Shown in pieces: positions 1 through 47,796 of a stretch of 47,796 nt of DNA. Position 1 is the stretch's first letter, and the number at the start of each line of letters is the position of its first letter. Made by a program: the position numbers and the translations under genes. The notes beneath the pieces were generated by a model, which was not told the origin of the DNA, did no database searches, and saw only the letters and a list, made by a program, of their open reading frames with translations. This stretch comes from Bacteroidia bacterium. GTDB lineage: Bacteria > Bacteroidota > Bacteroidia > B-17B0 > Aurantibacillaceae. The stretch is taken from positions 1 through 47,796 of the forward strand of contig JAEUTQ010000074.1 in NCBI GenBank assembly GCA_016787445.1, given 5' to 3'.

Positions 1-396
1 GTTTGTTACGAAAGTGTATATGGCGATTTTATGGCGGAGTATATTCGTAAAGGCGCCAACATCATTTCTATTATCACCAATGATGGCTGGTGGGGCAACA
101 CTCCCGGTCACCGTCAGCATTTAGCTTATGCCAAATTACGCGCTATAGAAACACGTAAACACATTATCCGTTCAGCGAATACAGGCATCAGTTGTTTTAT
201 CGATGAAATGGGAAACATTACGCAGCCTCAACCTTATTGGGAGTTTGCTGTCATCAACCAAAATGTGTCGCTTAATTCGGTTAAAACTTTCTTTGTTCGG
301 TTTGGCGATTTAATCTCTTATGCCTCAGTGTTTTTGGCCGCACTTATTCTTCTTTACTCTCAATTTTTGCGCTTCAAGATGCGTAAAAATCCTTAA
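1..396 (+). CDS. lnt: Apolipoprotein N-acyltransferase, C-terminal part (5' end outside window)
   Basis: Partial gene, open from the first base in frame 1, with 131 residues visible before the TAA. Lnt transfers a third acyl chain to the N-terminal cysteine of lipoproteins in the inner membrane. The visible part begins V-C-Y-E, which matches the nitrilase-fold active-site cysteine segment (CYE) of the family. It continues with the conserved ITNDGWWG segment and an AKLRAIETRK segment, also typical of the nitrilase-like domain. A hydrophobic stretch near the end (FGDLISYASVFLAALILLY) is the usual C-terminal membrane helix, followed by a short basic tail. The first in-frame ATG (position 31) lies inside the catalytic domain and is not the true start. 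lgt, the first enzyme of the same pathway, is also in this window (14951-15766). Confidence 0.9.
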   Translation, partial: VCYESVYGDFMAEYIRKGANIISIITNDGWWGNTPGHRQHLAYAKLRAIETRKHIIRSANTGISCFIDEMGNITQPQPYWEFAVINQNVSLNSVKTFFVRFGDLISYASVFLAALILLYSQFLRFKMRKNP

Positions 397-450
397 ATTA
401 GCTCCGCATTATTCCCGACTTAAAATTAACGGGAGACTAAAACAAACCTT

Positions 451-1857
451 ATGGAAAAATTTGATGTAGCAATTATTGGTTCAGGTCCTGGTGGATACGT
501 AGCCGCAATTCGTTGTGCCCAATTAGGAATGAAAACAGCACTTATCGAAAAATACAATACGCTTGGCGGTACTTGTTTAAATGTTGGATGTATTCCTTCT
601 AAGGCAATGCTCGATTCATCTGAGCATTATTATAATGCGGTGCATCATTTTGAAGAGCATGGCATCGAAGTGAAAAACCCTAAGGTGAACTTAAAACAAA
701 TGGTTGAGCGCAAACGCGGTGTTGTAAAAATGACCTGCGATGGTATCAACTTTTTAATGAAGAAAAATAAAATCACCGTTTATACTGGTCACGGTTCTTA
801 CGTTAGCAAAAACGTAATTGAAATCGCCAAAGCGGATGGCAGCAAAGAACAAATTGAAGCAGCTAAATCAATCATTGCTACAGGCTCAAAACCTTCTTCA
901 TTGCCATTTATAAAAATTGATAAAGAAAGAATTATTACTTCTACCGAAGCTTTAGAATTAAAAGAAGTTCCAAAACATCTGATTGTTATTGGCGGTGGTG
1001 TAATCGGATTGGAATTAGGAAGTGTTTACGCGCGCTTAGGTTCTAAAGTAAGTGTGGTTGAATTCATGGATCGTTTAATCCCGGGTATGGATGCGGCTCT
1101 TGGTAAAGAATTACAACGTGTATTGAAGAAGAACTTAGGCTTCGAATTTTACATGAAGCATAAAGTTACGGGTGTGGAGAATAAAGGCAAGGAGGTAACC
1201 GTTAGTGCGGACAATGATAAAGGAGAGAAGGTAGAATTAAAAGGTGATTATGTATTAGTATCAGTTGGCCGTCGTCCTTATACCGATAATTTAGGATTGG
1301 ATAAAGCAGGCGTAAAATTAGATGACCGCGGACGTGTAAATGTAGATGATCATTTAAAAACAAATGTTGAAGGAATTTACGCTATTGGTGATGTAGTGCG
1401 TGGCGCTATGTTGGCTCATAAGGCAGAAGAAGAGGGTGTTTATGTAGCCGAGCAAATGGCCGGACAAAAACCACACATGAATTACAATTTAATTCCGGGG
1501 GTAGTGTATACTTGGCCTGAAGTAGCTGCAGTAGGCTACACGGAAGAGCAATTAAAAGAACAAGGAAAAAAATATAAAGTAGGTAGTTTCCCATTCAAAG
1601 CAAGTGGTCGTGCACGTGCCAGCATGGACACCGATGGTTTCATCAAAGTATTAAGTGACGAAGCAACCGACGAAATTTTAGGTGTACATATGATTGGTCC
1701 GCGTACAGCCGATATGATTATGGAAGCTGTTGTGGCCATGGAATACCGTGCCAGCGCCGAAGACATCGCACGTATTTGTCATGCGCATCCAACCTTCACC
1801 GAGAGCTTCAAAGAAGCTTGTTTAGACGCAACCGCAAAACGCGCTCTACATATTTAA
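451..1857 (+). CDS. lpd: Dihydrolipoyl dehydrogenase (E3 component)
   Basis: FAD-dependent dihydrolipoamide dehydrogenase, the E3 subunit shared by 2-oxoacid dehydrogenase complexes and the glycine cleavage system. The 468-residue length is normal for the family. The N-terminus has the FAD-binding GSGPGG motif (residues 10-15). The redox-active disulphide is in GGTCLNVGCIPSK, with Cys42 and Cys47. A second Rossmann motif (IGGGVIGLELG, about residues 180-190) binds NAD. YAIGDV near residue 312 contacts FAD, and the C-terminal HAHPTFTES holds the catalytic His-Glu pair region. No E1 or E2 gene is adjacent, so it is probably a shared, separately transcribed E3. It starts at ATG 55 bases after lnt and is followed by a repeat-rich intergenic stretch. 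Confidence 0.97.
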   Translation: MEKFDVAIIGSGPGGYVAAIRCAQLGMKTALIEKYNTLGGTCLNVGCIPSKAMLDSSEHYYNAVHHFEEHGIEVKNPKVNLKQMVERKRGVVKMTCDGINFLMKKNKITVYTGHGSYVSKNVIEIAKADGSKEQIEAAKSIIATGSKPSSLPFIKIDKERIITSTEALELKEVPKHLIVIGGGVIGLELGSVYARLGSKVSVVEFMDRLIPGMDAALGKELQRVLKKNLGFEFYMKHKVTGVENKGKEVTVSADNDKGEKVELKGDYVLVSVGRRPYTDNLGLDKAGVKLDDRGRVNVDDHLKTNVEGIYAIGDVVRGAMLAHKAEEEGVYVAEQMAGQKPHMNYNLIPGVVYTWPEVAAVGYTEEQLKEQGKKYKVGSFPFKASGRARASMDTDGFIKVLSDEATDEILGVHMIGPRTADMIMEAVVAMEYRASAEDIARICHAHPTFTESFKEACLDATAKRALHI

Positions 1858-1861
1858 TCTT

Positions 1862-2036
1862 AACCCTCCCCTTAAAAAAGGGGAGAGCCCCAACTTTAAA
1901 CTAATTTCCTCCCCATAAAAAGGGAGTTGTAGATAGTACAGTTTAATTCCATCCATTTCTTAAGGGGAGGTGCCCAACCTTTCAATTTAATCCTCCCCTT
2001 TTTTAAGGGGAGGTGCCCAAAGGGCGGAGGGGTCCC
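1862..2036. repeat. Cluster of C/G-run palindromic intergenic repeats
   Basis: The 277-base gap after lpd is filled with imperfect copies of one palindromic unit: a CCTCCCCTT run, a short A/T loop and an AAGGGGAGG run. Copies or half copies lie at about 1864-1890, 1907-1926, 1959-1977 and 1991-2036. The 16-base string AAGGGGAGGTGCCCAA occurs exactly at 1962-1977 and 2005-2020, and the last copy continues into a second small palindrome (GCCCAAAGGGC). Clusters of this look are common between genes in Bacteroidota. I infer a REP/MITE-like element; a transcript would fold strongly here and could act as a terminator for lpd. No coding capacity is seen. Confidence 0.8.
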
Positions 2037-2089
2037 CAGTAGCTTTTATCCCTATTTCCCTCACAATTAACCAAATTTCACTCAAAAAC

Positions 2090-2121
2090 CTTGAATAGTT
2101 AGGTATTCTTGGCTATATTTA
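2090..2121 (+). promoter_or_regulatory. Bacteroidota-type promoter for the secreted protein gene at 2135
   Basis: TTG at 2091-2093 is followed after 20 bases by TATATTTA at 2114-2121, matching the -33 (TTTG) and -7 (TAnnTTTG) elements of Bacteroidota housekeeping promoters with a normal spacer. The start codon is 13 bases downstream. Confidence 0.5.
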
Positions 2122-2134
2122 AGCTATTAAATTC

Positions 2135-2554
2135 ATGAATATGAAATCTATTCTTTTAACAGCTGTATTTGCCTTTTTAGCATTCGGTGCTTTTGCTCAA
2201 AAAACAGCTAATCAATTACAATCAAAATCTTGGTTTGTAACCGGTGATTTAAACTCTAACGGAGCTTTAAAATTATCCCCAACACAACCTAAAAACGGAA
2301 CAGCATGGGAAGCTAAATTTTCTTCTACAGGAAGTTTATATAACTGCAATACTTTAAAAACTAATGTTGTTGATCCAACCGGAATTGAAGTGAAAGCAGG
2401 AACTTATTATTGCGATTCATTGAGCCAGAATTATAAAATTAAAAATGATGTTATTCAGATTAATACTGATAAATCAAAATATTATCGTGTAACCATGTTG
2501 CCAAACAGCGAAGGTTTGGAACTGGTTCCTGCTACAGCAGCAGACTTTAAATAA
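2135..2554 (+). CDS. Secreted protein, tandem paralogue 1 (unknown function)
   Basis: 139 residues starting M-N-M-K; the ATG two codons later (2141) is an equally good start. There is a clear signal peptide (MKSILLTAVFAFLAFGAFAQ) cleaved after the AFA-Q type site. The mature part has no domain I can name. It has a W-F-V-x-G-D-L segment near the mature N-terminus, F-x-S-T-G-S-L-x-x-C in the middle, a second cysteine in TYYCDS and a Y-x-V strand near the end. The spacing and alternating strands resemble small lipocalin-like beta-barrels, but that is inference. The same residues recur in the next gene, so the two are tandem duplicates. A good promoter precedes it. Confidence 0.85.
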   Translation: MNMKSILLTAVFAFLAFGAFAQKTANQLQSKSWFVTGDLNSNGALKLSPTQPKNGTAWEAKFSSTGSLYNCNTLKTNVVDPTGIEVKAGTYYCDSLSQNYKIKNDVIQINTDKSKYYRVTMLPNSEGLELVPATAADFK

Positions 2555-2578
2555 ATCATCTGTCCTAATTGAACCGGG

Positions 2579-3016
2579 ATGTTTTTTAACGGAGATAAAC
2601 GCTTCTTAAAAATCATCCCGGTTTTTATTTTTATAAGCTTTGCGGCAACGGCCCAAAAAGTAGTGGTGGATGATTTAGTGAAAGGTAAATGGTTTGTAGA
2701 AGGTAATCTCCAGGATAGTGTGGTAAAATTGTTGCGTAAGCGGAATCCATCAGTTCCGTATCGCGTGTATACCTTTGCAACGGGAACTGTTTTACATCGC
2801 TGCGATTCGGTTTATCAATCGGCTTTTGATGATAAGGGCAATGAAGTGATCATTAACAAACTCGACTGTAATTCACCCGCCACATACGGACTAAAAAACC
2901 TGATTATGTATATTTCTACCGGTAAAAGTTCGCATTATTTTATTGTAGAAGCTAAAAAGGGCGGTGGTATGTATACACTCAGGCGCACCAAAGCCGAATA
3001 CTATAATCAGCCGTAA
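2579..3016 (+). CDS. Secreted protein, tandem paralogue 2 (unknown function)
   Basis: 145 residues with an N-terminal hydrophobic segment (about residues 11-25) ending in ATAQ, consistent with a signal peptide after a somewhat long basic N-region (MFFNGDKRFLK). The mature region repeats the landmarks of the preceding gene: W-F-V-x-G-N-L, F-A-T-G-T-V-x-x-C, D-x-K-G-N-E-V, a second cysteine in LDCNS and a paired Y-F-I-V strand. Only 24 bases separate the two genes, so they are probably co-transcribed. Sequence outside these landmarks has diverged strongly, which suggests an old duplication. Function unknown; both are probably periplasmic or surface-exposed. Confidence 0.8.
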   Translation: MFFNGDKRFLKIIPVFIFISFAATAQKVVVDDLVKGKWFVEGNLQDSVVKLLRKRNPSVPYRVYTFATGTVLHRCDSVYQSAFDDKGNEVIINKLDCNSPATYGLKNLIMYISTGKSSHYFIVEAKKGGGMYTLRRTKAEYYNQP

Positions 3017-3022
3017 ATTTTG

Positions 3023-3030
3023 TAAATTTG
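3023..3030 (+). promoter_or_regulatory. -7 box directly before clpX
   Basis: TAAATTTG is a perfect TAnnTTTG match ending only 4 bases before the clpX ATG. If used, transcription would begin at or next to the start codon (leaderless mRNA). I see no clear -33 TTTG at the expected distance. Confidence 0.4.
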
Positions 3031-3034
3031 TAGC

Positions 3035-4279
3035 ATGGCAAAAGCAGCAGGACCCATCGTGTGTTCGTTTTGTAACCGCGATAAAAAAGACGTGAAAATA
3101 TTAATTGCAGGAATCAGCGGTCACATTTGTGACAGTTGTATTTCGCAAGCCTATAAAATGATTAGTGAGGAAGGCAATGCGGAGACCAAACAAAAAGTTC
3201 AGCAAGCACTTAACCTATTAAAGCCAAATGCTATTAAAACGTATTTGGATGAGTATGTGATTGGGCAGGATGAAGCCAAGAAAGTATTAAGCGTAGCTGT
3301 GTATAATCACTTCAAACGCGTATCACACGCTTCCAATGATAAGGAAGAAATCGAAATCGAAAAATCGAATGTGATTTTGGTTGGAGAAACCGGAACCGGA
3401 AAAACTTTATTGGCGCGAAGCATTGCTAAATTATTGAATGTTCCATTTTGTATTGCGGATGCAACGGTATTAACCGAAGCGGGATATGTGGGTGAAGATG
3501 TGGAAAGTATTTTAACCCGTTTGTTGCAGGCTGCCGATTATGATACAGCCGCAGCAGAGAGAGGTATTGTATTCATTGATGAGATTGATAAGATTGCACG
3601 TAAGAGTGATAATCCGAGTATTACTCGTGATGTGAGCGGTGAAGGTGTGCAGCAAGCTATGTTGAAATTACTGGAAGGCTCATCCGTAAATGTTCCGCCT
3701 CAAGGTGGAAGAAAACATCCGGATGCAAAAATGATTCAGGTGAACACCAAGAATATTTTATTTATTTGCGGTGGCGCATTTGATGGCATCGAGAAAAAAA
3801 TTGCCAGTCGTTTAAATACACAAGCCGTTGGTTACTCAGCTTCTGTTTCTTCAGAGGAAGTAGACAGAAGTAATTTATTGCAATATATTTCTCCTCAGGA
3901 TTTAAAATCATTCGGATTAATTCCTGAGCTCATCGGACGTTTACCGATTTTAACTTATCTGCAGCCATTGGATAAATCTGCCTTACGAAGAATTTTAACT
4001 GAGCCAAAGAATGCCTTAATAAAACAATACAAGCATTTGTTTAAAATGGAAGGTATTAAACTTGAGTTTGAAGATGAGGTATTGGATTTAATTGTAGATA
4101 AGGCAACCGAGTTTAAATTAGGCGCCCGCGGTTTGCGCGGTATTTGCGAAGCCATTATGCTCGATTTAATGTACGATTTACCAAGTAACGAAAAAGCGCC
4201 AAAATCTTTTACCATTACATTGGATTACGCCGCTGATAAATTGAAGAATGCAAGACTAAGCCATTTGAAAGCGGCTTAA
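3035..4279 (+). CDS. clpX: ATP-dependent Clp protease ATP-binding subunit ClpX
   Basis: 414-residue AAA+ unfoldase that recognises tagged substrates and feeds them to the ClpP peptidase. The N-terminal zinc-binding domain has four cysteines in two CxxC pairs (Cys10/13 and Cys32/35). Walker A is GETGTGKT (residues 117-124) and Walker B is FIDEIDK. The ClpX pore and sensor regions follow, including ELIGRLP and the sensor-2 arginine in GARGLRG. No clpP or tig is adjacent, unlike many bacteria where tig-clpP-clpX is an operon, so ClpX is encoded alone here. A possible -7 box sits 4 bases upstream and a terminator follows at 4301-4327. Confidence 0.97.
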
Positions 4280-4300
4280 TTTAAAAAGAAGCAGTAATTG

Positions 4301-4327
4301 GAGTTCGTAATCATGCGGACTCTTTTT
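4301..4327 (+). terminator. Rho-independent terminator after clpX
   Basis: GAGTTCG (4301-4307) pairs with CGGACTC (4316-4322), 7 base pairs including one G-U, with an 8-base loop, followed directly by a TTTTTATTT run. It lies 22 bases after the clpX stop. Confidence 0.7.
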
Positions 4328-4365
4328 ATTTAAAGTAATTAAATCATAAATATTAATATAATACT

Positions 4366-5613
4366 ATGAATTTCTCTAACTATAACTTCACTGTAACGGA
4401 TCGTTTCATCCGTTACGCAAAAATTGATACGCAATCCGATCCATTATCAAAAACTTGTCCGAGTACTGAAAAGCAAAAAAACTTAAGCCACTTATTGGTA
4501 GAAGAATTAAAAGCCATGGGCATTAGCGATGCTGAATTGGATGAACATGGTTATGTGTATGCCACCATTCCTTCCAACACAACTAAAAATGTGCCGGTTA
4601 TTTGTTTTTGTTCGCATGTAGATACATCACCGGATTGCAGCGGTACGAATGTCAATCCTGTAATCCATAAAAATTATCAGGGAACGGATATTGTTTTACC
4701 GAACGATAAATCGCAAGTCATAAAATTCAGTGAGCATGTGGCCTTAGCCGGACAAATCGGTAACGACGTTATAACAACCGACGGCACTACATTGTTAGGT
4801 GCCGATAATAAAGCGGGCGTAGCAGAAATTATGGATGCTGCGCATTATTTAATGACGCATCGTGAAGTAAAGCATGGTAAAATCAGGATATTATTTACAC
4901 CGGATGAAGAAATCGGAAGAGGAACTGATAAGGCCGATATGAAAAAGTTAGGTGCAGAGTTTGGTTATACCATGGATGGAGAAACCATTGGTCACATCGA
5001 AAACGAAACGTTTAGCGCGGATGCGGTTACGATTGTTGTAAAAGGTTTTCCTACACATCCGGGTTTCGCGAAAGATAAAATGCAGCATGCAATTAAAATT
5101 GCGGCCGAAATCGTGAATCAAATTCCTAAAAACAAAACGCCGGAAACTACGGAGAAGAAAGAGCCATTCATTCATCCGACTTCCATTAACGGCGGATTGG
5201 AACAAGTGGAAATTAAATTCATCATTCGTGCATTTGATACACCAACCTTAAAAGCTTTAGAGGAAGAATTAAAACAAATTACTGCGAAAGTAATTTCTAA
5301 TTACAATAAATGTTCGTTTGATTTTATTGTTACGGAGCAGTACCGTAACATGGGTGAAGTATTAGCGAAGTGTCCGCATGTAGTAGATTACGCCATGGAA
5401 GCAATAAAACGAACAGGCATTACTCCGGTTTTATCAAGTATTCGCGGCGGTACCGATGGCTCCCGTTTTTCATTCATGGGAATGCCTTGTCCGAATATTT
5501 ACGCAGGCGAGCACGCTTTCCACAGCAAGCAAGAATGGGTGAGTGTTCAGGATATGCAAAAAGCTGTAGAAACCATTATTCACTTAGTGAATATTTGGGA
5601 AGAGAAATCATAA
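4366..5613 (+). CDS. pepT: Peptidase T (tripeptide aminopeptidase, M20B)
   Basis: 415-residue cytosolic zinc aminopeptidase that removes the N-terminal residue from tripeptides. Metal-binding and catalytic residues are all visible: SHVDTSPD (His84, Asp86), TLLGADNKAG (Asp147), TPDEEIGRG (Glu181/182), and the C-terminal IRGGTDGS and YAGEHAFHSKQEW, which supplies the last zinc histidine. The middle insert (about residues 205-320) is the lid/dimerisation domain of M20 enzymes. Length equals the family norm (about 410). It starts at ATG after an AT-only stretch and is flanked by the clpX terminator and a palindromic repeat, so it may be a single-gene transcript. Confidence 0.95.
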   Translation: MNFSNYNFTVTDRFIRYAKIDTQSDPLSKTCPSTEKQKNLSHLLVEELKAMGISDAELDEHGYVYATIPSNTTKNVPVICFCSHVDTSPDCSGTNVNPVIHKNYQGTDIVLPNDKSQVIKFSEHVALAGQIGNDVITTDGTTLLGADNKAGVAEIMDAAHYLMTHREVKHGKIRILFTPDEEIGRGTDKADMKKLGAEFGYTMDGETIGHIENETFSADAVTIVVKGFPTHPGFAKDKMQHAIKIAAEIVNQIPKNKTPETTEKKEPFIHPTSINGGLEQVEIKFIIRAFDTPTLKALEEELKQITAKVISNYNKCSFDFIVTEQYRNMGEVLAKCPHVVDYAMEAIKRTGITPVLSSIRGGTDGSRFSFMGMPCPNIYAGEHAFHSKQEWVSVQDMQKAVETIIHLVNIWEEKS

Positions 5614-5616
5614 ATG

Positions 5617-5692
5617 TCTGCGGAAATCTGCGTGATCAGCGGGAACTCTCTCCCATAAATTGTTTCCCGCAGATTTCACGGATGAGCGCGGA
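5617..5692. repeat. Inverted intergenic repeat of the TCTGCG/AAATCTGCG type
   Basis: A left arm (5617-5645, beginning TCTGCGGAAATCTGCG) and a right arm (5663-5692, containing CCCGCAGATTTCACGG) are imperfect inverted copies; I count about 20 of 29 paired positions around a loop of about 17 bases. Palindromes of this wording are widespread between genes in Bacteroidota genomes. The right arm runs into the ATG of the next gene (5692), so a hairpin in the mRNA would cover that start codon. Confidence 0.75.
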
Positions 5693-6573
5693 TGTTAAAC
5701 TATAATCCCATAATCCAAAAAATCAATTCTGATTTATTTTCTGAAAAGAAAGTAGATGTGTCTGTTTTGCGCCTGGATTTAATTCATCCTCAAATCAGCG
5801 GTAATAAATGGTTTAAACTAAAATACAATTTGGAAGAGGCGAAACGATTAGGCTATGACACCATTCTTACCTTCGGTGGGGCATTCAGTAATCATATTCA
5901 CGCTACAGCCGTAGCCTGCAAGCAAGCGGGATTTAAAAGTATTGGTGTCATTAGAGGCGAGCCAAGTTCAATAGGTAATAACACTTTGAGTGATGCCGCT
6001 GCCAATGGCATGCAGTTGTTCTTTGTTTCGCGTGAAGATTACAATAAAAAGCAGGATGCCGGATTTATACAATCATTAAACGAAAGATTCGGCAATTTCT
6101 ATTTGGTGCCTGAGGGAGGTGATAATGAATTGGGGGCAAAGGGTTGCGAAGAAATTTTACCAATGCAAAACAACTTCGATATCGTCCTATGCGCTTGTGG
6201 TACCGGAACCACATTGAAAGGCATTTCAAATTCATTACAACCTTCACAAAAAATAATTGGCATTAGCGTGTTGAAGGGAGTGGGCGATTTAAATACAAAC
6301 GCTAATGTAAATGCGGAGTATCATTTCGGCGGCTATGCTAAACATACCAAGGAATTATTGGAGTTCAAGGAAAGTTTCGAAGCACAAACACAAATCCCAT
6401 TAGATTATGTTTATACCTCAAAATTATTTTACGGAGCAACAGATCTCATACGATCAGGAAGCATTGAAGGAAAAATTTTGATTGTGCACAGCGGCGGTTT
6501 ACAAGGTAATAGGGGGTATGAAGACCGTTATGCCCTGAATCCTAAGCGGAATGTGAATGAGCCCCAAGGGTAA
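5692..6573 (+). CDS. PLP-dependent 1-aminocyclopropane-1-carboxylate deaminase / D-cysteine desulfhydrase family protein
   Basis: 293-residue fold-type II PLP enzyme. The PLP lysine is probably Lys39 in the signature SGNKWFKLKY. GGAFSNH (about residues 62-68) is the conserved substrate-carboxylate/PLP loop, and CGTGTT (about 169-174) is the phosphate-binding loop. The family includes ACC deaminase and D-cysteine desulfhydrase; sequence alone does not settle the substrate. In Bacteroidota a D-amino-acid or D-cysteine desulfhydrase role is at least as likely as true ACC deaminase. It begins inside a palindromic repeat, and its last 46 bases overlap the 3' end of the opposite-strand gene at 6528-7343. 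Confidence 0.88.
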   Translation: MLNYNPIIQKINSDLFSEKKVDVSVLRLDLIHPQISGNKWFKLKYNLEEAKRLGYDTILTFGGAFSNHIHATAVACKQAGFKSIGVIRGEPSSIGNNTLSDAAANGMQLFFVSREDYNKKQDAGFIQSLNERFGNFYLVPEGGDNELGAKGCEEILPMQNNFDIVLCACGTGTTLKGISNSLQPSQKIIGISVLKGVGDLNTNANVNAEYHFGGYAKHTKELLEFKESFEAQTQIPLDYVYTSKLFYGATDLIRSGSIEGKILIVHSGGLQGNRGYEDRYALNPKRNVNEPQG

Positions 6574-7343
6574 GATTGTTTCGGATTAATTCCACCACCA
6601 AAAGGAGAAGCTACAATTCTGACAAAGCCAAATCCAAGAGCTAGGGTGCTTGCCATTTTTCCATTACGACTGGCAATTAAAATACCGTTTTGCATCTGAA
6701 CCGAATAAGCCGTAATGTTTTCCATGGTAACATCCGTGCCGTATCTAAAGCGTGGACCAATAAAAAATTTAGTGTGAGATTTGGATTCGAAATAATAATT
6801 AAGATCTAAGCCCGTAATAAAATTAACATTACGTCTTACCGTACTTGCAGAAGCATTCGCGGAGGTGTCTGAACTAAATCCAAGGAACATAACACGTCTA
6901 TCGTAGCTCATACTCACCGGAAGTGTAATGCCGATTTGTTTGTCAAAAAACAAGCGCTCGTAAGTAAGTGTTAACCTTCCAAATAATACATCCGGAATTT
7001 GTATACCGATAATATTGTCTTTAAACTCTTTTTCTTTCTCGCGGATTTGCGCTTTTCTATCGAGAGGTTTATTACCTGAAGTGGAAGGAGAAGCTACCGA
7101 TGTGTTTGTTGTTGTTCCAAAAATATAAACATTGCCGCTGCTAAATTCAGCCATTAAGATTTCATTTTTGGAAACAGTAATCATATTACCGGCTGAGGTG
7201 CTGTCTTTATAAGTAACGGTGCTCGGATTGATGGAAACAATTTTGCAATTAAGTTTTTTTCCATTCTTGAAAACAACTTTATCCTGCGCTTTAACAAAAG
7301 TGCCAATGCAAAATAATATGAGTATGTAGTATAGTGTCTTCAT
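6528..7343 (-). CDS. Secreted outer-membrane barrel-like protein, tandem paralogue A
   Basis: 271 residues with a signal peptide (MKTLYYILILFCIGTFVKAQ). Right after cleavage comes a compact strand-rich segment (VFKNGKKLNCKIVSINPSTV, then YKD and SKNEILMAEF) that looks like a small SH3-like barrel often seen at the N-terminus of Bacteroidota envelope proteins. A low-complexity Ser/Thr linker follows (about residues 78-95). The C-terminal half alternates hydrophobic and polar residues and ends in a beta-strand-like SFTFRLGFRA, as in outer-membrane barrels. The 7347-8210 gene upstream has the same architecture, so the two form a tandem pair 3 bases apart. Function unknown. The 3' end overlaps the convergent PLP enzyme gene by 46 bases. 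Confidence 0.85.
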   Translation of the reverse strand: MKTLYYILILFCIGTFVKAQDKVVFKNGKKLNCKIVSINPSTVTYKDSTSAGNMITVSKNEILMAEFSSGNVYIFGTTTNTSVASPSTSGNKPLDRKAQIREKEKEFKDNIIGIQIPDVLFGRLTLTYERLFFDKQIGITLPVSMSYDRRVMFLGFSSDTSANASASTVRRNVNFITGLDLNYYFESKSHTKFFIGPRFRYGTDVTMENITAYSVQMQNGILIASRNGKMASTLALGFGFVRIVASPFGGGINPKQSYPWGSFTFRLGFRA

Positions 7344-7346
7344 GAA

Positions 7347-8210
7347 TTAAAAGCGGTAACCAAAGCAAAGTCCTAAATACATTTTGGGTAATCCTGTTTG
7401 TGCAAGTTGTGTCTTCATTAAATCGGTATCACCGGTAAACGGACCAATACCCACAAAAGCTTTATAGGTAAAAGTAGGTGTAATACGTACCTGAAAACCA
7501 TTTACAATCATAGTAGCCAACTGGTAGCCCTGTGCTTTTTGAATTTCAATTTTTTCAAAAATAAAACCGCCTATTTCTTCCTGCACTGTTATCTCGCGGT
7601 CAAACGAATAATTCATGTATTTTACTAATACGCCTACAAAGTATTGTGATTTTTTTCTTACGGAAGGATAGAAATTCAAACCTAACCCTATATCGTAATT
7701 TTTTTTGGTATTCGCTAAATCAAGTAAATAACCATTTAGAATTGTACTGCGGGTATTAAAATTATATGAACCTAAAACCATCACACCTAAGTGATTTTGC
7801 AATAAATCACGCTCATACATTAATGTTATATCGGCATTAGTGAGTGCAAGTCCGTTTATCATGAATGAATTTTTGTTCATGTAATAAACGTCTGAGGGCT
7901 TCGGTAATTTTGTTTCTTTACTCTCTCCTGCAGATGGAGTTGTGGATTTAGGACTAACCGGACTCGGATTTTTATTGATTACATCAACGTTTCCATTTTT
8001 GTATTCAATAAACAGAACATCCGATTTAGCAATCACATACGTAGGGCCTTCCGGATTATTAATGTTTTTATACTTGATGGAAGTTTCATTAATTTCCTTT
8101 ACAAGCGCTTCAAATTTGCTGCCGCTGTTCAGGTAAATTAAGTCTTGAGCCTTAATGCCAAGGTTTAAGATTAACAAGAGCCCAAATAATATATGTTTCA
8201 ATTTTAGCAC
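7347..8210 (-). CDS. Secreted outer-membrane barrel-like protein, tandem paralogue B
   Basis: 287 residues from a GTG start. Signal peptide MLKLKHILFGLLLILNLGIK-AQ. The mature N-terminus (LIYLNSGSKFEALVKEINET, IKYKN, YVIAKSDVLFIEYKNGNV) matches the equivalent part of paralogue A in spacing and key residues (N-G, V-x-x-I, Y-K, K-x-x-I/V-L). A Pro/Ser-rich linker and a C-terminal domain with many amphipathic strands ending in GLCFGYRF follow; a terminal aromatic residue is typical of outer-membrane barrels. It is the first gene of the pair. A -7-like box, TAACTTTA on the minus strand, ends only 4 bases before the GTG. Confidence 0.85.
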   Translation of the reverse strand: MLKLKHILFGLLLILNLGIKAQDLIYLNSGSKFEALVKEINETSIKYKNINNPEGPTYVIAKSDVLFIEYKNGNVDVINKNPSPVSPKSTTPSAGESKETKLPKPSDVYYMNKNSFMINGLALTNADITLMYERDLLQNHLGVMVLGSYNFNTRSTILNGYLLDLANTKKNYDIGLGLNFYPSVRKKSQYFVGVLVKYMNYSFDREITVQEEIGGFIFEKIEIQKAQGYQLATMIVNGFQVRITPTFTYKAFVGIGPFTGDTDLMKTQLAQTGLPKMYLGLCFGYRF

Positions 8211-8214
8211 TGTT

Positions 8215-8222
8215 TAAAGTTA
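8215..8222 (-). promoter_or_regulatory. -7 box 4 bases before the GTG start at 8210
   Basis: Read on the minus strand the sequence is TAACTTTA-AACA-GTG, a TAnnTTT(A) box almost touching the start codon. This suggests a leaderless transcript for the barrel pair. Confidence 0.4.
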
Positions 8223-8238
8223 ACTATAATAAGACGAT

Positions 8239-8268
8239 AAAAAAAGCCGTTATGTTACAAACGGCTTT
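8239..8268 (-). terminator. Terminator of the sigma/protease operon
   Basis: Perfect 9-bp arms AAAGCCGTT (8243-8251) and AACGGCTTT (8260-8268) with an 8-base loop. On the minus strand the hairpin is followed by a T-run, and it lies just after the stop of the 8296-9372 gene. Confidence 0.85.
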
Positions 8269-8295
8269 AGTTAGACTTTAGTATGTGGGAAAGGT

Positions 8296-9372
8296 TTAAT
8301 TGGACTTATAAACTAAAATGTTAAAAACGTAGGGGTTAATCTTTTTGATTTGCTCGTTACGTTTAACATTTTTTAGCGCATTCTTTTTAGTTGGAACACT
8401 TAATTCGCCTTCATTAAAAGCGTTAATGGTATTAATGATTTCTTTCGATTTAACCGCGAAACCGGTGGCCTCGGCAGAAGTAATCTTACCTCTTACCAAA
8501 CCTACAACAGCGCCTTGTTCGTCTAATAATGGTCCGCCACTATTACCCGGGTTTACAGGAATAGAAATCTGATACATGGTTGTGTCACCCTTAAAGCCGC
8601 TTAGGGAACTTAAAGAACCTTCGCCATACACCACATCTTCGCGAGGATAGCCCAATGTGTAAACTTTCTCACCTAAATCTAAAGTGCGGTTACTGAAAAT
8701 AAATGGCACCGACCATCCCTTGGATAACTCTTCGTTTTCTATTTTTAAAACGGCGATATCTATAGATGGATCGCTAAATACAAGTTTAGTTAAAGTGCGT
8801 GTAGTGGTTCCGTTTTCAACGAAAATGGAATCAGCACCTTTAATCATGTGTAAGCTGGTTACTAAGTAACCCTTGTTGTTGATGGCAAAACCGGTTCCTT
8901 CAAAATTAGCCGGTGCGTATTTTGGTTTTTCAGCCGCTTTCACCATTACCTCCACGATGTTATCCTGCGTATATTTTAATTCACTTACCTCGCGACGTAA
9001 ATCGGTGATTTCATTATTTTGTTTCGTTAATAAATAACCACCGGTACTTAATAGTGCGAGTGTAGATAAAACAGCAACTAAACCAACACCTGCCGCCATG
9101 GCCACATTTTTACCCAACTTGTGATAAAACTTCTCTTGTTTAAATGGAAGAATTTTTGGTTCGTTGCCAAATGTTTTCGCGTGAATGGATTTAAGAACAT
9201 TTCTTAATTCATTTCTCTTTTCATGCTTTGCTAATGTGTCAACAAAAATTTTATGTTCATTAAATGCATTAGCAAAAACGGCATCATTGTTTAAGCGATT
9301 CTCGAAATCAGCTCTATCGGCAGCATTTAAATCTCCGCGTAAATAATCGTCAAATAAATCAGTATTCTTCAT
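8296..9372 (-). CDS. Membrane-anchored HtrA-like serine protease with anti-sigma-like N-terminus
   Basis: 358 residues in three parts. Residues 1-65 (FDDYLRGDLNAADRADFENR and following) resemble the short helical N-terminus of Bacteroidota anti-sigma factors but lack a zinc HxxxCxxC motif. Residues 89-115 form one membrane helix, followed by a short coiled-coil-like stretch (120-135). Residues 155-320 are a trypsin-like protease with a complete triad: His175 (TSLHMI), Asp205 (DIAVLK) and Ser278 (NPGNSGGP). No PDZ domain is present, and a short basic tail ends the protein. It lies 21 bases downstream of an ECF sigma gene and shares its terminator. I infer a cytoplasmic sigma-binding part joined to a periplasmic protease. 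Sigma inhibition is unproven; it could instead be a target-gene protease. Confidence 0.85.
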   Translation of the reverse strand: MKNTDLFDDYLRGDLNAADRADFENRLNNDAVFANAFNEHKIFVDTLAKHEKRNELRNVLKSIHAKTFGNEPKILPFKQEKFYHKLGKNVAMAAGVGLVAVLSTLALLSTGGYLLTKQNNEITDLRREVSELKYTQDNIVEVMVKAAEKPKYAPANFEGTGFAINNKGYLVTSLHMIKGADSIFVENGTTTRTLTKLVFSDPSIDIAVLKIENEELSKGWSVPFIFSNRTLDLGEKVYTLGYPREDVVYGEGSLSSLSGFKGDTTMYQISIPVNPGNSGGPLLDEQGAVVGLVRGKITSAEATGFAVKSKEIINTINAFNEGELSVPTKKNALKNVKRNEQIKKINPYVFNILVYKSN

Positions 9373-9393
9373 TTTCTATCTTTCTTCTCTTAA

Positions 9394-9954
9394 TTACTTA
9401 TCAAAAAAACTTTTCTTCAATCGTTGCAGGCATTTATACTTTTGAGTTTTGGCATTATCAGAATTGGTATAACCAAACTTCTCTGATATTTCATCCATGC
9501 TTAAACGATTCACATAAAAATCTTTAATTATCGTTTTACATGGTTCGCCTAAGTCCTCTAGGCTTTGCGCCATTTTCAGCAGGTCAGCTTCCTTTTGTTC
9601 ATGGTCGGCAATTTCTTCCCCTACATCAACACTTTCATCTTCGTCTTCATCAAGCCTCACTAAATGCCCGTTGTTACGAAGCTGTTTTAACCATAAACGT
9701 TTGGCGATCGAATAAATGTAAGTTTGTAACTGACAATTTAATTCAAATCCCGGCTTTTGTACGTTTTCAAATAAAACAATAATTGTTTCCTGATAAACGT
9801 CTTGAGCCGCTTCGCTGCCTCCGCTGTTATTTACAACAATTTTAAGAACGATGTTATAGTACTTTTTATATAGGGCCTTTAAGGCAGCTTCATTTCCGGT
9901 TCTTAAACCATCAATAAATTCCAAATCGGTGTACGCTGCTTTTTTGCCCGACAT
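9394..9954 (-). CDS. ECF-type RNA polymerase sigma factor
   Basis: 186-residue sigma-70 family protein of ECF size. Region 2 spans about residues 24-95, with the core-binding helix (AAQDVYQETIIVLFENV) and the -10 recognition part (LQTYIYSIAKRLWLKQLR). A very acidic linker follows (LDEDEDESVDVGEE, about 101-114). Region 4 is a helix-turn-helix (LSMDEISEKFGYTNSDNAKT, about 151-170) that would read the -35 element. It is the first gene of a two-gene operon with the membrane protease downstream. Many ECF factors activate their own promoter, but no distinct motif pair could be confirmed here; a Bacteroidota -7 box lies at 9987-9994. The regulon is unknown. Confidence 0.92.
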   Translation of the reverse strand: MSGKKAAYTDLEFIDGLRTGNEAALKALYKKYYNIVLKIVVNNSGGSEAAQDVYQETIIVLFENVQKPGFELNCQLQTYIYSIAKRLWLKQLRNNGHLVRLDEDEDESVDVGEEIADHEQKEADLLKMAQSLEDLGEPCKTIIKDFYVNRLSMDEISEKFGYTNSDNAKTQKYKCLQRLKKSFFDK

Positions 9955-9986
9955 AAATCTGTCTGTTAGTTAATTCGTAATTGCGC

Positions 9987-9994
9987 CAAAGGTA
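9987..9994 (-). promoter_or_regulatory. -7 box upstream of the ECF sigma gene
   Basis: On the minus strand this is TACCTTTG, a full TAnnTTTG match 32 bases before the ATG. The heptamer GGTAACC at 9991-9997 recurs at 10050-10056 and, inverted, at 10131-10137 in the same intergenic region. Confidence 0.45.
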
Positions 9995-10133
9995 ACCCAA
10001 ATTAATGGCAGAAAGCACTTATTTTATTTTTTGGACCTTTGCTGAAACAGGTAACCTTTAAAAAGACCCAAATTTTATATACTGAAAACCAGTAAGTTAT
10101 AAAAAATTTCTGTTTTTTTCTATTTAAGCGGGT

Positions 10134-10154
10134 TACCAAAATCCTGTTTTGGTA
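10134..10154. promoter_or_regulatory. Perfect inverted repeat before the Ala-rich lipoprotein gene
   Basis: TACCAAAA-TCCTG-TTTTGGTA has perfect 8-bp arms and a 5-base loop, ending 38 bases before the ATG at 10193. It may be an operator for a dimeric regulator or a 5' UTR hairpin. The remaining intergenic sequence between 9955 and 10192 shows nothing further that I recognise. Confidence 0.5.
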
Positions 10155-10192
10155 TAAATAGTCAAATTACAAACATTAAAACTCAAAAAATC

Positions 10193-10438
10193 ATGAAAAA
10201 AGTATTTTCAATTATCGCTGTAGCTGCTGTAGCTACATTAGTTGCTTGTGGTCCATCTGCAGAAGAAAAAGCTAAAGCTGAAGAAGCTGCAAAAGCTACT
10301 GCTGATTCTATTGCTAAAGCTTTAGAAGCAAGCTTAAACACTGCAGTTGAAGAAGCTGCTGCTACTGTTGATTCAGCTGCTGCTGCTACTACTGAAGCTG
10401 CTGCTACTGAAGCTCCAAAAGAAGAAGCTCACCACTAA
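10193..10438 (+). CDS. Small alanine-rich lipoprotein (paralogue 1)
   Basis: 81 residues. Signal peptide with lipobox LVAC, lipidated Cys19, then CGPSAEEK. The mature part is about one third alanine with regularly spaced Glu/Lys and few helix breakers, so it should form a long amphipathic helix. That recalls small abundant envelope lipoproteins such as Lpp, but without sequence identity I can claim. Codon use is strikingly uniform (alanine mostly GCT), which suggests high expression. The C-terminus is Glu-rich and ends in His-His. A strong terminator follows. The gene at 10557 shares MKKxFSI, CGPxAE, DSxA and SLN with it. Confidence 0.85.
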   Translation: MKKVFSIIAVAAVATLVACGPSAEEKAKAEEAAKATADSIAKALEASLNTAVEEAAATVDSAAAATTEAAATEAPKEEAHH

Positions 10439-10462
10439 GAATTTGTGTTTAGTTAGTTAGCT

Positions 10463-10500
10463 GAAAGGCCCTGTCGGATTCCGATAGGGCCTTTCTACTT
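10463..10500 (+). terminator. Strong terminator after the lipoprotein gene
   Basis: GAAAGGCCCTGTCGG (10463-10477) pairs with CCGATAGGGCCTTTC (10481-10495): 15-bp stem with one G-U or mismatch and a 3-base loop, followed by TACTTTAT. It is GC-rich compared with its surroundings. Confidence 0.85.
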
Positions 10501-10556
10501 TATAGCATTGGTATATCCCGCATTTTTATTAATTTTAAAGCTCCAATTATTTGATT

Positions 10557-10781
10557 ATGAAAAAGACTTTTAGCATTGCCCTCCTTGTTGCTGTAATTTT
10601 TATTTCCTGTGGTCCTGCCGCTGAAGACAGAAAACAAATGGATCGTTTAGCAAAGCGTATGTCTGATTCATTAGCTCATCTTATCGATAGCAGTCTTAAC
10701 GAGCCGCTCAAATATGTTAATTTACAACAGGCTCCTCCTCAAGCTGTACCTGTTGATTCGGCTAAGGCGCAAACAAAATAG
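10557..10781 (+). CDS. Small lipoprotein (paralogue 2)
   Basis: 74 residues from the ATG at 10557; an in-frame TTG two codons upstream is less likely because M-K-K begins the matching signal peptide of paralogue 1. Lipobox FISC with Cys18, then CGPAAEDR. The mature helix has DSLAHLIDSSLN, which aligns with DSIAKALEASLN in the 10193 gene, and then diverges into a Gln/Pro-rich tail. It is less alanine-rich and has ordinary codon use, so it is probably expressed less. A -7-like TAATTTTA lies at 10530-10537, so it can be transcribed separately despite the neighbouring copy. Function unknown. Confidence 0.8.
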   Translation: MKKTFSIALLVAVIFISCGPAAEDRKQMDRLAKRMSDSLAHLIDSSLNEPLKYVNLQQAPPQAVPVDSAKAQTK

Positions 10782-10848
10782 TTTTTTATTGGTTTTATAG
10801 AGGGTATTTAGTAATAAGTACCTAACTTTATATTCTTAAATTTTTATC

Positions 10849-11937
10849 ATGAGCATTACGGTTGATAAGGTTTTGGATGCATTACGTTATGTGGATGATC
10901 CGGATCTCAAAAAAGATTTAGTGACACTGGGAATGGTGAAGGATGTTGCTGTAAGCGGAAAAGATATTTCGTTTACCGTAGTTCTTACCACACCGGCTTG
11001 TCCGATGAAGGACATGATTCATAATGCCTGTATGAATGCAATTTTACATTACGTAGATAAAGAAGCGAATGTGAAAATTAACATGACTGCACAGGTAACT
11101 ACCAAAAAAGGAAAAGATGAAACAACACTGCGTGATGTAAAAAACATTATTGCTGTTGCTTCCGGCAAAGGTGGGGTAGGGAAGTCGACCGTTGCAGCCA
11201 ATTTGGCTTTAGGTTTAGCTAAACAAGGCGCAAAAGTCGGATTGGTAGACGCAGATATTTATGGTCCTTCACAACCAATTATGTTTGGCGTGGCGAATGA
11301 CATGCCGGGTTCGGCTCAGTTTGAAGGTCAGTCAAAAATGAAACCGGTTGAAGCCTATGGCGTAAAATTAAATTCAGTTGGTTTTATGGCAGGACCCAAT
11401 CAGGCGATCGCCTTACGCGGACCAATGGCATCGAAGGCCTTGTCGCAATTATTTTACGATACCGCTTGGGGCGAATTAGATTATTTAATTGTGGATTTAC
11501 CTCCGGGTACCGGCGATATTCAAATCACTTTATGCAGTCAGGTTCCATTAACCGGAGCTGTTGTGGTTTGTACACCGCAGGAAGTTGCCATTGCCGATGC
11601 ACGAAAAGGAATTGCCTTATTTAATTTACCCGCCATCAATGTTCCTGTATTGGGATTAATTGAAAACATGGCTTGGTTTACTCCTGAAGAATTACCGAAC
11701 AATAAATATTATATTTTCGGAAAAGATGGTGTGAAAAAATTGGCGGAAGAATTAAACATTCCTCTCTTAGCACAAATTCCATTGGTACAAAGCATACGCG
11801 AAGCTTCGGATGATGGTAAGCCAAGTGTATTAAACACAAATGCCAATTCATCGCTTACCATGATAGAAATGGCACAAAATGTAGCGCAGCAGGTTGCTAT
11901 TAAAAATGCACAACAACAACCTGTAGAAGCCAATTAA
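10849..11937 (+). CDS. mrp: Mrp/ApbC-family P-loop ATPase, iron-sulphur cluster carrier
   Basis: 362-residue cytosolic protein thought to carry and deliver Fe-S clusters. Residues 1-85 are a MIP18/DUF59 domain with the reactive Cys51 in TTPACPMKD. The deviant Walker A is SGKGGVGKS (105-113), followed by DADIYGPSQP and DLPPGTGD of the MinD/Mrp ATPase core. The CxxC that bridges the cluster in E. coli Mrp is absent: the segment after ENMAWF reads TPEELPNN. This looks like the usual Bacteroidota version, not damage. The Nfu-type gene 26 bases downstream supports a role in Fe-S assembly. A -7-like TAACTTTA lies at 10823-10830. Confidence 0.95.
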   Translation: MSITVDKVLDALRYVDDPDLKKDLVTLGMVKDVAVSGKDISFTVVLTTPACPMKDMIHNACMNAILHYVDKEANVKINMTAQVTTKKGKDETTLRDVKNIIAVASGKGGVGKSTVAANLALGLAKQGAKVGLVDADIYGPSQPIMFGVANDMPGSAQFEGQSKMKPVEAYGVKLNSVGFMAGPNQAIALRGPMASKALSQLFYDTAWGELDYLIVDLPPGTGDIQITLCSQVPLTGAVVVCTPQEVAIADARKGIALFNLPAINVPVLGLIENMAWFTPEELPNNKYYIFGKDGVKKLAEELNIPLLAQIPLVQSIREASDDGKPSVLNTNANSSLTMIEMAQNVAQQVAIKNAQQQPVEAN

Positions 11938-11948
11938 ACTTTAATTAA

Positions 11949-11956
11949 TATCTTTG
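11949..11956 (+). promoter_or_regulatory. -7 box 7 bases before the Nfu-type gene
   Basis: TATCTTTG is a full TAnnTTTG match between mrp and the next ATG (11964). It could give a secondary, near-leaderless transcript within the mrp operon. Confidence 0.35.
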
Positions 11957-11963
11957 AATTAGC

Positions 11964-12200
11964 ATGCACGCCTTACAACATAAAGTAGAAGAAGCTCTCA
12001 ACACCATTCGTCCGTATTTAGAAGCCGACGGAGGAAATGTAGAGATCGTAGAAATCACCGATGATAACATTGTGCGAGTAGAATTAAAAGGCGCTTGCAA
12101 AACTTGTAACATGAGTCATATGACGATGAGAGCCGGTATCGAGGAAACAATTAAGAAATCGGTGCCCGAAATAAAGGGAATTGAATCTGTTACTGTGTAA
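11964..12200 (+). CDS. NifU C-terminal-domain (Nfu-type) Fe-S scaffold protein
   Basis: 78 residues, essentially one NifU C-terminal domain. The family core RPYLEADGGNVEIVEI (about 16-31) and the cluster-binding GACKTCNMSHMTM with Cys45 and Cys48 (CxxC) are intact. Such proteins bind a [4Fe-4S] cluster between two subunits and pass it to client enzymes. It is adjacent to mrp, another cluster carrier, in the same orientation. The N-terminal degenerate A-type domain of NfuA is missing, so this is the short form. Client enzymes cannot be told from the sequence. Confidence 0.92.
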   Translation: MHALQHKVEEALNTIRPYLEADGGNVEIVEITDDNIVRVELKGACKTCNMSHMTMRAGIEETIKKSVPEIKGIESVTV

Positions 12201-12218
12201 TGAATTGAAAATCTATTT

Positions 12219-13172
12219 ATGAAATTAATCGATAAACTTTCACAAAGTAAAAAAACACTTTTTTCAATTGAAATTTTACCGCCATTAAAAGGTAAAAGCA
12301 TTCAAAGTATTTACGACGGCATTGATCCGTTAATGGAATTCAAGCCCGCGTTTGTTGATGTAACCTATCACCGCGAAGAATATATTTACAAAAAACGTGA
12401 AGGCGGTTATTTGGAAAAAGTAAGTATTCGTAAACGCCCGGGCACTGTTGGTATTTGCGCGGCTATTATGAATAAGTACGATGTTGAAGCGGTACCACAT
12501 ATTATTTGCGGAGGTTTTACCCGCGAGGAAACAGAGAACGCTTTAATTGATTTACAATTCTTAGGCATTGATAATGTTTTGGCTTTACGCGGCGACAGTA
12601 TTAAAACCGAACCTAATTTTGTACCTGAACCGGGCGGACATCATTACGCACTTGATTTGGTTAAGCAAATTAAAGACATGAATGAGGGGAAATACCTCGA
12701 CGAAGAAATGAAGGATGCGGCTCCAACCAATTTTTGTATCGGAGTAGCCGGCTATCCCGAAAAACATTTTGAAGCAGCTAATATGGGCAGCGATTTAAAA
12801 TGGTTAAAGGCAAAGGTTGATGCAGGTGCAGAATACATTGTCACACAAATGTTCTTCGATAATCAAAAATATTTTGAGTTTGTGGATTTGTGTCGCAAGA
12901 ATAATATTAATGTTCCTATCATTCCCGGATTAAAAATTCTGACTTCAAAAGCTCAGATTAAAGCTCTCCCTAAAATATTTAAAATCGATATTCCATTCGA
13001 GTTTTATGAGATTTTAGAGAAATGTAAAGACGACGCTGCAGTTAAACAAGCCGGCATCGAGTGGTGTACTGCTCAATGCAAAGAGTTGGTAAAGGCTAAT
13101 GCTCCGTGCTTGCACTTTTATACCATGGGAACCAGCGAAACTACCCGTAAGGTTGCCAAGGAAATATTTTAA
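12219..13172 (+). CDS. metF: 5,10-methylenetetrahydrofolate reductase
   Basis: 317-residue FAD enzyme that reduces methylene-THF to methyl-THF, the methyl donor for methionine. The beta-alpha barrel begins with SIEILPP, where Glu18 corresponds to the catalytic glutamate. FVDVTYHRE and LALRGDS (Asp126, flavin/folate contact) follow, then the C-terminal TQMFFDN and PIIPGL. A segment near residues 140-175 (LVKQIKDMNEGKYLDEEMKD) is an insertion relative to E. coli MetF and is seen in Bacteroidota versions. It sits 18 bases after the Nfu gene and may be part of the same transcript. No metH lies nearby. Confidence 0.95.
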   Translation: MKLIDKLSQSKKTLFSIEILPPLKGKSIQSIYDGIDPLMEFKPAFVDVTYHREEYIYKKREGGYLEKVSIRKRPGTVGICAAIMNKYDVEAVPHIICGGFTREETENALIDLQFLGIDNVLALRGDSIKTEPNFVPEPGGHHYALDLVKQIKDMNEGKYLDEEMKDAAPTNFCIGVAGYPEKHFEAANMGSDLKWLKAKVDAGAEYIVTQMFFDNQKYFEFVDLCRKNNINVPIIPGLKILTSKAQIKALPKIFKIDIPFEFYEILEKCKDDAAVKQAGIEWCTAQCKELVKANAPCLHFYTMGTSETTRKVAKEIF

Positions 13173-13263
13173 ACTTCCGTTACAAACATCTGTCTGTTGA
13201 TTATTAAAATCGGGGAGCCTTATCCGAAGCCCCTCCATTGGTAAATTCGTATAAAAATTTACC

Positions 13264-14133
13264 GTGTCAGATACTCTTGCCAAACGCCGTGTTAAAACGT
13301 CTTCCATTACCGTAGTGGTAAGCTTAGCGCTTGTTTTATTCATGCTGGGCTTATTGGGATTAGTGGTGTTAAACGCCCGCAAACTTTCAAAGCACATTAA
13401 GGAAAATATCGGATTTCAGGTTATTTTAAAGGATACCACTACTGCGGCACAAATAGACGCTTTGCAACAGGAAATTACCGCGGCACCATTCGCGAAGAGT
13501 ATAAATCACATCACTAAGGAGCAAGCTGCAGAAAAATTAAAAGAGGATTTGGGTGAAGATTTTATTTCATTTTTAGGATACAATCCTTTACTCTCCACTT
13601 TAGATGTAAAACTAAATGAAGATTATGCGCATTCCGATTCTTTAATTGGAATTGAGAAAGGATTACTTCAGAAAGCCTATGTAAAGGAAGTCGTTTACCA
13701 TAAAGACATGATTAAGCAGGTGAATGAAAATGCGAAGGTGGTGAGTTTGTATATTTTAATTTTCAGCGGCTTATTAATGATTGTTGCAATTGCTTTAATC
13801 AACAACACCATTCGTCTCTCAATTTACTCACAGCGCTTTTTAATTCGTACCATGTATTTGGTAGGAGCTACGCGTGTTTTCATTAGCAAACCATTTATAT
13901 TTAAAGGTATTCGTCAGGGTGTAATTGCCGGTATATTAGCCGGTGCATTGTTGGCAGGATTTTTAGTGGTAAGTACTAATTACATTCCTGATTTATTGCA
14001 ATTACAAGATGAAAACATGCTGGCTGTTTTATTTGGCGGCATCATTTTACTTGGCATTTTTATCTCTGGAGTAAGCGCGATGTTCTCTGTTATGCGCTAC
14101 CTTCGCCTTAAAACAAGCGATTTATATTTTTAA
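13264..14133 (+). CDS. ftsX: Cell division protein FtsX (permease-like)
   Basis: 289 residues starting at GTG (S-D-T-L-A-K-R-R). Topology is that of FtsX: a short basic cytoplasmic N-terminus, first membrane helix at about 20-42, a periplasmic domain (about 45-160) and three C-terminal helices at about 165-190, 215-240 and 255-280. FtsX with the ATPase FtsE controls peptidoglycan hydrolases at the division site. ftsE is not adjacent, which is usual in Bacteroidota. The stop codon overlaps the convergent cysQ stop by 4 bases (TTAA shared). Confidence 0.9.
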   Translation: MSDTLAKRRVKTSSITVVVSLALVLFMLGLLGLVVLNARKLSKHIKENIGFQVILKDTTTAAQIDALQQEITAAPFAKSINHITKEQAAEKLKEDLGEDFISFLGYNPLLSTLDVKLNEDYAHSDSLIGIEKGLLQKAYVKEVVYHKDMIKQVNENAKVVSLYILIFSGLLMIVAIALINNTIRLSIYSQRFLIRTMYLVGATRVFISKPFIFKGIRQGVIAGILAGALLAGFLVVSTNYIPDLLQLQDENMLAVLFGGIILLGIFISGVSAMFSVMRYLRLKTSDLYF

Positions 14134-14942
14134 GATTTTCCTCTTGCTGTAAACCAATTATTGCGAAGTTCTTCGCGGTTGTAAAGCATGGGCTTTTGAG
14201 TAGAGAGATCAATTAACTCACAATTTGCATTTTCTAATATGGCTTGTCCTGCGGCGGTATCCCATTCCATGGTTGGACCAAAACGCGGATATTCATTAGC
14301 AATTCCCTCAGCCACCCAACACATTTTAATACTGCTTCCGGTGTTTACAATATTTACTTCGCCATGTTGTTGTTTTTTTTCTTCAATGTAAGCATAGGTT
14401 TCGCTGCTAAGATGCGAGCGACTTGCTACAATGGTATAAACTTCCGGATAATTCGTATGGGGTAATTTAGAAGCAGTACTAATTAAATTTTCAAAAGGGA
14501 TTTTTGACAATCCATTTTCAATGGCAATAAAATCGTGACGGTTAATTTTAAACGAACCCAAACCTTTTGCTGCGAAATATAAATCTTTAAATACCGGCGA
14601 AAAAATAACACCAATTACAGGTTTCTTATTTTCAATCAACGCGATGTTTACTGTAAATTCTCCGTTACGCTTTACAAATTCCTTAGTGCCGTCCAATGGA
14701 TCCACTACCCATAATTGCTTAAGTGATTTACGTTTTTCAAAAGAAAAATGTTCACCTTCTTCCGATAGAACAGGAATGTTGGTCTCGTGCAGTAACTCAA
14801 TAATTTTATCACTGGCGCGTTGGTCGGCTTGCGTTAGTGGTGTATCATCTTCTTTATATTGTACATTAAAAGCGGTATCGTACACCTCCAGTATTTCTTT
14901 ACCGGCTTCTACGGCCGCTAGAATGGCCTTATGAAGTAAAAT
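14130..14942 (-). CDS. cysQ: 3'(2'),5'-bisphosphate nucleotidase CysQ; probable ATT start
   Basis: Magnesium-dependent phosphatase of the inositol monophosphatase fold that hydrolyses PAP, a by-product of sulphate assimilation. Diagnostic motifs: VLSEEGE, WVVDPLDGTKEFVKRNGEFT (metal site and lithium-sensitive motif), STGS-like NTGSSIKMC and WDTAAGQAIL. The first canonical start is a GTG at 14885, giving 251 residues but cutting away the first helix. The frame stays open upstream and reads LLHKAILAAVEAGKEILEVY, which aligns with the E. coli CysQ N-terminus ([20 protein letters not shown]). No ATG, GTG or TTG exists upstream before the TAA at 14970-14972. The codon at the expected start is ATT (14940-14942), giving 270 residues. 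It overlaps the end of nothing but lies just 8 bases after lgt. Confidence 0.85.
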   Translation of the reverse strand: MLLHKAILAAVEAGKEILEVYDTAFNVQYKEDDTPLTQADQRASDKIIELLHETNIPVLSEEGEHFSFEKRKSLKQLWVVDPLDGTKEFVKRNGEFTVNIALIENKKPVIGVIFSPVFKDLYFAAKGLGSFKINRHDFIAIENGLSKIPFENLISTASKLPHTNYPEVYTIVASRSHLSSETYAYIEEKKQQHGEVNIVNTGSSIKMCWVAEGIANEYPRFGPTMEWDTAAGQAILENANCELIDLSTQKPMLYNREELRNNWFTARGKS

Positions 14943-14950
14943 ATGTAATT

Positions 14951-15766
14951 CTAAGCTGATGGCGATTCTTTAGTAGTGTTTATAAGCTTAGTTGAGCGCC
15001 ACATCATAAACAATCCAATAATTACAAATGGAATGCTTAATAATTGCCCCATGTTTAAAGTCATCGCATTTTCAAATGCTTCCTGATTTTCTTTAAAGAA
15101 TTCGTCAATAAAACGCTCTGTAAATAACAGAACACACATTAATCCGAACATAAACCCCGGACCAAACTGATGACGTTTGTTTTTCCATAAGTAGTACATT
15201 ACAAAAAACAGTATCAAACAAAAAATACTTTCGTATAATTGAGCGGGGTGGCGCGGTAATTTATCCACGCTTTCAAATACAAAAGCCCATGGAACATCAG
15301 TAGGTTTACCGATAATTTCCGAATTCATTAAATTGCCAAAACGTATTAATGCAGCAGCCAGCGGCGCTACCACTACAATTTTATCAAATACCCAAAGCAA
15401 GCTCTCTTTGGTCTTTCTGCAATAAAGCCACATGCCGGCTAAAATACCAATGGCACCGCCATGACTCGCTAATCCTCCCTCATAAACTTTTAAAATATCT
15501 AAAGGATGCGATAAATAATAAGCAGGATCATAGAATAAACAATGCCCTAAGCGAGCACCGGCTACAGTGCCGATAATAATATACAGAGTTAAAATATCAA
15601 GATCTTTTTCAGTACGGCCTTCAGTTCTGTAAATACGATTCATGATAAAATGACTTCCAATGAATGAAAGTGCCCACATTAAACCGTACCATCTAACCGG
15701 CCAGTCAATACCCGGAATTGTGAAAATTTCGGGACTTGGATTCCAATGAATAAAATTCTGAAACAT
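14951..15766 (-). CDS. lgt: Prolipoprotein diacylglyceryl transferase
   Basis: 271-residue inner-membrane enzyme that attaches diacylglycerol to the lipobox cysteine, the first step of lipoprotein maturation. RWYGLMW near residue 25, GGLASHGG with His102 and the Lgt signature RFGNLMNSEIIG (142-153, with Arg142) correspond closely in position to the E. coli His103/Arg143 region. About seven hydrophobic helices are visible. The C-terminal RFIDEFFKENQE is also conserved. It is upstream of and probably co-transcribed with cysQ. Several lipoproteins in this window (10193, 10557, 32346 and 38609 genes) are predicted substrates. Confidence 0.96.
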   Translation of the reverse strand: MFQNFIHWNPSPEIFTIPGIDWPVRWYGLMWALSFIGSHFIMNRIYRTEGRTEKDLDILTLYIIIGTVAGARLGHCLFYDPAYYLSHPLDILKVYEGGLASHGGAIGILAGMWLYCRKTKESLLWVFDKIVVVAPLAAALIRFGNLMNSEIIGKPTDVPWAFVFESVDKLPRHPAQLYESIFCLILFFVMYYLWKNKRHQFGPGFMFGLMCVLLFTERFIDEFFKENQEAFENAMTLNMGQLLSIPFVIIGLFMMWRSTKLINTTKESPSA

Positions 15767-15802
15767 GTCCCGAAGATACTAAAAAGCTAATTGCATTAAG
15801 AT

Positions 15803-16582
15803 TCAATTTTTGTCTTTAGTCTTACCCAAATCCATTTTAACATCAATTGTGAGATTGCTTAATTTTTCAGGAATACCCTCTCCAAAAGCATCTTTCCAGT
15901 CTAGAATATTGTCTTTTTTACTATCACTCAAATATATGAATGTAAAGAGTCTGTCGTCGAATTGTTTAAAGGCATAGGTTTTCTCCTTTTCCTTTTGGTT
16001 TTTATATTCATTGCCCTCCGGTGATTTTAAAATTACCTTATCAGGACTAAACATGCCTATTTTTTCACCAAGGTATTTTACCTTATAGCGAATCATGATT
16101 TCTTTACCGTCGCGATCCCATCCATCTAAAATCAGCGCGAAATTACCAATGCGTTTTTCCTTTGCCGGCGGTAACGGCATTGCCGGACTACTTATGATTT
16201 CGGTATTATTGCAAATGTATAGACCATTAATTTTTAAGGTGGTTGAGGTACACTTCATGTTGTATCCTTTCACGTCAATGACTTTTGCCTCCTGATCGCG
16301 AGGCGCAACCACCATCCATTTATCGTTAGAGGGTATATCACCTTGAGGGCTACTAAAAACACATTCGTTGGGCTTAATCACAAGAGCTTTATCAGTGTAA
16401 TTGGTAACTTTTAATTTTCCTTTAATGAAAGTTTTCTCAGCCATACCATCTTGTAAAGCAAACTTCCCTTCCTTCGTTTCAACGGCATTGTCTTCAAAGC
16501 AAACAGTTTCGTATTTAATTTTTTCCTGACTAAATACAAATAAGCCCGAAAGCATAAAAGCCGATAATAATATTTTTTTCAT
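15803..16582 (-). CDS. Secreted protein, paralogue of the 46825-47637 gene (unknown function)
   Basis: 259 residues from the ATG at 16582 (M-K-K-I-L-L-S-A-F-M). The frame is open for another 80 codons upstream, but that part is antisense to purN and precedes a clear signal peptide, so I reject it. Signal peptide MKKILLSAFMLSGLFVFSQ. The mature protein looks all-beta, with LKVTNYTDKALVIKPNECVF, APRDQEAKVIDVKG and LGEKIGMFSPD as landmarks. The same landmarks occur in the gene at 46825 (KPTDVTF, PNDEASKVIDVKG, GDGIGILAPT), so they form one family. The function is unknown; two Ig-like halves are possible. A -7-like box, TACTTTTA on the minus strand, is at 16598-16605. Confidence 0.8.
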   Translation of the reverse strand: MKKILLSAFMLSGLFVFSQEKIKYETVCFEDNAVETKEGKFALQDGMAEKTFIKGKLKVTNYTDKALVIKPNECVFSSPQGDIPSNDKWMVVAPRDQEAKVIDVKGYNMKCTSTTLKINGLYICNNTEIISSPAMPLPPAKEKRIGNFALILDGWDRDGKEIMIRYKVKYLGEKIGMFSPDKVILKSPEGNEYKNQKEKEKTYAFKQFDDRLFTFIYLSDSKKDNILDWKDAFGEGIPEKLSNLTIDVKMDLGKTKDKN

Positions 16583-16642
16583 TGTTAAAATTTCCCTTAA
16601 AAGTAATAAGTAATTTCCGATTCCTTTATCCGTATTAAAGGG

Positions 16643-16650
16643 TATTTTTG
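16643..16650 (+). promoter_or_regulatory. -7 box 5 bases before purN
   Basis: TATTTTTG fits TAnnTTTG and ends 5 bases before the ATG, so the mRNA may be leaderless. Divergent from the -7-like box of the 16582 gene on the other strand. Confidence 0.4.
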
Positions 16651-16655
16651 CTGTA

Positions 16656-17219
16656 ATGATTAATGCTGCCATATTTGCTTCGGGTGGAGGTACAAACGCC
16701 GAAAATATCATAAAGTATTTCGCCAACGATACCCGCATAAAGATTAAATTAATTTTTACGAATAATGAAAATGCCGGCGTTGTAGCGCGCGCAGAGAAGT
16801 ACAAAAAGAATGTACAAATCATCAGTAAAGATTCACTAAATAATTATGCTGACCAGTTAATCGATTTTTTAAAAACCGAAAAGATAGATTTAATTATTTT
16901 GGCTGGTTTTCTTTTAAAAATTCCCGAGGCCTTTGTAAAAGCTTTCCCGAATAAAATTATTAATATCCATCCTTCTTTATTGCCAAAATTCGGAGGGAAA
17001 GGCATGTATGGTATGCACGTTCACCAAGCGGTGATTCAGTCAGGTGAAACCGAAAGCGGAATCACCATTCATTTCGTGAATGAAGAGTACGATAAAGGTG
17101 AAATTATATTACAGGCAAAATGCACTGTAGAAAAGAGTGATACCGCGGAAACCCTGGCAGCTAAAATTCACGAATTGGAAATGGAAAATTTCCCTAAAGC
17201 GATTGAAAAATTGTTGTAG
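16656..17219 (+). CDS. purN: Phosphoribosylglycinamide formyltransferase (GAR transformylase)
   Basis: 187-residue enzyme of purine synthesis that transfers a formyl group from 10-formyl-THF to GAR. SGGGTNAENI (9-18) binds the GAR phosphate. The catalytic set is Asn103 and His105 in NIHPSLLP, plus Asp146 in EEYDKGEI. Length is typical of the short PurN class. No other purine gene is adjacent. The start is fixed by homology (MINAAIFASGGG) and sits 73 bases from the divergent gene at 16582. Confidence 0.95.
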   Translation: MINAAIFASGGGTNAENIIKYFANDTRIKIKLIFTNNENAGVVARAEKYKKNVQIISKDSLNNYADQLIDFLKTEKIDLIILAGFLLKIPEAFVKAFPNKIINIHPSLLPKFGGKGMYGMHVHQAVIQSGETESGITIHFVNEEYDKGEIILQAKCTVEKSDTAETLAAKIHELEMENFPKAIEKLL

Positions 17220-17245
17220 GAAAATAAATTTATTACATTAGTTGA

Positions 17246-17626
17246 ATGCAAAAATTCTTTCTTATTTTCTTGTTTTTCGGAACAACACTTCTGGCCCAAA
17301 TTCCGAAGGGATATTGTAAGCCAATGAAAGTAGAAGCTGATCCATCTTCCAAATCAAAACTGACCATAAAATTTATAAATCCGCAAGGCAAACCGGCAAC
17401 AAGTCATGTCGCTTTTAGAATTAATGGAGATAGCTTGGTGCAACCTGAAATTGATAAAACGGGAACCTATGTAATGAAGCTCAATCCGGGCACATACACG
17501 TTTAATTTCTTTGTGAAATATTGGTATGATGTTAATTCGAAACCAATTACACTCAAACCTAAAACCAACACGTTTATTACTGTGAAGTTTGAGGCCGTTG
17601 AGATAGGTTCTAGTCCCGTAAAGTAG
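17246..17626 (+). CDS. Small secreted beta-sandwich-like protein (unknown)
   Basis: 126 residues. Signal peptide MQKFFLIFLFFGTTLLAQ. The mature part shows a series of strands with PQGKPATSHVAFRINGDSLV, TGTYVMKLNPGTYTFNFFV and TFITVKFEAV. This pattern (a Gly-Lys-Pro turn followed by an L-N-P-G-T-Y strand pair) is typical of carboxypeptidase-regulatory-like or prealbumin-like Ig folds, which serve as binding or spacer modules in secreted Bacteroidota proteins. Here it stands alone. One cysteine lies near the mature N-terminus. A -7-like TAAATTTA lies at 17225-17232, 13 bases before the start. Function not known. Confidence 0.75.
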   Translation: MQKFFLIFLFFGTTLLAQIPKGYCKPMKVEADPSSKSKLTIKFINPQGKPATSHVAFRINGDSLVQPEIDKTGTYVMKLNPGTYTFNFFVKYWYDVNSKPITLKPKTNTFITVKFEAVEIGSSPVK

Positions 17627-17679
17627 TTGCTTTTCATTGCTAATTCTAAGCTATTTTACCTCATAACAGGTTAATAAGT

Positions 17680-17718
17680 TTTGATTTTCACGGCTATATT
17701 ACCCTTATATTTAAGGGT
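17680..17718 (+). promoter_or_regulatory. Promoter with palindrome before rnr
   Basis: TTTG (17680-17683) is followed after 22 bases by TATATTTA (17706-17713), 12 bases before the ATG. The -7 box lies inside a perfect palindrome, ACCCTTA-TATT-TAAGGGT (17701-17718), which could be an operator overlapping the promoter. Confidence 0.45.
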
Positions 17719-17725
17719 GTAAACT

Positions 17726-19945
17726 ATGGCTAAGAAGAAAAAACAAATAAAGAAATATCTATTCGAGCAAGTGTTGGCTTTTTTGCAACACAATTCAGAA
17801 AAAACATTTAATTACAAGCAGATTGGAGCCGCCATGGAATTAAACACCGATGGCGAGCGGTTGGAGTTAATCGAAGTATTAGAAGCGTTAAAACAACAAG
17901 GTTTTGTAAAAGAGACCGAAGTGGGAAAATTTCAAAGTAAATCAACCAAGCAATTTGTTTCAGGTACTATAGATTTCACGCAGCAAGGCACAGCATTTGT
18001 TATCATTGGTGAAGGACAAGACGATGTTTTTATTCCTTTCAAAAAAACGAAGGATGCGCTTAATGGTGATTTAGTAAAGATAACGGTTGACTCACGCAGG
18101 TCGGGTCGTCGTAAAGAAGGTGAAGTAACCGAAGTTATTAAGCGTGCTAAAACGGATTTTGTTGGTACGGTAAAAATCATGCCTAAATTTGCTTTTGTAA
18201 TTCCTGATAATGGAAAAATTCACGTTGATTTTTTTGTTCGCAAGGAAGATGTAATGGATGCTGAAGACGGACAAAAAGTTTTGGTTCGTTTTAAGGAATG
18301 GAGAAGCGGCGATCAAAATCCTACAGGAGAAATCGTAAACGTATTTGGAAATCCGGGCGAGCATAAAACAGAAATGCACGCTATCATGGCTGAGTATGGT
18401 TTGCCGGAAGAATTTCCGAGTGAGGTGGAAGCTGCTGCTAAAAAATTGGCGACAGAAATAACGGATAAAGAAATTGCGAAGAGAAGAGATTTCAGAAAGA
18501 TAACCACCATGACAATCGATCCGGTGGATGCAAAAGACTTTGATGATGCATTATCAATACAGAAATTGGAAAATGGATTGTGGGAGATTGGTGTACACAT
18601 AGCTGATGTATCACATTACATTAAACCCGGTTCCATTCTGGATAAAGAAGCTATTCAGCGAGCAACGTCGGTGTATCTGGTAGATCGTTGTATACCTATG
18701 TTGCCTGAAGTGCTGAGTAATTTTGCGTGTTCACTCCGACCGAAGGAAGAAAAATATTGTTTCAGTGCGGTGTTTCAAATGGATGATGATGCGCAAATTC
18801 ACGATCAATGGTTTGGGCGCACTGTTATCTATAGCGACCATCGGTTTGCTTATGAAGAAGTACAGAAAATTATTGAAACGGAAGAGGGTGAATACAAGGA
18901 GGAGATTCTTGTTTTAGATAAGTTGGCAAAAAAATTGCGTGCCGATCGTTTGAGAAAAGGTTCGATTGTTTTCGATAAAGCAGAAGTTAAATTTCACCTG
19001 GATGAAGAAGGAAATCCTACAGGCGTTTATTTCAAAACACAACAGGACGCGCATAAACTCATTGAAGATTTTATGTTATTAGCTAACCGAAAAGTATCTG
19101 AGTATCTCAGCGATATTGGAACAAGTGGACAACCTTTAACGCAAAATAAATCCAAGAAAAAGAATGATGGTCCGGTAAGTGTTTATCGTGTACACGATAC
19201 ACCTAACGATGAGAAGATGACAGAGCTCAGTAATTTTGTAGCGCGCTTTGGTTATCAAATGAGTCTGGGTAACAAACAAAAGACAGCACAATCAATCAAT
19301 AAATTATTGGTGGATGTAAAAAATAAAAAGGAAGCAGGGATGATAGAATTGTTAGCTGTTCGTAGTATGCCAAAAGCAATCTATTCAACAAAAAATGCTG
19401 GACATTACGGATTGGGTTTCGATTACTATACACATTTTACATCACCAATCCGTCGTTATCCCGATGTGATGGTGCACCGCTTGTTGGAAGCAAAATTAAA
19501 TGGTACGCATTATGCCTCGAAGGATGAATTGGAGTTGTTATGTAAGCATTCTTCTGAAATGGAGAAGTTGGCTGCAGAGGCAGAGCGGGCTTCCATCAAA
19601 TACAAACAAGTAGAGTACATGTCAGATAAAATCGGACAAGTATTTGAAGGTGTTATTAGTGGAGTGACAGAGTGGGGAATTTATGTAGAGATTACTGAAA
19701 ATAAATGTGAGGGGATGATCAAGGCCAGAGAGATGAATGATGATGCTTACATTTTTGATGAGGAAAATTATCGTTACGTGGGTAGACACAAAGGAAAAGT
19801 GTACGCACTGGGGGATAAAGTAATGATTAAGGTAAGGAAAGCCGATTTGCTAAAGAAGCAATTGGATTACGCGTTTATCGATGATTCAGATAAGCAACAA
19901 ATGGATCAGGGTGGTAAAGGTTCTAAAAAGAAAAGAAGACGTTAA
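17726..19945 (+). CDS. rnr: Ribonuclease R
   Basis: 739-residue 3'-5' exoribonuclease that degrades structured RNA. Order: a winged-helix-like N-terminal domain (about 1-75), cold-shock OB domains (about 80-230), the RNB catalytic domain with DPVDAKDFDDALSI (about 266-279, the metal aspartates) and HFTSPIRRYPD near residue 570, then an S1 domain (EGVISGVTEWGIYVEI, about 640-655). A Lys/Arg-rich tail (GSKKKRRR) ends the protein. Length is slightly shorter than E. coli RNase R. It heads an operon whose next four genes overlap by 1 to 11 bases. A promoter-like sequence with a palindrome precedes it. Confidence 0.96.
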   Translation: MAKKKKQIKKYLFEQVLAFLQHNSEKTFNYKQIGAAMELNTDGERLELIEVLEALKQQGFVKETEVGKFQSKSTKQFVSGTIDFTQQGTAFVIIGEGQDDVFIPFKKTKDALNGDLVKITVDSRRSGRRKEGEVTEVIKRAKTDFVGTVKIMPKFAFVIPDNGKIHVDFFVRKEDVMDAEDGQKVLVRFKEWRSGDQNPTGEIVNVFGNPGEHKTEMHAIMAEYGLPEEFPSEVEAAAKKLATEITDKEIAKRRDFRKITTMTIDPVDAKDFDDALSIQKLENGLWEIGVHIADVSHYIKPGSILDKEAIQRATSVYLVDRCIPMLPEVLSNFACSLRPKEEKYCFSAVFQMDDDAQIHDQWFGRTVIYSDHRFAYEEVQKIIETEEGEYKEEILVLDKLAKKLRADRLRKGSIVFDKAEVKFHLDEEGNPTGVYFKTQQDAHKLIEDFMLLANRKVSEYLSDIGTSGQPLTQNKSKKKNDGPVSVYRVHDTPNDEKMTELSNFVARFGYQMSLGNKQKTAQSINKLLVDVKNKKEAGMIELLAVRSMPKAIYSTKNAGHYGLGFDYYTHFTSPIRRYPDVMVHRLLEAKLNGTHYASKDELELLCKHSSEMEKLAAEAERASIKYKQVEYMSDKIGQVFEGVISGVTEWGIYVEITENKCEGMIKAREMNDDAYIFDEENYRYVGRHKGKVYALGDKVMIKVRKADLLKKQLDYAFIDDSDKQQMDQGGKGSKKKRRR

Positions 19946-20517
19946 TGGTAGAATGGTTTAAGCATATTGACCGCGATTTATTTTTAGCTATTAATGGATT
20001 TCATGCGCCATTAGCAGACGAGTTCTTCTGGCTGGTATCGGCTGGTTGGATTTTCACGCCACTGTGGTTATTTATCGGCTATTACATTTATAAAATTAAG
20101 AGCTTGAAATTCTTAATTACAGGTATCGTTTGTTTAATCATTTTAATTGCATTTACTGATCAATCCTCTACCCAAGTAAAGAAGGCGGTGCAGCGATACC
20201 GTCCCACTCACAATACAGAGATTGGGAGTAAGGTGCATACCGTTAATGATTACAGAGGTGGTCAGTTCGGATTTTTTTCCGGACATGCTGCAAACACATT
20301 TGGTGTTGCTTCATTTTTGTTTTTTATGTTAGCATGGTTAAGACCTCGCTATCGGTATCTTTTATTTCTTTGGCCGGTGCTGGTAGGGTACAGTCGAATT
20401 TATTTGGGCGTACATTATCCGAGTGACATTTTGTTTGGCTTTGCGGATGGATTGTTGTTTGGGTATTTAGCTTATCAGTTGTTTAGATATATATATAAAC
20501 GACAAAGTGCAGAGTAG
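19945..20517 (+). CDS. PAP2-family membrane phosphatase
   Basis: 190-residue integral membrane phosphatase of the PAP2 superfamily. All three signature motifs are present: K-x6-RP (Lys79 to Arg86-Pro87), SGH (112-114) and R-x5-H-x3-D (Arg151, His157, Asp161). About five or six hydrophobic helices surround them. Substrates in this family include undecaprenyl pyrophosphate, phosphatidic acid and lipid A phosphates; the short single-domain form in Bacteroidota is often UppP-like, but the substrate cannot be read here. The ATG overlaps the rnr stop by one base (TAATG), so translation is probably coupled. Confidence 0.9.
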   Translation: MVEWFKHIDRDLFLAINGFHAPLADEFFWLVSAGWIFTPLWLFIGYYIYKIKSLKFLITGIVCLIILIAFTDQSSTQVKKAVQRYRPTHNTEIGSKVHTVNDYRGGQFGFFSGHAANTFGVASFLFFMLAWLRPRYRYLLFLWPVLVGYSRIYLGVHYPSDILFGFADGLLFGYLAYQLFRYIYKRQSAE

Positions 20518-21373
20518 AATCTATCATATCTTATTTATTGTTTTTGTAACCGGAATGATAAAAGCCCAGTTGCCTGAAACGGATTTGTGGCATTTTAAGA
20601 TCAAAAGCAAAGATGGATTGTTACAATTGACAGAAGGCAAAAACATCACTTCGCGGAAAGGGTACGACAATCAACCTGTTTTTACACCCGACGATAAATC
20701 TATTTTATATGTGAGTATTCGCGAAGACAACCAATCAGATGTTTATTCTTATTCTGTTTCAAAAGGCGAAAGTGTTCAGTTGACAAAAACTAAAGTGAGT
20801 GAATATTCGCCGCAATTTACACCTGATAATAAATTTATTACTTGCGTAGTAGTAGAAAGTGATTCTGCGCAACGCATCTGGCAATATTATCCCGATGGAA
20901 GTTTTATTAAATGTATGACTGAGTCAATTGATTCTATAGGATATTATTCGTGGTTAAGCGTAGATACTCTTTTGTATTACAAATTAACCGAGCCTCATTC
21001 TCTCCGTATGAATTTAATGGCTACAGGAGGTGATGTATGGATTTGCAATGCGCCATCTCGCGCAATAAAGAAAAGCGGAGGAAATGAATTTATGTATGCG
21101 ATTAAAGATTCTTCTTCCATTCAATACAGGATTTATAATACGGTGACGCAAAAAAGTTTGGTGTATGCATCGCACAAGAGTTTGAGTGAGGACTTTGTGT
21201 TTAACAGCGAATGGGGCTTGGTAAAATCAGAAGGTTCTCAGCTGTTGCGTTACGACCTTACTTCAAAAGCATGGTTAACACTTTTTGATTTTTCATCCTA
21301 TGGCATAAAAAAAATAACGCGTTTTAGTTTCGATAGTAAGAACAAACAACTTGTAATTGTAGATAATAATTGA
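20507..21373 (+). CDS. Secreted TolB-like beta-propeller protein
   Basis: 288 residues from a GTG that overlaps the PAP2 gene by 11 bases. Signal peptide (IYHILFIVFVTGMIKAQ). The mature part has repeated blades of the PD40/TolB type, for example PVFTPDDKSILYVSI and PQFTPDNKFITCVVV, where F-T-P-D-x-K is the blade signature; later blades are more degenerate. Such propellers often bind peptidoglycan or proteins in the periplasm. It lacks the N-terminal domain of TolB and is far shorter, so it is not TolB itself. Its role in this operon is unknown. Confidence 0.8.
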   Translation: MQSRIYHILFIVFVTGMIKAQLPETDLWHFKIKSKDGLLQLTEGKNITSRKGYDNQPVFTPDDKSILYVSIREDNQSDVYSYSVSKGESVQLTKTKVSEYSPQFTPDNKFITCVVVESDSAQRIWQYYPDGSFIKCMTESIDSIGYYSWLSVDTLLYYKLTEPHSLRMNLMATGGDVWICNAPSRAIKKSGGNEFMYAIKDSSSIQYRIYNTVTQKSLVYASHKSLSEDFVFNSEWGLVKSEGSQLLRYDLTSKAWLTLFDFSSYGIKKITRFSFDSKNKQLVIVDNN

Positions 21374-21819
21374 TGTCTAAGGATAAAACTATAGATGGAA
21401 TTTTATATTCTTCCGATAAGAAATTATTGCAGTTGAATGTTATTCATGCTTATTTGAGTCAGGAAAGTTATTGGTCGCAAGGAATACCTGAGGAGATTGT
21501 GCGAAAGTCGATTGAGGGCAGTTTGTGTTTTGCGGCGTATCATGACAATAAACAGATCGCGTTTGCGCGTGTAGTTACTGATAAAGCAACGTTTGCTTAT
21601 CTGGCAGATGTGTTCGTAATTGAAGCTTACAGAAAAAAGGGCGTCTCAAAAAATCTTATGCAGTTCATTATGGAGTGTGAAGAAATAAAGGGAATAAGAA
21701 AATTTATGCTGGCTACCCGCGACGCACATTCCTTGTACGAAAAATACGGATTTAAAAGCTTAGCTGTTCCTAAGAACGTAATGGAAATAAAATTCTTTGA
21801 AGACTATCATTCGAAGTGA
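21373..21819 (+). CDS. GNAT-family N-acetyltransferase
   Basis: 148 residues from the ATG at 21373, whose first base is shared with the TGA of the previous gene (TGATG); a TTG one codon earlier is less likely. The GNAT core is clear: FARVVTDKATFAYLADVFV (beta-4), then YRKKGVSKNLMQFIM, the acetyl-CoA pyrophosphate loop (R-x-x-G-x-S/A), and the C-terminal YEKYGFKSL. Acceptor specificity unknown; candidates are small amines or amino acids. It lacks the features of RimI or of antibiotic acetyltransferases that I would recognise. It is translated in series within the rnr operon. Confidence 0.88.
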   Translation: MSKDKTIDGILYSSDKKLLQLNVIHAYLSQESYWSQGIPEEIVRKSIEGSLCFAAYHDNKQIAFARVVTDKATFAYLADVFVIEAYRKKGVSKNLMQFIMECEEIKGIRKFMLATRDAHSLYEKYGFKSLAVPKNVMEIKFFEDYHSK

Positions 21820-23363
21820 TTGTATTTGCTGCATATTTTTTAATACTGGTTTTTTTAATTTATAAGAACCAGTTTTTTGGTATTCTTAAAGATGATATCT
21901 TAAATAAGCGATTCTATCTTCTTGCTTTTTTTATAAAGATATCCGGACTGTTACTTTTTCACCTCGTATATTCCAAGCTTTACGGTACAGTTTTATATTC
22001 TGATACTTATGATTATTACAGAGATTCAAAAGTGATTCATTCCATTGCGCAGTGGGATATTGGTGAATTCTTAAAGGTGATATTCGGTTTGCAGGATGAT
22101 GGCCCCGGCACAAAGCTCTTTCAGGATTATTTAGGACGAACAACAGTTTGGGACGAAAGTAAAGAGGAATTGTTGTACAACGATAACAGATTGATGTTGC
22201 GTTTTCATGCCTTAATTCAATTTATATCGTTTGGAAATTATTATGTACACGCTTTGGTTTGCAGTTTCCTTGGGTTCATTGGGATTAACTGGATATATAA
22301 GTCATTTAAACATTTATTTGTCGGTAAAGAGCTTTTACTATTTAGTGTTTGGTTGTTATTCCCGGGATTATGGTTTTGGTCGTCGGCTTTTTTAAAAGAG
22401 GGACCTGCATTATTCTGTATGGGGATGTTATCCCTTTCATTTTATCGTGTAATTGGATTGAATCAAATCAATTTTAAGAACGTGCTCATGTTCTGTATGG
22501 CAATTGTGCTTTCCTTTCTTTTCAAGCAGTATGTCATGATACCATTGTGTTTGTTTTCACTTCTTTTTTACAGCATTGTTTTCAGAATGAAACCAAAAGT
22601 TTCGGCAGGACTTATCTATAGTGTATTAATAGCTTCTACTTTCCTCTTACTTAACTTTTCTTTAAAGAGTATTAAAGGCAAAACTATTATTGAAGTGGTA
22701 GCCGAACGTCAGCGGGCTTTTTTGGATATGTCGGAAGGAGGATTGTTCTTACTAGACAGTACAAAATTTGTAAGACTGCCCTATGATACAACTTTAGTAA
22801 ATACTATAAGCAGAGCTGCTAACGATACAGCCTACGTGACGATAAAACCTGGTGCAAAATTTATGTATTGGGAGCATTCGCATCAAAAGGATACATTAAT
22901 TTGCAAATCAAATAAAGACACAATATCAGTTTATAAGTTGTTTTATGCGATCAAAAAGGCAAAAGCTACACTGCCTGTACCATTGCAAAACGGAAGCCTG
23001 CCGGAATTTTTACGAGCGATACCTAATGCCATCTTCATCACCATTGCCAAGCCAATGTTCTATGATGCCAGAAACCTAATGGATATAATGACTTCATTTG
23101 AGAACGTGCTCATTTTGGCAACTTTAGTCTTAATGTTGTTGTTTGCTTTCCGTTATAAAATTTCTTCGCACTGGATTTGGTATTTTTTAAGCATTGTTCT
23201 GGTTGTTTTATTGCTTATTGGTATTACCTCACCTAATCTCGGAGCTATACAGCGTTACCGGGTTTTAGTAATTCCTTTTTTGTTTATGTGCGCGGCGCTT
23301 TTATATAGAGGAAATTGGCAGTTATCTGCATCTAAATTCTTTAAAAACGCATCAAATAATTAA
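21816..23363 (+). CDS. Polytopic membrane protein with large extracytoplasmic loop (unknown)
   Basis: 515 residues from a GTG overlapping the previous stop by 4 bases. Roughly ten hydrophobic helices are seen. An early soluble part has D-x-Y-D-Y-Y-R-D-S (about residues 65-73), and a large loop lies between about 290 and 410 rich in Thr/Asp/Lys. WLLFPGLWFWSSAFLKEGP in the middle recalls acid/aromatic motifs in GT-C glycosyltransferases and polysaccharide polymerases, where a sugar-lipid substrate is handled outside the membrane. I cannot assign a family with confidence. The rnr operon's PAP2 phosphatase would fit lipid-linked sugar chemistry, which is inference only. Confidence 0.8.
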   Translation: MIVFAAYFLILVFLIYKNQFFGILKDDILNKRFYLLAFFIKISGLLLFHLVYSKLYGTVLYSDTYDYYRDSKVIHSIAQWDIGEFLKVIFGLQDDGPGTKLFQDYLGRTTVWDESKEELLYNDNRLMLRFHALIQFISFGNYYVHALVCSFLGFIGINWIYKSFKHLFVGKELLLFSVWLLFPGLWFWSSAFLKEGPALFCMGMLSLSFYRVIGLNQINFKNVLMFCMAIVLSFLFKQYVMIPLCLFSLLFYSIVFRMKPKVSAGLIYSVLIASTFLLLNFSLKSIKGKTIIEVVAERQRAFLDMSEGGLFLLDSTKFVRLPYDTTLVNTISRAANDTAYVTIKPGAKFMYWEHSHQKDTLICKSNKDTISVYKLFYAIKKAKATLPVPLQNGSLPEFLRAIPNAIFITIAKPMFYDARNLMDIMTSFENVLILATLVLMLLFAFRYKISSHWIWYFLSIVLVVLLLIGITSPNLGAIQRYRVLVIPFLFMCAALLYRGNWQLSASKFFKNASNN

Positions 23364-23373
23364 AATTAAATTT

Positions 23374-23381
23374 TATCTTTA
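23374..23381 (+). promoter_or_regulatory. -7 box before the permease gene
   Basis: TATCTTTA (TAnnTTTA) lies 12 bases before the ATG at 23394 in the 30-base gap after the polytopic gene, suggesting that the permease group can start its own transcript. Confidence 0.35.
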
Positions 23382-23393
23382 AAGCTTAGTTAT

Positions 23394-25028
23394 ATGAGCA
23401 TATTCAGAAAGAAACCACTTAGTCACATTAGCAACATTGAGGCCACTCATGAAGCTATGCACAAAGTATTAAGCGTACGCGATCTTACGTTTTTTGGCAT
23501 TGCCGCCATTATTGGAGCAGGTAGTTTCAGCAGTATTGGTTCGGCCTGTTTTAGCGGAGGACCGGGTGTGGTATTCCTGTTTATTATTTGCGCGGTTGCA
23601 TGTGGATTCACGGCGATGTGTTATGCAGAGTTTGCGTCTCGTGTGCCTGCTTCGGGGAGTGCGTACACTTATGCTTATGTTTCTTTTGGAGAAATGTTTG
23701 CATGGATTATAGGTTGGGCTTTATTAATGGAATATTCTATTGGGAATATTTATGTTGCCTTTTCGTGGAGCGGATACTTTACCAATTTATTAGAAGGCTT
23801 TCATGTTCATATTCCTGCATGGTTAACTATTAATTATTCTGAAGCATCCAAGTCATTTGCAGAAAACGTGGAGGGAGAGGGTATGCAAGCTTGGTTAACT
23901 GCACCTCAAATCGGCGGACTGAGAATAATTTTTGATTTACCCGCCGTATTCATCAATATTATTGTTACCTGGTTAGTTTATGTAGGCACGAAAGAATCAC
24001 GTAACGTGAGTAATGCTATGGTGCTTGTAAAGCTTGCGATTATTGTGTTGGTGATTATAGTAGGTGTTTTTTATATTGACATTGATAATTGGTCACCATT
24101 TATGCCGAATGGATTTGGAGGAGTAATGGGTGGGGTGGCTGCAGTGTTTTTCGCCTACATTGGTTTTGATGCCGTTTCTACTTTAGCGGAAGAAAGTAAA
24201 AATCCTCAACGCGACTTGCCGCGTGGCATGATTTATTCACTGGTAATTTGTACAGTTGTGTTTGTAATACTTGCATTAGTGTTAACCGGAATGGTTTCTT
24301 ATTCCGAACTAAATGTTTCCGATCCATTAGCGGAAGTGTTTTCGAAGAAGGGTGTTAAGTGGATGTTATTTGTTGTTTCAATTGCTGCTGTAGTAGCAAT
24401 GACCAGTGTTATCTTGGTTTTTCAAATGGGACAACCACGTATTTGGATGAGTATGAGTCGCGATGGATTATTGCCACGTAAATTTGCGAGCATACATCCA
24501 AAATATAAAACACCAGGATTTTCAACCATCATGACGGGATTAGTTGTGGGTATTCCAATTTTCTTTACCGACCCGAAATTTGTTTTAGATTTTACAAGTA
24601 TCGGAACATTGTTTGCGTTTGTTCTTGTTTGTGGTGGTGTACTAACATTGCCGGTAAGGGAGAAGGAGCAAGGAAAATTTCATTTACCTTATGTTAATGC
24701 GAAGTTTATTTTTCCGGTAATTATACTGATCACATTCATACTTATTTTTTCTTTAAATCCGGATTACATTTCAAGTTTATTTTCAATCTCATCCGACAAT
24801 GCTGCAAAAAACATTCCGATGTTGGTTTTCCTTTTGTTATGTGTGGTAATGGCAGTCTTGTCATTCTTAAGAAATTTATCACTCATACCTGTGCTTGGTT
24901 TGATTTCCTGTTGTTATTTACTTACAGGAATGGAAGCATCCAACTGGATTTGGTTCAGCGTATGGTTATTAATTGGCCTAGTTGTCTATTTTGCATACGG
25001 CTACAGAAAAAGTAAACTTAATGTATAA
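23394..25028 (+). CDS. APC-superfamily amino acid permease
   Basis: 544-residue transporter with about 12 to 14 membrane helices. The N-terminal IAAIIGAGSFSSIGSA is the helix-1 unwound segment (GxG) that binds the substrate amino/carboxyl group in APC transporters. The helix-6 segment FFAYIGFDAVSTLAEESKNP is also classic, as is RIWMSMSRDGLLP further on. It resembles the cationic amino acid transporter-like permeases of Bacteroidota, but the substrate is not decidable. A hydrophilic insert follows helix 4 (about 145-170). The SDR gene follows after 3 bases, so both are likely co-transcribed. Confidence 0.93.
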   Translation: MSIFRKKPLSHISNIEATHEAMHKVLSVRDLTFFGIAAIIGAGSFSSIGSACFSGGPGVVFLFIICAVACGFTAMCYAEFASRVPASGSAYTYAYVSFGEMFAWIIGWALLMEYSIGNIYVAFSWSGYFTNLLEGFHVHIPAWLTINYSEASKSFAENVEGEGMQAWLTAPQIGGLRIIFDLPAVFINIIVTWLVYVGTKESRNVSNAMVLVKLAIIVLVIIVGVFYIDIDNWSPFMPNGFGGVMGGVAAVFFAYIGFDAVSTLAEESKNPQRDLPRGMIYSLVICTVVFVILALVLTGMVSYSELNVSDPLAEVFSKKGVKWMLFVVSIAAVVAMTSVILVFQMGQPRIWMSMSRDGLLPRKFASIHPKYKTPGFSTIMTGLVVGIPIFFTDPKFVLDFTSIGTLFAFVLVCGGVLTLPVREKEQGKFHLPYVNAKFIFPVIILITFILIFSLNPDYISSLFSISSDNAAKNIPMLVFLLLCVVMAVLSFLRNLSLIPVLGLISCCYLLTGMEASNWIWFSVWLLIGLVVYFAYGYRKSKLNV

Positions 25029-25031
25029 AAA

Positions 25032-25787
25032 ATGATTGCACTCGTTACAGGAGCAACTTCCGGCATAGGTAAATGTACTGCAGAGGAATTTGCGAAACAC
25101 AATTATAATTTAATTATCACCGGTCGTCGTAATGATCGTTTACAGGAATTTAAAAAAGAGCTGGAGGAAAAGTATAAAGTAAAAGTATATACTGCTTGTT
25201 TTGATATTCGCAAATTAAGTGAAGTAGAAAGCGCCATCTCTAATTTACCAGGTGAATTTAAGGCAATCGATGTGCTCGTTAACAATGCGGGATTAGCTGC
25301 AGGATTGGCTCCGATTCAGGATGGCAATGTAGATCATTGGGAAAGAATGATTGACACAAACATCAAAGGCTTGCTGTTTGTTACTAAATGTGTAAGCAAA
25401 TTGATGATAGAGCGGAAAAAGGGGCATATCATTAATGTTGGCTCCATTGCAGGTAAAGAAGCTTACGCTAACGGTAATGTGTACTGCGGCACTAAACATG
25501 CGGTTGATGCATTAAATAAGGGAATGCGTATAGATTTATTGCCACACAATATTAAAGTATCGGCCGTTAATCCCGGCATGGTTGAAACTGAATTCAGCAT
25601 TGTAAGATTTGATGGTGATGAATCACGTGCAAAGAAAGTATATGAAGGATTTGAGCCTTTAAGACCTGAGGATATTGCTGAAACAATTTTCTGGATATCT
25701 AATCGTCCGGCACACGTAAATATTAACGATGTGATTATTATGCCGGCCGCACAAGCTAATTCTACGACAGTGAAACGTAACGCTTAA
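25032..25787 (+). CDS. Short-chain dehydrogenase/reductase (YdfG-like)
   Basis: 251-residue NAD(P)-dependent SDR. The cofactor motif TGATSGIG is at 6-13, NNAG at 84-87, and the catalytic Ser138, Tyr151 and Lys155 are in GSIAGKEAY and YCGTKHA. Arg32-Arg33 after the second strand suggests NADP preference. The overall pattern, including PGMVETEFS, matches the YdfG/serine-3-dehydrogenase subgroup, which reduces 3-hydroxy acids and related carbonyls. Substrate not certain. Three bases separate it from the permease gene and its stop overlaps the next ATG by one base. Confidence 0.92.
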   Translation: MIALVTGATSGIGKCTAEEFAKHNYNLIITGRRNDRLQEFKKELEEKYKVKVYTACFDIRKLSEVESAISNLPGEFKAIDVLVNNAGLAAGLAPIQDGNVDHWERMIDTNIKGLLFVTKCVSKLMIERKKGHIINVGSIAGKEAYANGNVYCGTKHAVDALNKGMRIDLLPHNIKVSAVNPGMVETEFSIVRFDGDESRAKKVYEGFEPLRPEDIAETIFWISNRPAHVNINDVIIMPAAQANSTTVKRNA

Positions 25788-26548
25788 TGCGAATATTAAA
25801 AAATATTCTCTTTTTATTTTTAACCGGATTAACGCTTCATGCTTTTTCTGCGGATCCTTTTTTTCCGGGACGACGCGGTGATTTAAGTAACAAGCGAGTG
25901 CGTAATTTCAGGACGCGCATTACCATTGCGCCACTCATTAATTTTTATAAAATAAATAAAAATCACGCCACAACGCCATCTCAAAAAATGTCGGGACTCA
26001 TTTCCGTTAAGGAAGAAGTGAGGCTCAATCAATCACATAATATGTTCTTGTCGTTGGGAGCGGAGTACATGATACACGGCATGAATTTTAATTCCTATTA
26101 TTTTCGGCCGGACACCATTCGTTTATACAATGGCGAAATGAATTATGCTTACAGCTTGTATATACACGAATTGGATTTTCCATTACAGTTGAGAATTTCA
26201 TTCAACCGTGAAAATAATGCGCAATACTCGCCTTATATGGCAATGGCCTATCATTTACGTGTTTTGTTACAGGGAGATTTAAAAGTAAAACAAGATGGAA
26301 ATGTGATTGAGAAGAAGCCGGAGAAAATTACTTTTAGAAATCCTTTATTAAATGAAAAGTGTAATCCCTTCGTTAGTCTTACACTTGGCATACAAAAGAA
26401 TAATCCCGATAAAAATAAAATGGGATTTTTTGCCGAGCTAAGTTTTCGTTATGGATTTTCTCCCTATTTACTAAAAGATGATTTCACAGCCTCGTCACTT
26501 TACATAACGGGCCATCATCTCAATTTAGGTTTGGGAATAAGATTGTAA
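25787..26548 (+). CDS. Outer-membrane beta-barrel protein (PorT-like)
   Basis: 253 residues. Signal peptide (MRILKNILFLFLTGLTLHAFS-A). The mature chain alternates hydrophobic and polar residues in about eight to ten strands, with Y/F-rich stretches (FNSYYF, YAYSLYIHELDFPLQLR, AYHLRVLL) and a final GLGIRL. ELDFPLQLRISF resembles the I/L-P-L conserved strand in PorT-like outer-membrane barrels of Bacteroidota. I infer an outer-membrane location; the function is unknown. It overlaps the SDR gene by one base (TAATG). The stop abuts that of the convergent reductase gene. Confidence 0.8.
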   Translation: MRILKNILFLFLTGLTLHAFSADPFFPGRRGDLSNKRVRNFRTRITIAPLINFYKINKNHATTPSQKMSGLISVKEEVRLNQSHNMFLSLGAEYMIHGMNFNSYYFRPDTIRLYNGEMNYAYSLYIHELDFPLQLRISFNRENNAQYSPYMAMAYHLRVLLQGDLKVKQDGNVIEKKPEKITFRNPLLNEKCNPFVSLTLGIQKNNPDKNKMGFFAELSFRYGFSPYLLKDDFTASSLYITGHHLNLGLGIRL

Positions 26549-27616
26549 TTAAATTGCGTCGAAATCAACGATTACTTTTTCAGTAAGCGGATGTGCCTGA
26601 CAAGTTAGAATAAATCCTTCAGCCACTTCAGCATCTGTTAAGGCAAAATTAGCGTCCATTTTTACTTTACCTTCCATCACCTTTGCGCGACAGGTACAGC
26701 ACACAGCTCCTTTACAACTGAATGGCGCATCAACGCCGGCATCGATAGAAGCATCAAGAATGGTAGAACCTTCAGTTTCTAAATCAAATTCGGTTTCAAT
26801 ACCATATTGTATAACTGTGATTTTACTTTTTACATTTTCTCCGCCACCTTCTGCTTTATTTACCGCGTCAATCACACTGCTGAAATATTCAATGTGAATT
26901 TTTTCTTTCGCTATTTTTAAATTCTCTAAAGCAGATTTAATGTTTTCCATTAAAGGGCCCGGGCCGCAAATAAAATATTCATCGGCATTTACACCTCCAT
27001 AATTTTCCAACAACGCTTTTGTACGCTCTGGAGTCATTAATCCTTTTTGGATTTCAGGTAAAGCTAATGAGGTGCTATCGTAAACATTTACTAGTTTAAA
27101 ATTAGCAGAATGCTCAGCTGCAATTTTATCCAACTCGTTTTTAAATATTACGGAGTTTTCATCACGGTTGGCGTAAATTAAAGTAACCTGACTTTGTTTC
27201 TCGATGTGAAGTACGCTTTTCAGAATACTCATCATCGGAGTTATTCCGCTTCCTCCTGCAAATAATATGTAATTTTTTTTGTTGCTACCTGATAAGATAG
27301 AATTGAAATTTCCCATTGGCGTCATCACTTCAATCATATCACCCACTTTTAAATTACGGTTGATATAAGTTGAACCTTTTCCGCCTGCAACTTCTTTTAC
27401 GGCCACACGTAATTCTTTTTCGGTATACGGACTAGTACAAATACTATAGGAACGACGAATTTCTTCACCATTCACTTTCAATTTTAAAGTAATGTATTGT
27501 CCTTGTTTGTACTGATAAGCAATTTGAAGAGTAGGAGGTACGTCAAAAGCAACAGAAACTGCATCGGCCGTTTCGCGGCGGATGTCTTTAACCTTAAGAG
27601 AATTGAACTTAGCCAT
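26549..27616 (-). CDS. PaaE-like ferredoxin-NAD(P)H oxidoreductase with 2Fe-2S domain
   Basis: 355 residues from the ATG at 27616; a TTG-initiated extension of 16 codons is not supported by homology. The N-terminal FAD domain has RSYS (55-58). The NAD(P) domain has GGSGITP (121-127) and CGPGPLM. The C-terminal plant-type ferredoxin domain binds 2Fe-2S through Cys301, Cys306, Cys309 and Cys339 (CX4CX2C...C). This is the layout of PaaE, the reductase of phenylacetyl-CoA epoxidase, but no paaABCD genes are here, so the partner oxygenase is elsewhere or different. A TATTTTTG box on the minus strand at 27634-27641 allows an independent transcript. Confidence 0.9.
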   Translation of the reverse strand: MAKFNSLKVKDIRRETADAVSVAFDVPPTLQIAYQYKQGQYITLKLKVNGEEIRRSYSICTSPYTEKELRVAVKEVAGGKGSTYINRNLKVGDMIEVMTPMGNFNSILSGSNKKNYILFAGGSGITPMMSILKSVLHIEKQSQVTLIYANRDENSVIFKNELDKIAAEHSANFKLVNVYDSTSLALPEIQKGLMTPERTKALLENYGGVNADEYFICGPGPLMENIKSALENLKIAKEKIHIEYFSSVIDAVNKAEGGGENVKSKITVIQYGIETEFDLETEGSTILDASIDAGVDAPFSCKGAVCCTCRAKVMEGKVKMDANFALTDAEVAEGFILTCQAHPLTEKVIVDFDAI

Positions 27617-27688
27617 TAAAAAATAATAAGGTTCAAAAATACTGTTTTTTAAGCTTTCGGACAATAAAAAAAGCTGATGTAAATCAGT

Positions 27689-28489
27689 CTATTTTGGCTG
27701 GTTATCAAGCACTTTAACCGAATCGGTATACTGAAGATAAAGGCGGTCTTTCTCAATACGTACATTTTTAACCAGTGAATCATTATATGAAATGCATTTT
27801 TCATTGAAAGTTTTCGCGTCATACGAGCAGAAATTCTTTTTGTTAAAGAAATAAAGAATGCCGTTACTAACCTGAAATGCGGCAAGATTTTTAATGCTGA
27901 TAATCTTATTAAAGGTGCCATACATATCGAAAACATAAACGCCATTGTTTGGACAATTCAGATATAAATAGCTATTATGCTCAATCATGAAATTCGGTTT
28001 AATATCCGTTTCAAGAATCTGTTTAAGATTTCCGGTTTTGGCGATTACTTCCGAGTTTTCATTGAATCTTAGTAGTTCGTTGTTTTGTTTGTTGTAAATC
28101 CAGAAACTGTTATTAAAGGAAGAACACGCTAAATCTGTTTGTTCGTAACCTAGATTTTCAAGTGAGATGGCATCACCATTTTGTGAAAGCTGACTGTCTA
28201 AGAAAATCAGTTGTTGGAAATCTTTATAGTATAAAAGTATTTTAAGTGAGTTAGTGGCATCAACGGAGGTGATATTGCCATAGCGTTTGTTGCTAAACTT
28301 TAAAAACAATTTACCGGCATTATTAAATTTGGAAATTTCTTCTCCGTTAATCAAGTAGGTGTTGTTAAAATTATCCGTTGTAAAATAATTAAACGATTGC
28401 TTAATGGTAAATAGTTCTTTATCCGACTGAAGCGTGAATCCAAGTCCGATAACCGAAAAAAATACGACTATGTAATTTTTTATTTTCAA
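27689..28489 (-). CDS. Secreted beta-propeller-like protein (unknown)
   Basis: 266 residues with an N-terminal hydrophobic segment (KNYIVVFFSVIGLGF) that is a signal peptide or anchor. The rest is a chain of short repeats in the style of SLxxLxY-x-DxxxLIFLDSQ, such as YNKQNNELLRFNENSEV and YLYLNCPNNGVYVFDMYG, reminiscent of NHL/YVTN-type propeller blades. Such repeats are common in Bacteroidota periplasmic proteins of unknown role. The ATG overlaps the GH3-like gene stop by 4 bases, so it is the last gene of the ispD operon. Function unknown. Confidence 0.75.
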   Translation of the reverse strand: MKIKNYIVVFFSVIGLGFTLQSDKELFTIKQSFNYFTTDNFNNTYLINGEEISKFNNAGKLFLKFSNKRYGNITSVDATNSLKILLYYKDFQQLIFLDSQLSQNGDAISLENLGYEQTDLACSSFNNSFWIYNKQNNELLRFNENSEVIAKTGNLKQILETDIKPNFMIEHNSYLYLNCPNNGVYVFDMYGTFNKIISIKNLAAFQVSNGILYFFNKKNFCSYDAKTFNEKCISYNDSLVKNVRIEKDRLYLQYTDSVKVLDNQPK

Positions 28490-29994
28490 GAAGCAGAATT
28501 TAAAATACTTTCTAATATAGTTCGGTTATTGCTCAATCGCGGAACTTTAAATTGTCCGCCCAGTTTGTTATTTAATTTTAACCAATTGTAAAATGTTCCC
28601 TTTGGCATTTGTTTTACAACCGGAAATTTAAGAACGTAATCATTATACCGTTTCGCCTCGTAATCAGAATTCAGTTGTTTTAAACTGTTGTCAAGCACAT
28701 GTACAAAGTAATCAAAATTATTAGGTTCTTTTTCGAATTCTACTAACCATTCATGAGCTCCATTGCTTTCATTCATAAATACGGGCGCCACTGTGTATTC
28801 ACTAATTTGCGCGTGTGTTTTTTCGCATGCCATCGCTAATGCCTGATCGGTATTATGTATCATTAACTCTTCTCCAAACGTATTTATGTAATGTTTAGTA
28901 CGTCCGGAGATAATAAATCTGTAAGGGTCGGTATTTGTAAAGCGGATGGTATCACCTAATTGGTATCGCCACAGTCCGGCATTGGTGCTAATTACCACCG
29001 CATAATTAATGCCTGAACTTACCTCGGATAAAGAGTAGGTGCGGGGATTGTTTTCATTTAAATCATCTACAGGAATAAATTCATAGAAAATACCATAATC
29101 AAGCATCAAAAGCATTTCATCGCTTTTTAATTGATCCTGAATTCCGAAAAATCCTTCTGAAGCAGAATAAAGCTGAATGTAATTTGTTTTATCGTTATCA
29201 AATAATTGTTTGAACTGATCTTTATAAGGCGTAAAGCTTACACCGCCGTGAAAATAAACTTCCAGATTAGGCCACACTTCCCTGATGGTTCTCGCGTTTC
29301 TAAGTTCCATCACTTTTTTAAGAAGCACCAACATCCAACTCGGTACACCGGCTAAACTTGTTACATTCTCATGCGCCATACTCTCGGCAATTTTAGTAAG
29401 CTTACTTTCCCACTCATCCATTAAAGCAATATTAACGTCGGGGGCTCTAAAAAATTCGGCCCACATTGGAAGATTTTGAATAATAATGGCGCTTACATCC
29501 CCATGAAATGAATTGTGTCCGTCAAAATCGTCTGTTTTAAAACTGCCGCCAAGCGCTAAATTCTTTCCGGTGAATAATTGAGTTTCGGGATTGTTGATGC
29601 AATGCAAGGTTACCATATCGCGACCTCCATTGTAATGACAGCCATCGAGAGATTCTACACTTACAGGTATAAATTTACTTTTATCGGTGGTGCCGCTGCT
29701 TTTTGCAAACCATTTAATTTCGCTGGGCCATAATAGGTTTTGTTCGCCCCGTCGGGTTCGTTCTATAAAAGGCTTCAGGCTTTCATAATCCTGCAGAGGA
29801 ATTTCTCTTTTAAATTGCTCGTAGTTTTTGATGCCTGAAAAATTGTAACGTTTTCCAAATTCAGTTCCTTGTGCTTCCTTTACTAATTGATGCATCCATT
29901 CGTTTTGTACATCATGCGGATATTTAATGAAGAGCTCAATTTGATGCATGCGCTTCTTCATGAGCCAAGATGCTATGGAATTGAGTATTGACAT
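28486..29994 (-). CDS. GH3-family acyl-adenylate-forming protein
   Basis: 502-residue homologue of the plant GH3 (auxin-responsive) acyl-acid amido synthetases, part of the ANL adenylating superfamily. The phosphate-binding loop SSGTTDKSK (99-107) is intact. YSASEGFFGIQDQ (motif 2), MLDYGIFYEFIPVD and the later LWRYQLGDTIRF and ISGRTKHYINTFGEE complete the nucleotide-binding set. Bacterial members are widespread in Bacteroidota, but their substrates are unknown; coupling an acid to an amino acid is the family expectation. It begins immediately after the PolX-like stop (TAA-ATG), so it is translationally linked to ispD and polX. Confidence 0.9.
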   Translation of the reverse strand: MSILNSIASWLMKKRMHQIELFIKYPHDVQNEWMHQLVKEAQGTEFGKRYNFSGIKNYEQFKREIPLQDYESLKPFIERTRRGEQNLLWPSEIKWFAKSSGTTDKSKFIPVSVESLDGCHYNGGRDMVTLHCINNPETQLFTGKNLALGGSFKTDDFDGHNSFHGDVSAIIIQNLPMWAEFFRAPDVNIALMDEWESKLTKIAESMAHENVTSLAGVPSWMLVLLKKVMELRNARTIREVWPNLEVYFHGGVSFTPYKDQFKQLFDNDKTNYIQLYSASEGFFGIQDQLKSDEMLLMLDYGIFYEFIPVDDLNENNPRTYSLSEVSSGINYAVVISTNAGLWRYQLGDTIRFTNTDPYRFIISGRTKHYINTFGEELMIHNTDQALAMACEKTHAQISEYTVAPVFMNESNGAHEWLVEFEKEPNNFDYFVHVLDNSLKQLNSDYEAKRYNDYVLKFPVVKQMPKGTFYNWLKLNNKLGGQFKVPRLSNNRTILESILNSAS

Positions 29995-31605
29995 TTACAC
30001 CTTGCTTTTTCGGATATTAAAATAGGTTTCTATCTCCTGAAGGCTGAGAGCATTAAAACAATTTTCCTTGGTGAGCATACCTTTTCGCGCAACGTTTACG
30101 CCATACTTCATGTCAGCATAACCTTCTTTTTGGTGCGCATCAGGATTGATGGAAATTTTTACACCTTTCTCGAGGCAATAGGGAATCCATCGCCAATCAA
30201 TATCCAAACGGTAAGGATGCGCGTTTAACTCTATGATAACACCATTGGCAGCGCAGGCATCAATTATTTTTTTATGATCGATGGGATAACCGTTTCTGGC
30301 TAATAATAATCTCCCTGTTGGATGTCCTAGTATGGTGGTGAAAGGATTTTCAATGGCTTTAATCAATCGGTGATTGGCTTTCTCTTCATTCATTTTCAAG
30401 TTAGAGTGTACCGAAGCAACTATAAAATCAAATGATGATAAGACATCTTTTTCATAATCTAAATTCCCGTCATTTAAAATATCACTTTCAATACCTTTAA
30501 AAATTTTAAAGGGCGCCAATGCTTTATTTAGTTTTTCAATTTCCTTATGTTGTTTTTCTATTACATCCGGTTTTAATCCGTTCGCATAAAAGGCCGATTG
30601 CGAGTGATCGCAAATCCCGAGATATTCATAGCCTAACTCTTTGCAGTAAACAGCCATTTCTTCCAGCGAATGCATACCATCACTGTAAGTACTATGATTA
30701 TGTAAAATGCCTTTTAAATCTTTATCTGTTATTAAAGTAGGAATTGCATTTTTTTTAGCGGCATCAATAATCTGCGGTATATTTTCTCTCAATTCCGGTT
30801 CGAGATAACTTAGTCCGAGCGATTGATAGATTTCCTTTTCATCTCTAAGATTTGAATTGGTGTAAGAAATAATCTCTAGATGCTCTTTGCTTGCCGTTGT
30901 TTCAAACAGTGTTTTCTCAAAATCGTTTTCGCTTGTTGCAATAAACTCTACAGGTACAGGACTTAACTTCGTAGCATCGTCCTGATAATTTAAGTTAGCA
31001 GAGGTATGAATAAAAACTAATTTATCTATTACCTCGCATTTTCTTCTGTAATCGCCCGAAACAGCAATGCGACAACCGTTATTGTTTTTATTCAGTAGTT
31101 CTAAAATTTGTTCCACATAGGGCTCTATGGCTGCGTAATGAAATTTATTCGCGTTCTTAAGAGTGAACTCAATACTTTGTTTAATCGACTCCTGTGTTTT
31201 TGTTCCAAACCCTTTTAAATCAACCAAACGATTTTCATTACATGCATAAAGTAATTCGCCAATACTTTCAATTCCTAATTCCTGCCAAAGTTGTCTTACC
31301 TTTTTTGGTCCGAGCCCTTTTATTCCCATTACTTCAATAACGCCATCCGGAGTTTTCTCGCGAAGCTCCTCAAGTTCTTGCGTGGTGCCGTTATTAAGTA
31401 TTTCGTGTATTTTGGCAGCAATACCTTTTCCAATGCCTTCAATTTGCTCAAGCTCTTCTAAACTCTTGCCTTCTAAATTAATTCTCGTCTTCGATAATTT
31501 GTAGGCAGCATTACTCACCGCTTTTACTTTAAATGGATTTGTTTCATGCAACTCCATTAGTTTAGCAGTTAGTTCTAGAATATCTGCAATATCACTGGTG
31601 TTCAT
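29995..31605 (-). CDS. PolX-like protein with degenerate polymerase core and intact PHP domain
   Basis: 536 residues. The N-terminus has two helix-hairpin-helix DNA-binding motifs (IEGIGKGIAAKI, about 55-66, and MGIKGLGPKKVRQL, about 93-106). The family X nucleotidyltransferase core follows, but the signature that normally reads GSYRRGKETIGDIDLL is here GDYRRKCEVIDKLVFI: both catalytic Asp positions are replaced (by Lys and Val), so polymerase activity is unlikely. The C-terminal PHP phosphoesterase is complete: His302, His304, Asp309, His334, Glu373, His400, His428, Asp489 and His491. In bacterial PolX the PHP part is a 3'-5' exonuclease or AP endonuclease. It overlaps ispD by 4 bases. Confidence 0.88.
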   Translation of the reverse strand: MNTSDIADILELTAKLMELHETNPFKVKAVSNAAYKLSKTRINLEGKSLEELEQIEGIGKGIAAKIHEILNNGTTQELEELREKTPDGVIEVMGIKGLGPKKVRQLWQELGIESIGELLYACNENRLVDLKGFGTKTQESIKQSIEFTLKNANKFHYAAIEPYVEQILELLNKNNNGCRIAVSGDYRRKCEVIDKLVFIHTSANLNYQDDATKLSPVPVEFIATSENDFEKTLFETTASKEHLEIISYTNSNLRDEKEIYQSLGLSYLEPELRENIPQIIDAAKKNAIPTLITDKDLKGILHNHSTYSDGMHSLEEMAVYCKELGYEYLGICDHSQSAFYANGLKPDVIEKQHKEIEKLNKALAPFKIFKGIESDILNDGNLDYEKDVLSSFDFIVASVHSNLKMNEEKANHRLIKAIENPFTTILGHPTGRLLLARNGYPIDHKKIIDACAANGVIIELNAHPYRLDIDWRWIPYCLEKGVKISINPDAHQKEGYADMKYGVNVARKGMLTKENCFNALSLQEIETYFNIRKSKV

Positions 31606-32270
31606 TTTAAAAGATGTTGTGCAAGTATGAGGTCGATAGGATAAGTAATTTTTATATTTTCTACGTTGCCTTCCGTTAAAGTTATAGTATTGCCTGCCTT
31701 TTCAAAAACGGAAGCATCATCAGTAAAACTTTCACTATAGTTTTGCTCAAAGGCTTTTTTGATGAGCTCTACTTTAAAGCATTGAGGTGTTTGAATGATT
31801 TTATAATCACTACGTAATACTGATTTATTCTGTTTACCGTTTACTTCTCTCAAGCTGTCGTTAACCGGAACACAGGGTGTAGCGTTACCATGGGCTTGTG
31901 CCGCTTTGAAACAACGTGATATAGTGTCATTACTTACCATGGGTCTGGCAGCATCATGAATCGCTACAATGCCGGTATTGGGTACAAGTGCCAATGCATT
32001 TTTTACTGAATGAAAACGTGTTTCGCCACCAACAGTAATTTCTACTTTTTGATTTGGAAGAAATTTATGTAGAACTAATTTAAGATGTGCTTCGTAATCT
32101 TTATGAACCGCTATATATATATGAATAGACGCGTTGTACTGTAAGAATTTCCGGAGTGTATGCACGATAATGGGTGTGCCGTTAATTTCAATAAACTGTT
32201 TAGGCAATTCATTTTTAATTCTACTCCCGGTTCCTCCAGCTACAATTATTAAATGTTTTGGTGTATTCAT
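31602..32270 (-). CDS. ispD: 2-C-methyl-D-erythritol 4-phosphate cytidylyltransferase
   Basis: 222-residue enzyme of the MEP isoprenoid pathway that joins MEP to CTP. The N-terminal VAGGTGSRIKNELPKQF holds the CTP-binding loop with Arg17 and Lys24, and AIHDAARPMVS is the second conserved motif with the metal-binding Asp. Further conserved parts are VPVNDSLR and TPQCF. Length is normal. It heads an operon with polX-like, GH3-like and propeller genes, linked by 4-base overlaps or abutting codons. Its -7 box, TAAATTTA, is 7 bases before the ATG. Other MEP genes are not nearby. Confidence 0.95.
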   Translation of the reverse strand: MNTPKHLIIVAGGTGSRIKNELPKQFIEINGTPIIVHTLRKFLQYNASIHIYIAVHKDYEAHLKLVLHKFLPNQKVEITVGGETRFHSVKNALALVPNTGIVAIHDAARPMVSNDTISRCFKAAQAHGNATPCVPVNDSLREVNGKQNKSVLRSDYKIIQTPQCFKVELIKKAFEQNYSESFTDDASVFEKAGNTITLTEGNVENIKITYPIDLILAQHLLK

Positions 32271-32277
32271 TTCCCTA

Positions 32278-32285
32278 TAAATTTA
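32278..32285 (-). promoter_or_regulatory. -7 box 7 bases before ispD
   Basis: TAAATTTA (its own reverse complement) lies just upstream of the ispD ATG on the minus strand; near-leaderless transcription of the ispD operon is suggested. Confidence 0.35.
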
Positions 32286-32292
32286 ACGATAT

Positions 32293-32327
32293 AAAAACAA
32301 AAAACCCCAACCAAATGGTCGGGGTTT
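32293..32327 (-). terminator. Terminator of the peptide-binding lipoprotein gene
   Basis: On the minus strand, AAACCCC pairs with GGGGTTT and the inner ACCA pairs with TGGT, followed by TTTTTTGTTTTT. It lies between the 32346-34112 stop and the ispD start. Confidence 0.85.
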
Positions 32328-32345
32328 CTTTAAAATAACATAAAA

Positions 32346-34112
32346 TTATTTCTTCTTCATTTTATCCGGAGGAATCAAATAGGTTGTTTCCAGATTAATG
32401 TAGTTCATAATATTCTCAGGTAAGTTTCTTACGTTTAATTGCTCTAAGCGGAAGTTTTCATCGTAGAAAATTGGCATGAAAGGCGCATCTTCTAACATCA
32501 TTTTTTCAGCCTTTGCTAATAAAGCAAAACGTTCTTTGTTATCAGAAATTTTTCCGGCAGCAAGGAATAATGAATCAAAACGAGGGTTTACATAACGTGT
32601 ATAGTTAATGTATGATTTCTCACCCATTGATTTCGGAACGTGACCACCGTAGAATAAGGTTAAGAAAGTTTCAGGATCCGGGTAATCAGCAATCCAGCCG
32701 GCACGGAAGAAGTCAACCTTTGCAGTATGGATGTTATCTAAATGCTCAGCGAAAGGAACTGTGTTGATTTCTACGTCTACATTTAAATGCTCTTTCAACA
32801 TTTTTTGAACTACTTCTGCTACTAAAATATTTCTGTCACCACCGCCACTGTTAATTTCTAAAGTGATTTTCGGGAAGCCTTTACCATCAGGGTATCCGGC
32901 TTTCTTCATGTATTCTTTTGCTAATTCAGGATCGTATTTATAACCACCAACTGTTTTATAATCGTAACCTTCTTTTTCAAAAGTTTCAGTGTAAGGAACG
33001 ATTCCATACTCAGCAGCATTACCTTCACCTTGAATGGTAAAGTCTGCAATTTTCTGACGATCGATAGCGTGATTAAATGCTAAACGCACTTCTTTTTTAG
33101 AGAAATGTGGACTTTGTGTATTAAATCCTAAATAGTTTGTGTTTAAAGCCGGAGAGCTTAAAATGTTGAAATCACTCTTGCGTTCTTTAGCGCTTGCTAA
33201 ATCACCCATTAATTCATGGAACATTTCAACCGGAATACGATATACCATGTCTAAGTTACCGCGTTTGAATTCAAGAATTTCAGACTTCTTCTCACGGATG
33301 AAAGTCCATTTAATACCATCTAAATAAGGTAATTTATTTCCATGCTCATCAACACCCCAATAGTTAGGGTTTTTCTTCATGATAATAACTTCACCTTCTT
33401 TAATTGTTTCAATAGCAAATGGTCCGGTACCAACTGTTTTAGTACGCATTTCAGCACCATATTTTGCATGTGCTTCCTGCGCGTATAAATAACAGCCAGG
33501 CATTGCTAAAATATTTAAGAAGCCCGGAATTGGATGCGTAAGTTTAATCGTTAATGTTGAATCGTTCACTACTTTCACACCACTTACATTTCCTTTTTTG
33601 CTGGTTTTAGAAGCTTCAAAACTTGCGTTAGCGCCTTCTACTTTATCTTTGAAAGTAACGTCAAACTGACTGTTAGCAGGATCAGCAGAACATAATTGAT
33701 CAAAACAATATTTGAAGTCAGATGCTTTTACATCGCGACCTTTTCCTTCAGCAAAGCAAGCGTCATCCTGAAATTTAACGCCACTGCGCAAATGGAAAGT
33801 GTATTCCAAATTATCAGCACTTAATTCCCACTTGTAAGCGATACCAGGAAGTAATGTCATATCGTTTTGGTTATATTTAACCAAACCCTCATATACCTGA
33901 GCAGCCAAGTGATAACTTACCTGATCGTTTACAGATATTGGGTATAAGCTCTTAAAGCTTTCCACTTCATTTAATCGGGCAATTCCACCTAAGAAAATAC
34001 CACCTTTTGCCTCAGACGATGTGCCTTGGCCTTTGTCATCTCCGCCACCACATGAGCTTAGTAAGCCAATGGTTAAAGCCGGAATAATAATCGCACCTAA
34101 AATTTTATTCAT
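32346..34112 (-). CDS. Oligopeptide-type ABC transporter substrate-binding lipoprotein (SBP family 5)
   Basis: 588 residues. Signal peptide with lipobox LSSC (Cys21), followed by a Gly/Asp flexible tether. The remainder is a class-C periplasmic binding protein of the DppA/OppA kind: LHLRSGVKFQDD is the family 5 signature, followed by LNTNYLGFNTQSPHFSKKEV and FFRAGWIADYPDPETFL. Such proteins capture peptides (or nickel, or haem) for uptake, or sense them. No permease or ATPase genes are adjacent, so the partner transporter lies elsewhere. It has its own terminator and a -7 box (TAATTTTG, minus strand, 34147-34154), so it is probably a single-gene transcript. Confidence 0.93.
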   Translation of the reverse strand: MNKILGAIIIPALTIGLLSSCGGGDDKGQGTSSEAKGGIFLGGIARLNEVESFKSLYPISVNDQVSYHLAAQVYEGLVKYNQNDMTLLPGIAYKWELSADNLEYTFHLRSGVKFQDDACFAEGKGRDVKASDFKYCFDQLCSADPANSQFDVTFKDKVEGANASFEASKTSKKGNVSGVKVVNDSTLTIKLTHPIPGFLNILAMPGCYLYAQEAHAKYGAEMRTKTVGTGPFAIETIKEGEVIIMKKNPNYWGVDEHGNKLPYLDGIKWTFIREKKSEILEFKRGNLDMVYRIPVEMFHELMGDLASAKERKSDFNILSSPALNTNYLGFNTQSPHFSKKEVRLAFNHAIDRQKIADFTIQGEGNAAEYGIVPYTETFEKEGYDYKTVGGYKYDPELAKEYMKKAGYPDGKGFPKITLEINSGGGDRNILVAEVVQKMLKEHLNVDVEINTVPFAEHLDNIHTAKVDFFRAGWIADYPDPETFLTLFYGGHVPKSMGEKSYINYTRYVNPRFDSLFLAAGKISDNKERFALLAKAEKMMLEDAPFMPIFYDENFRLEQLNVRNLPENIMNYINLETTYLIPPDKMKKK

Positions 34113-34146
34113 AAATACAGAGCTAAATAAATAATCTAATACCTCA

Positions 34147-34154
34147 CAAAATTA
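34147..34154 (-). promoter_or_regulatory. -7 box upstream of the peptide-binding lipoprotein gene
   Basis: On the minus strand TAATTTTG fits TAnnTTTG and is 34 bases before the ATG, allowing a normal short leader. Confidence 0.4.
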
Positions 34155-34229
34155 ACCTTTTCGGTATAAAAAACTAATTTTTTAAGTAAAAAATAAAGGG
34201 GGATTTTTACTAGTGGTTTTATAGTAGTA

Positions 34230-34997
34230 TTAAAAGTCGATTTCGAGTAAAACAGGACAGTGGTCGCTATGCATTGCTTCGGGAAGAATGATGGAACGTT
34301 TTAGATTTTTCTCCAAATTCTTCGTAACCATATTATAATCAATCCGCCAGCCTAAATTCTTGGCTCTTGCGTTGGCTCTGTAACTCCACCAGCTATATTG
34401 ATGAGGAGACTGATTGAAATATCTGAAACTATCGATAAACCCCGAATTGATAAACTGCTCCATCCATTCTCTTTCTTCAGGCAAGAAACCTGATGTATTG
34501 GCGTTAGAAACCGGATTATGAATATCGATGGCTTTATGGCAAATATTGTAATCGCCTGATAATATGAGTTTTGGACGTTTTTTTTGGAGCTTGTTAACGT
34601 AATCCTGAAAATCGGCCAACCACTTCATCTTAAATGCTTGGCGCTCATCGCCGCTACTTCCGCTTGGGTGATAAGCACTTACAACCGAAATATCTCCATA
34701 ATCGGCCCTGATAAACCGCCCTTCATCATCGTATTCTTTTATGCCACATCCATACTCCACTTTATCGGGCTCAATTTTGGAAAATATGGCAACACCGCTA
34801 TAGCCCTTTTTTTGAGCCGGATACCAATAATGATGATAACCCAACTCTTCAAATTCAAAAACACCAACTTGTTCGGGATAGGCTTTTATTTCCTGAACGC
34901 ATAAAATATCAGGCTTGGCTGCTCTCATCCAATCTATCAAGCCTTTTCCCATGGCGGCCCGTATTCCGTTTACGTTGTAAGTAATAATTCTTGGCAT
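34230..34997 (-). CDS. xth: Exodeoxyribonuclease III (AP endonuclease)
   Basis: 255-residue Mg-dependent nuclease of the exonuclease III/Ape1 family for base excision repair. Conserved sites: ITYNVNGIRAA (Asn8), LCVQEIKA (Glu36), GYSGVAIFSK, SGDYNICH (Asp/Asn pair), WRIDYNMVT and the final SDHCPVLLEI with the catalytic Asp-His. Length is typical. It is separated by 117 bases from the upstream-strand lipoprotein gene and is divergent from the large outer-membrane gene at 35121. A TAAATTTA box on the minus strand lies about 24 bases before the ATG. Confidence 0.95.
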   Translation of the reverse strand: MPRIITYNVNGIRAAMGKGLIDWMRAAKPDILCVQEIKAYPEQVGVFEFEELGYHHYWYPAQKKGYSGVAIFSKIEPDKVEYGCGIKEYDDEGRFIRADYGDISVVSAYHPSGSSGDERQAFKMKWLADFQDYVNKLQKKRPKLILSGDYNICHKAIDIHNPVSNANTSGFLPEEREWMEQFINSGFIDSFRYFNQSPHQYSWWSYRANARAKNLGWRIDYNMVTKNLEKNLKRSIILPEAMHSDHCPVLLEIDF

Positions 34998-35097
34998 AAT
35001 TGAAATTTATGATTTCGCCTCTAAATTTAGCACAATTTTAAGCAGTGTTGAGCGTTTTTTACAAATACCTTTCCTATAAACTGAGCAGGTTATTTTC

Positions 35098-35105
35098 TAT
35101 ATTTA
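35098..35105 (+). promoter_or_regulatory. -7 box before the large outer-membrane protein gene
   Basis: TATATTTA is followed by AA, the same string found before the 2135 and rnr genes, 15 bases upstream of the GTG start. Confidence 0.4.
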
Positions 35106-35120
35106 AAAACGTTTAAGGCT

Positions 35121-38100
35121 GTGCGATTCAGAAAGATTCTGCTCATATTAATTTTTGTTCCATTTGTTGGTGAAGTTTATTCTCAAACCAACAATGCCTT
35201 AAAAAGTAAAATTTTCAATTTGGTTTCCGACACACTGGTTATTGATTCGTTGAGTTTGGTTCCGGGAAGTCTGCAAATTGAAAACGACAGTCTTTATAAA
35301 TACTCGATTGATTACAAACTTCACGCGCTAATTTTTAAAAAGGATTCTTTACGACCAGCTTCAATTAAGTTGAGCTATAAAACTTTTCCTTACAATTTTG
35401 AAAAAAAGTATTTTCATAAAAACGCCGACGAATTTGTATTTACCGATTTGTCACGTCCGCAAAATCCATACACTATTACATTTAATGAACCCGTTAATAC
35501 CAATGATTTATTTTTAAACGACGGCTTAAATAAAAACGGAAGTATAAGTCGAGGCATCACCTTTGGAAATAATCAAGATGTTGTCGTTAATTCAAATCTC
35601 AACCTTCAGGTAAGCGGAAAACTAACGCCTGAAATTGATATGGTAATGGCGGCTACCGATAATAATATTCCTTTTCAGGCCGACGGAACAACAGCCCAAT
35701 TACAAGAGTTTGATAAGGTATTTATTCAACTCTCCAATGAAAACACGAAGCTGATTGTCGGTGATTATCAACTTTCAAAACCGGCAAATAGTTATTTCAT
35801 GAATTATTATAAGCGCGCACAAGGCGCTTATATTGCGAATGCCTATAAGGATAGTGTTGGAAAAAAGCCAATCACGTTTAAGACACAATTGGCTGGCGCT
35901 GTTTCAAAAGGTAAATTTGCACGCAATGTAATTTTCGGAACAGAAAACAATCAAGGTCCGTATCGATTAACCGGCGCCAATAATGAGCCATTCATTATTG
36001 TCTTATCAGGTACCGAAAAAATTTACATTGATGGAAAGTTAATGCAACGCGGACAAGAAAATGATTATATCATTGATTATAATACGGCAGAATTAACCTT
36101 TACCGCAAAACAAATTATTACAAAAGATAAACGCATTGTAGCCGAGTTTCAATATGCCGAAAGAAATTACGGTCGCTCGTTATTTTTCTTTGGTGAAGAA
36201 ATTGAAGCCGGAAAATTAAAGGTGTTTGCGAATATTTACAGTGAGCAGGACAATAAAAACAGATCGCTTCAACAAACATTAACGCAAGACCAAAAATCGG
36301 TGATGTTTGATATTGGCGATACTTTAACTAAAGCATTTTATTCGGGAGCAGAGCTTGCTGCCTTTAATAATTCGGAAGTTTTTTATTGGAAAAAGGATAC
36401 CACAATCGGAACGATAACTTATTCCGGAATTTTCGTTTACTCTACAAATCCAGATAGTGCCAAATACCGTGTTAAGTTTTCGAATGTAGGTGCAGGTAAC
36501 GGTAATTATATTCAGGTTTCTTCTTCCGCGAATGGCAAAGTATACAAATGGTTAGAGCCTGTTGGCGGCGTACCACAAGGAAATTTTGAGCCTGTAATTC
36601 CTTTGGTTACACCGAAGCAAAATCAAATGTTAACAGCGGGTTTCGATTATAAATTTAATTCAAATCACAGTCTGCAAATGGAAGGTGTTTATACGCGTAA
36701 CGATATTAATACATTTAGTCCGTATGATACTTATAACGATGAAGGATATGGTTATAAATTGAAAAGTTTAAATAAAACCGTTTTAAAGCGGGATACCGGC
36801 GATAAAATTGCGGCGAAAGCAATTTATAATTTCAATTATGAATATGTACAGAAAAACTTCAATCAAATCGAACGCTTTCGCTCTATAGAATTTCAGCGCG
36901 ATTGGAACCGACCTTTGGCAGATGTAATTAATACCGATCAACACATTGCTACAGCTGAAGTAGGTGTTGAAAAAATGAATTCATACCGACTCGTGTACGG
37001 TTTTAACTCCTTTTTGGAAGGAAGTTATTTTACAGGATACAAACAGCAACTGAATGGCCGGTATACCAAAAAAAGATTCTATTCAGATTACAACGGTTCT
37101 TACCTCACAACCGCAAATTCACCGGTTAATACTGAGTTTTATCGACATAAAACAACTATTTCTCAGGGTATCGGTAAATTTAAATTAGCCGTAACCGACG
37201 AATTCGAAAACAATTTATTTAAGTCTGCTTTTACGAATACCCTTATGCCACGTACGTATCAATTTTGGGATTGGGAAGCAAGTATAAGTAATGCGGATTC
37301 CTCCCGTAATAACATAAAATTGTTTTATCGTGAACGCAGAGATATGCAAGCGTATAATAATGTTTTAAAAGACAGTACATACGCACAAAATGTTGGCGCG
37401 CAGTTAGGAATTTATTCTATAAAAAATCATCCCATTACATTTTACTTTACTTACCGTGAACTGCACTTAAAAAATGTAATCAGCACTGCATTAAAACCTG
37501 ATAATTCATTATTAACACGTGTAGAGTATAGTCCGCGGTTAATGAAAGGATTTGTTACTTCAACTTTGTTTTATGAAAGCGGTTATGGTTTAGAAAACAG
37601 AAAAGAGTTTTATTATTTGGAAGTTGCGCCGGGCCAGGGACAATATGCATGGAATGATTATAATAACAACAATATTAAAGAACTTAATGAATTTGAAATT
37701 GCATTGTATCCCGATCAGGCCAGATTCATCCGCATTTTCACACCCACCAATCAATATGTGAAAGTGCTACACAATCAGATGAGCTTTTCGTTTAATTTAC
37801 GCCCATCTGTTTTAGTAAAGGAAAATACAGGCGCGTTCGGAAAATTTATGGGTCGTTTTTCTACACAATCAGTTTTCAGGGTTGACAATAAAACCTACGA
37901 TAATGGACAGTTTTTTAATTACGATTTCTATAGCAGTGATGTTAATGATACGGCTTTGTTGTCGGCTAATTATGCTTTACGTCAAAGTTTGTTTTTCAAT
38001 CAAACCGCAACGGTATTCGGAATGGATTATACTTTTTTGAATAATAAAAATAAGCAACTTTTACTTAACGGATTCGATTCGAGAGATAATTTTTCCCACG

Positions 38101-38612
38101 AGTTAAGATGGCGTTTAAACTTTAAAAAGTCGTGGAGCATTTTAAGCAATAATTCAACCGGTATAAAATATTATGCCTCACAGTTCTTTTCTTCTCGTAA
38201 TTATAAAATCGAATATTACGATGCCGAACAAAAGTTAAACTATCAGCCAAGTACAGCGTTTAGGATTAGTTTAATATATAAGTATGCTCAAAAGCAAAAC
38301 ATCAATGAAGGAGGATTTCAGAAATCACAGATTAACGACTATGCGGTTGAGTTAAGATATAATGAATCGGAGAAAGGTAGTTTTAATTTAAGAGCCGACT
38401 TTTTAACGATTTTATATAACGATGTGGAAAGTTCTCCAATCGCATATGAAATGCTGAATGCTCTAAAACCGGGGTATAATTATACCTGGAACTTAAATTA
38501 CCAGCGCAATTTAACAGGCAACATACAAGTAAGTATTAATTATGAAGGAAGAAAAATGCCGAATTCAAAGATTGTGCATATTGGTGGCGCACAAGTAAGG
38601 GCTTTTTTCTAA
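35121..38612 (+). CDS. Very large outer-membrane beta-barrel-like protein (unknown)
   Basis: 1163 residues from a GTG, with signal peptide RKILLILIFVPFVGEVYSQ. The N-terminal third has segments I associate with large Bacteroidota outer-membrane proteins: GSISRGITFGNNQDVVVNS (about 141-159), a GKLTPEIDMVMAATDNNIP segment, EFDKVFIQL, GDYQLSKPANSYFMNY, then IYIDGKLMQRG and DYIIDYNTAELTF. The remaining 800 residues alternate aromatic and polar residues in long strands and end in GAQVRAFF, typical of a barrel with a C-terminal aromatic. There is no TonB box or plug that I recognise. Some of these segments recall SprA-like surface proteins, but this one is about half that size. The 3' end overlaps the convergent lipoprotein gene by 4 bases. 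Confidence 0.85.
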   Translation: MRFRKILLILIFVPFVGEVYSQTNNALKSKIFNLVSDTLVIDSLSLVPGSLQIENDSLYKYSIDYKLHALIFKKDSLRPASIKLSYKTFPYNFEKKYFHKNADEFVFTDLSRPQNPYTITFNEPVNTNDLFLNDGLNKNGSISRGITFGNNQDVVVNSNLNLQVSGKLTPEIDMVMAATDNNIPFQADGTTAQLQEFDKVFIQLSNENTKLIVGDYQLSKPANSYFMNYYKRAQGAYIANAYKDSVGKKPITFKTQLAGAVSKGKFARNVIFGTENNQGPYRLTGANNEPFIIVLSGTEKIYIDGKLMQRGQENDYIIDYNTAELTFTAKQIITKDKRIVAEFQYAERNYGRSLFFFGEEIEAGKLKVFANIYSEQDNKNRSLQQTLTQDQKSVMFDIGDTLTKAFYSGAELAAFNNSEVFYWKKDTTIGTITYSGIFVYSTNPDSAKYRVKFSNVGAGNGNYIQVSSSANGKVYKWLEPVGGVPQGNFEPVIPLVTPKQNQMLTAGFDYKFNSNHSLQMEGVYTRNDINTFSPYDTYNDEGYGYKLKSLNKTVLKRDTGDKIAAKAIYNFNYEYVQKNFNQIERFRSIEFQRDWNRPLADVINTDQHIATAEVGVEKMNSYRLVYGFNSFLEGSYFTGYKQQLNGRYTKKRFYSDYNGSYLTTANSPVNTEFYRHKTTISQGIGKFKLAVTDEFENNLFKSAFTNTLMPRTYQFWDWEASISNADSSRNNIKLFYRERRDMQAYNNVLKDSTYAQNVGAQLGIYSIKNHPITFYFTYRELHLKNVISTALKPDNSLLTRVEYSPRLMKGFVTSTLFYESGYGLENRKEFYYLEVAPGQGQYAWNDYNNNNIKELNEFEIALYPDQARFIRIFTPTNQYVKVLHNQMSFSFNLRPSVLVKENTGAFGKFMGRFSTQSVFRVDNKTYDNGQFFNYDFYSSDVNDTALLSANYALRQSLFFNQTATVFGMDYTFLNNKNKQLLLNGFDSRDNFSHELRWRLNFKKSWSILSNNSTGIKYYASQFFSSRNYKIEYYDAEQKLNYQPSTAFRISLIYKYAQKQNINEGGFQKSQINDYAVELRYNESEKGSFNLRADFLTILYNDVESSPIAYEMLNALKPGYNYTWNLNYQRNLTGNIQVSINYEGRKMPNSKIVHIGGAQVRAFF

Positions 38613-39106
38613 TCAATTTTAGTAAGGCTGAAGTGTCTGATTTTTTCTTTGTTATTGACGAAACCGCGCTCGGTTACTTCGATAAGTGTATCTCCTAATA
38701 AACGATACTCCATTATTGATGGAAAATCTCTGAATGGATTTTCAAAGACAAATTTATTGTCGGTATTGTTAGTTAAAACAAATTCGGTTTCCTTATTTTC
38801 ATTTTGACCTTTTACATCGTAAAACATTGTTGTCTTTTTTGAATCCAGAAGCAAACGCATCTTCATTTGAAACAAAGTGTCAACGTAATCTCTGGTTAAA
38901 TAAAATCCTTTCCCAACATATTCACTGCTGTCTTTCATGCTCCATTCTTCAAAGTAAACACCCGCATCTCCATCGTTGTATAAATATTTCCCTTCAATCC
39001 AGCTTGTTATCTTGTTTTGGGGCGTTAAATTTTTAATAATATCAGACTCATTACCGCATCCGGCAAATAATAAAACAAAAAAAGAAATTATTGTTGAGAG
39101 TCGCAT
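38609..39106 (-). CDS. DUF6265-like lipoprotein
   Basis: 165 residues. Lipobox FAGC with Cys17. The mature part starts I-T-S-W-I-E-G-K-Y and continues with VYFEEWSMKDSSEYVGKGF, MRLLLDS and FENPFRDFPSIMEYRL. This is the pattern of the DUF6265 group (W-x-x-G-x-W, E-x-W, G-x-G/S-F, F-E-N-P-x-x-D-F-P), small beta-barrel proteins of unknown role common in Bacteroidota. A perfect TATATTTG box lies 6 bases before the ATG. It sits convergently behind the large outer-membrane gene, with which it shares 4 bases. Confidence 0.82.
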   Translation of the reverse strand: MRLSTIISFFVLLFAGCGNESDIIKNLTPQNKITSWIEGKYLYNDGDAGVYFEEWSMKDSSEYVGKGFYLTRDYVDTLFQMKMRLLLDSKKTTMFYDVKGQNENKETEFVLTNNTDNKFVFENPFRDFPSIMEYRLLGDTLIEVTERGFVNNKEKIRHFSLTKID

Positions 39107-39112
39107 TTATTG

Positions 39113-39120
39113 CAAATATA
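39113..39120 (-). promoter_or_regulatory. -7 box 6 bases before the DUF6265-like gene
   Basis: On the minus strand TATATTTG is a full TAnnTTTG match. The gap to the ATG is CAATAA, so the transcript would have almost no leader. Confidence 0.4.
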
Positions 39121-39140
39121 CTTAGAATAATTATTGGATA

Positions 39141-39758
39141 GTGCGTAAATTAGCAGTATTGAATAGAATTGTTGTCATATTTTTTTTCCTGACGTTTTTT
39201 GCCGATTTGTCAGCTCAACGCGACACCTTACCTTATAATCGTAAGGAAGAGATTGTTTATGATAGTAAGCGTTACCGTAAATACAACAATTATTTAACTT
39301 TTGGTTTCGGGAAAGGCTTTTCCGATGTGAGGAGAATAGATCAAAGCTATATCAATGTTGATTTTCAATTCCATTTGCAGCGCGAGTATTTTCAGGTTGG
39401 AGTGATTATGAGTGGTGATGATTTTTTAAGAAATAATAATTTACAAGGGCATCTCTGTTATGGCTATCGTATCGAAAAAGAAAAATATAATCTGGCGGGG
39501 TTTATCGGCCCCTCTTATTCCTATTTTGTGACCGGCACGACGGATACAGCCGGCGTTACCACCATTCAGTCGCATAGTGTGTTGGGTGGTTATATGTGCC
39601 TTTCTGCAGTTTATAAAATTAAGTATGATGTAGGATTAGGTATCGAATTATTCGGTGATATCTCCGCTGAGCAAAAGCAGGCCGGAGCCCGAGTGGTGTT
39701 CTTTTTTTCAGGTGCTTATCGTGGCATAAAGAGGGGTTTTAAAACCAAACCAAAGTAA
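39141..39758 (+). CDS. Small outer-membrane beta-barrel-like protein (unknown)
   Basis: 205 residues from a GTG. Signal peptide VVIFFFLTFFADLSAQ. The mature domain alternates polar and hydrophobic residues over about eight strands (YLTFGFGKGFSDV, INVDFQFHLQREYFQVGVIM, AGFIGPSYSYFV, VVFFFSGAY), like an eight-stranded barrel. It has no named family that I recognise. The short C-terminal tail is basic. Its stop lies one base before the probable ATT start of the oxidoreductase gene, so the two are likely co-transcribed and translationally coupled. Confidence 0.75.
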   Translation: MRKLAVLNRIVVIFFFLTFFADLSAQRDTLPYNRKEEIVYDSKRYRKYNNYLTFGFGKGFSDVRRIDQSYINVDFQFHLQREYFQVGVIMSGDDFLRNNNLQGHLCYGYRIEKEKYNLAGFIGPSYSYFVTGTTDTAGVTTIQSHSVLGGYMCLSAVYKIKYDVGLGIELFGDISAEQKQAGARVVFFFSGAYRGIKRGFKTKPK

Positions 39759-39759
39759 A

Positions 39760-40818
39760 ATTAAAACAGACTTTATAATCGTTGGACAAGGTTTGGCAGG
39801 CTCCGTTCTGTCATTACAACTTATTGAGAAAGGATTTAAAGTTATTGTTATTGATGAGCCGAGCTTATCCGCTTCTTCCCGTGTTGCTGCGGGCATATGG
39901 AATCCTGTAGTGTTTAAGCGTCTTACCAAAAGCTGGATGGTCGATGAAATTCTTCCTGTTATGCTAGAATTTTATCAAGCCCAGGAGAAAAAATTTGGAG
40001 TTCAATTATTGCATCACCGAAACATTATCAAATTATTCAGTGAACTGCAAGAAGTCAATCTTTGGTTTAAAAAAGCATCGGCTGAAATGTCGGACTATTT
40101 AGACAAAGAAATTTCTGTAAATGGATTGCCAAAAACTATTAAGTTGTTAGATGTGGGTTACGCAAAGGTGTTAAGAGCCGGCAATTTGAATTTACCTTTG
40201 TTTTTAAATACAGTCACTAATAACTTGCAATCATCGGGAATGTATCTTCAGGAGAAATTTGATTTTTCGGTGTTTTCTCCCTCGTTGGTAAAATACAAAG
40301 ACATTGAAGCAAGGTATATTGTATTTTGCGAAGGGTATTTAATAAGCAAGAATCCTTTATTTAAATACATCCCAATGAAACCTGCAAAGGGCGAGGTTTT
40401 AACTATGCAAATGGATGATTTAAAATTAGAGAAGGATATCCTCAATAAAAACGCATTCATTATGCCTTTGGAAAATAATTTATTTAAGGTGGGGGCTACT
40501 TATAATTGGAATGATTTATCTGATTCTCCAACTGAAGAGGCAAAACTAGAGTTGTTGAATAAATTAAACCGTATCACTGAATTAGAAGGTAATGTAATAC
40601 GTCATGAAGCGGGCGTTAGACCTTCCGTCATTGACCGCCGGCCGGTTTTGGGCGCTCATCCCGCTTTTAAAAATGTATTTGTTTTTAACGGTATGGGAAC
40701 TAAGGGCGTTATGCTGGCTCCTTTTTTTGTAAATCATTTAGTAGAACATATTACTCAGCAAAAAAAACTGAATAAAGAGGTGGATATTGCCCGGTTTAAT
40801 CAATTTTTTGTAAATTAA
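39760..40818 (+). CDS. FAD-dependent oxidoreductase (DAO family); probable ATT start
   Basis: 352 residues if started at ATT (39760). The first canonical codon, a TTG at 39793, would cut into the FAD-binding motif: the frame upstream reads KTDFIIVGQGLAGSVLSLQL, giving GxGxxG (G-Q-G-L-A-G) at residues 9-14 of the longer form. Homologues as I know them begin M-K-x-D-Y/F-I-V-G-Q-G. No ATG, GTG or TTG occurs upstream before the in-frame TAA at 39727-39729. The C-terminal HEAGVRPSVIDRRPVLG and FVFNGMGTKGVMLAPF are typical of the glycine oxidase/DAO fold. The physiological substrate is unknown; small amino acids are candidates. Confidence 0.78.
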   Translation: MKTDFIIVGQGLAGSVLSLQLIEKGFKVIVIDEPSLSASSRVAAGIWNPVVFKRLTKSWMVDEILPVMLEFYQAQEKKFGVQLLHHRNIIKLFSELQEVNLWFKKASAEMSDYLDKEISVNGLPKTIKLLDVGYAKVLRAGNLNLPLFLNTVTNNLQSSGMYLQEKFDFSVFSPSLVKYKDIEARYIVFCEGYLISKNPLFKYIPMKPAKGEVLTMQMDDLKLEKDILNKNAFIMPLENNLFKVGATYNWNDLSDSPTEEAKLELLNKLNRITELEGNVIRHEAGVRPSVIDRRPVLGAHPAFKNVFVFNGMGTKGVMLAPFFVNHLVEHITQQKKLNKEVDIARFNQFFVN

Positions 40819-40839
40819 AGCCAGCTTTTACCATAGCAA

Positions 40840-41310
40840 ATGGCACTCAAAAAAAATAAGATAAGGTTAATCGGCCGACGAGAGTTTGTAGACTTCCCGC
40901 AACTTAAATTGTTTTCAATTGAAGCTAAAATTGATACCGGCGCTTATACTTCAGCCATTCATTGTAAGGATATCCAGCTTAAAACAGAGAATGGTAAGCA
41001 GGTATTATGCTTTAAGTTATTAGACAACACACATCCCGAGTATTCCGAACAAGTACACGAGTTTTCTGAATTTTTCAGAAAGAAAATTAAAAATTCTTTC
41101 GGTGAAATGGAGGAGCGTTATATCATTAAAACAGTGGTAAAAATCGGAAGGAAAAATATTTTGACTACACTTTCATTAAGCGATCGCGAAAACATGCGCT
41201 ATCCTGTTTTAATAGGACGACGATTACTAAAAGGTAAGTTTATTGTGGATGTCAATAAAATACATATTAACGGACAACGAATTAAAAAATCATTAAACGA
41301 TTATATTTGA
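40840..41310 (+). CDS. RimB-like retropepsin-type protease (ATP-dependent zinc protease family)
   Basis: 156 residues. The active-site-like motif is IDTGAYTSAIH (Asp32, Thr33, Gly34), followed by a compact all-beta protein with YPVLIGRRLLKGKFIVDV near the end, as in retropepsin-like folds. The family is usually listed as putative ATP-dependent zinc protease, also called RimB when beside rimK. In Pseudomonas rimB and rimK act together in modifying ribosomal protein S6 (knowledge of the family). Here it precedes rimK by 10 bases. The oxidoreductase gene ends 21 bases upstream. Confidence 0.88.
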   Translation: MALKKNKIRLIGRREFVDFPQLKLFSIEAKIDTGAYTSAIHCKDIQLKTENGKQVLCFKLLDNTHPEYSEQVHEFSEFFRKKIKNSFGEMEERYIIKTVVKIGRKNILTTLSLSDRENMRYPVLIGRRLLKGKFIVDVNKIHINGQRIKKSLNDYI

Positions 41311-41320
41311 TTAACTCATT

Positions 41321-42217
41321 ATGAAAATAGCTGTATTATCTCGAAACAGAAATCTGTATTCTACCAAACGTATTTTGGAAGCAGGTGAAAAACGCGGGCA
41401 TGAAATGTTATTGCTCGATCACATGAAATGCGTTCTGGTTATCGAACAGGGTCGTCCCCATATTTATTATGGTGGAAAAGAAGTAACGGATGTAAATGCG
41501 GTGATACCACGGATTGGCGCATCTGCTACTTTCTATGGTTCAGCCGTTGTTCGTCAGTTTGAAATGATGAAAATATTTACCGCTGTTGAGTCACAAGCCT
41601 TAGTTCGTTCACGCGATAAATTACGCAGCTTACAAATTTTAGCACGAGCAGGCTTAGGAATTCCTAAAACAGCTTTTGCGTCTTCACCAAAGGATAAAGA
41701 TATTGATAGCGTAATCGATGCAATTGGTGGCGCTCCTTGCGTCGTGAAATTATTGGAAGGTACGCAAGGCATTGGTGTAATTTTAGCGGAAAATCAAAAA
41801 GCGGCTAAATCAGTTATTGAAGCGTTTTTGAAATTAGAAGCGAACATGTTGGTGCAGGAATTTATTAAAGAAGCCGGCGGCGCCGATTTGCGTGTGTTTG
41901 TTGTAGACGGACAAGTTGTTGGAGCAATGAAGCGTCAGGCGCGTGAAGGTGAATTCAGAAGTAATTTACATAGGGGAGGGACGGCGACCGTTATAAACCT
42001 TACGCCGGAAGAAAGAGCGACTGCTATTAAAGCGGCAAAAAAATTAGGTTTGGGAATAGCGGGTGTGGATTTACTGCAAAGCTCACGCGGACCATTAGTG
42101 ATGGAAGTAAATTCATCTCCGGGATTAGAAGGAATTGAAGGCGCTACCGGATTGGATATTGCCGGAAAAATAATTGAGTATGTTGAGCGTAACGAGTTTA
42201 ATAAGCCCGGCGAATAG
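41321..42217 (+). CDS. rimK: RimK-family alpha-L-glutamate ligase (ATP-grasp)
   Basis: 298 residues, length of E. coli RimK. The N-terminal domain starts [18 protein letters not shown] and has [11 protein letters not shown]. The ATP-grasp core includes [38 protein letters not shown] and the metal-binding [18 protein letters not shown]. RimK adds glutamates to the C-terminus of ribosomal protein S6; family relatives make poly-glutamate and related amide bonds, so other acceptors are possible. It is flanked by the RimB-like gene (10 bases before) and a deacylase gene (2 bases after), a compact set of one operon. Confidence 0.93.
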
Positions 42218-42219
42218 GT

Positions 42220-43167
42220 ATGCAGGAAACCATTACCATAAACGGTCAGCAGATAGCGGCAGGAGAAAACAAAACAGTGGTGCTAAACTCTTATGAGTTG
42301 CATACCAAATCATATATTAAAATTCCTGTTCATGTCATTCGAAGCGTAAATCCCGGACCAACCATTATGTTTAGTGCGGGTATGCACGGTGAAGAAACCA
42401 ATGGTGTTGAAATTATCCGCAGGTTAGTGAATCATGAAGAAGTGGTGAATTTAAAACGCGGAACCATCATTGCCATTCCTGTCATTAACATTGTTTCTTT
42501 TTTATATTCAACACGCGATTTGCCCGACGGACGTGATTTGAATCGTTGTTTTCCCGGAAGTAAAAATGGCTCTTTAGGAAGCAGAATTGCTTACGATTTA
42601 ATGAAGCATATTATTCCGCTTATTGATTTTGGTGTTGACTTTCATACTGGTGGAGCTAAGATCAGCAACTATCCTCAGATTCGTTGCGTATTCGATTTTC
42701 CTGAAAACTTATCAATAGCCGAAAAGTTTTCGGCACCACTTATTATTGATAGCAAGTACCGAGAAGGAACATTAAGAAAGGAAGCCGCTAAAAAGAATAA
42801 ACCTATTCTTGTTTTTGAAGGTGGTGAAAGTATGCGCTTTGATTATTTATCCATCAACGAAGGAATTAATGGCTGTTTGCGCTTAATGAAATCACACCAA
42901 ATGATTGCAATGGAAATTCCCAACAATCCGCATGTAAAAGTAATCCGTGATTCTTGGATTCGTGCTAAAGCGAGCGGTTTGTTTCATATGAACGCGAATA
43001 ATGGCGCACATGTACGCAAAGACGATTTGTTAGGTGTAATATGTAATCCTTTCGGTGAAATTGAACATAAAATCCTTTCACCTGTTGATGCCTATATAGT
43101 AGGAATAAATAACCAGCCGATAGTGAACGAAGGCGATGCCCTCATTCATTTAGGGATGGAAGATTAA
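42220..43167 (+). CDS. Succinylglutamate desuccinylase/aspartoacylase-family (M14) protein
   Basis: 315-residue zinc hydrolase of the AstE/AspA group. GMHGEETNG supplies the first His/Glu pair (His56, Glu59), a DFHTGG segment near residue 141 supplies the next zinc histidine, and the late FEGGE segment is the probable catalytic Glu. A C-terminal beta domain (about 235-315, HKILSPVDAYIVGI) is the lipoyl-like hammerhead of the family. True AstE works in arginine catabolism, but none of those genes is here. Neighbours of rimK in many genomes carry this type, which suggests removal of an acyl or amide group related to the RimK product (inference). Confidence 0.9.
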   Translation: MQETITINGQQIAAGENKTVVLNSYELHTKSYIKIPVHVIRSVNPGPTIMFSAGMHGEETNGVEIIRRLVNHEEVVNLKRGTIIAIPVINIVSFLYSTRDLPDGRDLNRCFPGSKNGSLGSRIAYDLMKHIIPLIDFGVDFHTGGAKISNYPQIRCVFDFPENLSIAEKFSAPLIIDSKYREGTLRKEAAKKNKPILVFEGGESMRFDYLSINEGINGCLRLMKSHQMIAMEIPNNPHVKVIRDSWIRAKASGLFHMNANNGAHVRKDDLLGVICNPFGEIEHKILSPVDAYIVGINNQPIVNEGDALIHLGMED

Positions 43168-43169
43168 TT

Positions 43170-44504
43170 ATGAAACAGACTGATGTAATAATTATTGGAG
43201 GTGGCCCTGCTGGAAGTGCTATGGCTTGTTACATAGCTAGATCAGGCGCCTCATGCATTGTATTTGAAAAGGAAAAATTTCCTCGTCCGCATGTGGGAGA
43301 ATCTTTGGTGCCAGCCAGTAATCGCGTTTTCAATGATCTTAATTTCTTTCCAAAAATGGAAGCGGAAGGATTTTTGAAAAAGTTTGGTGCGGCATGGACC
43401 ACCTATAGCTCTGCAAATATTTATAATCACGATTTTGCCGAGTTTAAAGGAAGTGATGTAGATATTTTATTTAACGAAAGAAAGCAAAAAGATATTCATG
43501 AGCCACACACCTATCATGTTGATCGTGGTCGTTTCGATCAATTATTGTTAGAGCATGCTGCCGAAATGGGAGCATCAACATTTCAGGAAGCTGATGTTTT
43601 TCATGTAGATTTTATTGATAAAAGCAATGTGCATGTAAGTGTAAGAATGAAGGATGGGCAAGAAGAGAAATTTGGCTGCAAAATATTAGTCGACGCCAGC
43701 GGACGACACACCTTCATGGGAAACAAATTAAAAATTAAAGTAAAAGACCCTGTTTTTAATCAGTGTGCGGTACATACCTGGTTCAGCGGATTTAACCGGA
43801 ATGCGTTTAAAGACCCTGACTTTATTTATATACATTTTATTCCGGTTTCCAATTCATGGATGTGGCAGATTCCTATAACTGATGAAATTACCAGTGTAGG
43901 ATTAGTAAGTCAGAAACAGAATTTTCCGAATACAAAAGAAGGTCGTGAAAAGTTTTTTTGGGAGTGTGCAGAATTACGACCGGAACTTTTGGCCGAACTA
44001 AAGAAAGCAAAGCAAATAAGAGATTTTACAGTTGAAGCAGATTACAGTTACGCGATGACTGAATTAGTGAAGGATAATTTGGTGTTGATTGGTGATGCTG
44101 CACGATTTGTGGATCCGATTTTTTCGAGTGGAGTAAGTATTGCCTTAAATAGCGCAAGATTTGCATCCGCAGATATAATTAGAGCATTACAAAGCAATAA
44201 TTACGAAAAGAGTTCTTTTGCTAACTATGAGAGTACTTTAAAACGCGGAGTAAATAATTGGTATCGATTTATTCAGATGTATTATCGCTTAAATATTTTG
44301 TTTACCTATTTCGTGAATACTCCTGAGTATCGTTTAGATGTTTTGAAATTTTTGCAAGGCGATGTGTATGATGAAGAAAATCCTTGTCTATTAAAAGCGA
44401 TGGAGAAAATTATCACACAAGTAGAAAACAATCCAAAGCATCCACTGCATGCCATGTTAGGCACGTTAACTTCTAAGTCGTTTAATGTTTTTGGGGCAAA
44501 GTAA
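43170..44504 (+). CDS. FAD-dependent halogenase-like oxidoreductase
   Basis: 444 residues. N-terminal FAD motif GGGPAG (10-15) and FPRPHVGESLVP. Two halogenase hallmarks are visible: the WxWxIP motif (Trp230, Trp232, Ile234, Pro235) and a lysine in FLKKFGAAW (Lys70/71) at about the place of the catalytic Lys. GDAARFVDPIFSSGVSIAL (about 308-326) strongly resembles the equivalent segment of CmlS/CndH-type phenolic halogenases. Members of this family are also annotated as plain FAD oxidoreductases or geranylgeranyl-reductase-like, and activity cannot be read from sequence. It begins 2 bases after the deacylase gene, so it shares that operon. It ends 2 bases from the convergent mce stop. Confidence 0.85.
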   Translation: MKQTDVIIIGGGPAGSAMACYIARSGASCIVFEKEKFPRPHVGESLVPASNRVFNDLNFFPKMEAEGFLKKFGAAWTTYSSANIYNHDFAEFKGSDVDILFNERKQKDIHEPHTYHVDRGRFDQLLLEHAAEMGASTFQEADVFHVDFIDKSNVHVSVRMKDGQEEKFGCKILVDASGRHTFMGNKLKIKVKDPVFNQCAVHTWFSGFNRNAFKDPDFIYIHFIPVSNSWMWQIPITDEITSVGLVSQKQNFPNTKEGREKFFWECAELRPELLAELKKAKQIRDFTVEADYSYAMTELVKDNLVLIGDAARFVDPIFSSGVSIALNSARFASADIIRALQSNNYEKSSFANYESTLKRGVNNWYRFIQMYYRLNILFTYFVNTPEYRLDVLKFLQGDVYDEENPCLLKAMEKIITQVENNPKHPLHAMLGTLTSKSFNVFGAK

Positions 44505-44506
44505 AA

Positions 44507-44911
44507 TTATTTTCTTTCCTGACACAGTTCAACCAAAACGCCATTAGTACTTTTCGGATGTAAAAAGCAAATCAATTTATTATCGGCGCCTTCTTTTGGT
44601 TGCTGATGTATCAGTTCAAATCCTTCTTTTTTTAAGCGTTCCATTTCTGCGTAGATATCTTCAACTTCATAAGCAATATGATGGATGCCTTCACCTTTCT
44701 TCTCAATAAACTTTGCAATGGCGCTATCCGGTTGAGTTGCTTCCAATAGCTCAATCTTAGTTTCTCCTAACATAAAAAAACTGGTACTAACACCTTCGCT
44801 CTCCACTTTCTCAACTTTATAATGATCCTTACCAAATAGTTTAGCAAATAAGTTATTTGAGTTCTCAAGGTTTTTAACGGCAATGCCAATATGTTCTACT
44901 TTCTTAAGCAT
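44507..44911 (-). CDS. mce: Methylmalonyl-CoA epimerase
   Basis: 134-residue glyoxalase-fold enzyme that interconverts (R)- and (S)-methylmalonyl-CoA on the propionate/succinyl-CoA route. The metal ligands His7 (VEHIGIAV), Glu54 region (TKIELLEA), His78 (GIHHIAYEV) and Glu128 (GVLVELCQ) fit the family. Length is normal. Methylmalonyl-CoA mutase genes are not in the window. Stop 2 bases from the end of the convergent halogenase-like gene. Confidence 0.94.
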   Translation of the reverse strand: MLKKVEHIGIAVKNLENSNNLFAKLFGKDHYKVEKVESEGVSTSFFMLGETKIELLEATQPDSAIAKFIEKKGEGIHHIAYEVEDIYAEMERLKKEGFELIHQQPKEGADNKLICFLHPKSTNGVLVELCQERK

Positions 44912-45050
44912 GGTGCAAATGTTGGTTATTTCAATTGGGTTTTACTTTGTGCTTTGAGCCTTATTCAGAGCGGTTTATGGCCCCAAAATAGCTCTATAAT
45001 GCCCGCAAGTTAGTGATTTTTAGACATTTTAGGTAATTGTAAAAAATTGT

Positions 45051-45058
45051 TACCTTTA
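45051..45058 (+). promoter_or_regulatory. -7 box before tatA
   Basis: TACCTTTA (TAnnTTTA) lies 19 bases before the tatA ATG, in a 166-base gap between divergent mce and tatA. GGTAA (45032-45036) and TTACC (45050-45054) form a weak inverted repeat around it. Confidence 0.35.
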
Positions 45059-45077
45059 CGCATCTAATTTATTTACG

Positions 45078-45269
45078 ATGACAACATCACTTATTCTTGG
45101 ATTTTTAGGCGGACTTGGTGCTCCGGAAATCATTATCATTTTGGTTATCATTTTATTAATGTTCGGTGGCAAAAAAATACCTGAGTTAATGAAAGGTTTG
45201 GGCCGCGGCGTTAAGGAATTTAAAGACGCTTCAAAAGGAGTTGACTCAGCTGAGTCGGATAAAAAATAA
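45078..45269 (+). CDS. tatA: Twin-arginine translocase subunit TatA/E
   Basis: 63 residues, the size of a short TatA. One membrane helix (about 14-30, [14 protein letters not shown]) with [20 protein letters not shown] forming the typical hinge and amphipathic helix; the FGxxK/RlPel motif is diagnostic of TatA/TatE. The C-terminal tail is short and acidic/basic ([13 protein letters not shown]). TatA forms the pore for folded-protein export with TatC, whose gene is not here. A strong terminator between tatA and gatA shows they are not one simple transcript. Confidence 0.93.
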
Positions 45270-45285
45270 TTTTTTGATTCAAATT

Positions 45286-45324
45286 AAAGCGTCATTCTTT
45301 TATATAGAGTGACGCTTTATTATT
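45286..45324 (+). terminator. Terminator after tatA
   Basis: AAAGCGTCATTCT (45286-45298) pairs with AGAGTGACGCTTT (45306-45318), 13 bp with one G-U, loop of 7, followed by ATTATTT. It separates tatA from gatA. Confidence 0.8.
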
Positions 45325-45361
45325 TAAAATACCGTGATTAATTATTCTCGGAAAAAATAAG

Positions 45362-46780
45362 ATGTACACTTTTATAAGCATAGCACAACTTAAGGAAGAT
45401 TTGAAAGCCGGAAAAATCAACTGTGTTGATTTGGTGAACGCGTTATTGAAGGATATTTCTTCAAAAAAGAATCTCAATATTTATTTAGAAGTATTTGAAT
45501 CGGATGCTTTAGAACAAGCAAAGAAGGTAGATGAGAAAATTAAATCCGGTAAAGCGGGAAAGCTAGCCGGTGTAGTTGTTTCACTAAAGGATAATATCTG
45601 TTACAAAAATCACAAGGTTTCCGCATCGTCTAAAATATTGGAGGGTTTTGAATCGCTTTATTCTTCCACTGTGGTTGAGCGTTTAATTGCCGAGGATGCA
45701 ATTATCATTGGTCGTACTAATTGCGATGAATTCGCAATGGGAAGTAGCAACGAAAATTCATCAAAGGGAAATGTTTTAAATCCGCTTAACGAAAAGTTTG
45801 TACCCGGTGGTTCTTCCGGAGGAGCTGCAGCTTCTGTTGCTGCCGGATTATGTCATGTAGCTTTAGGATCAGATACAGGTGGTTCCATTCGTCAGCCTGC
45901 TTCTTTTTGTGGCGTTGTTGGGTTTAAGCCAACATATGGCAGAGTTTCAAGGTGGGGTTTAATTGCTTACGCCTCATCCTTTGATCAAATTGGTCCGATT
46001 ACTAAAACAGTGGCCGATGCAGCTTTGGTTATGGAAGTTATTGCAGGTGCTGATGAGTTTGACAGTACAGTTTCACAAAAGCCCGTTCCATCTTATTCTA
46101 ATGAAATAAAACCTTCGGGTAAAAAATATAAGATTGCTTATTTAAAAGATTGTTTAGAGGCTAACGGTCTGGACCCAGAGGTTAAGTCAGCTGTAAGTAA
46201 ACAATTGGATAATTTTAAAGCGGCAGGACATACAGTAGAGGCGGTTGATTTTCCATATTTAGATTATCTGGTGCCGGTTTATTATGTATTAACCACAGCC
46301 GAAGCTTCTTCTAATTTGTCGCGATTTGATGGTGTACATTATGGTTACCGCAGTCAAAACGCTACTGATTTGGAGAGTACATATAAAAAATCACGCAGCG
46401 AAGGATTTGGAAAAGAAGTAAAGCGACGTATTATGCTTGGAACATTCGTGTTAAGTGCGGGTTATTACGATGCATATTACAGTAAAGGACAAAAAGTAAG
46501 AAAGTTATTGCAAGAAAAGACTTTTGAGATTTTAATGAATTACGATTTTATAGTTACACCATCTACACCGGGTACTGCATTTGAGTTTGGGAAGAATAGC
46601 GCAGATCCTATCAAGATGTATCTGGAAGATATTTTTACCGTGCAAGCAAATATTGCAGGAGTTCCTGCCATTTCTGTTCCGTGTGGCAATCACAGTAACG
46701 GATTACCGATGGGAATACAGATTATGGCGAATTATTTTGATGAAAGTAAACTCTTCGAATTTTCGTCAGGAATTAAATAA
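45362..46780 (+). CDS. gatA: Asp-tRNA(Asn)/Glu-tRNA(Gln) amidotransferase subunit A
   Basis: 472-residue amidase that hydrolyses glutamine to supply ammonia for converting mischarged Glu-tRNA(Gln) or Asp-tRNA(Asn). The Ser-cisSer-Lys triad is visible: Lys76 (SLKDNI), Ser151 (GGSSGG) and Ser175 (GSDTGGSIRQPA), positions that agree with those of S. aureus GatA. The GatA-specific TNCDEFAMGSSNENS near residue 119 and GFKPTYGRVSRWGL are also present. gatB and gatC are not adjacent, which is common in Bacteroidota. A bidirectional terminator follows the stop within 1 base. Confidence 0.95.
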   Translation: MYTFISIAQLKEDLKAGKINCVDLVNALLKDISSKKNLNIYLEVFESDALEQAKKVDEKIKSGKAGKLAGVVVSLKDNICYKNHKVSASSKILEGFESLYSSTVVERLIAEDAIIIGRTNCDEFAMGSSNENSSKGNVLNPLNEKFVPGGSSGGAAASVAAGLCHVALGSDTGGSIRQPASFCGVVGFKPTYGRVSRWGLIAYASSFDQIGPITKTVADAALVMEVIAGADEFDSTVSQKPVPSYSNEIKPSGKKYKIAYLKDCLEANGLDPEVKSAVSKQLDNFKAAGHTVEAVDFPYLDYLVPVYYVLTTAEASSNLSRFDGVHYGYRSQNATDLESTYKKSRSEGFGKEVKRRIMLGTFVLSAGYYDAYYSKGQKVRKLLQEKTFEILMNYDFIVTPSTPGTAFEFGKNSADPIKMYLEDIFTVQANIAGVPAISVPCGNHSNGLPMGIQIMANYFDESKLFEFSSGIK

Positions 46781-46808
46781 AAAAATCCCGCTTAACGGCG
46801 GGATTTTT
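46781..46808. terminator. Bidirectional terminator between gatA and the convergent gene
   Basis: AAAAATCCCGC (46781-46791) and GCGGGATTTTT (46798-46808) form an 11-bp perfect stem with a 6-base loop and T-rich flanks in both directions, serving gatA and the gene ending at 46825. Confidence 0.88.
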
Positions 46809-46824
46809 TAGTTAAAGAAATTCT

Positions 46825-47637
46825 CTATTTATTTTTTTCAGCTGTTTTAGCCGGATCGAGTTCAAGGTTAATTGTTCCGCCTGCAATCATTTCGATTTTG
46901 GATTCTTTAAACGTTTCGTTCCATTTTAATTTCCAAGGTTCTTTTTGCATATCACCCGAATTTGGTATTTCTCTGATATCAACGATAAAATCATCCGATT
47001 TACCACGTTCTAATAAAGTACCCTTATTGCGATTAAAATTCGCGTTATCTTGTCCTTTCGGAGTTACAGCAGAGATTTGTGTAGGAGCTAGAATTCCTAT
47101 TCCGTCACCTTCGTATTGGCAAACAAATTTAAAAAGAGATTTATCGGTTTTTAATTCGTGCTTTTTCAGTGTGCATTTGAAATTACCGGCTTTGAAATCA
47201 TTTTTTGCAACTGGAAGTACAAAGTCTTCAGCCTTTATAGCCGGCGAATTAGCTGCCACTTTGTAAAGCGTTTTAATGGTAATGGAGTAATTTTCTACCT
47301 GACAGCCAGGGCCTTTAACATCAATAACTTTACTGGCCTCGTCGTTAGGAACAATGATAAGTTGTTTATCGGTTCCTTGAATTTCTTTCCCGTCAATTTT
47401 GAAAGTAACATCAGTTGGTTTTAAGATGAGGTAGTCGTTTGTTTTATTAAACACTCTCACTTTAAGTTTACTCCAGGCATCGATAGCAGTAGCATCTTCG
47501 ATGTAAATTTTATAATCATCCGTTTCAAAAGAAGTTTCTTTATAAATATATTTGTAACCCGGATCAACATTTTTTTTCTTTTGTGCGAAAATTAGAGTTG
47601 AGCAAATAATCAGCGAAAGACTTAAGAATTTTTTCAT
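46825..47637 (-). CDS. Secreted protein, paralogue of the 15803-16582 gene (unknown)
   Basis: 270 residues. Signal peptide MKKFLSLSLIICSTLIFAQ followed by a Lys run. Landmarks shared with the 15803-16582 gene are L-K-V-x-V/N-x-N/T-x-T/D-x-x-L-x-L/I-K-P-x-x-V-x-F, V-P-N-D-E-A-S-K-V-I-D-V-K-G, and G-D-G-I-G-I-L-A-P. The family is strand-rich; the mature domain may be two Ig-like halves, which is inference. The C-terminus is acidic and ends in K-T-A-E-K-N-K. A TAAATTTA box lies 15 bases before the ATG. No function can be assigned. Confidence 0.8.
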   Translation of the reverse strand: MKKFLSLSLIICSTLIFAQKKKNVDPGYKYIYKETSFETDDYKIYIEDATAIDAWSKLKVRVFNKTNDYLILKPTDVTFKIDGKEIQGTDKQLIIVPNDEASKVIDVKGPGCQVENYSITIKTLYKVAANSPAIKAEDFVLPVAKNDFKAGNFKCTLKKHELKTDKSLFKFVCQYEGDGIGILAPTQISAVTPKGQDNANFNRNKGTLLERGKSDDFIVDIREIPNSGDMQKEPWKLKWNETFKESKIEMIAGGTINLELDPAKTAEKNK

Positions 47638-47702
47638 AATATTATTTTACAATAAATTTAGCAAGAATGAACTACATAATTTAGCTTTAAACAAATTTTA
47701 AT

Positions 47703-47728
47703 AAAAAAACCCCGCATTGGCGGGGTTT
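47703..47728 (-). terminator. Terminator of the gene at the right window edge
   Basis: AAACCCCGC (47707-47715) and GCGGGGTTT (47720-47728) form a perfect 9-bp stem with an ATTG loop; on the minus strand it is followed by a T-run. Confidence 0.88.
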
Positions 47729-47748
47729 AAATTTAAAAATGAGAGAGA

Positions 47749-47796
47749 TTATTTAGATTTAGCGGCTTTACCTAATTTTTTACCTAAATCTTTACC
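47749..47796 (-). CDS. C-terminal end of a lysine-rich protein (partial)
   Basis: The window ends inside a minus-strand frame that reads GKDLGKKLGKAAKSK then TAA (47749-47751), immediately before a strong terminator. Lysine and glycine spaced about every three or four residues suggest a basic nucleic-acid-binding tail or a small basic protein. Only 15 codons are visible, so the gene cannot be named. The frame is supported by the terminator placement. Confidence 0.55.
   Translation of the reverse strand, partial: GKDLGKKLGKAAKSK

Follow-up and report, generated by a model that had tools for sequence, protein, structure and literature searches.

A FAD oxidoreductase gene with a predicted ATT start codon and recurring predicted near-cognate start codons in one genus of Bacteroidota

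Introduction

Translation from near-cognate start codons is known in bacteria, with infC and pcnB as examples, and such starts are usually weak. In Escherichia coli, both genes start at AUU; infC is translationally regulated, and the expression of pcnB is reduced because of its AUU codon (PMC1780047). Initiation factor IF3 has accordingly been described as a repressor of its own AUU-started gene (PMC5472188). In Staphylococcus aureus, AUH starts were mapped by ribosome profiling for cvfC1 (AUU) as well as for ccpN and infC (AUA), and cvfC1 and ccpN reporters gave a yield below that of AUG (PMC13009471). Streptomyces sigR, which is repressed by IF3 and serves as a model for IF3-sensitive expression, starts at a GTC codon missed by annotation (PMC5472188), and fixed non-canonical starts are carried by six of 2265 conserved Listeria genes, including infC with ATT and rnhC with ATC (PMC13068326).

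Bacteroidia ribosomes are reported not to use Shine-Dalgarno sequences because the tail of their 16S rRNA is sequestered (PMC9976891). In Flavobacterium johnsoniae, A residues at positions -3, -6, -12 and -13 and a weakly structured region favour initiation in the absence of Shine-Dalgarno pairing (PMC6847099); these positions are also reported for this species in PMC9976891. The main text of the former paper contains neither "AUU" nor "non-AUG", and no report on near-cognate starts in Bacteroidota was found among the titles and abstract openings listed in searches of the open-access PMC literature.

Here, we describe a gene located in a window of 47,796 nucleotides, the whole stretch of DNA analysed, from the genome of a Bacteroidia bacterium (G000). 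This gene, which encodes a FAD oxidoreductase, lacks a canonical start ahead of its dinucleotide-binding motif, and we consider it very likely that it is initiated at the ATT codon at 39760 by an ordinary initiator tRNA, probably with reduced and IF3-sensitive efficiency. The predicted AUU start is shared with infC and pcnB of E. coli; unlike these genes, the FAD gene has no Shine-Dalgarno sequence and belongs to a Bacteroidota host, and IF3 control is proposed for it by analogy. In S. aureus, AUH codons are predicted to be selected through an extended Shine-Dalgarno sequence (PMC13009471), whereas such a sequence is absent here except at infC. The present case differs from sigR in codon, phylum and gene, and the sigR start was tested experimentally while the start described here is predicted from sequence.

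Reading frame and predicted protein

The FAD oxidoreductase frame is bounded upstream by an in-frame TAA stop codon (39727..39729, + strand) and continues from 39730 with the codons AGA GGG GTT TTA AAA CCA AAC CAA AGT AAA ATT (39760) AAA ACA GAC TTT ATA ATC GTT GGA CAA GGT TTG (39793). No ATG, GTG or TTG was found in this frame between the TAA and TTG 39793, so that this codon-by-codon reading confirmed what an earlier sequence-only reading of the window had claimed. The first canonical start codon, TTG (39793..39795, +), specifies residue 12 and lies within the dinucleotide-binding motif GQGLAG (GxGxxG; residues 9–14, 39784..39801, +). Its role as the real start is unsupported; as the same reading had stated, it is the sole canonical option and would destroy the motif. 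The predicted start codon ATT (39760..39762, +; residue 1) is separated by one spacer base from the TAA stop (39756-39758) of the preceding gene (39141..39758, +), which encodes 205 amino acids without a Pfam match; this adjacency had also been recognised correctly. From ATT, the gene (39760..40818, +) encodes a protein of 352 amino acids. Further downstream on the same strand, positions 40840-44504 of the window carry closely spaced genes for a Zn_protease-family protein (PF05618), a RimK-like ligase, an AstE/AspA-like enzyme and a second FAD enzyme of the halogenase/FAD_binding_3 type.

The deduced protein matched the Pfam family DAO from profile position 1 with 93.3 bits (cut-off 27.9). When started at TTG 39793, it reached only 79.8 bits and the match began at profile position 10. 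An AlphaFold model of the protein read from ATT showed a mean pLDDT of 89.3, with a mean of 94 over residues 1–10, and placed the first strand at residues 2–8, so that ATT 39760 lies just ahead of this strand, which would be lost if translation began at TTG. According to both Pfam and AlphaFold, the N-terminal strand and the GxGxxG motif are intact only with the ATT start. A Foldseek search identified glycine oxidases as the nearest solved structures, the best being the ThiO glycine oxidase 1ng3 (E = 2.4e-18, 18% identity). Based on the DAO match above the cut-off and the Foldseek hit, the gene product is assigned as a glycine-oxidase-like FAD oxidoreductase of the DAO family with predicted FAD binding.

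Homologues and start position

A search for the FAD oxidoreductase gave a match in 128 of 150 genomes, that of the window included, and a scan of named genomes for this protein kept 80 of 547 relatives. After removal of 26 duplicates from 110 fetched loci, the frames of 84 distinct homologue loci were read. A canonical start upstream of the motif was present in 78 of them. The nearest one lay 7–10 codons before the first motif glycine in 53 of these 78 loci and at least 7 codons before the motif in 77, codons fewer than 5 before the motif being left out. The homologue alignment thus agrees with the earlier proposal that ATT 39760 sits where homologues begin, and the codon of the FAD gene at the homologues' start column is one base away from ATG.

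No usable canonical start was found in six of the 84 loci (G000, G007, G001, G005, G011 and L057). Four of them lack any canonical start, and in L057 the sole one is a GTG that immediately precedes the motif. In G005 (locus L007), the only canonical codons are a TTG and a GTG, 31 and 25 codons upstream, and a further GTG next to the motif, none of which is counted as its start; the classification of G005 is a judgement made because the upstream GTG and TTG probably lie inside the previous gene. A further genus member read later as a fragment, G003, carries an ATT 9 codons before the motif and an in-frame GTG further upstream, which, like the upstream codons of G005, is located where the previous gene probably still runs and was judged not to be the start.

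With G000 and G007 counted once, ATT, ATC or ATA occurred 8 or 9 codons before the first motif glycine in 5/5 start-less loci and in 10/69 controls (Fisher p = 1.9e-4); these five loci are not all independent, because G001 and G005 (weakly supported) as well as G011 and L057 group together on the tree. Wider offsets gave 5/5 against 14/68 (8–10 codons, p = 7.7e-4) and 5/5 against 18/68 (7–10 codons, p = 0.002). Within the genus, near-cognate codons occupy the FAD start place in five of eight genomes, namely ATT in G000, G007 and G003, ATA (or ATC) in G001 and ATA in G005; the other three (G002, G004, G006) have ATG. On the tree of the 84 proteins, the distribution of loci with and without a canonical start needs at least three changes, two of which are forced by well-supported branches. 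Outside the genus, an in-frame canonical start was present in 22 of 23 FAD loci (L008-L030), the exception being L019 from another genus of the family. The missing canonical FAD start is not confined to the genus: L019 lacks one and L057 lacks a usable one.

Start context and conservation

A position model of the start context was built from 119 ATG starts of G000 and used to score the codons from 39730 to 39808. ATT 39760 reached a score of 6.21, the best of all codons scored, exceeding 99.84% of the 28,792 ATTs and 81.5% of the starts used for training, in a model that holds modest information and rewards A-richness generally. The score of TTG 39793 was -2.03, corresponding to the 7.6% level of the training starts. 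Relative to ATT 39760, A is found at -1, -2, -3, -6, -7, -8, -11, -12 and -13, which includes all four positions of the A-rich, Kozak-like initiation of F. johnsoniae. The A-rich initiation region (39740..39771, +) has a mean unpaired probability of 0.60, and a GGAGG-type Shine-Dalgarno sequence was looked for a few bases upstream of ATT 39760 and not found. The unpaired probability at ATT (0.599) corresponds to the 75th percentile of 189 ATG starts and the 93rd of 257 mid-gene sites, compared with the 2nd and 4th percentiles for TTG 39793 (0.305).

The sister species G007 matches the window with 95.5% DNA identity over 43 kb, and its FAD orthologue has the same ATT. The coding sequences differ at 117 of 1056 sites (dN 0.058, dS 0.414), and the resulting dN/dS of about 0.14 indicates that the gene is under purifying selection. 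In contrast to these differences at 11% of the sites, the 66 bases at 39735-39800 around the ATT show no base change, a hint that the initiation region itself may be under selection. Residues 1–11 of the protein are likewise unchanged. Six clusters of public proteins (P0002-P0007, 87–100% identical to the query) all begin with MAGSVL, that is, at the internal TTG; five have a length of 341 amino acids and P0003 has 332. P0002 and P0003 may include the window's own record and P0006 is possibly the copy of G007. The remaining three clusters suggest that upstream canonical starts are missing from further assemblies as well, as MAGSVL beginnings would be expected there. Taken together, homologue position, context, accessibility, conservation in the sister species, purifying selection and the predicted fold support ATT 39760 as the start codon better than any other codon.

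Alternative explanations

The public records P0002-P0007 were called from TTG 39793, the first canonical codon, and initiation there would yield a 341-residue protein devoid of strand 1 and of half the GxGxxG motif. We regard this start as highly improbable: it removes residues 1–11 with the strand and GQG, precisely those residues that are identical in G007, its context and accessibility are poor, and most homologues (53/78) have their nearest canonical start 7–10 codons before the motif. Very unlikely as well is another in-frame near-cognate start such as ATA 39775 or ATC 39778. Each of these codons is one base from ATG and would preserve GxGxxG, but with context scores of 0.6 and 1.1 they remain far below ATT 39760, they lie inside strand 1, and they are only 3 and 2 codons away from the motif, a distance of at least 7 codons being kept in 77 of 78 homologue loci. 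A start codon would be unneeded if a programmed frameshift near the stop of the preceding gene fused this gene to the FAD gene. The two frames indeed abut (stop at 39756-39758, ATT at 39760), and our orthologue survey described below also recovered prfB, the classic frameshift gene. Nevertheless, we give this explanation very little credence, because the genus relatives G002, G004 and G006 use ATG to start a separate FAD protein and no fusion occurred among the 120 homologues listed of 2798 (332–369 residues), a set for which fusions longer than 1.75 times the query were not candidates. A fusion would also leave the aligned near-cognate codon unexplained.

Genes can become pseudogenes by losing a canonical start, and the FAD gene might be decaying with its translation already gone. 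This appears extremely improbable in view of the intact frame and the low dN/dS relative to G007. Moreover, the start-less state is common to five of eight genus members with no stop in the matched part (G003 being a fragment), and at least three changes on the tree speak against a single accident. An assembly or base-calling error at 39760 could be suspected in a genome of 83 contigs. Its probability is close to nil, since the independent assembly of G007 has the same base at this position and the internal TTG was also chosen in further public assemblies, as would happen if an upstream canonical start were missing there.

Initiation machinery and proposed mechanism

The sequence-only reading had suggested inspecting IF3 for variation; the factor of G000 is apparently intact at the domain level (IF3_N 1–69 of 70, IF3_C 1–86 of 86), and it aligns with solved IF3 structures. 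An initiator-type tRNA-Met with the anticodon CAT and a GGGCTCATAACCC arm, a mark of initiator tRNAs, is present. Neither the IF3 domains nor this tRNA gave any sign of an altered initiation machinery. With an ordinary tRNA and a complete IF3, the simplest reading of a start at ATT 39760 is normal pairing of fMet-tRNA at two of three bases.

We propose that fMet-tRNA would pair with two of the three bases of AUU, and that the weak codon would be offset by the A-rich open region favoured by Bacteroidota ribosomes and by ribosomes delivered to ATT on completing the preceding gene. Speaking against such delivery, published work found reinitiation coupling to be strongest with overlapping genes, and a gap of 2 nt reduced it by 5, 20 and 70% in three gene pairs of E. 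coli (PMC10666635). IF3 proofreading would hold FAD output low, as for infC of E. coli. By analogy to infC, pcnB and sigR, FAD expression should be low and should be lowered further by IF3. The same arrangement is predicted for other genes, with ATC, ATA or CTG replacing ATT in cysQ, rnpA and the FAD orthologues of the genus and with ATT in a DUF5819 gene.

Predicted near-cognate start codons in other genes

The cysQ-like gene of the Inositol_P family (14130..14960, - strand) has ATC (14960-14958) at the aligned start column, and its first canonical codon is GTG 14885, 28 codons into the frame. The sequence-only reading had named this gene beside the FAD gene as a case of ATT initiation; a near-cognate start is supported, the codon ATT is not. 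ATT 14942, tried as the cysQ start, was rejected, as its context is poor (-4.8) and the alignment of relatives gives ATC 14960. Judging from this alignment, ATC 14960 is the most probable start of cysQ; the gene would then overlap the 3' end of the one before it. The start column holds ATC in G000, G007 and G006, ATT in G004, ATG in G001 and TTG in G002 and G005; the starts read exclude that of G003, in which cysQ turned up in fragments only. In G006, no canonical codon occurs within the first 97 codons of homology. A canonical start is missing in four of 30 loci, all of them among the seven genus loci read, whereas 23 of 23 loci outside the genus have one. The context score of the ATC was 6.1 in G006 and -0.7 (77th percentile) in G000.

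For rnpA (L113, 15849-16217; relatives L247-L251), CTG without an earlier canonical codon was observed in five of seven genus genomes and TTG at the same column in the other two. The CTG codons have context scores of 5.5–6.2, and in G004 an upstream ATA scores higher (7.2 vs 6.1). Both rnpA and infC were searched for in G005 and not found. The DUF5819 gene (L255, G000:C18:60616-61137; genus loci L254-L261) begins with TAG AGC ATT AAA in all eight genus genomes. Among 22 loci outside the genus, read as protein letters, at least eight have isoleucine at the start place and seem to lack a prior canonical start, and nine have ATG near the start; a similar start probably exists in another genus of the family. 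The ATT has middling context scores (-1.3 to 0.9), and in five of eight genomes it is outscored by a later in-frame ATA, ATT or ATC; the exact start codon is therefore assigned by conservation alone.

The infC gene carries GGAGGTNANT-ATT in all seven genus genomes with a match, and GGAGGT precedes the ATT. Its low score in the A-rich model (-2.1) is what would be expected if a Shine-Dalgarno sequence leads initiation there. The 30 best family loci, from 77 genomes with a match, included 22 that were readable; 16 of these lack a canonical start, and the other eight loci were not placed. A strong GGAGG is kept before ATT or ATC in infC of G000 (L131, G000:C64 1330-1380), its six genus relatives and the family loci (L262-L291), despite reports that ribosomes of Bacteroidia disregard Shine-Dalgarno sequences. 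The reported case of rpsU is a parallel (PMC9976891).

The aligned sequences thus support near-cognate codons at the start column of five gene families (FAD oxidoreductase, cysQ, rnpA, DUF5819 and infC). The earlier suggestion that ATT initiation is a real feature of this genome holds when widened to predicted near-cognate starts in these families; restricted to ATT, it does not, since ATC is found in cysQ of G000, CTG in rnpA and ATA or ATC in relatives of the FAD gene. What appears to be new is the occurrence of several conserved, predicted near-cognate starts without a Shine-Dalgarno sequence (infC excepted), recurring in one genus of a phylum whose ribosomes are reported to ignore such sequences. 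A more far-reaching proposal, tentative and in our opinion rather doubtful, is that dozens of genes in this genus, rnpA, cysQ and the FAD gene among them, start at AUU, AUC, AUA or CUG in A-rich regions without a Shine-Dalgarno sequence and form an ordinary layer of control whose output follows IF3 activity. Such a set would stay invisible, because gene finders accept only ATG, GTG and TTG. Start prediction leans heavily on these three codons (PMC5472188), and as a consequence genes with near-cognate starts are expected to be truncated or wrongly started in databases; the oxidoreductase is a case in point, its closest public versions being without strand 1 of their FAD domain. Should the pattern hold up, Bacteroidota would be a natural setting in which to test how weak starts are chosen without Shine-Dalgarno pairing and whether a whole group of genes is tuned through IF3 levels.

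Surveys across the genus

A coding-potential scan of 394 kb of G000 (257 genes with an upstream stop), which has little power, ranked cysQ second and the FAD gene third. An orthologue survey of five genus genomes proved more informative; 516 ORFs with a diverged orthologue were examined and flagged when homology extended at least 7 codons above the first canonical start. By-eye sorting of the 54 flagged ORFs gave 11 near-cognate cases, two rows that we take to be prfB, a known frameshift gene that serves as a positive control, and 41 rows set aside as overlapping genes, nearby canonical starts or ambiguous. The 11 cases comprise FAD, cysQ and rnpA in G000, the same three genes and DUF5819 in G007, cysQ and DUF5819 in G006, rnpA in G002 and FAD in G001. 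The yields of 3/91 for G000 and 4/172 for G007 are not unbiased rates, because the window was chosen for the finding. In Listeria, about 0.3% of conserved genes have such starts (PMC13068326); the higher figure obtained here comes from a small, partly selected sample.

In the neighbouring genus g7, 190 ORFs of two genomes yielded 20 flagged rows and no confident near-cognate start; one possible case is a gene of G030 beginning with ATC AAA. The difference between this neighbour and the genus is no more than suggestive. A 262-codon frame of G000 without a Pfam match (L119, 16443-17228, - strand), one of the ambiguous rows of the orthologue survey, is conserved in G006 above its first canonical start and may possibly represent a further non-canonical start.
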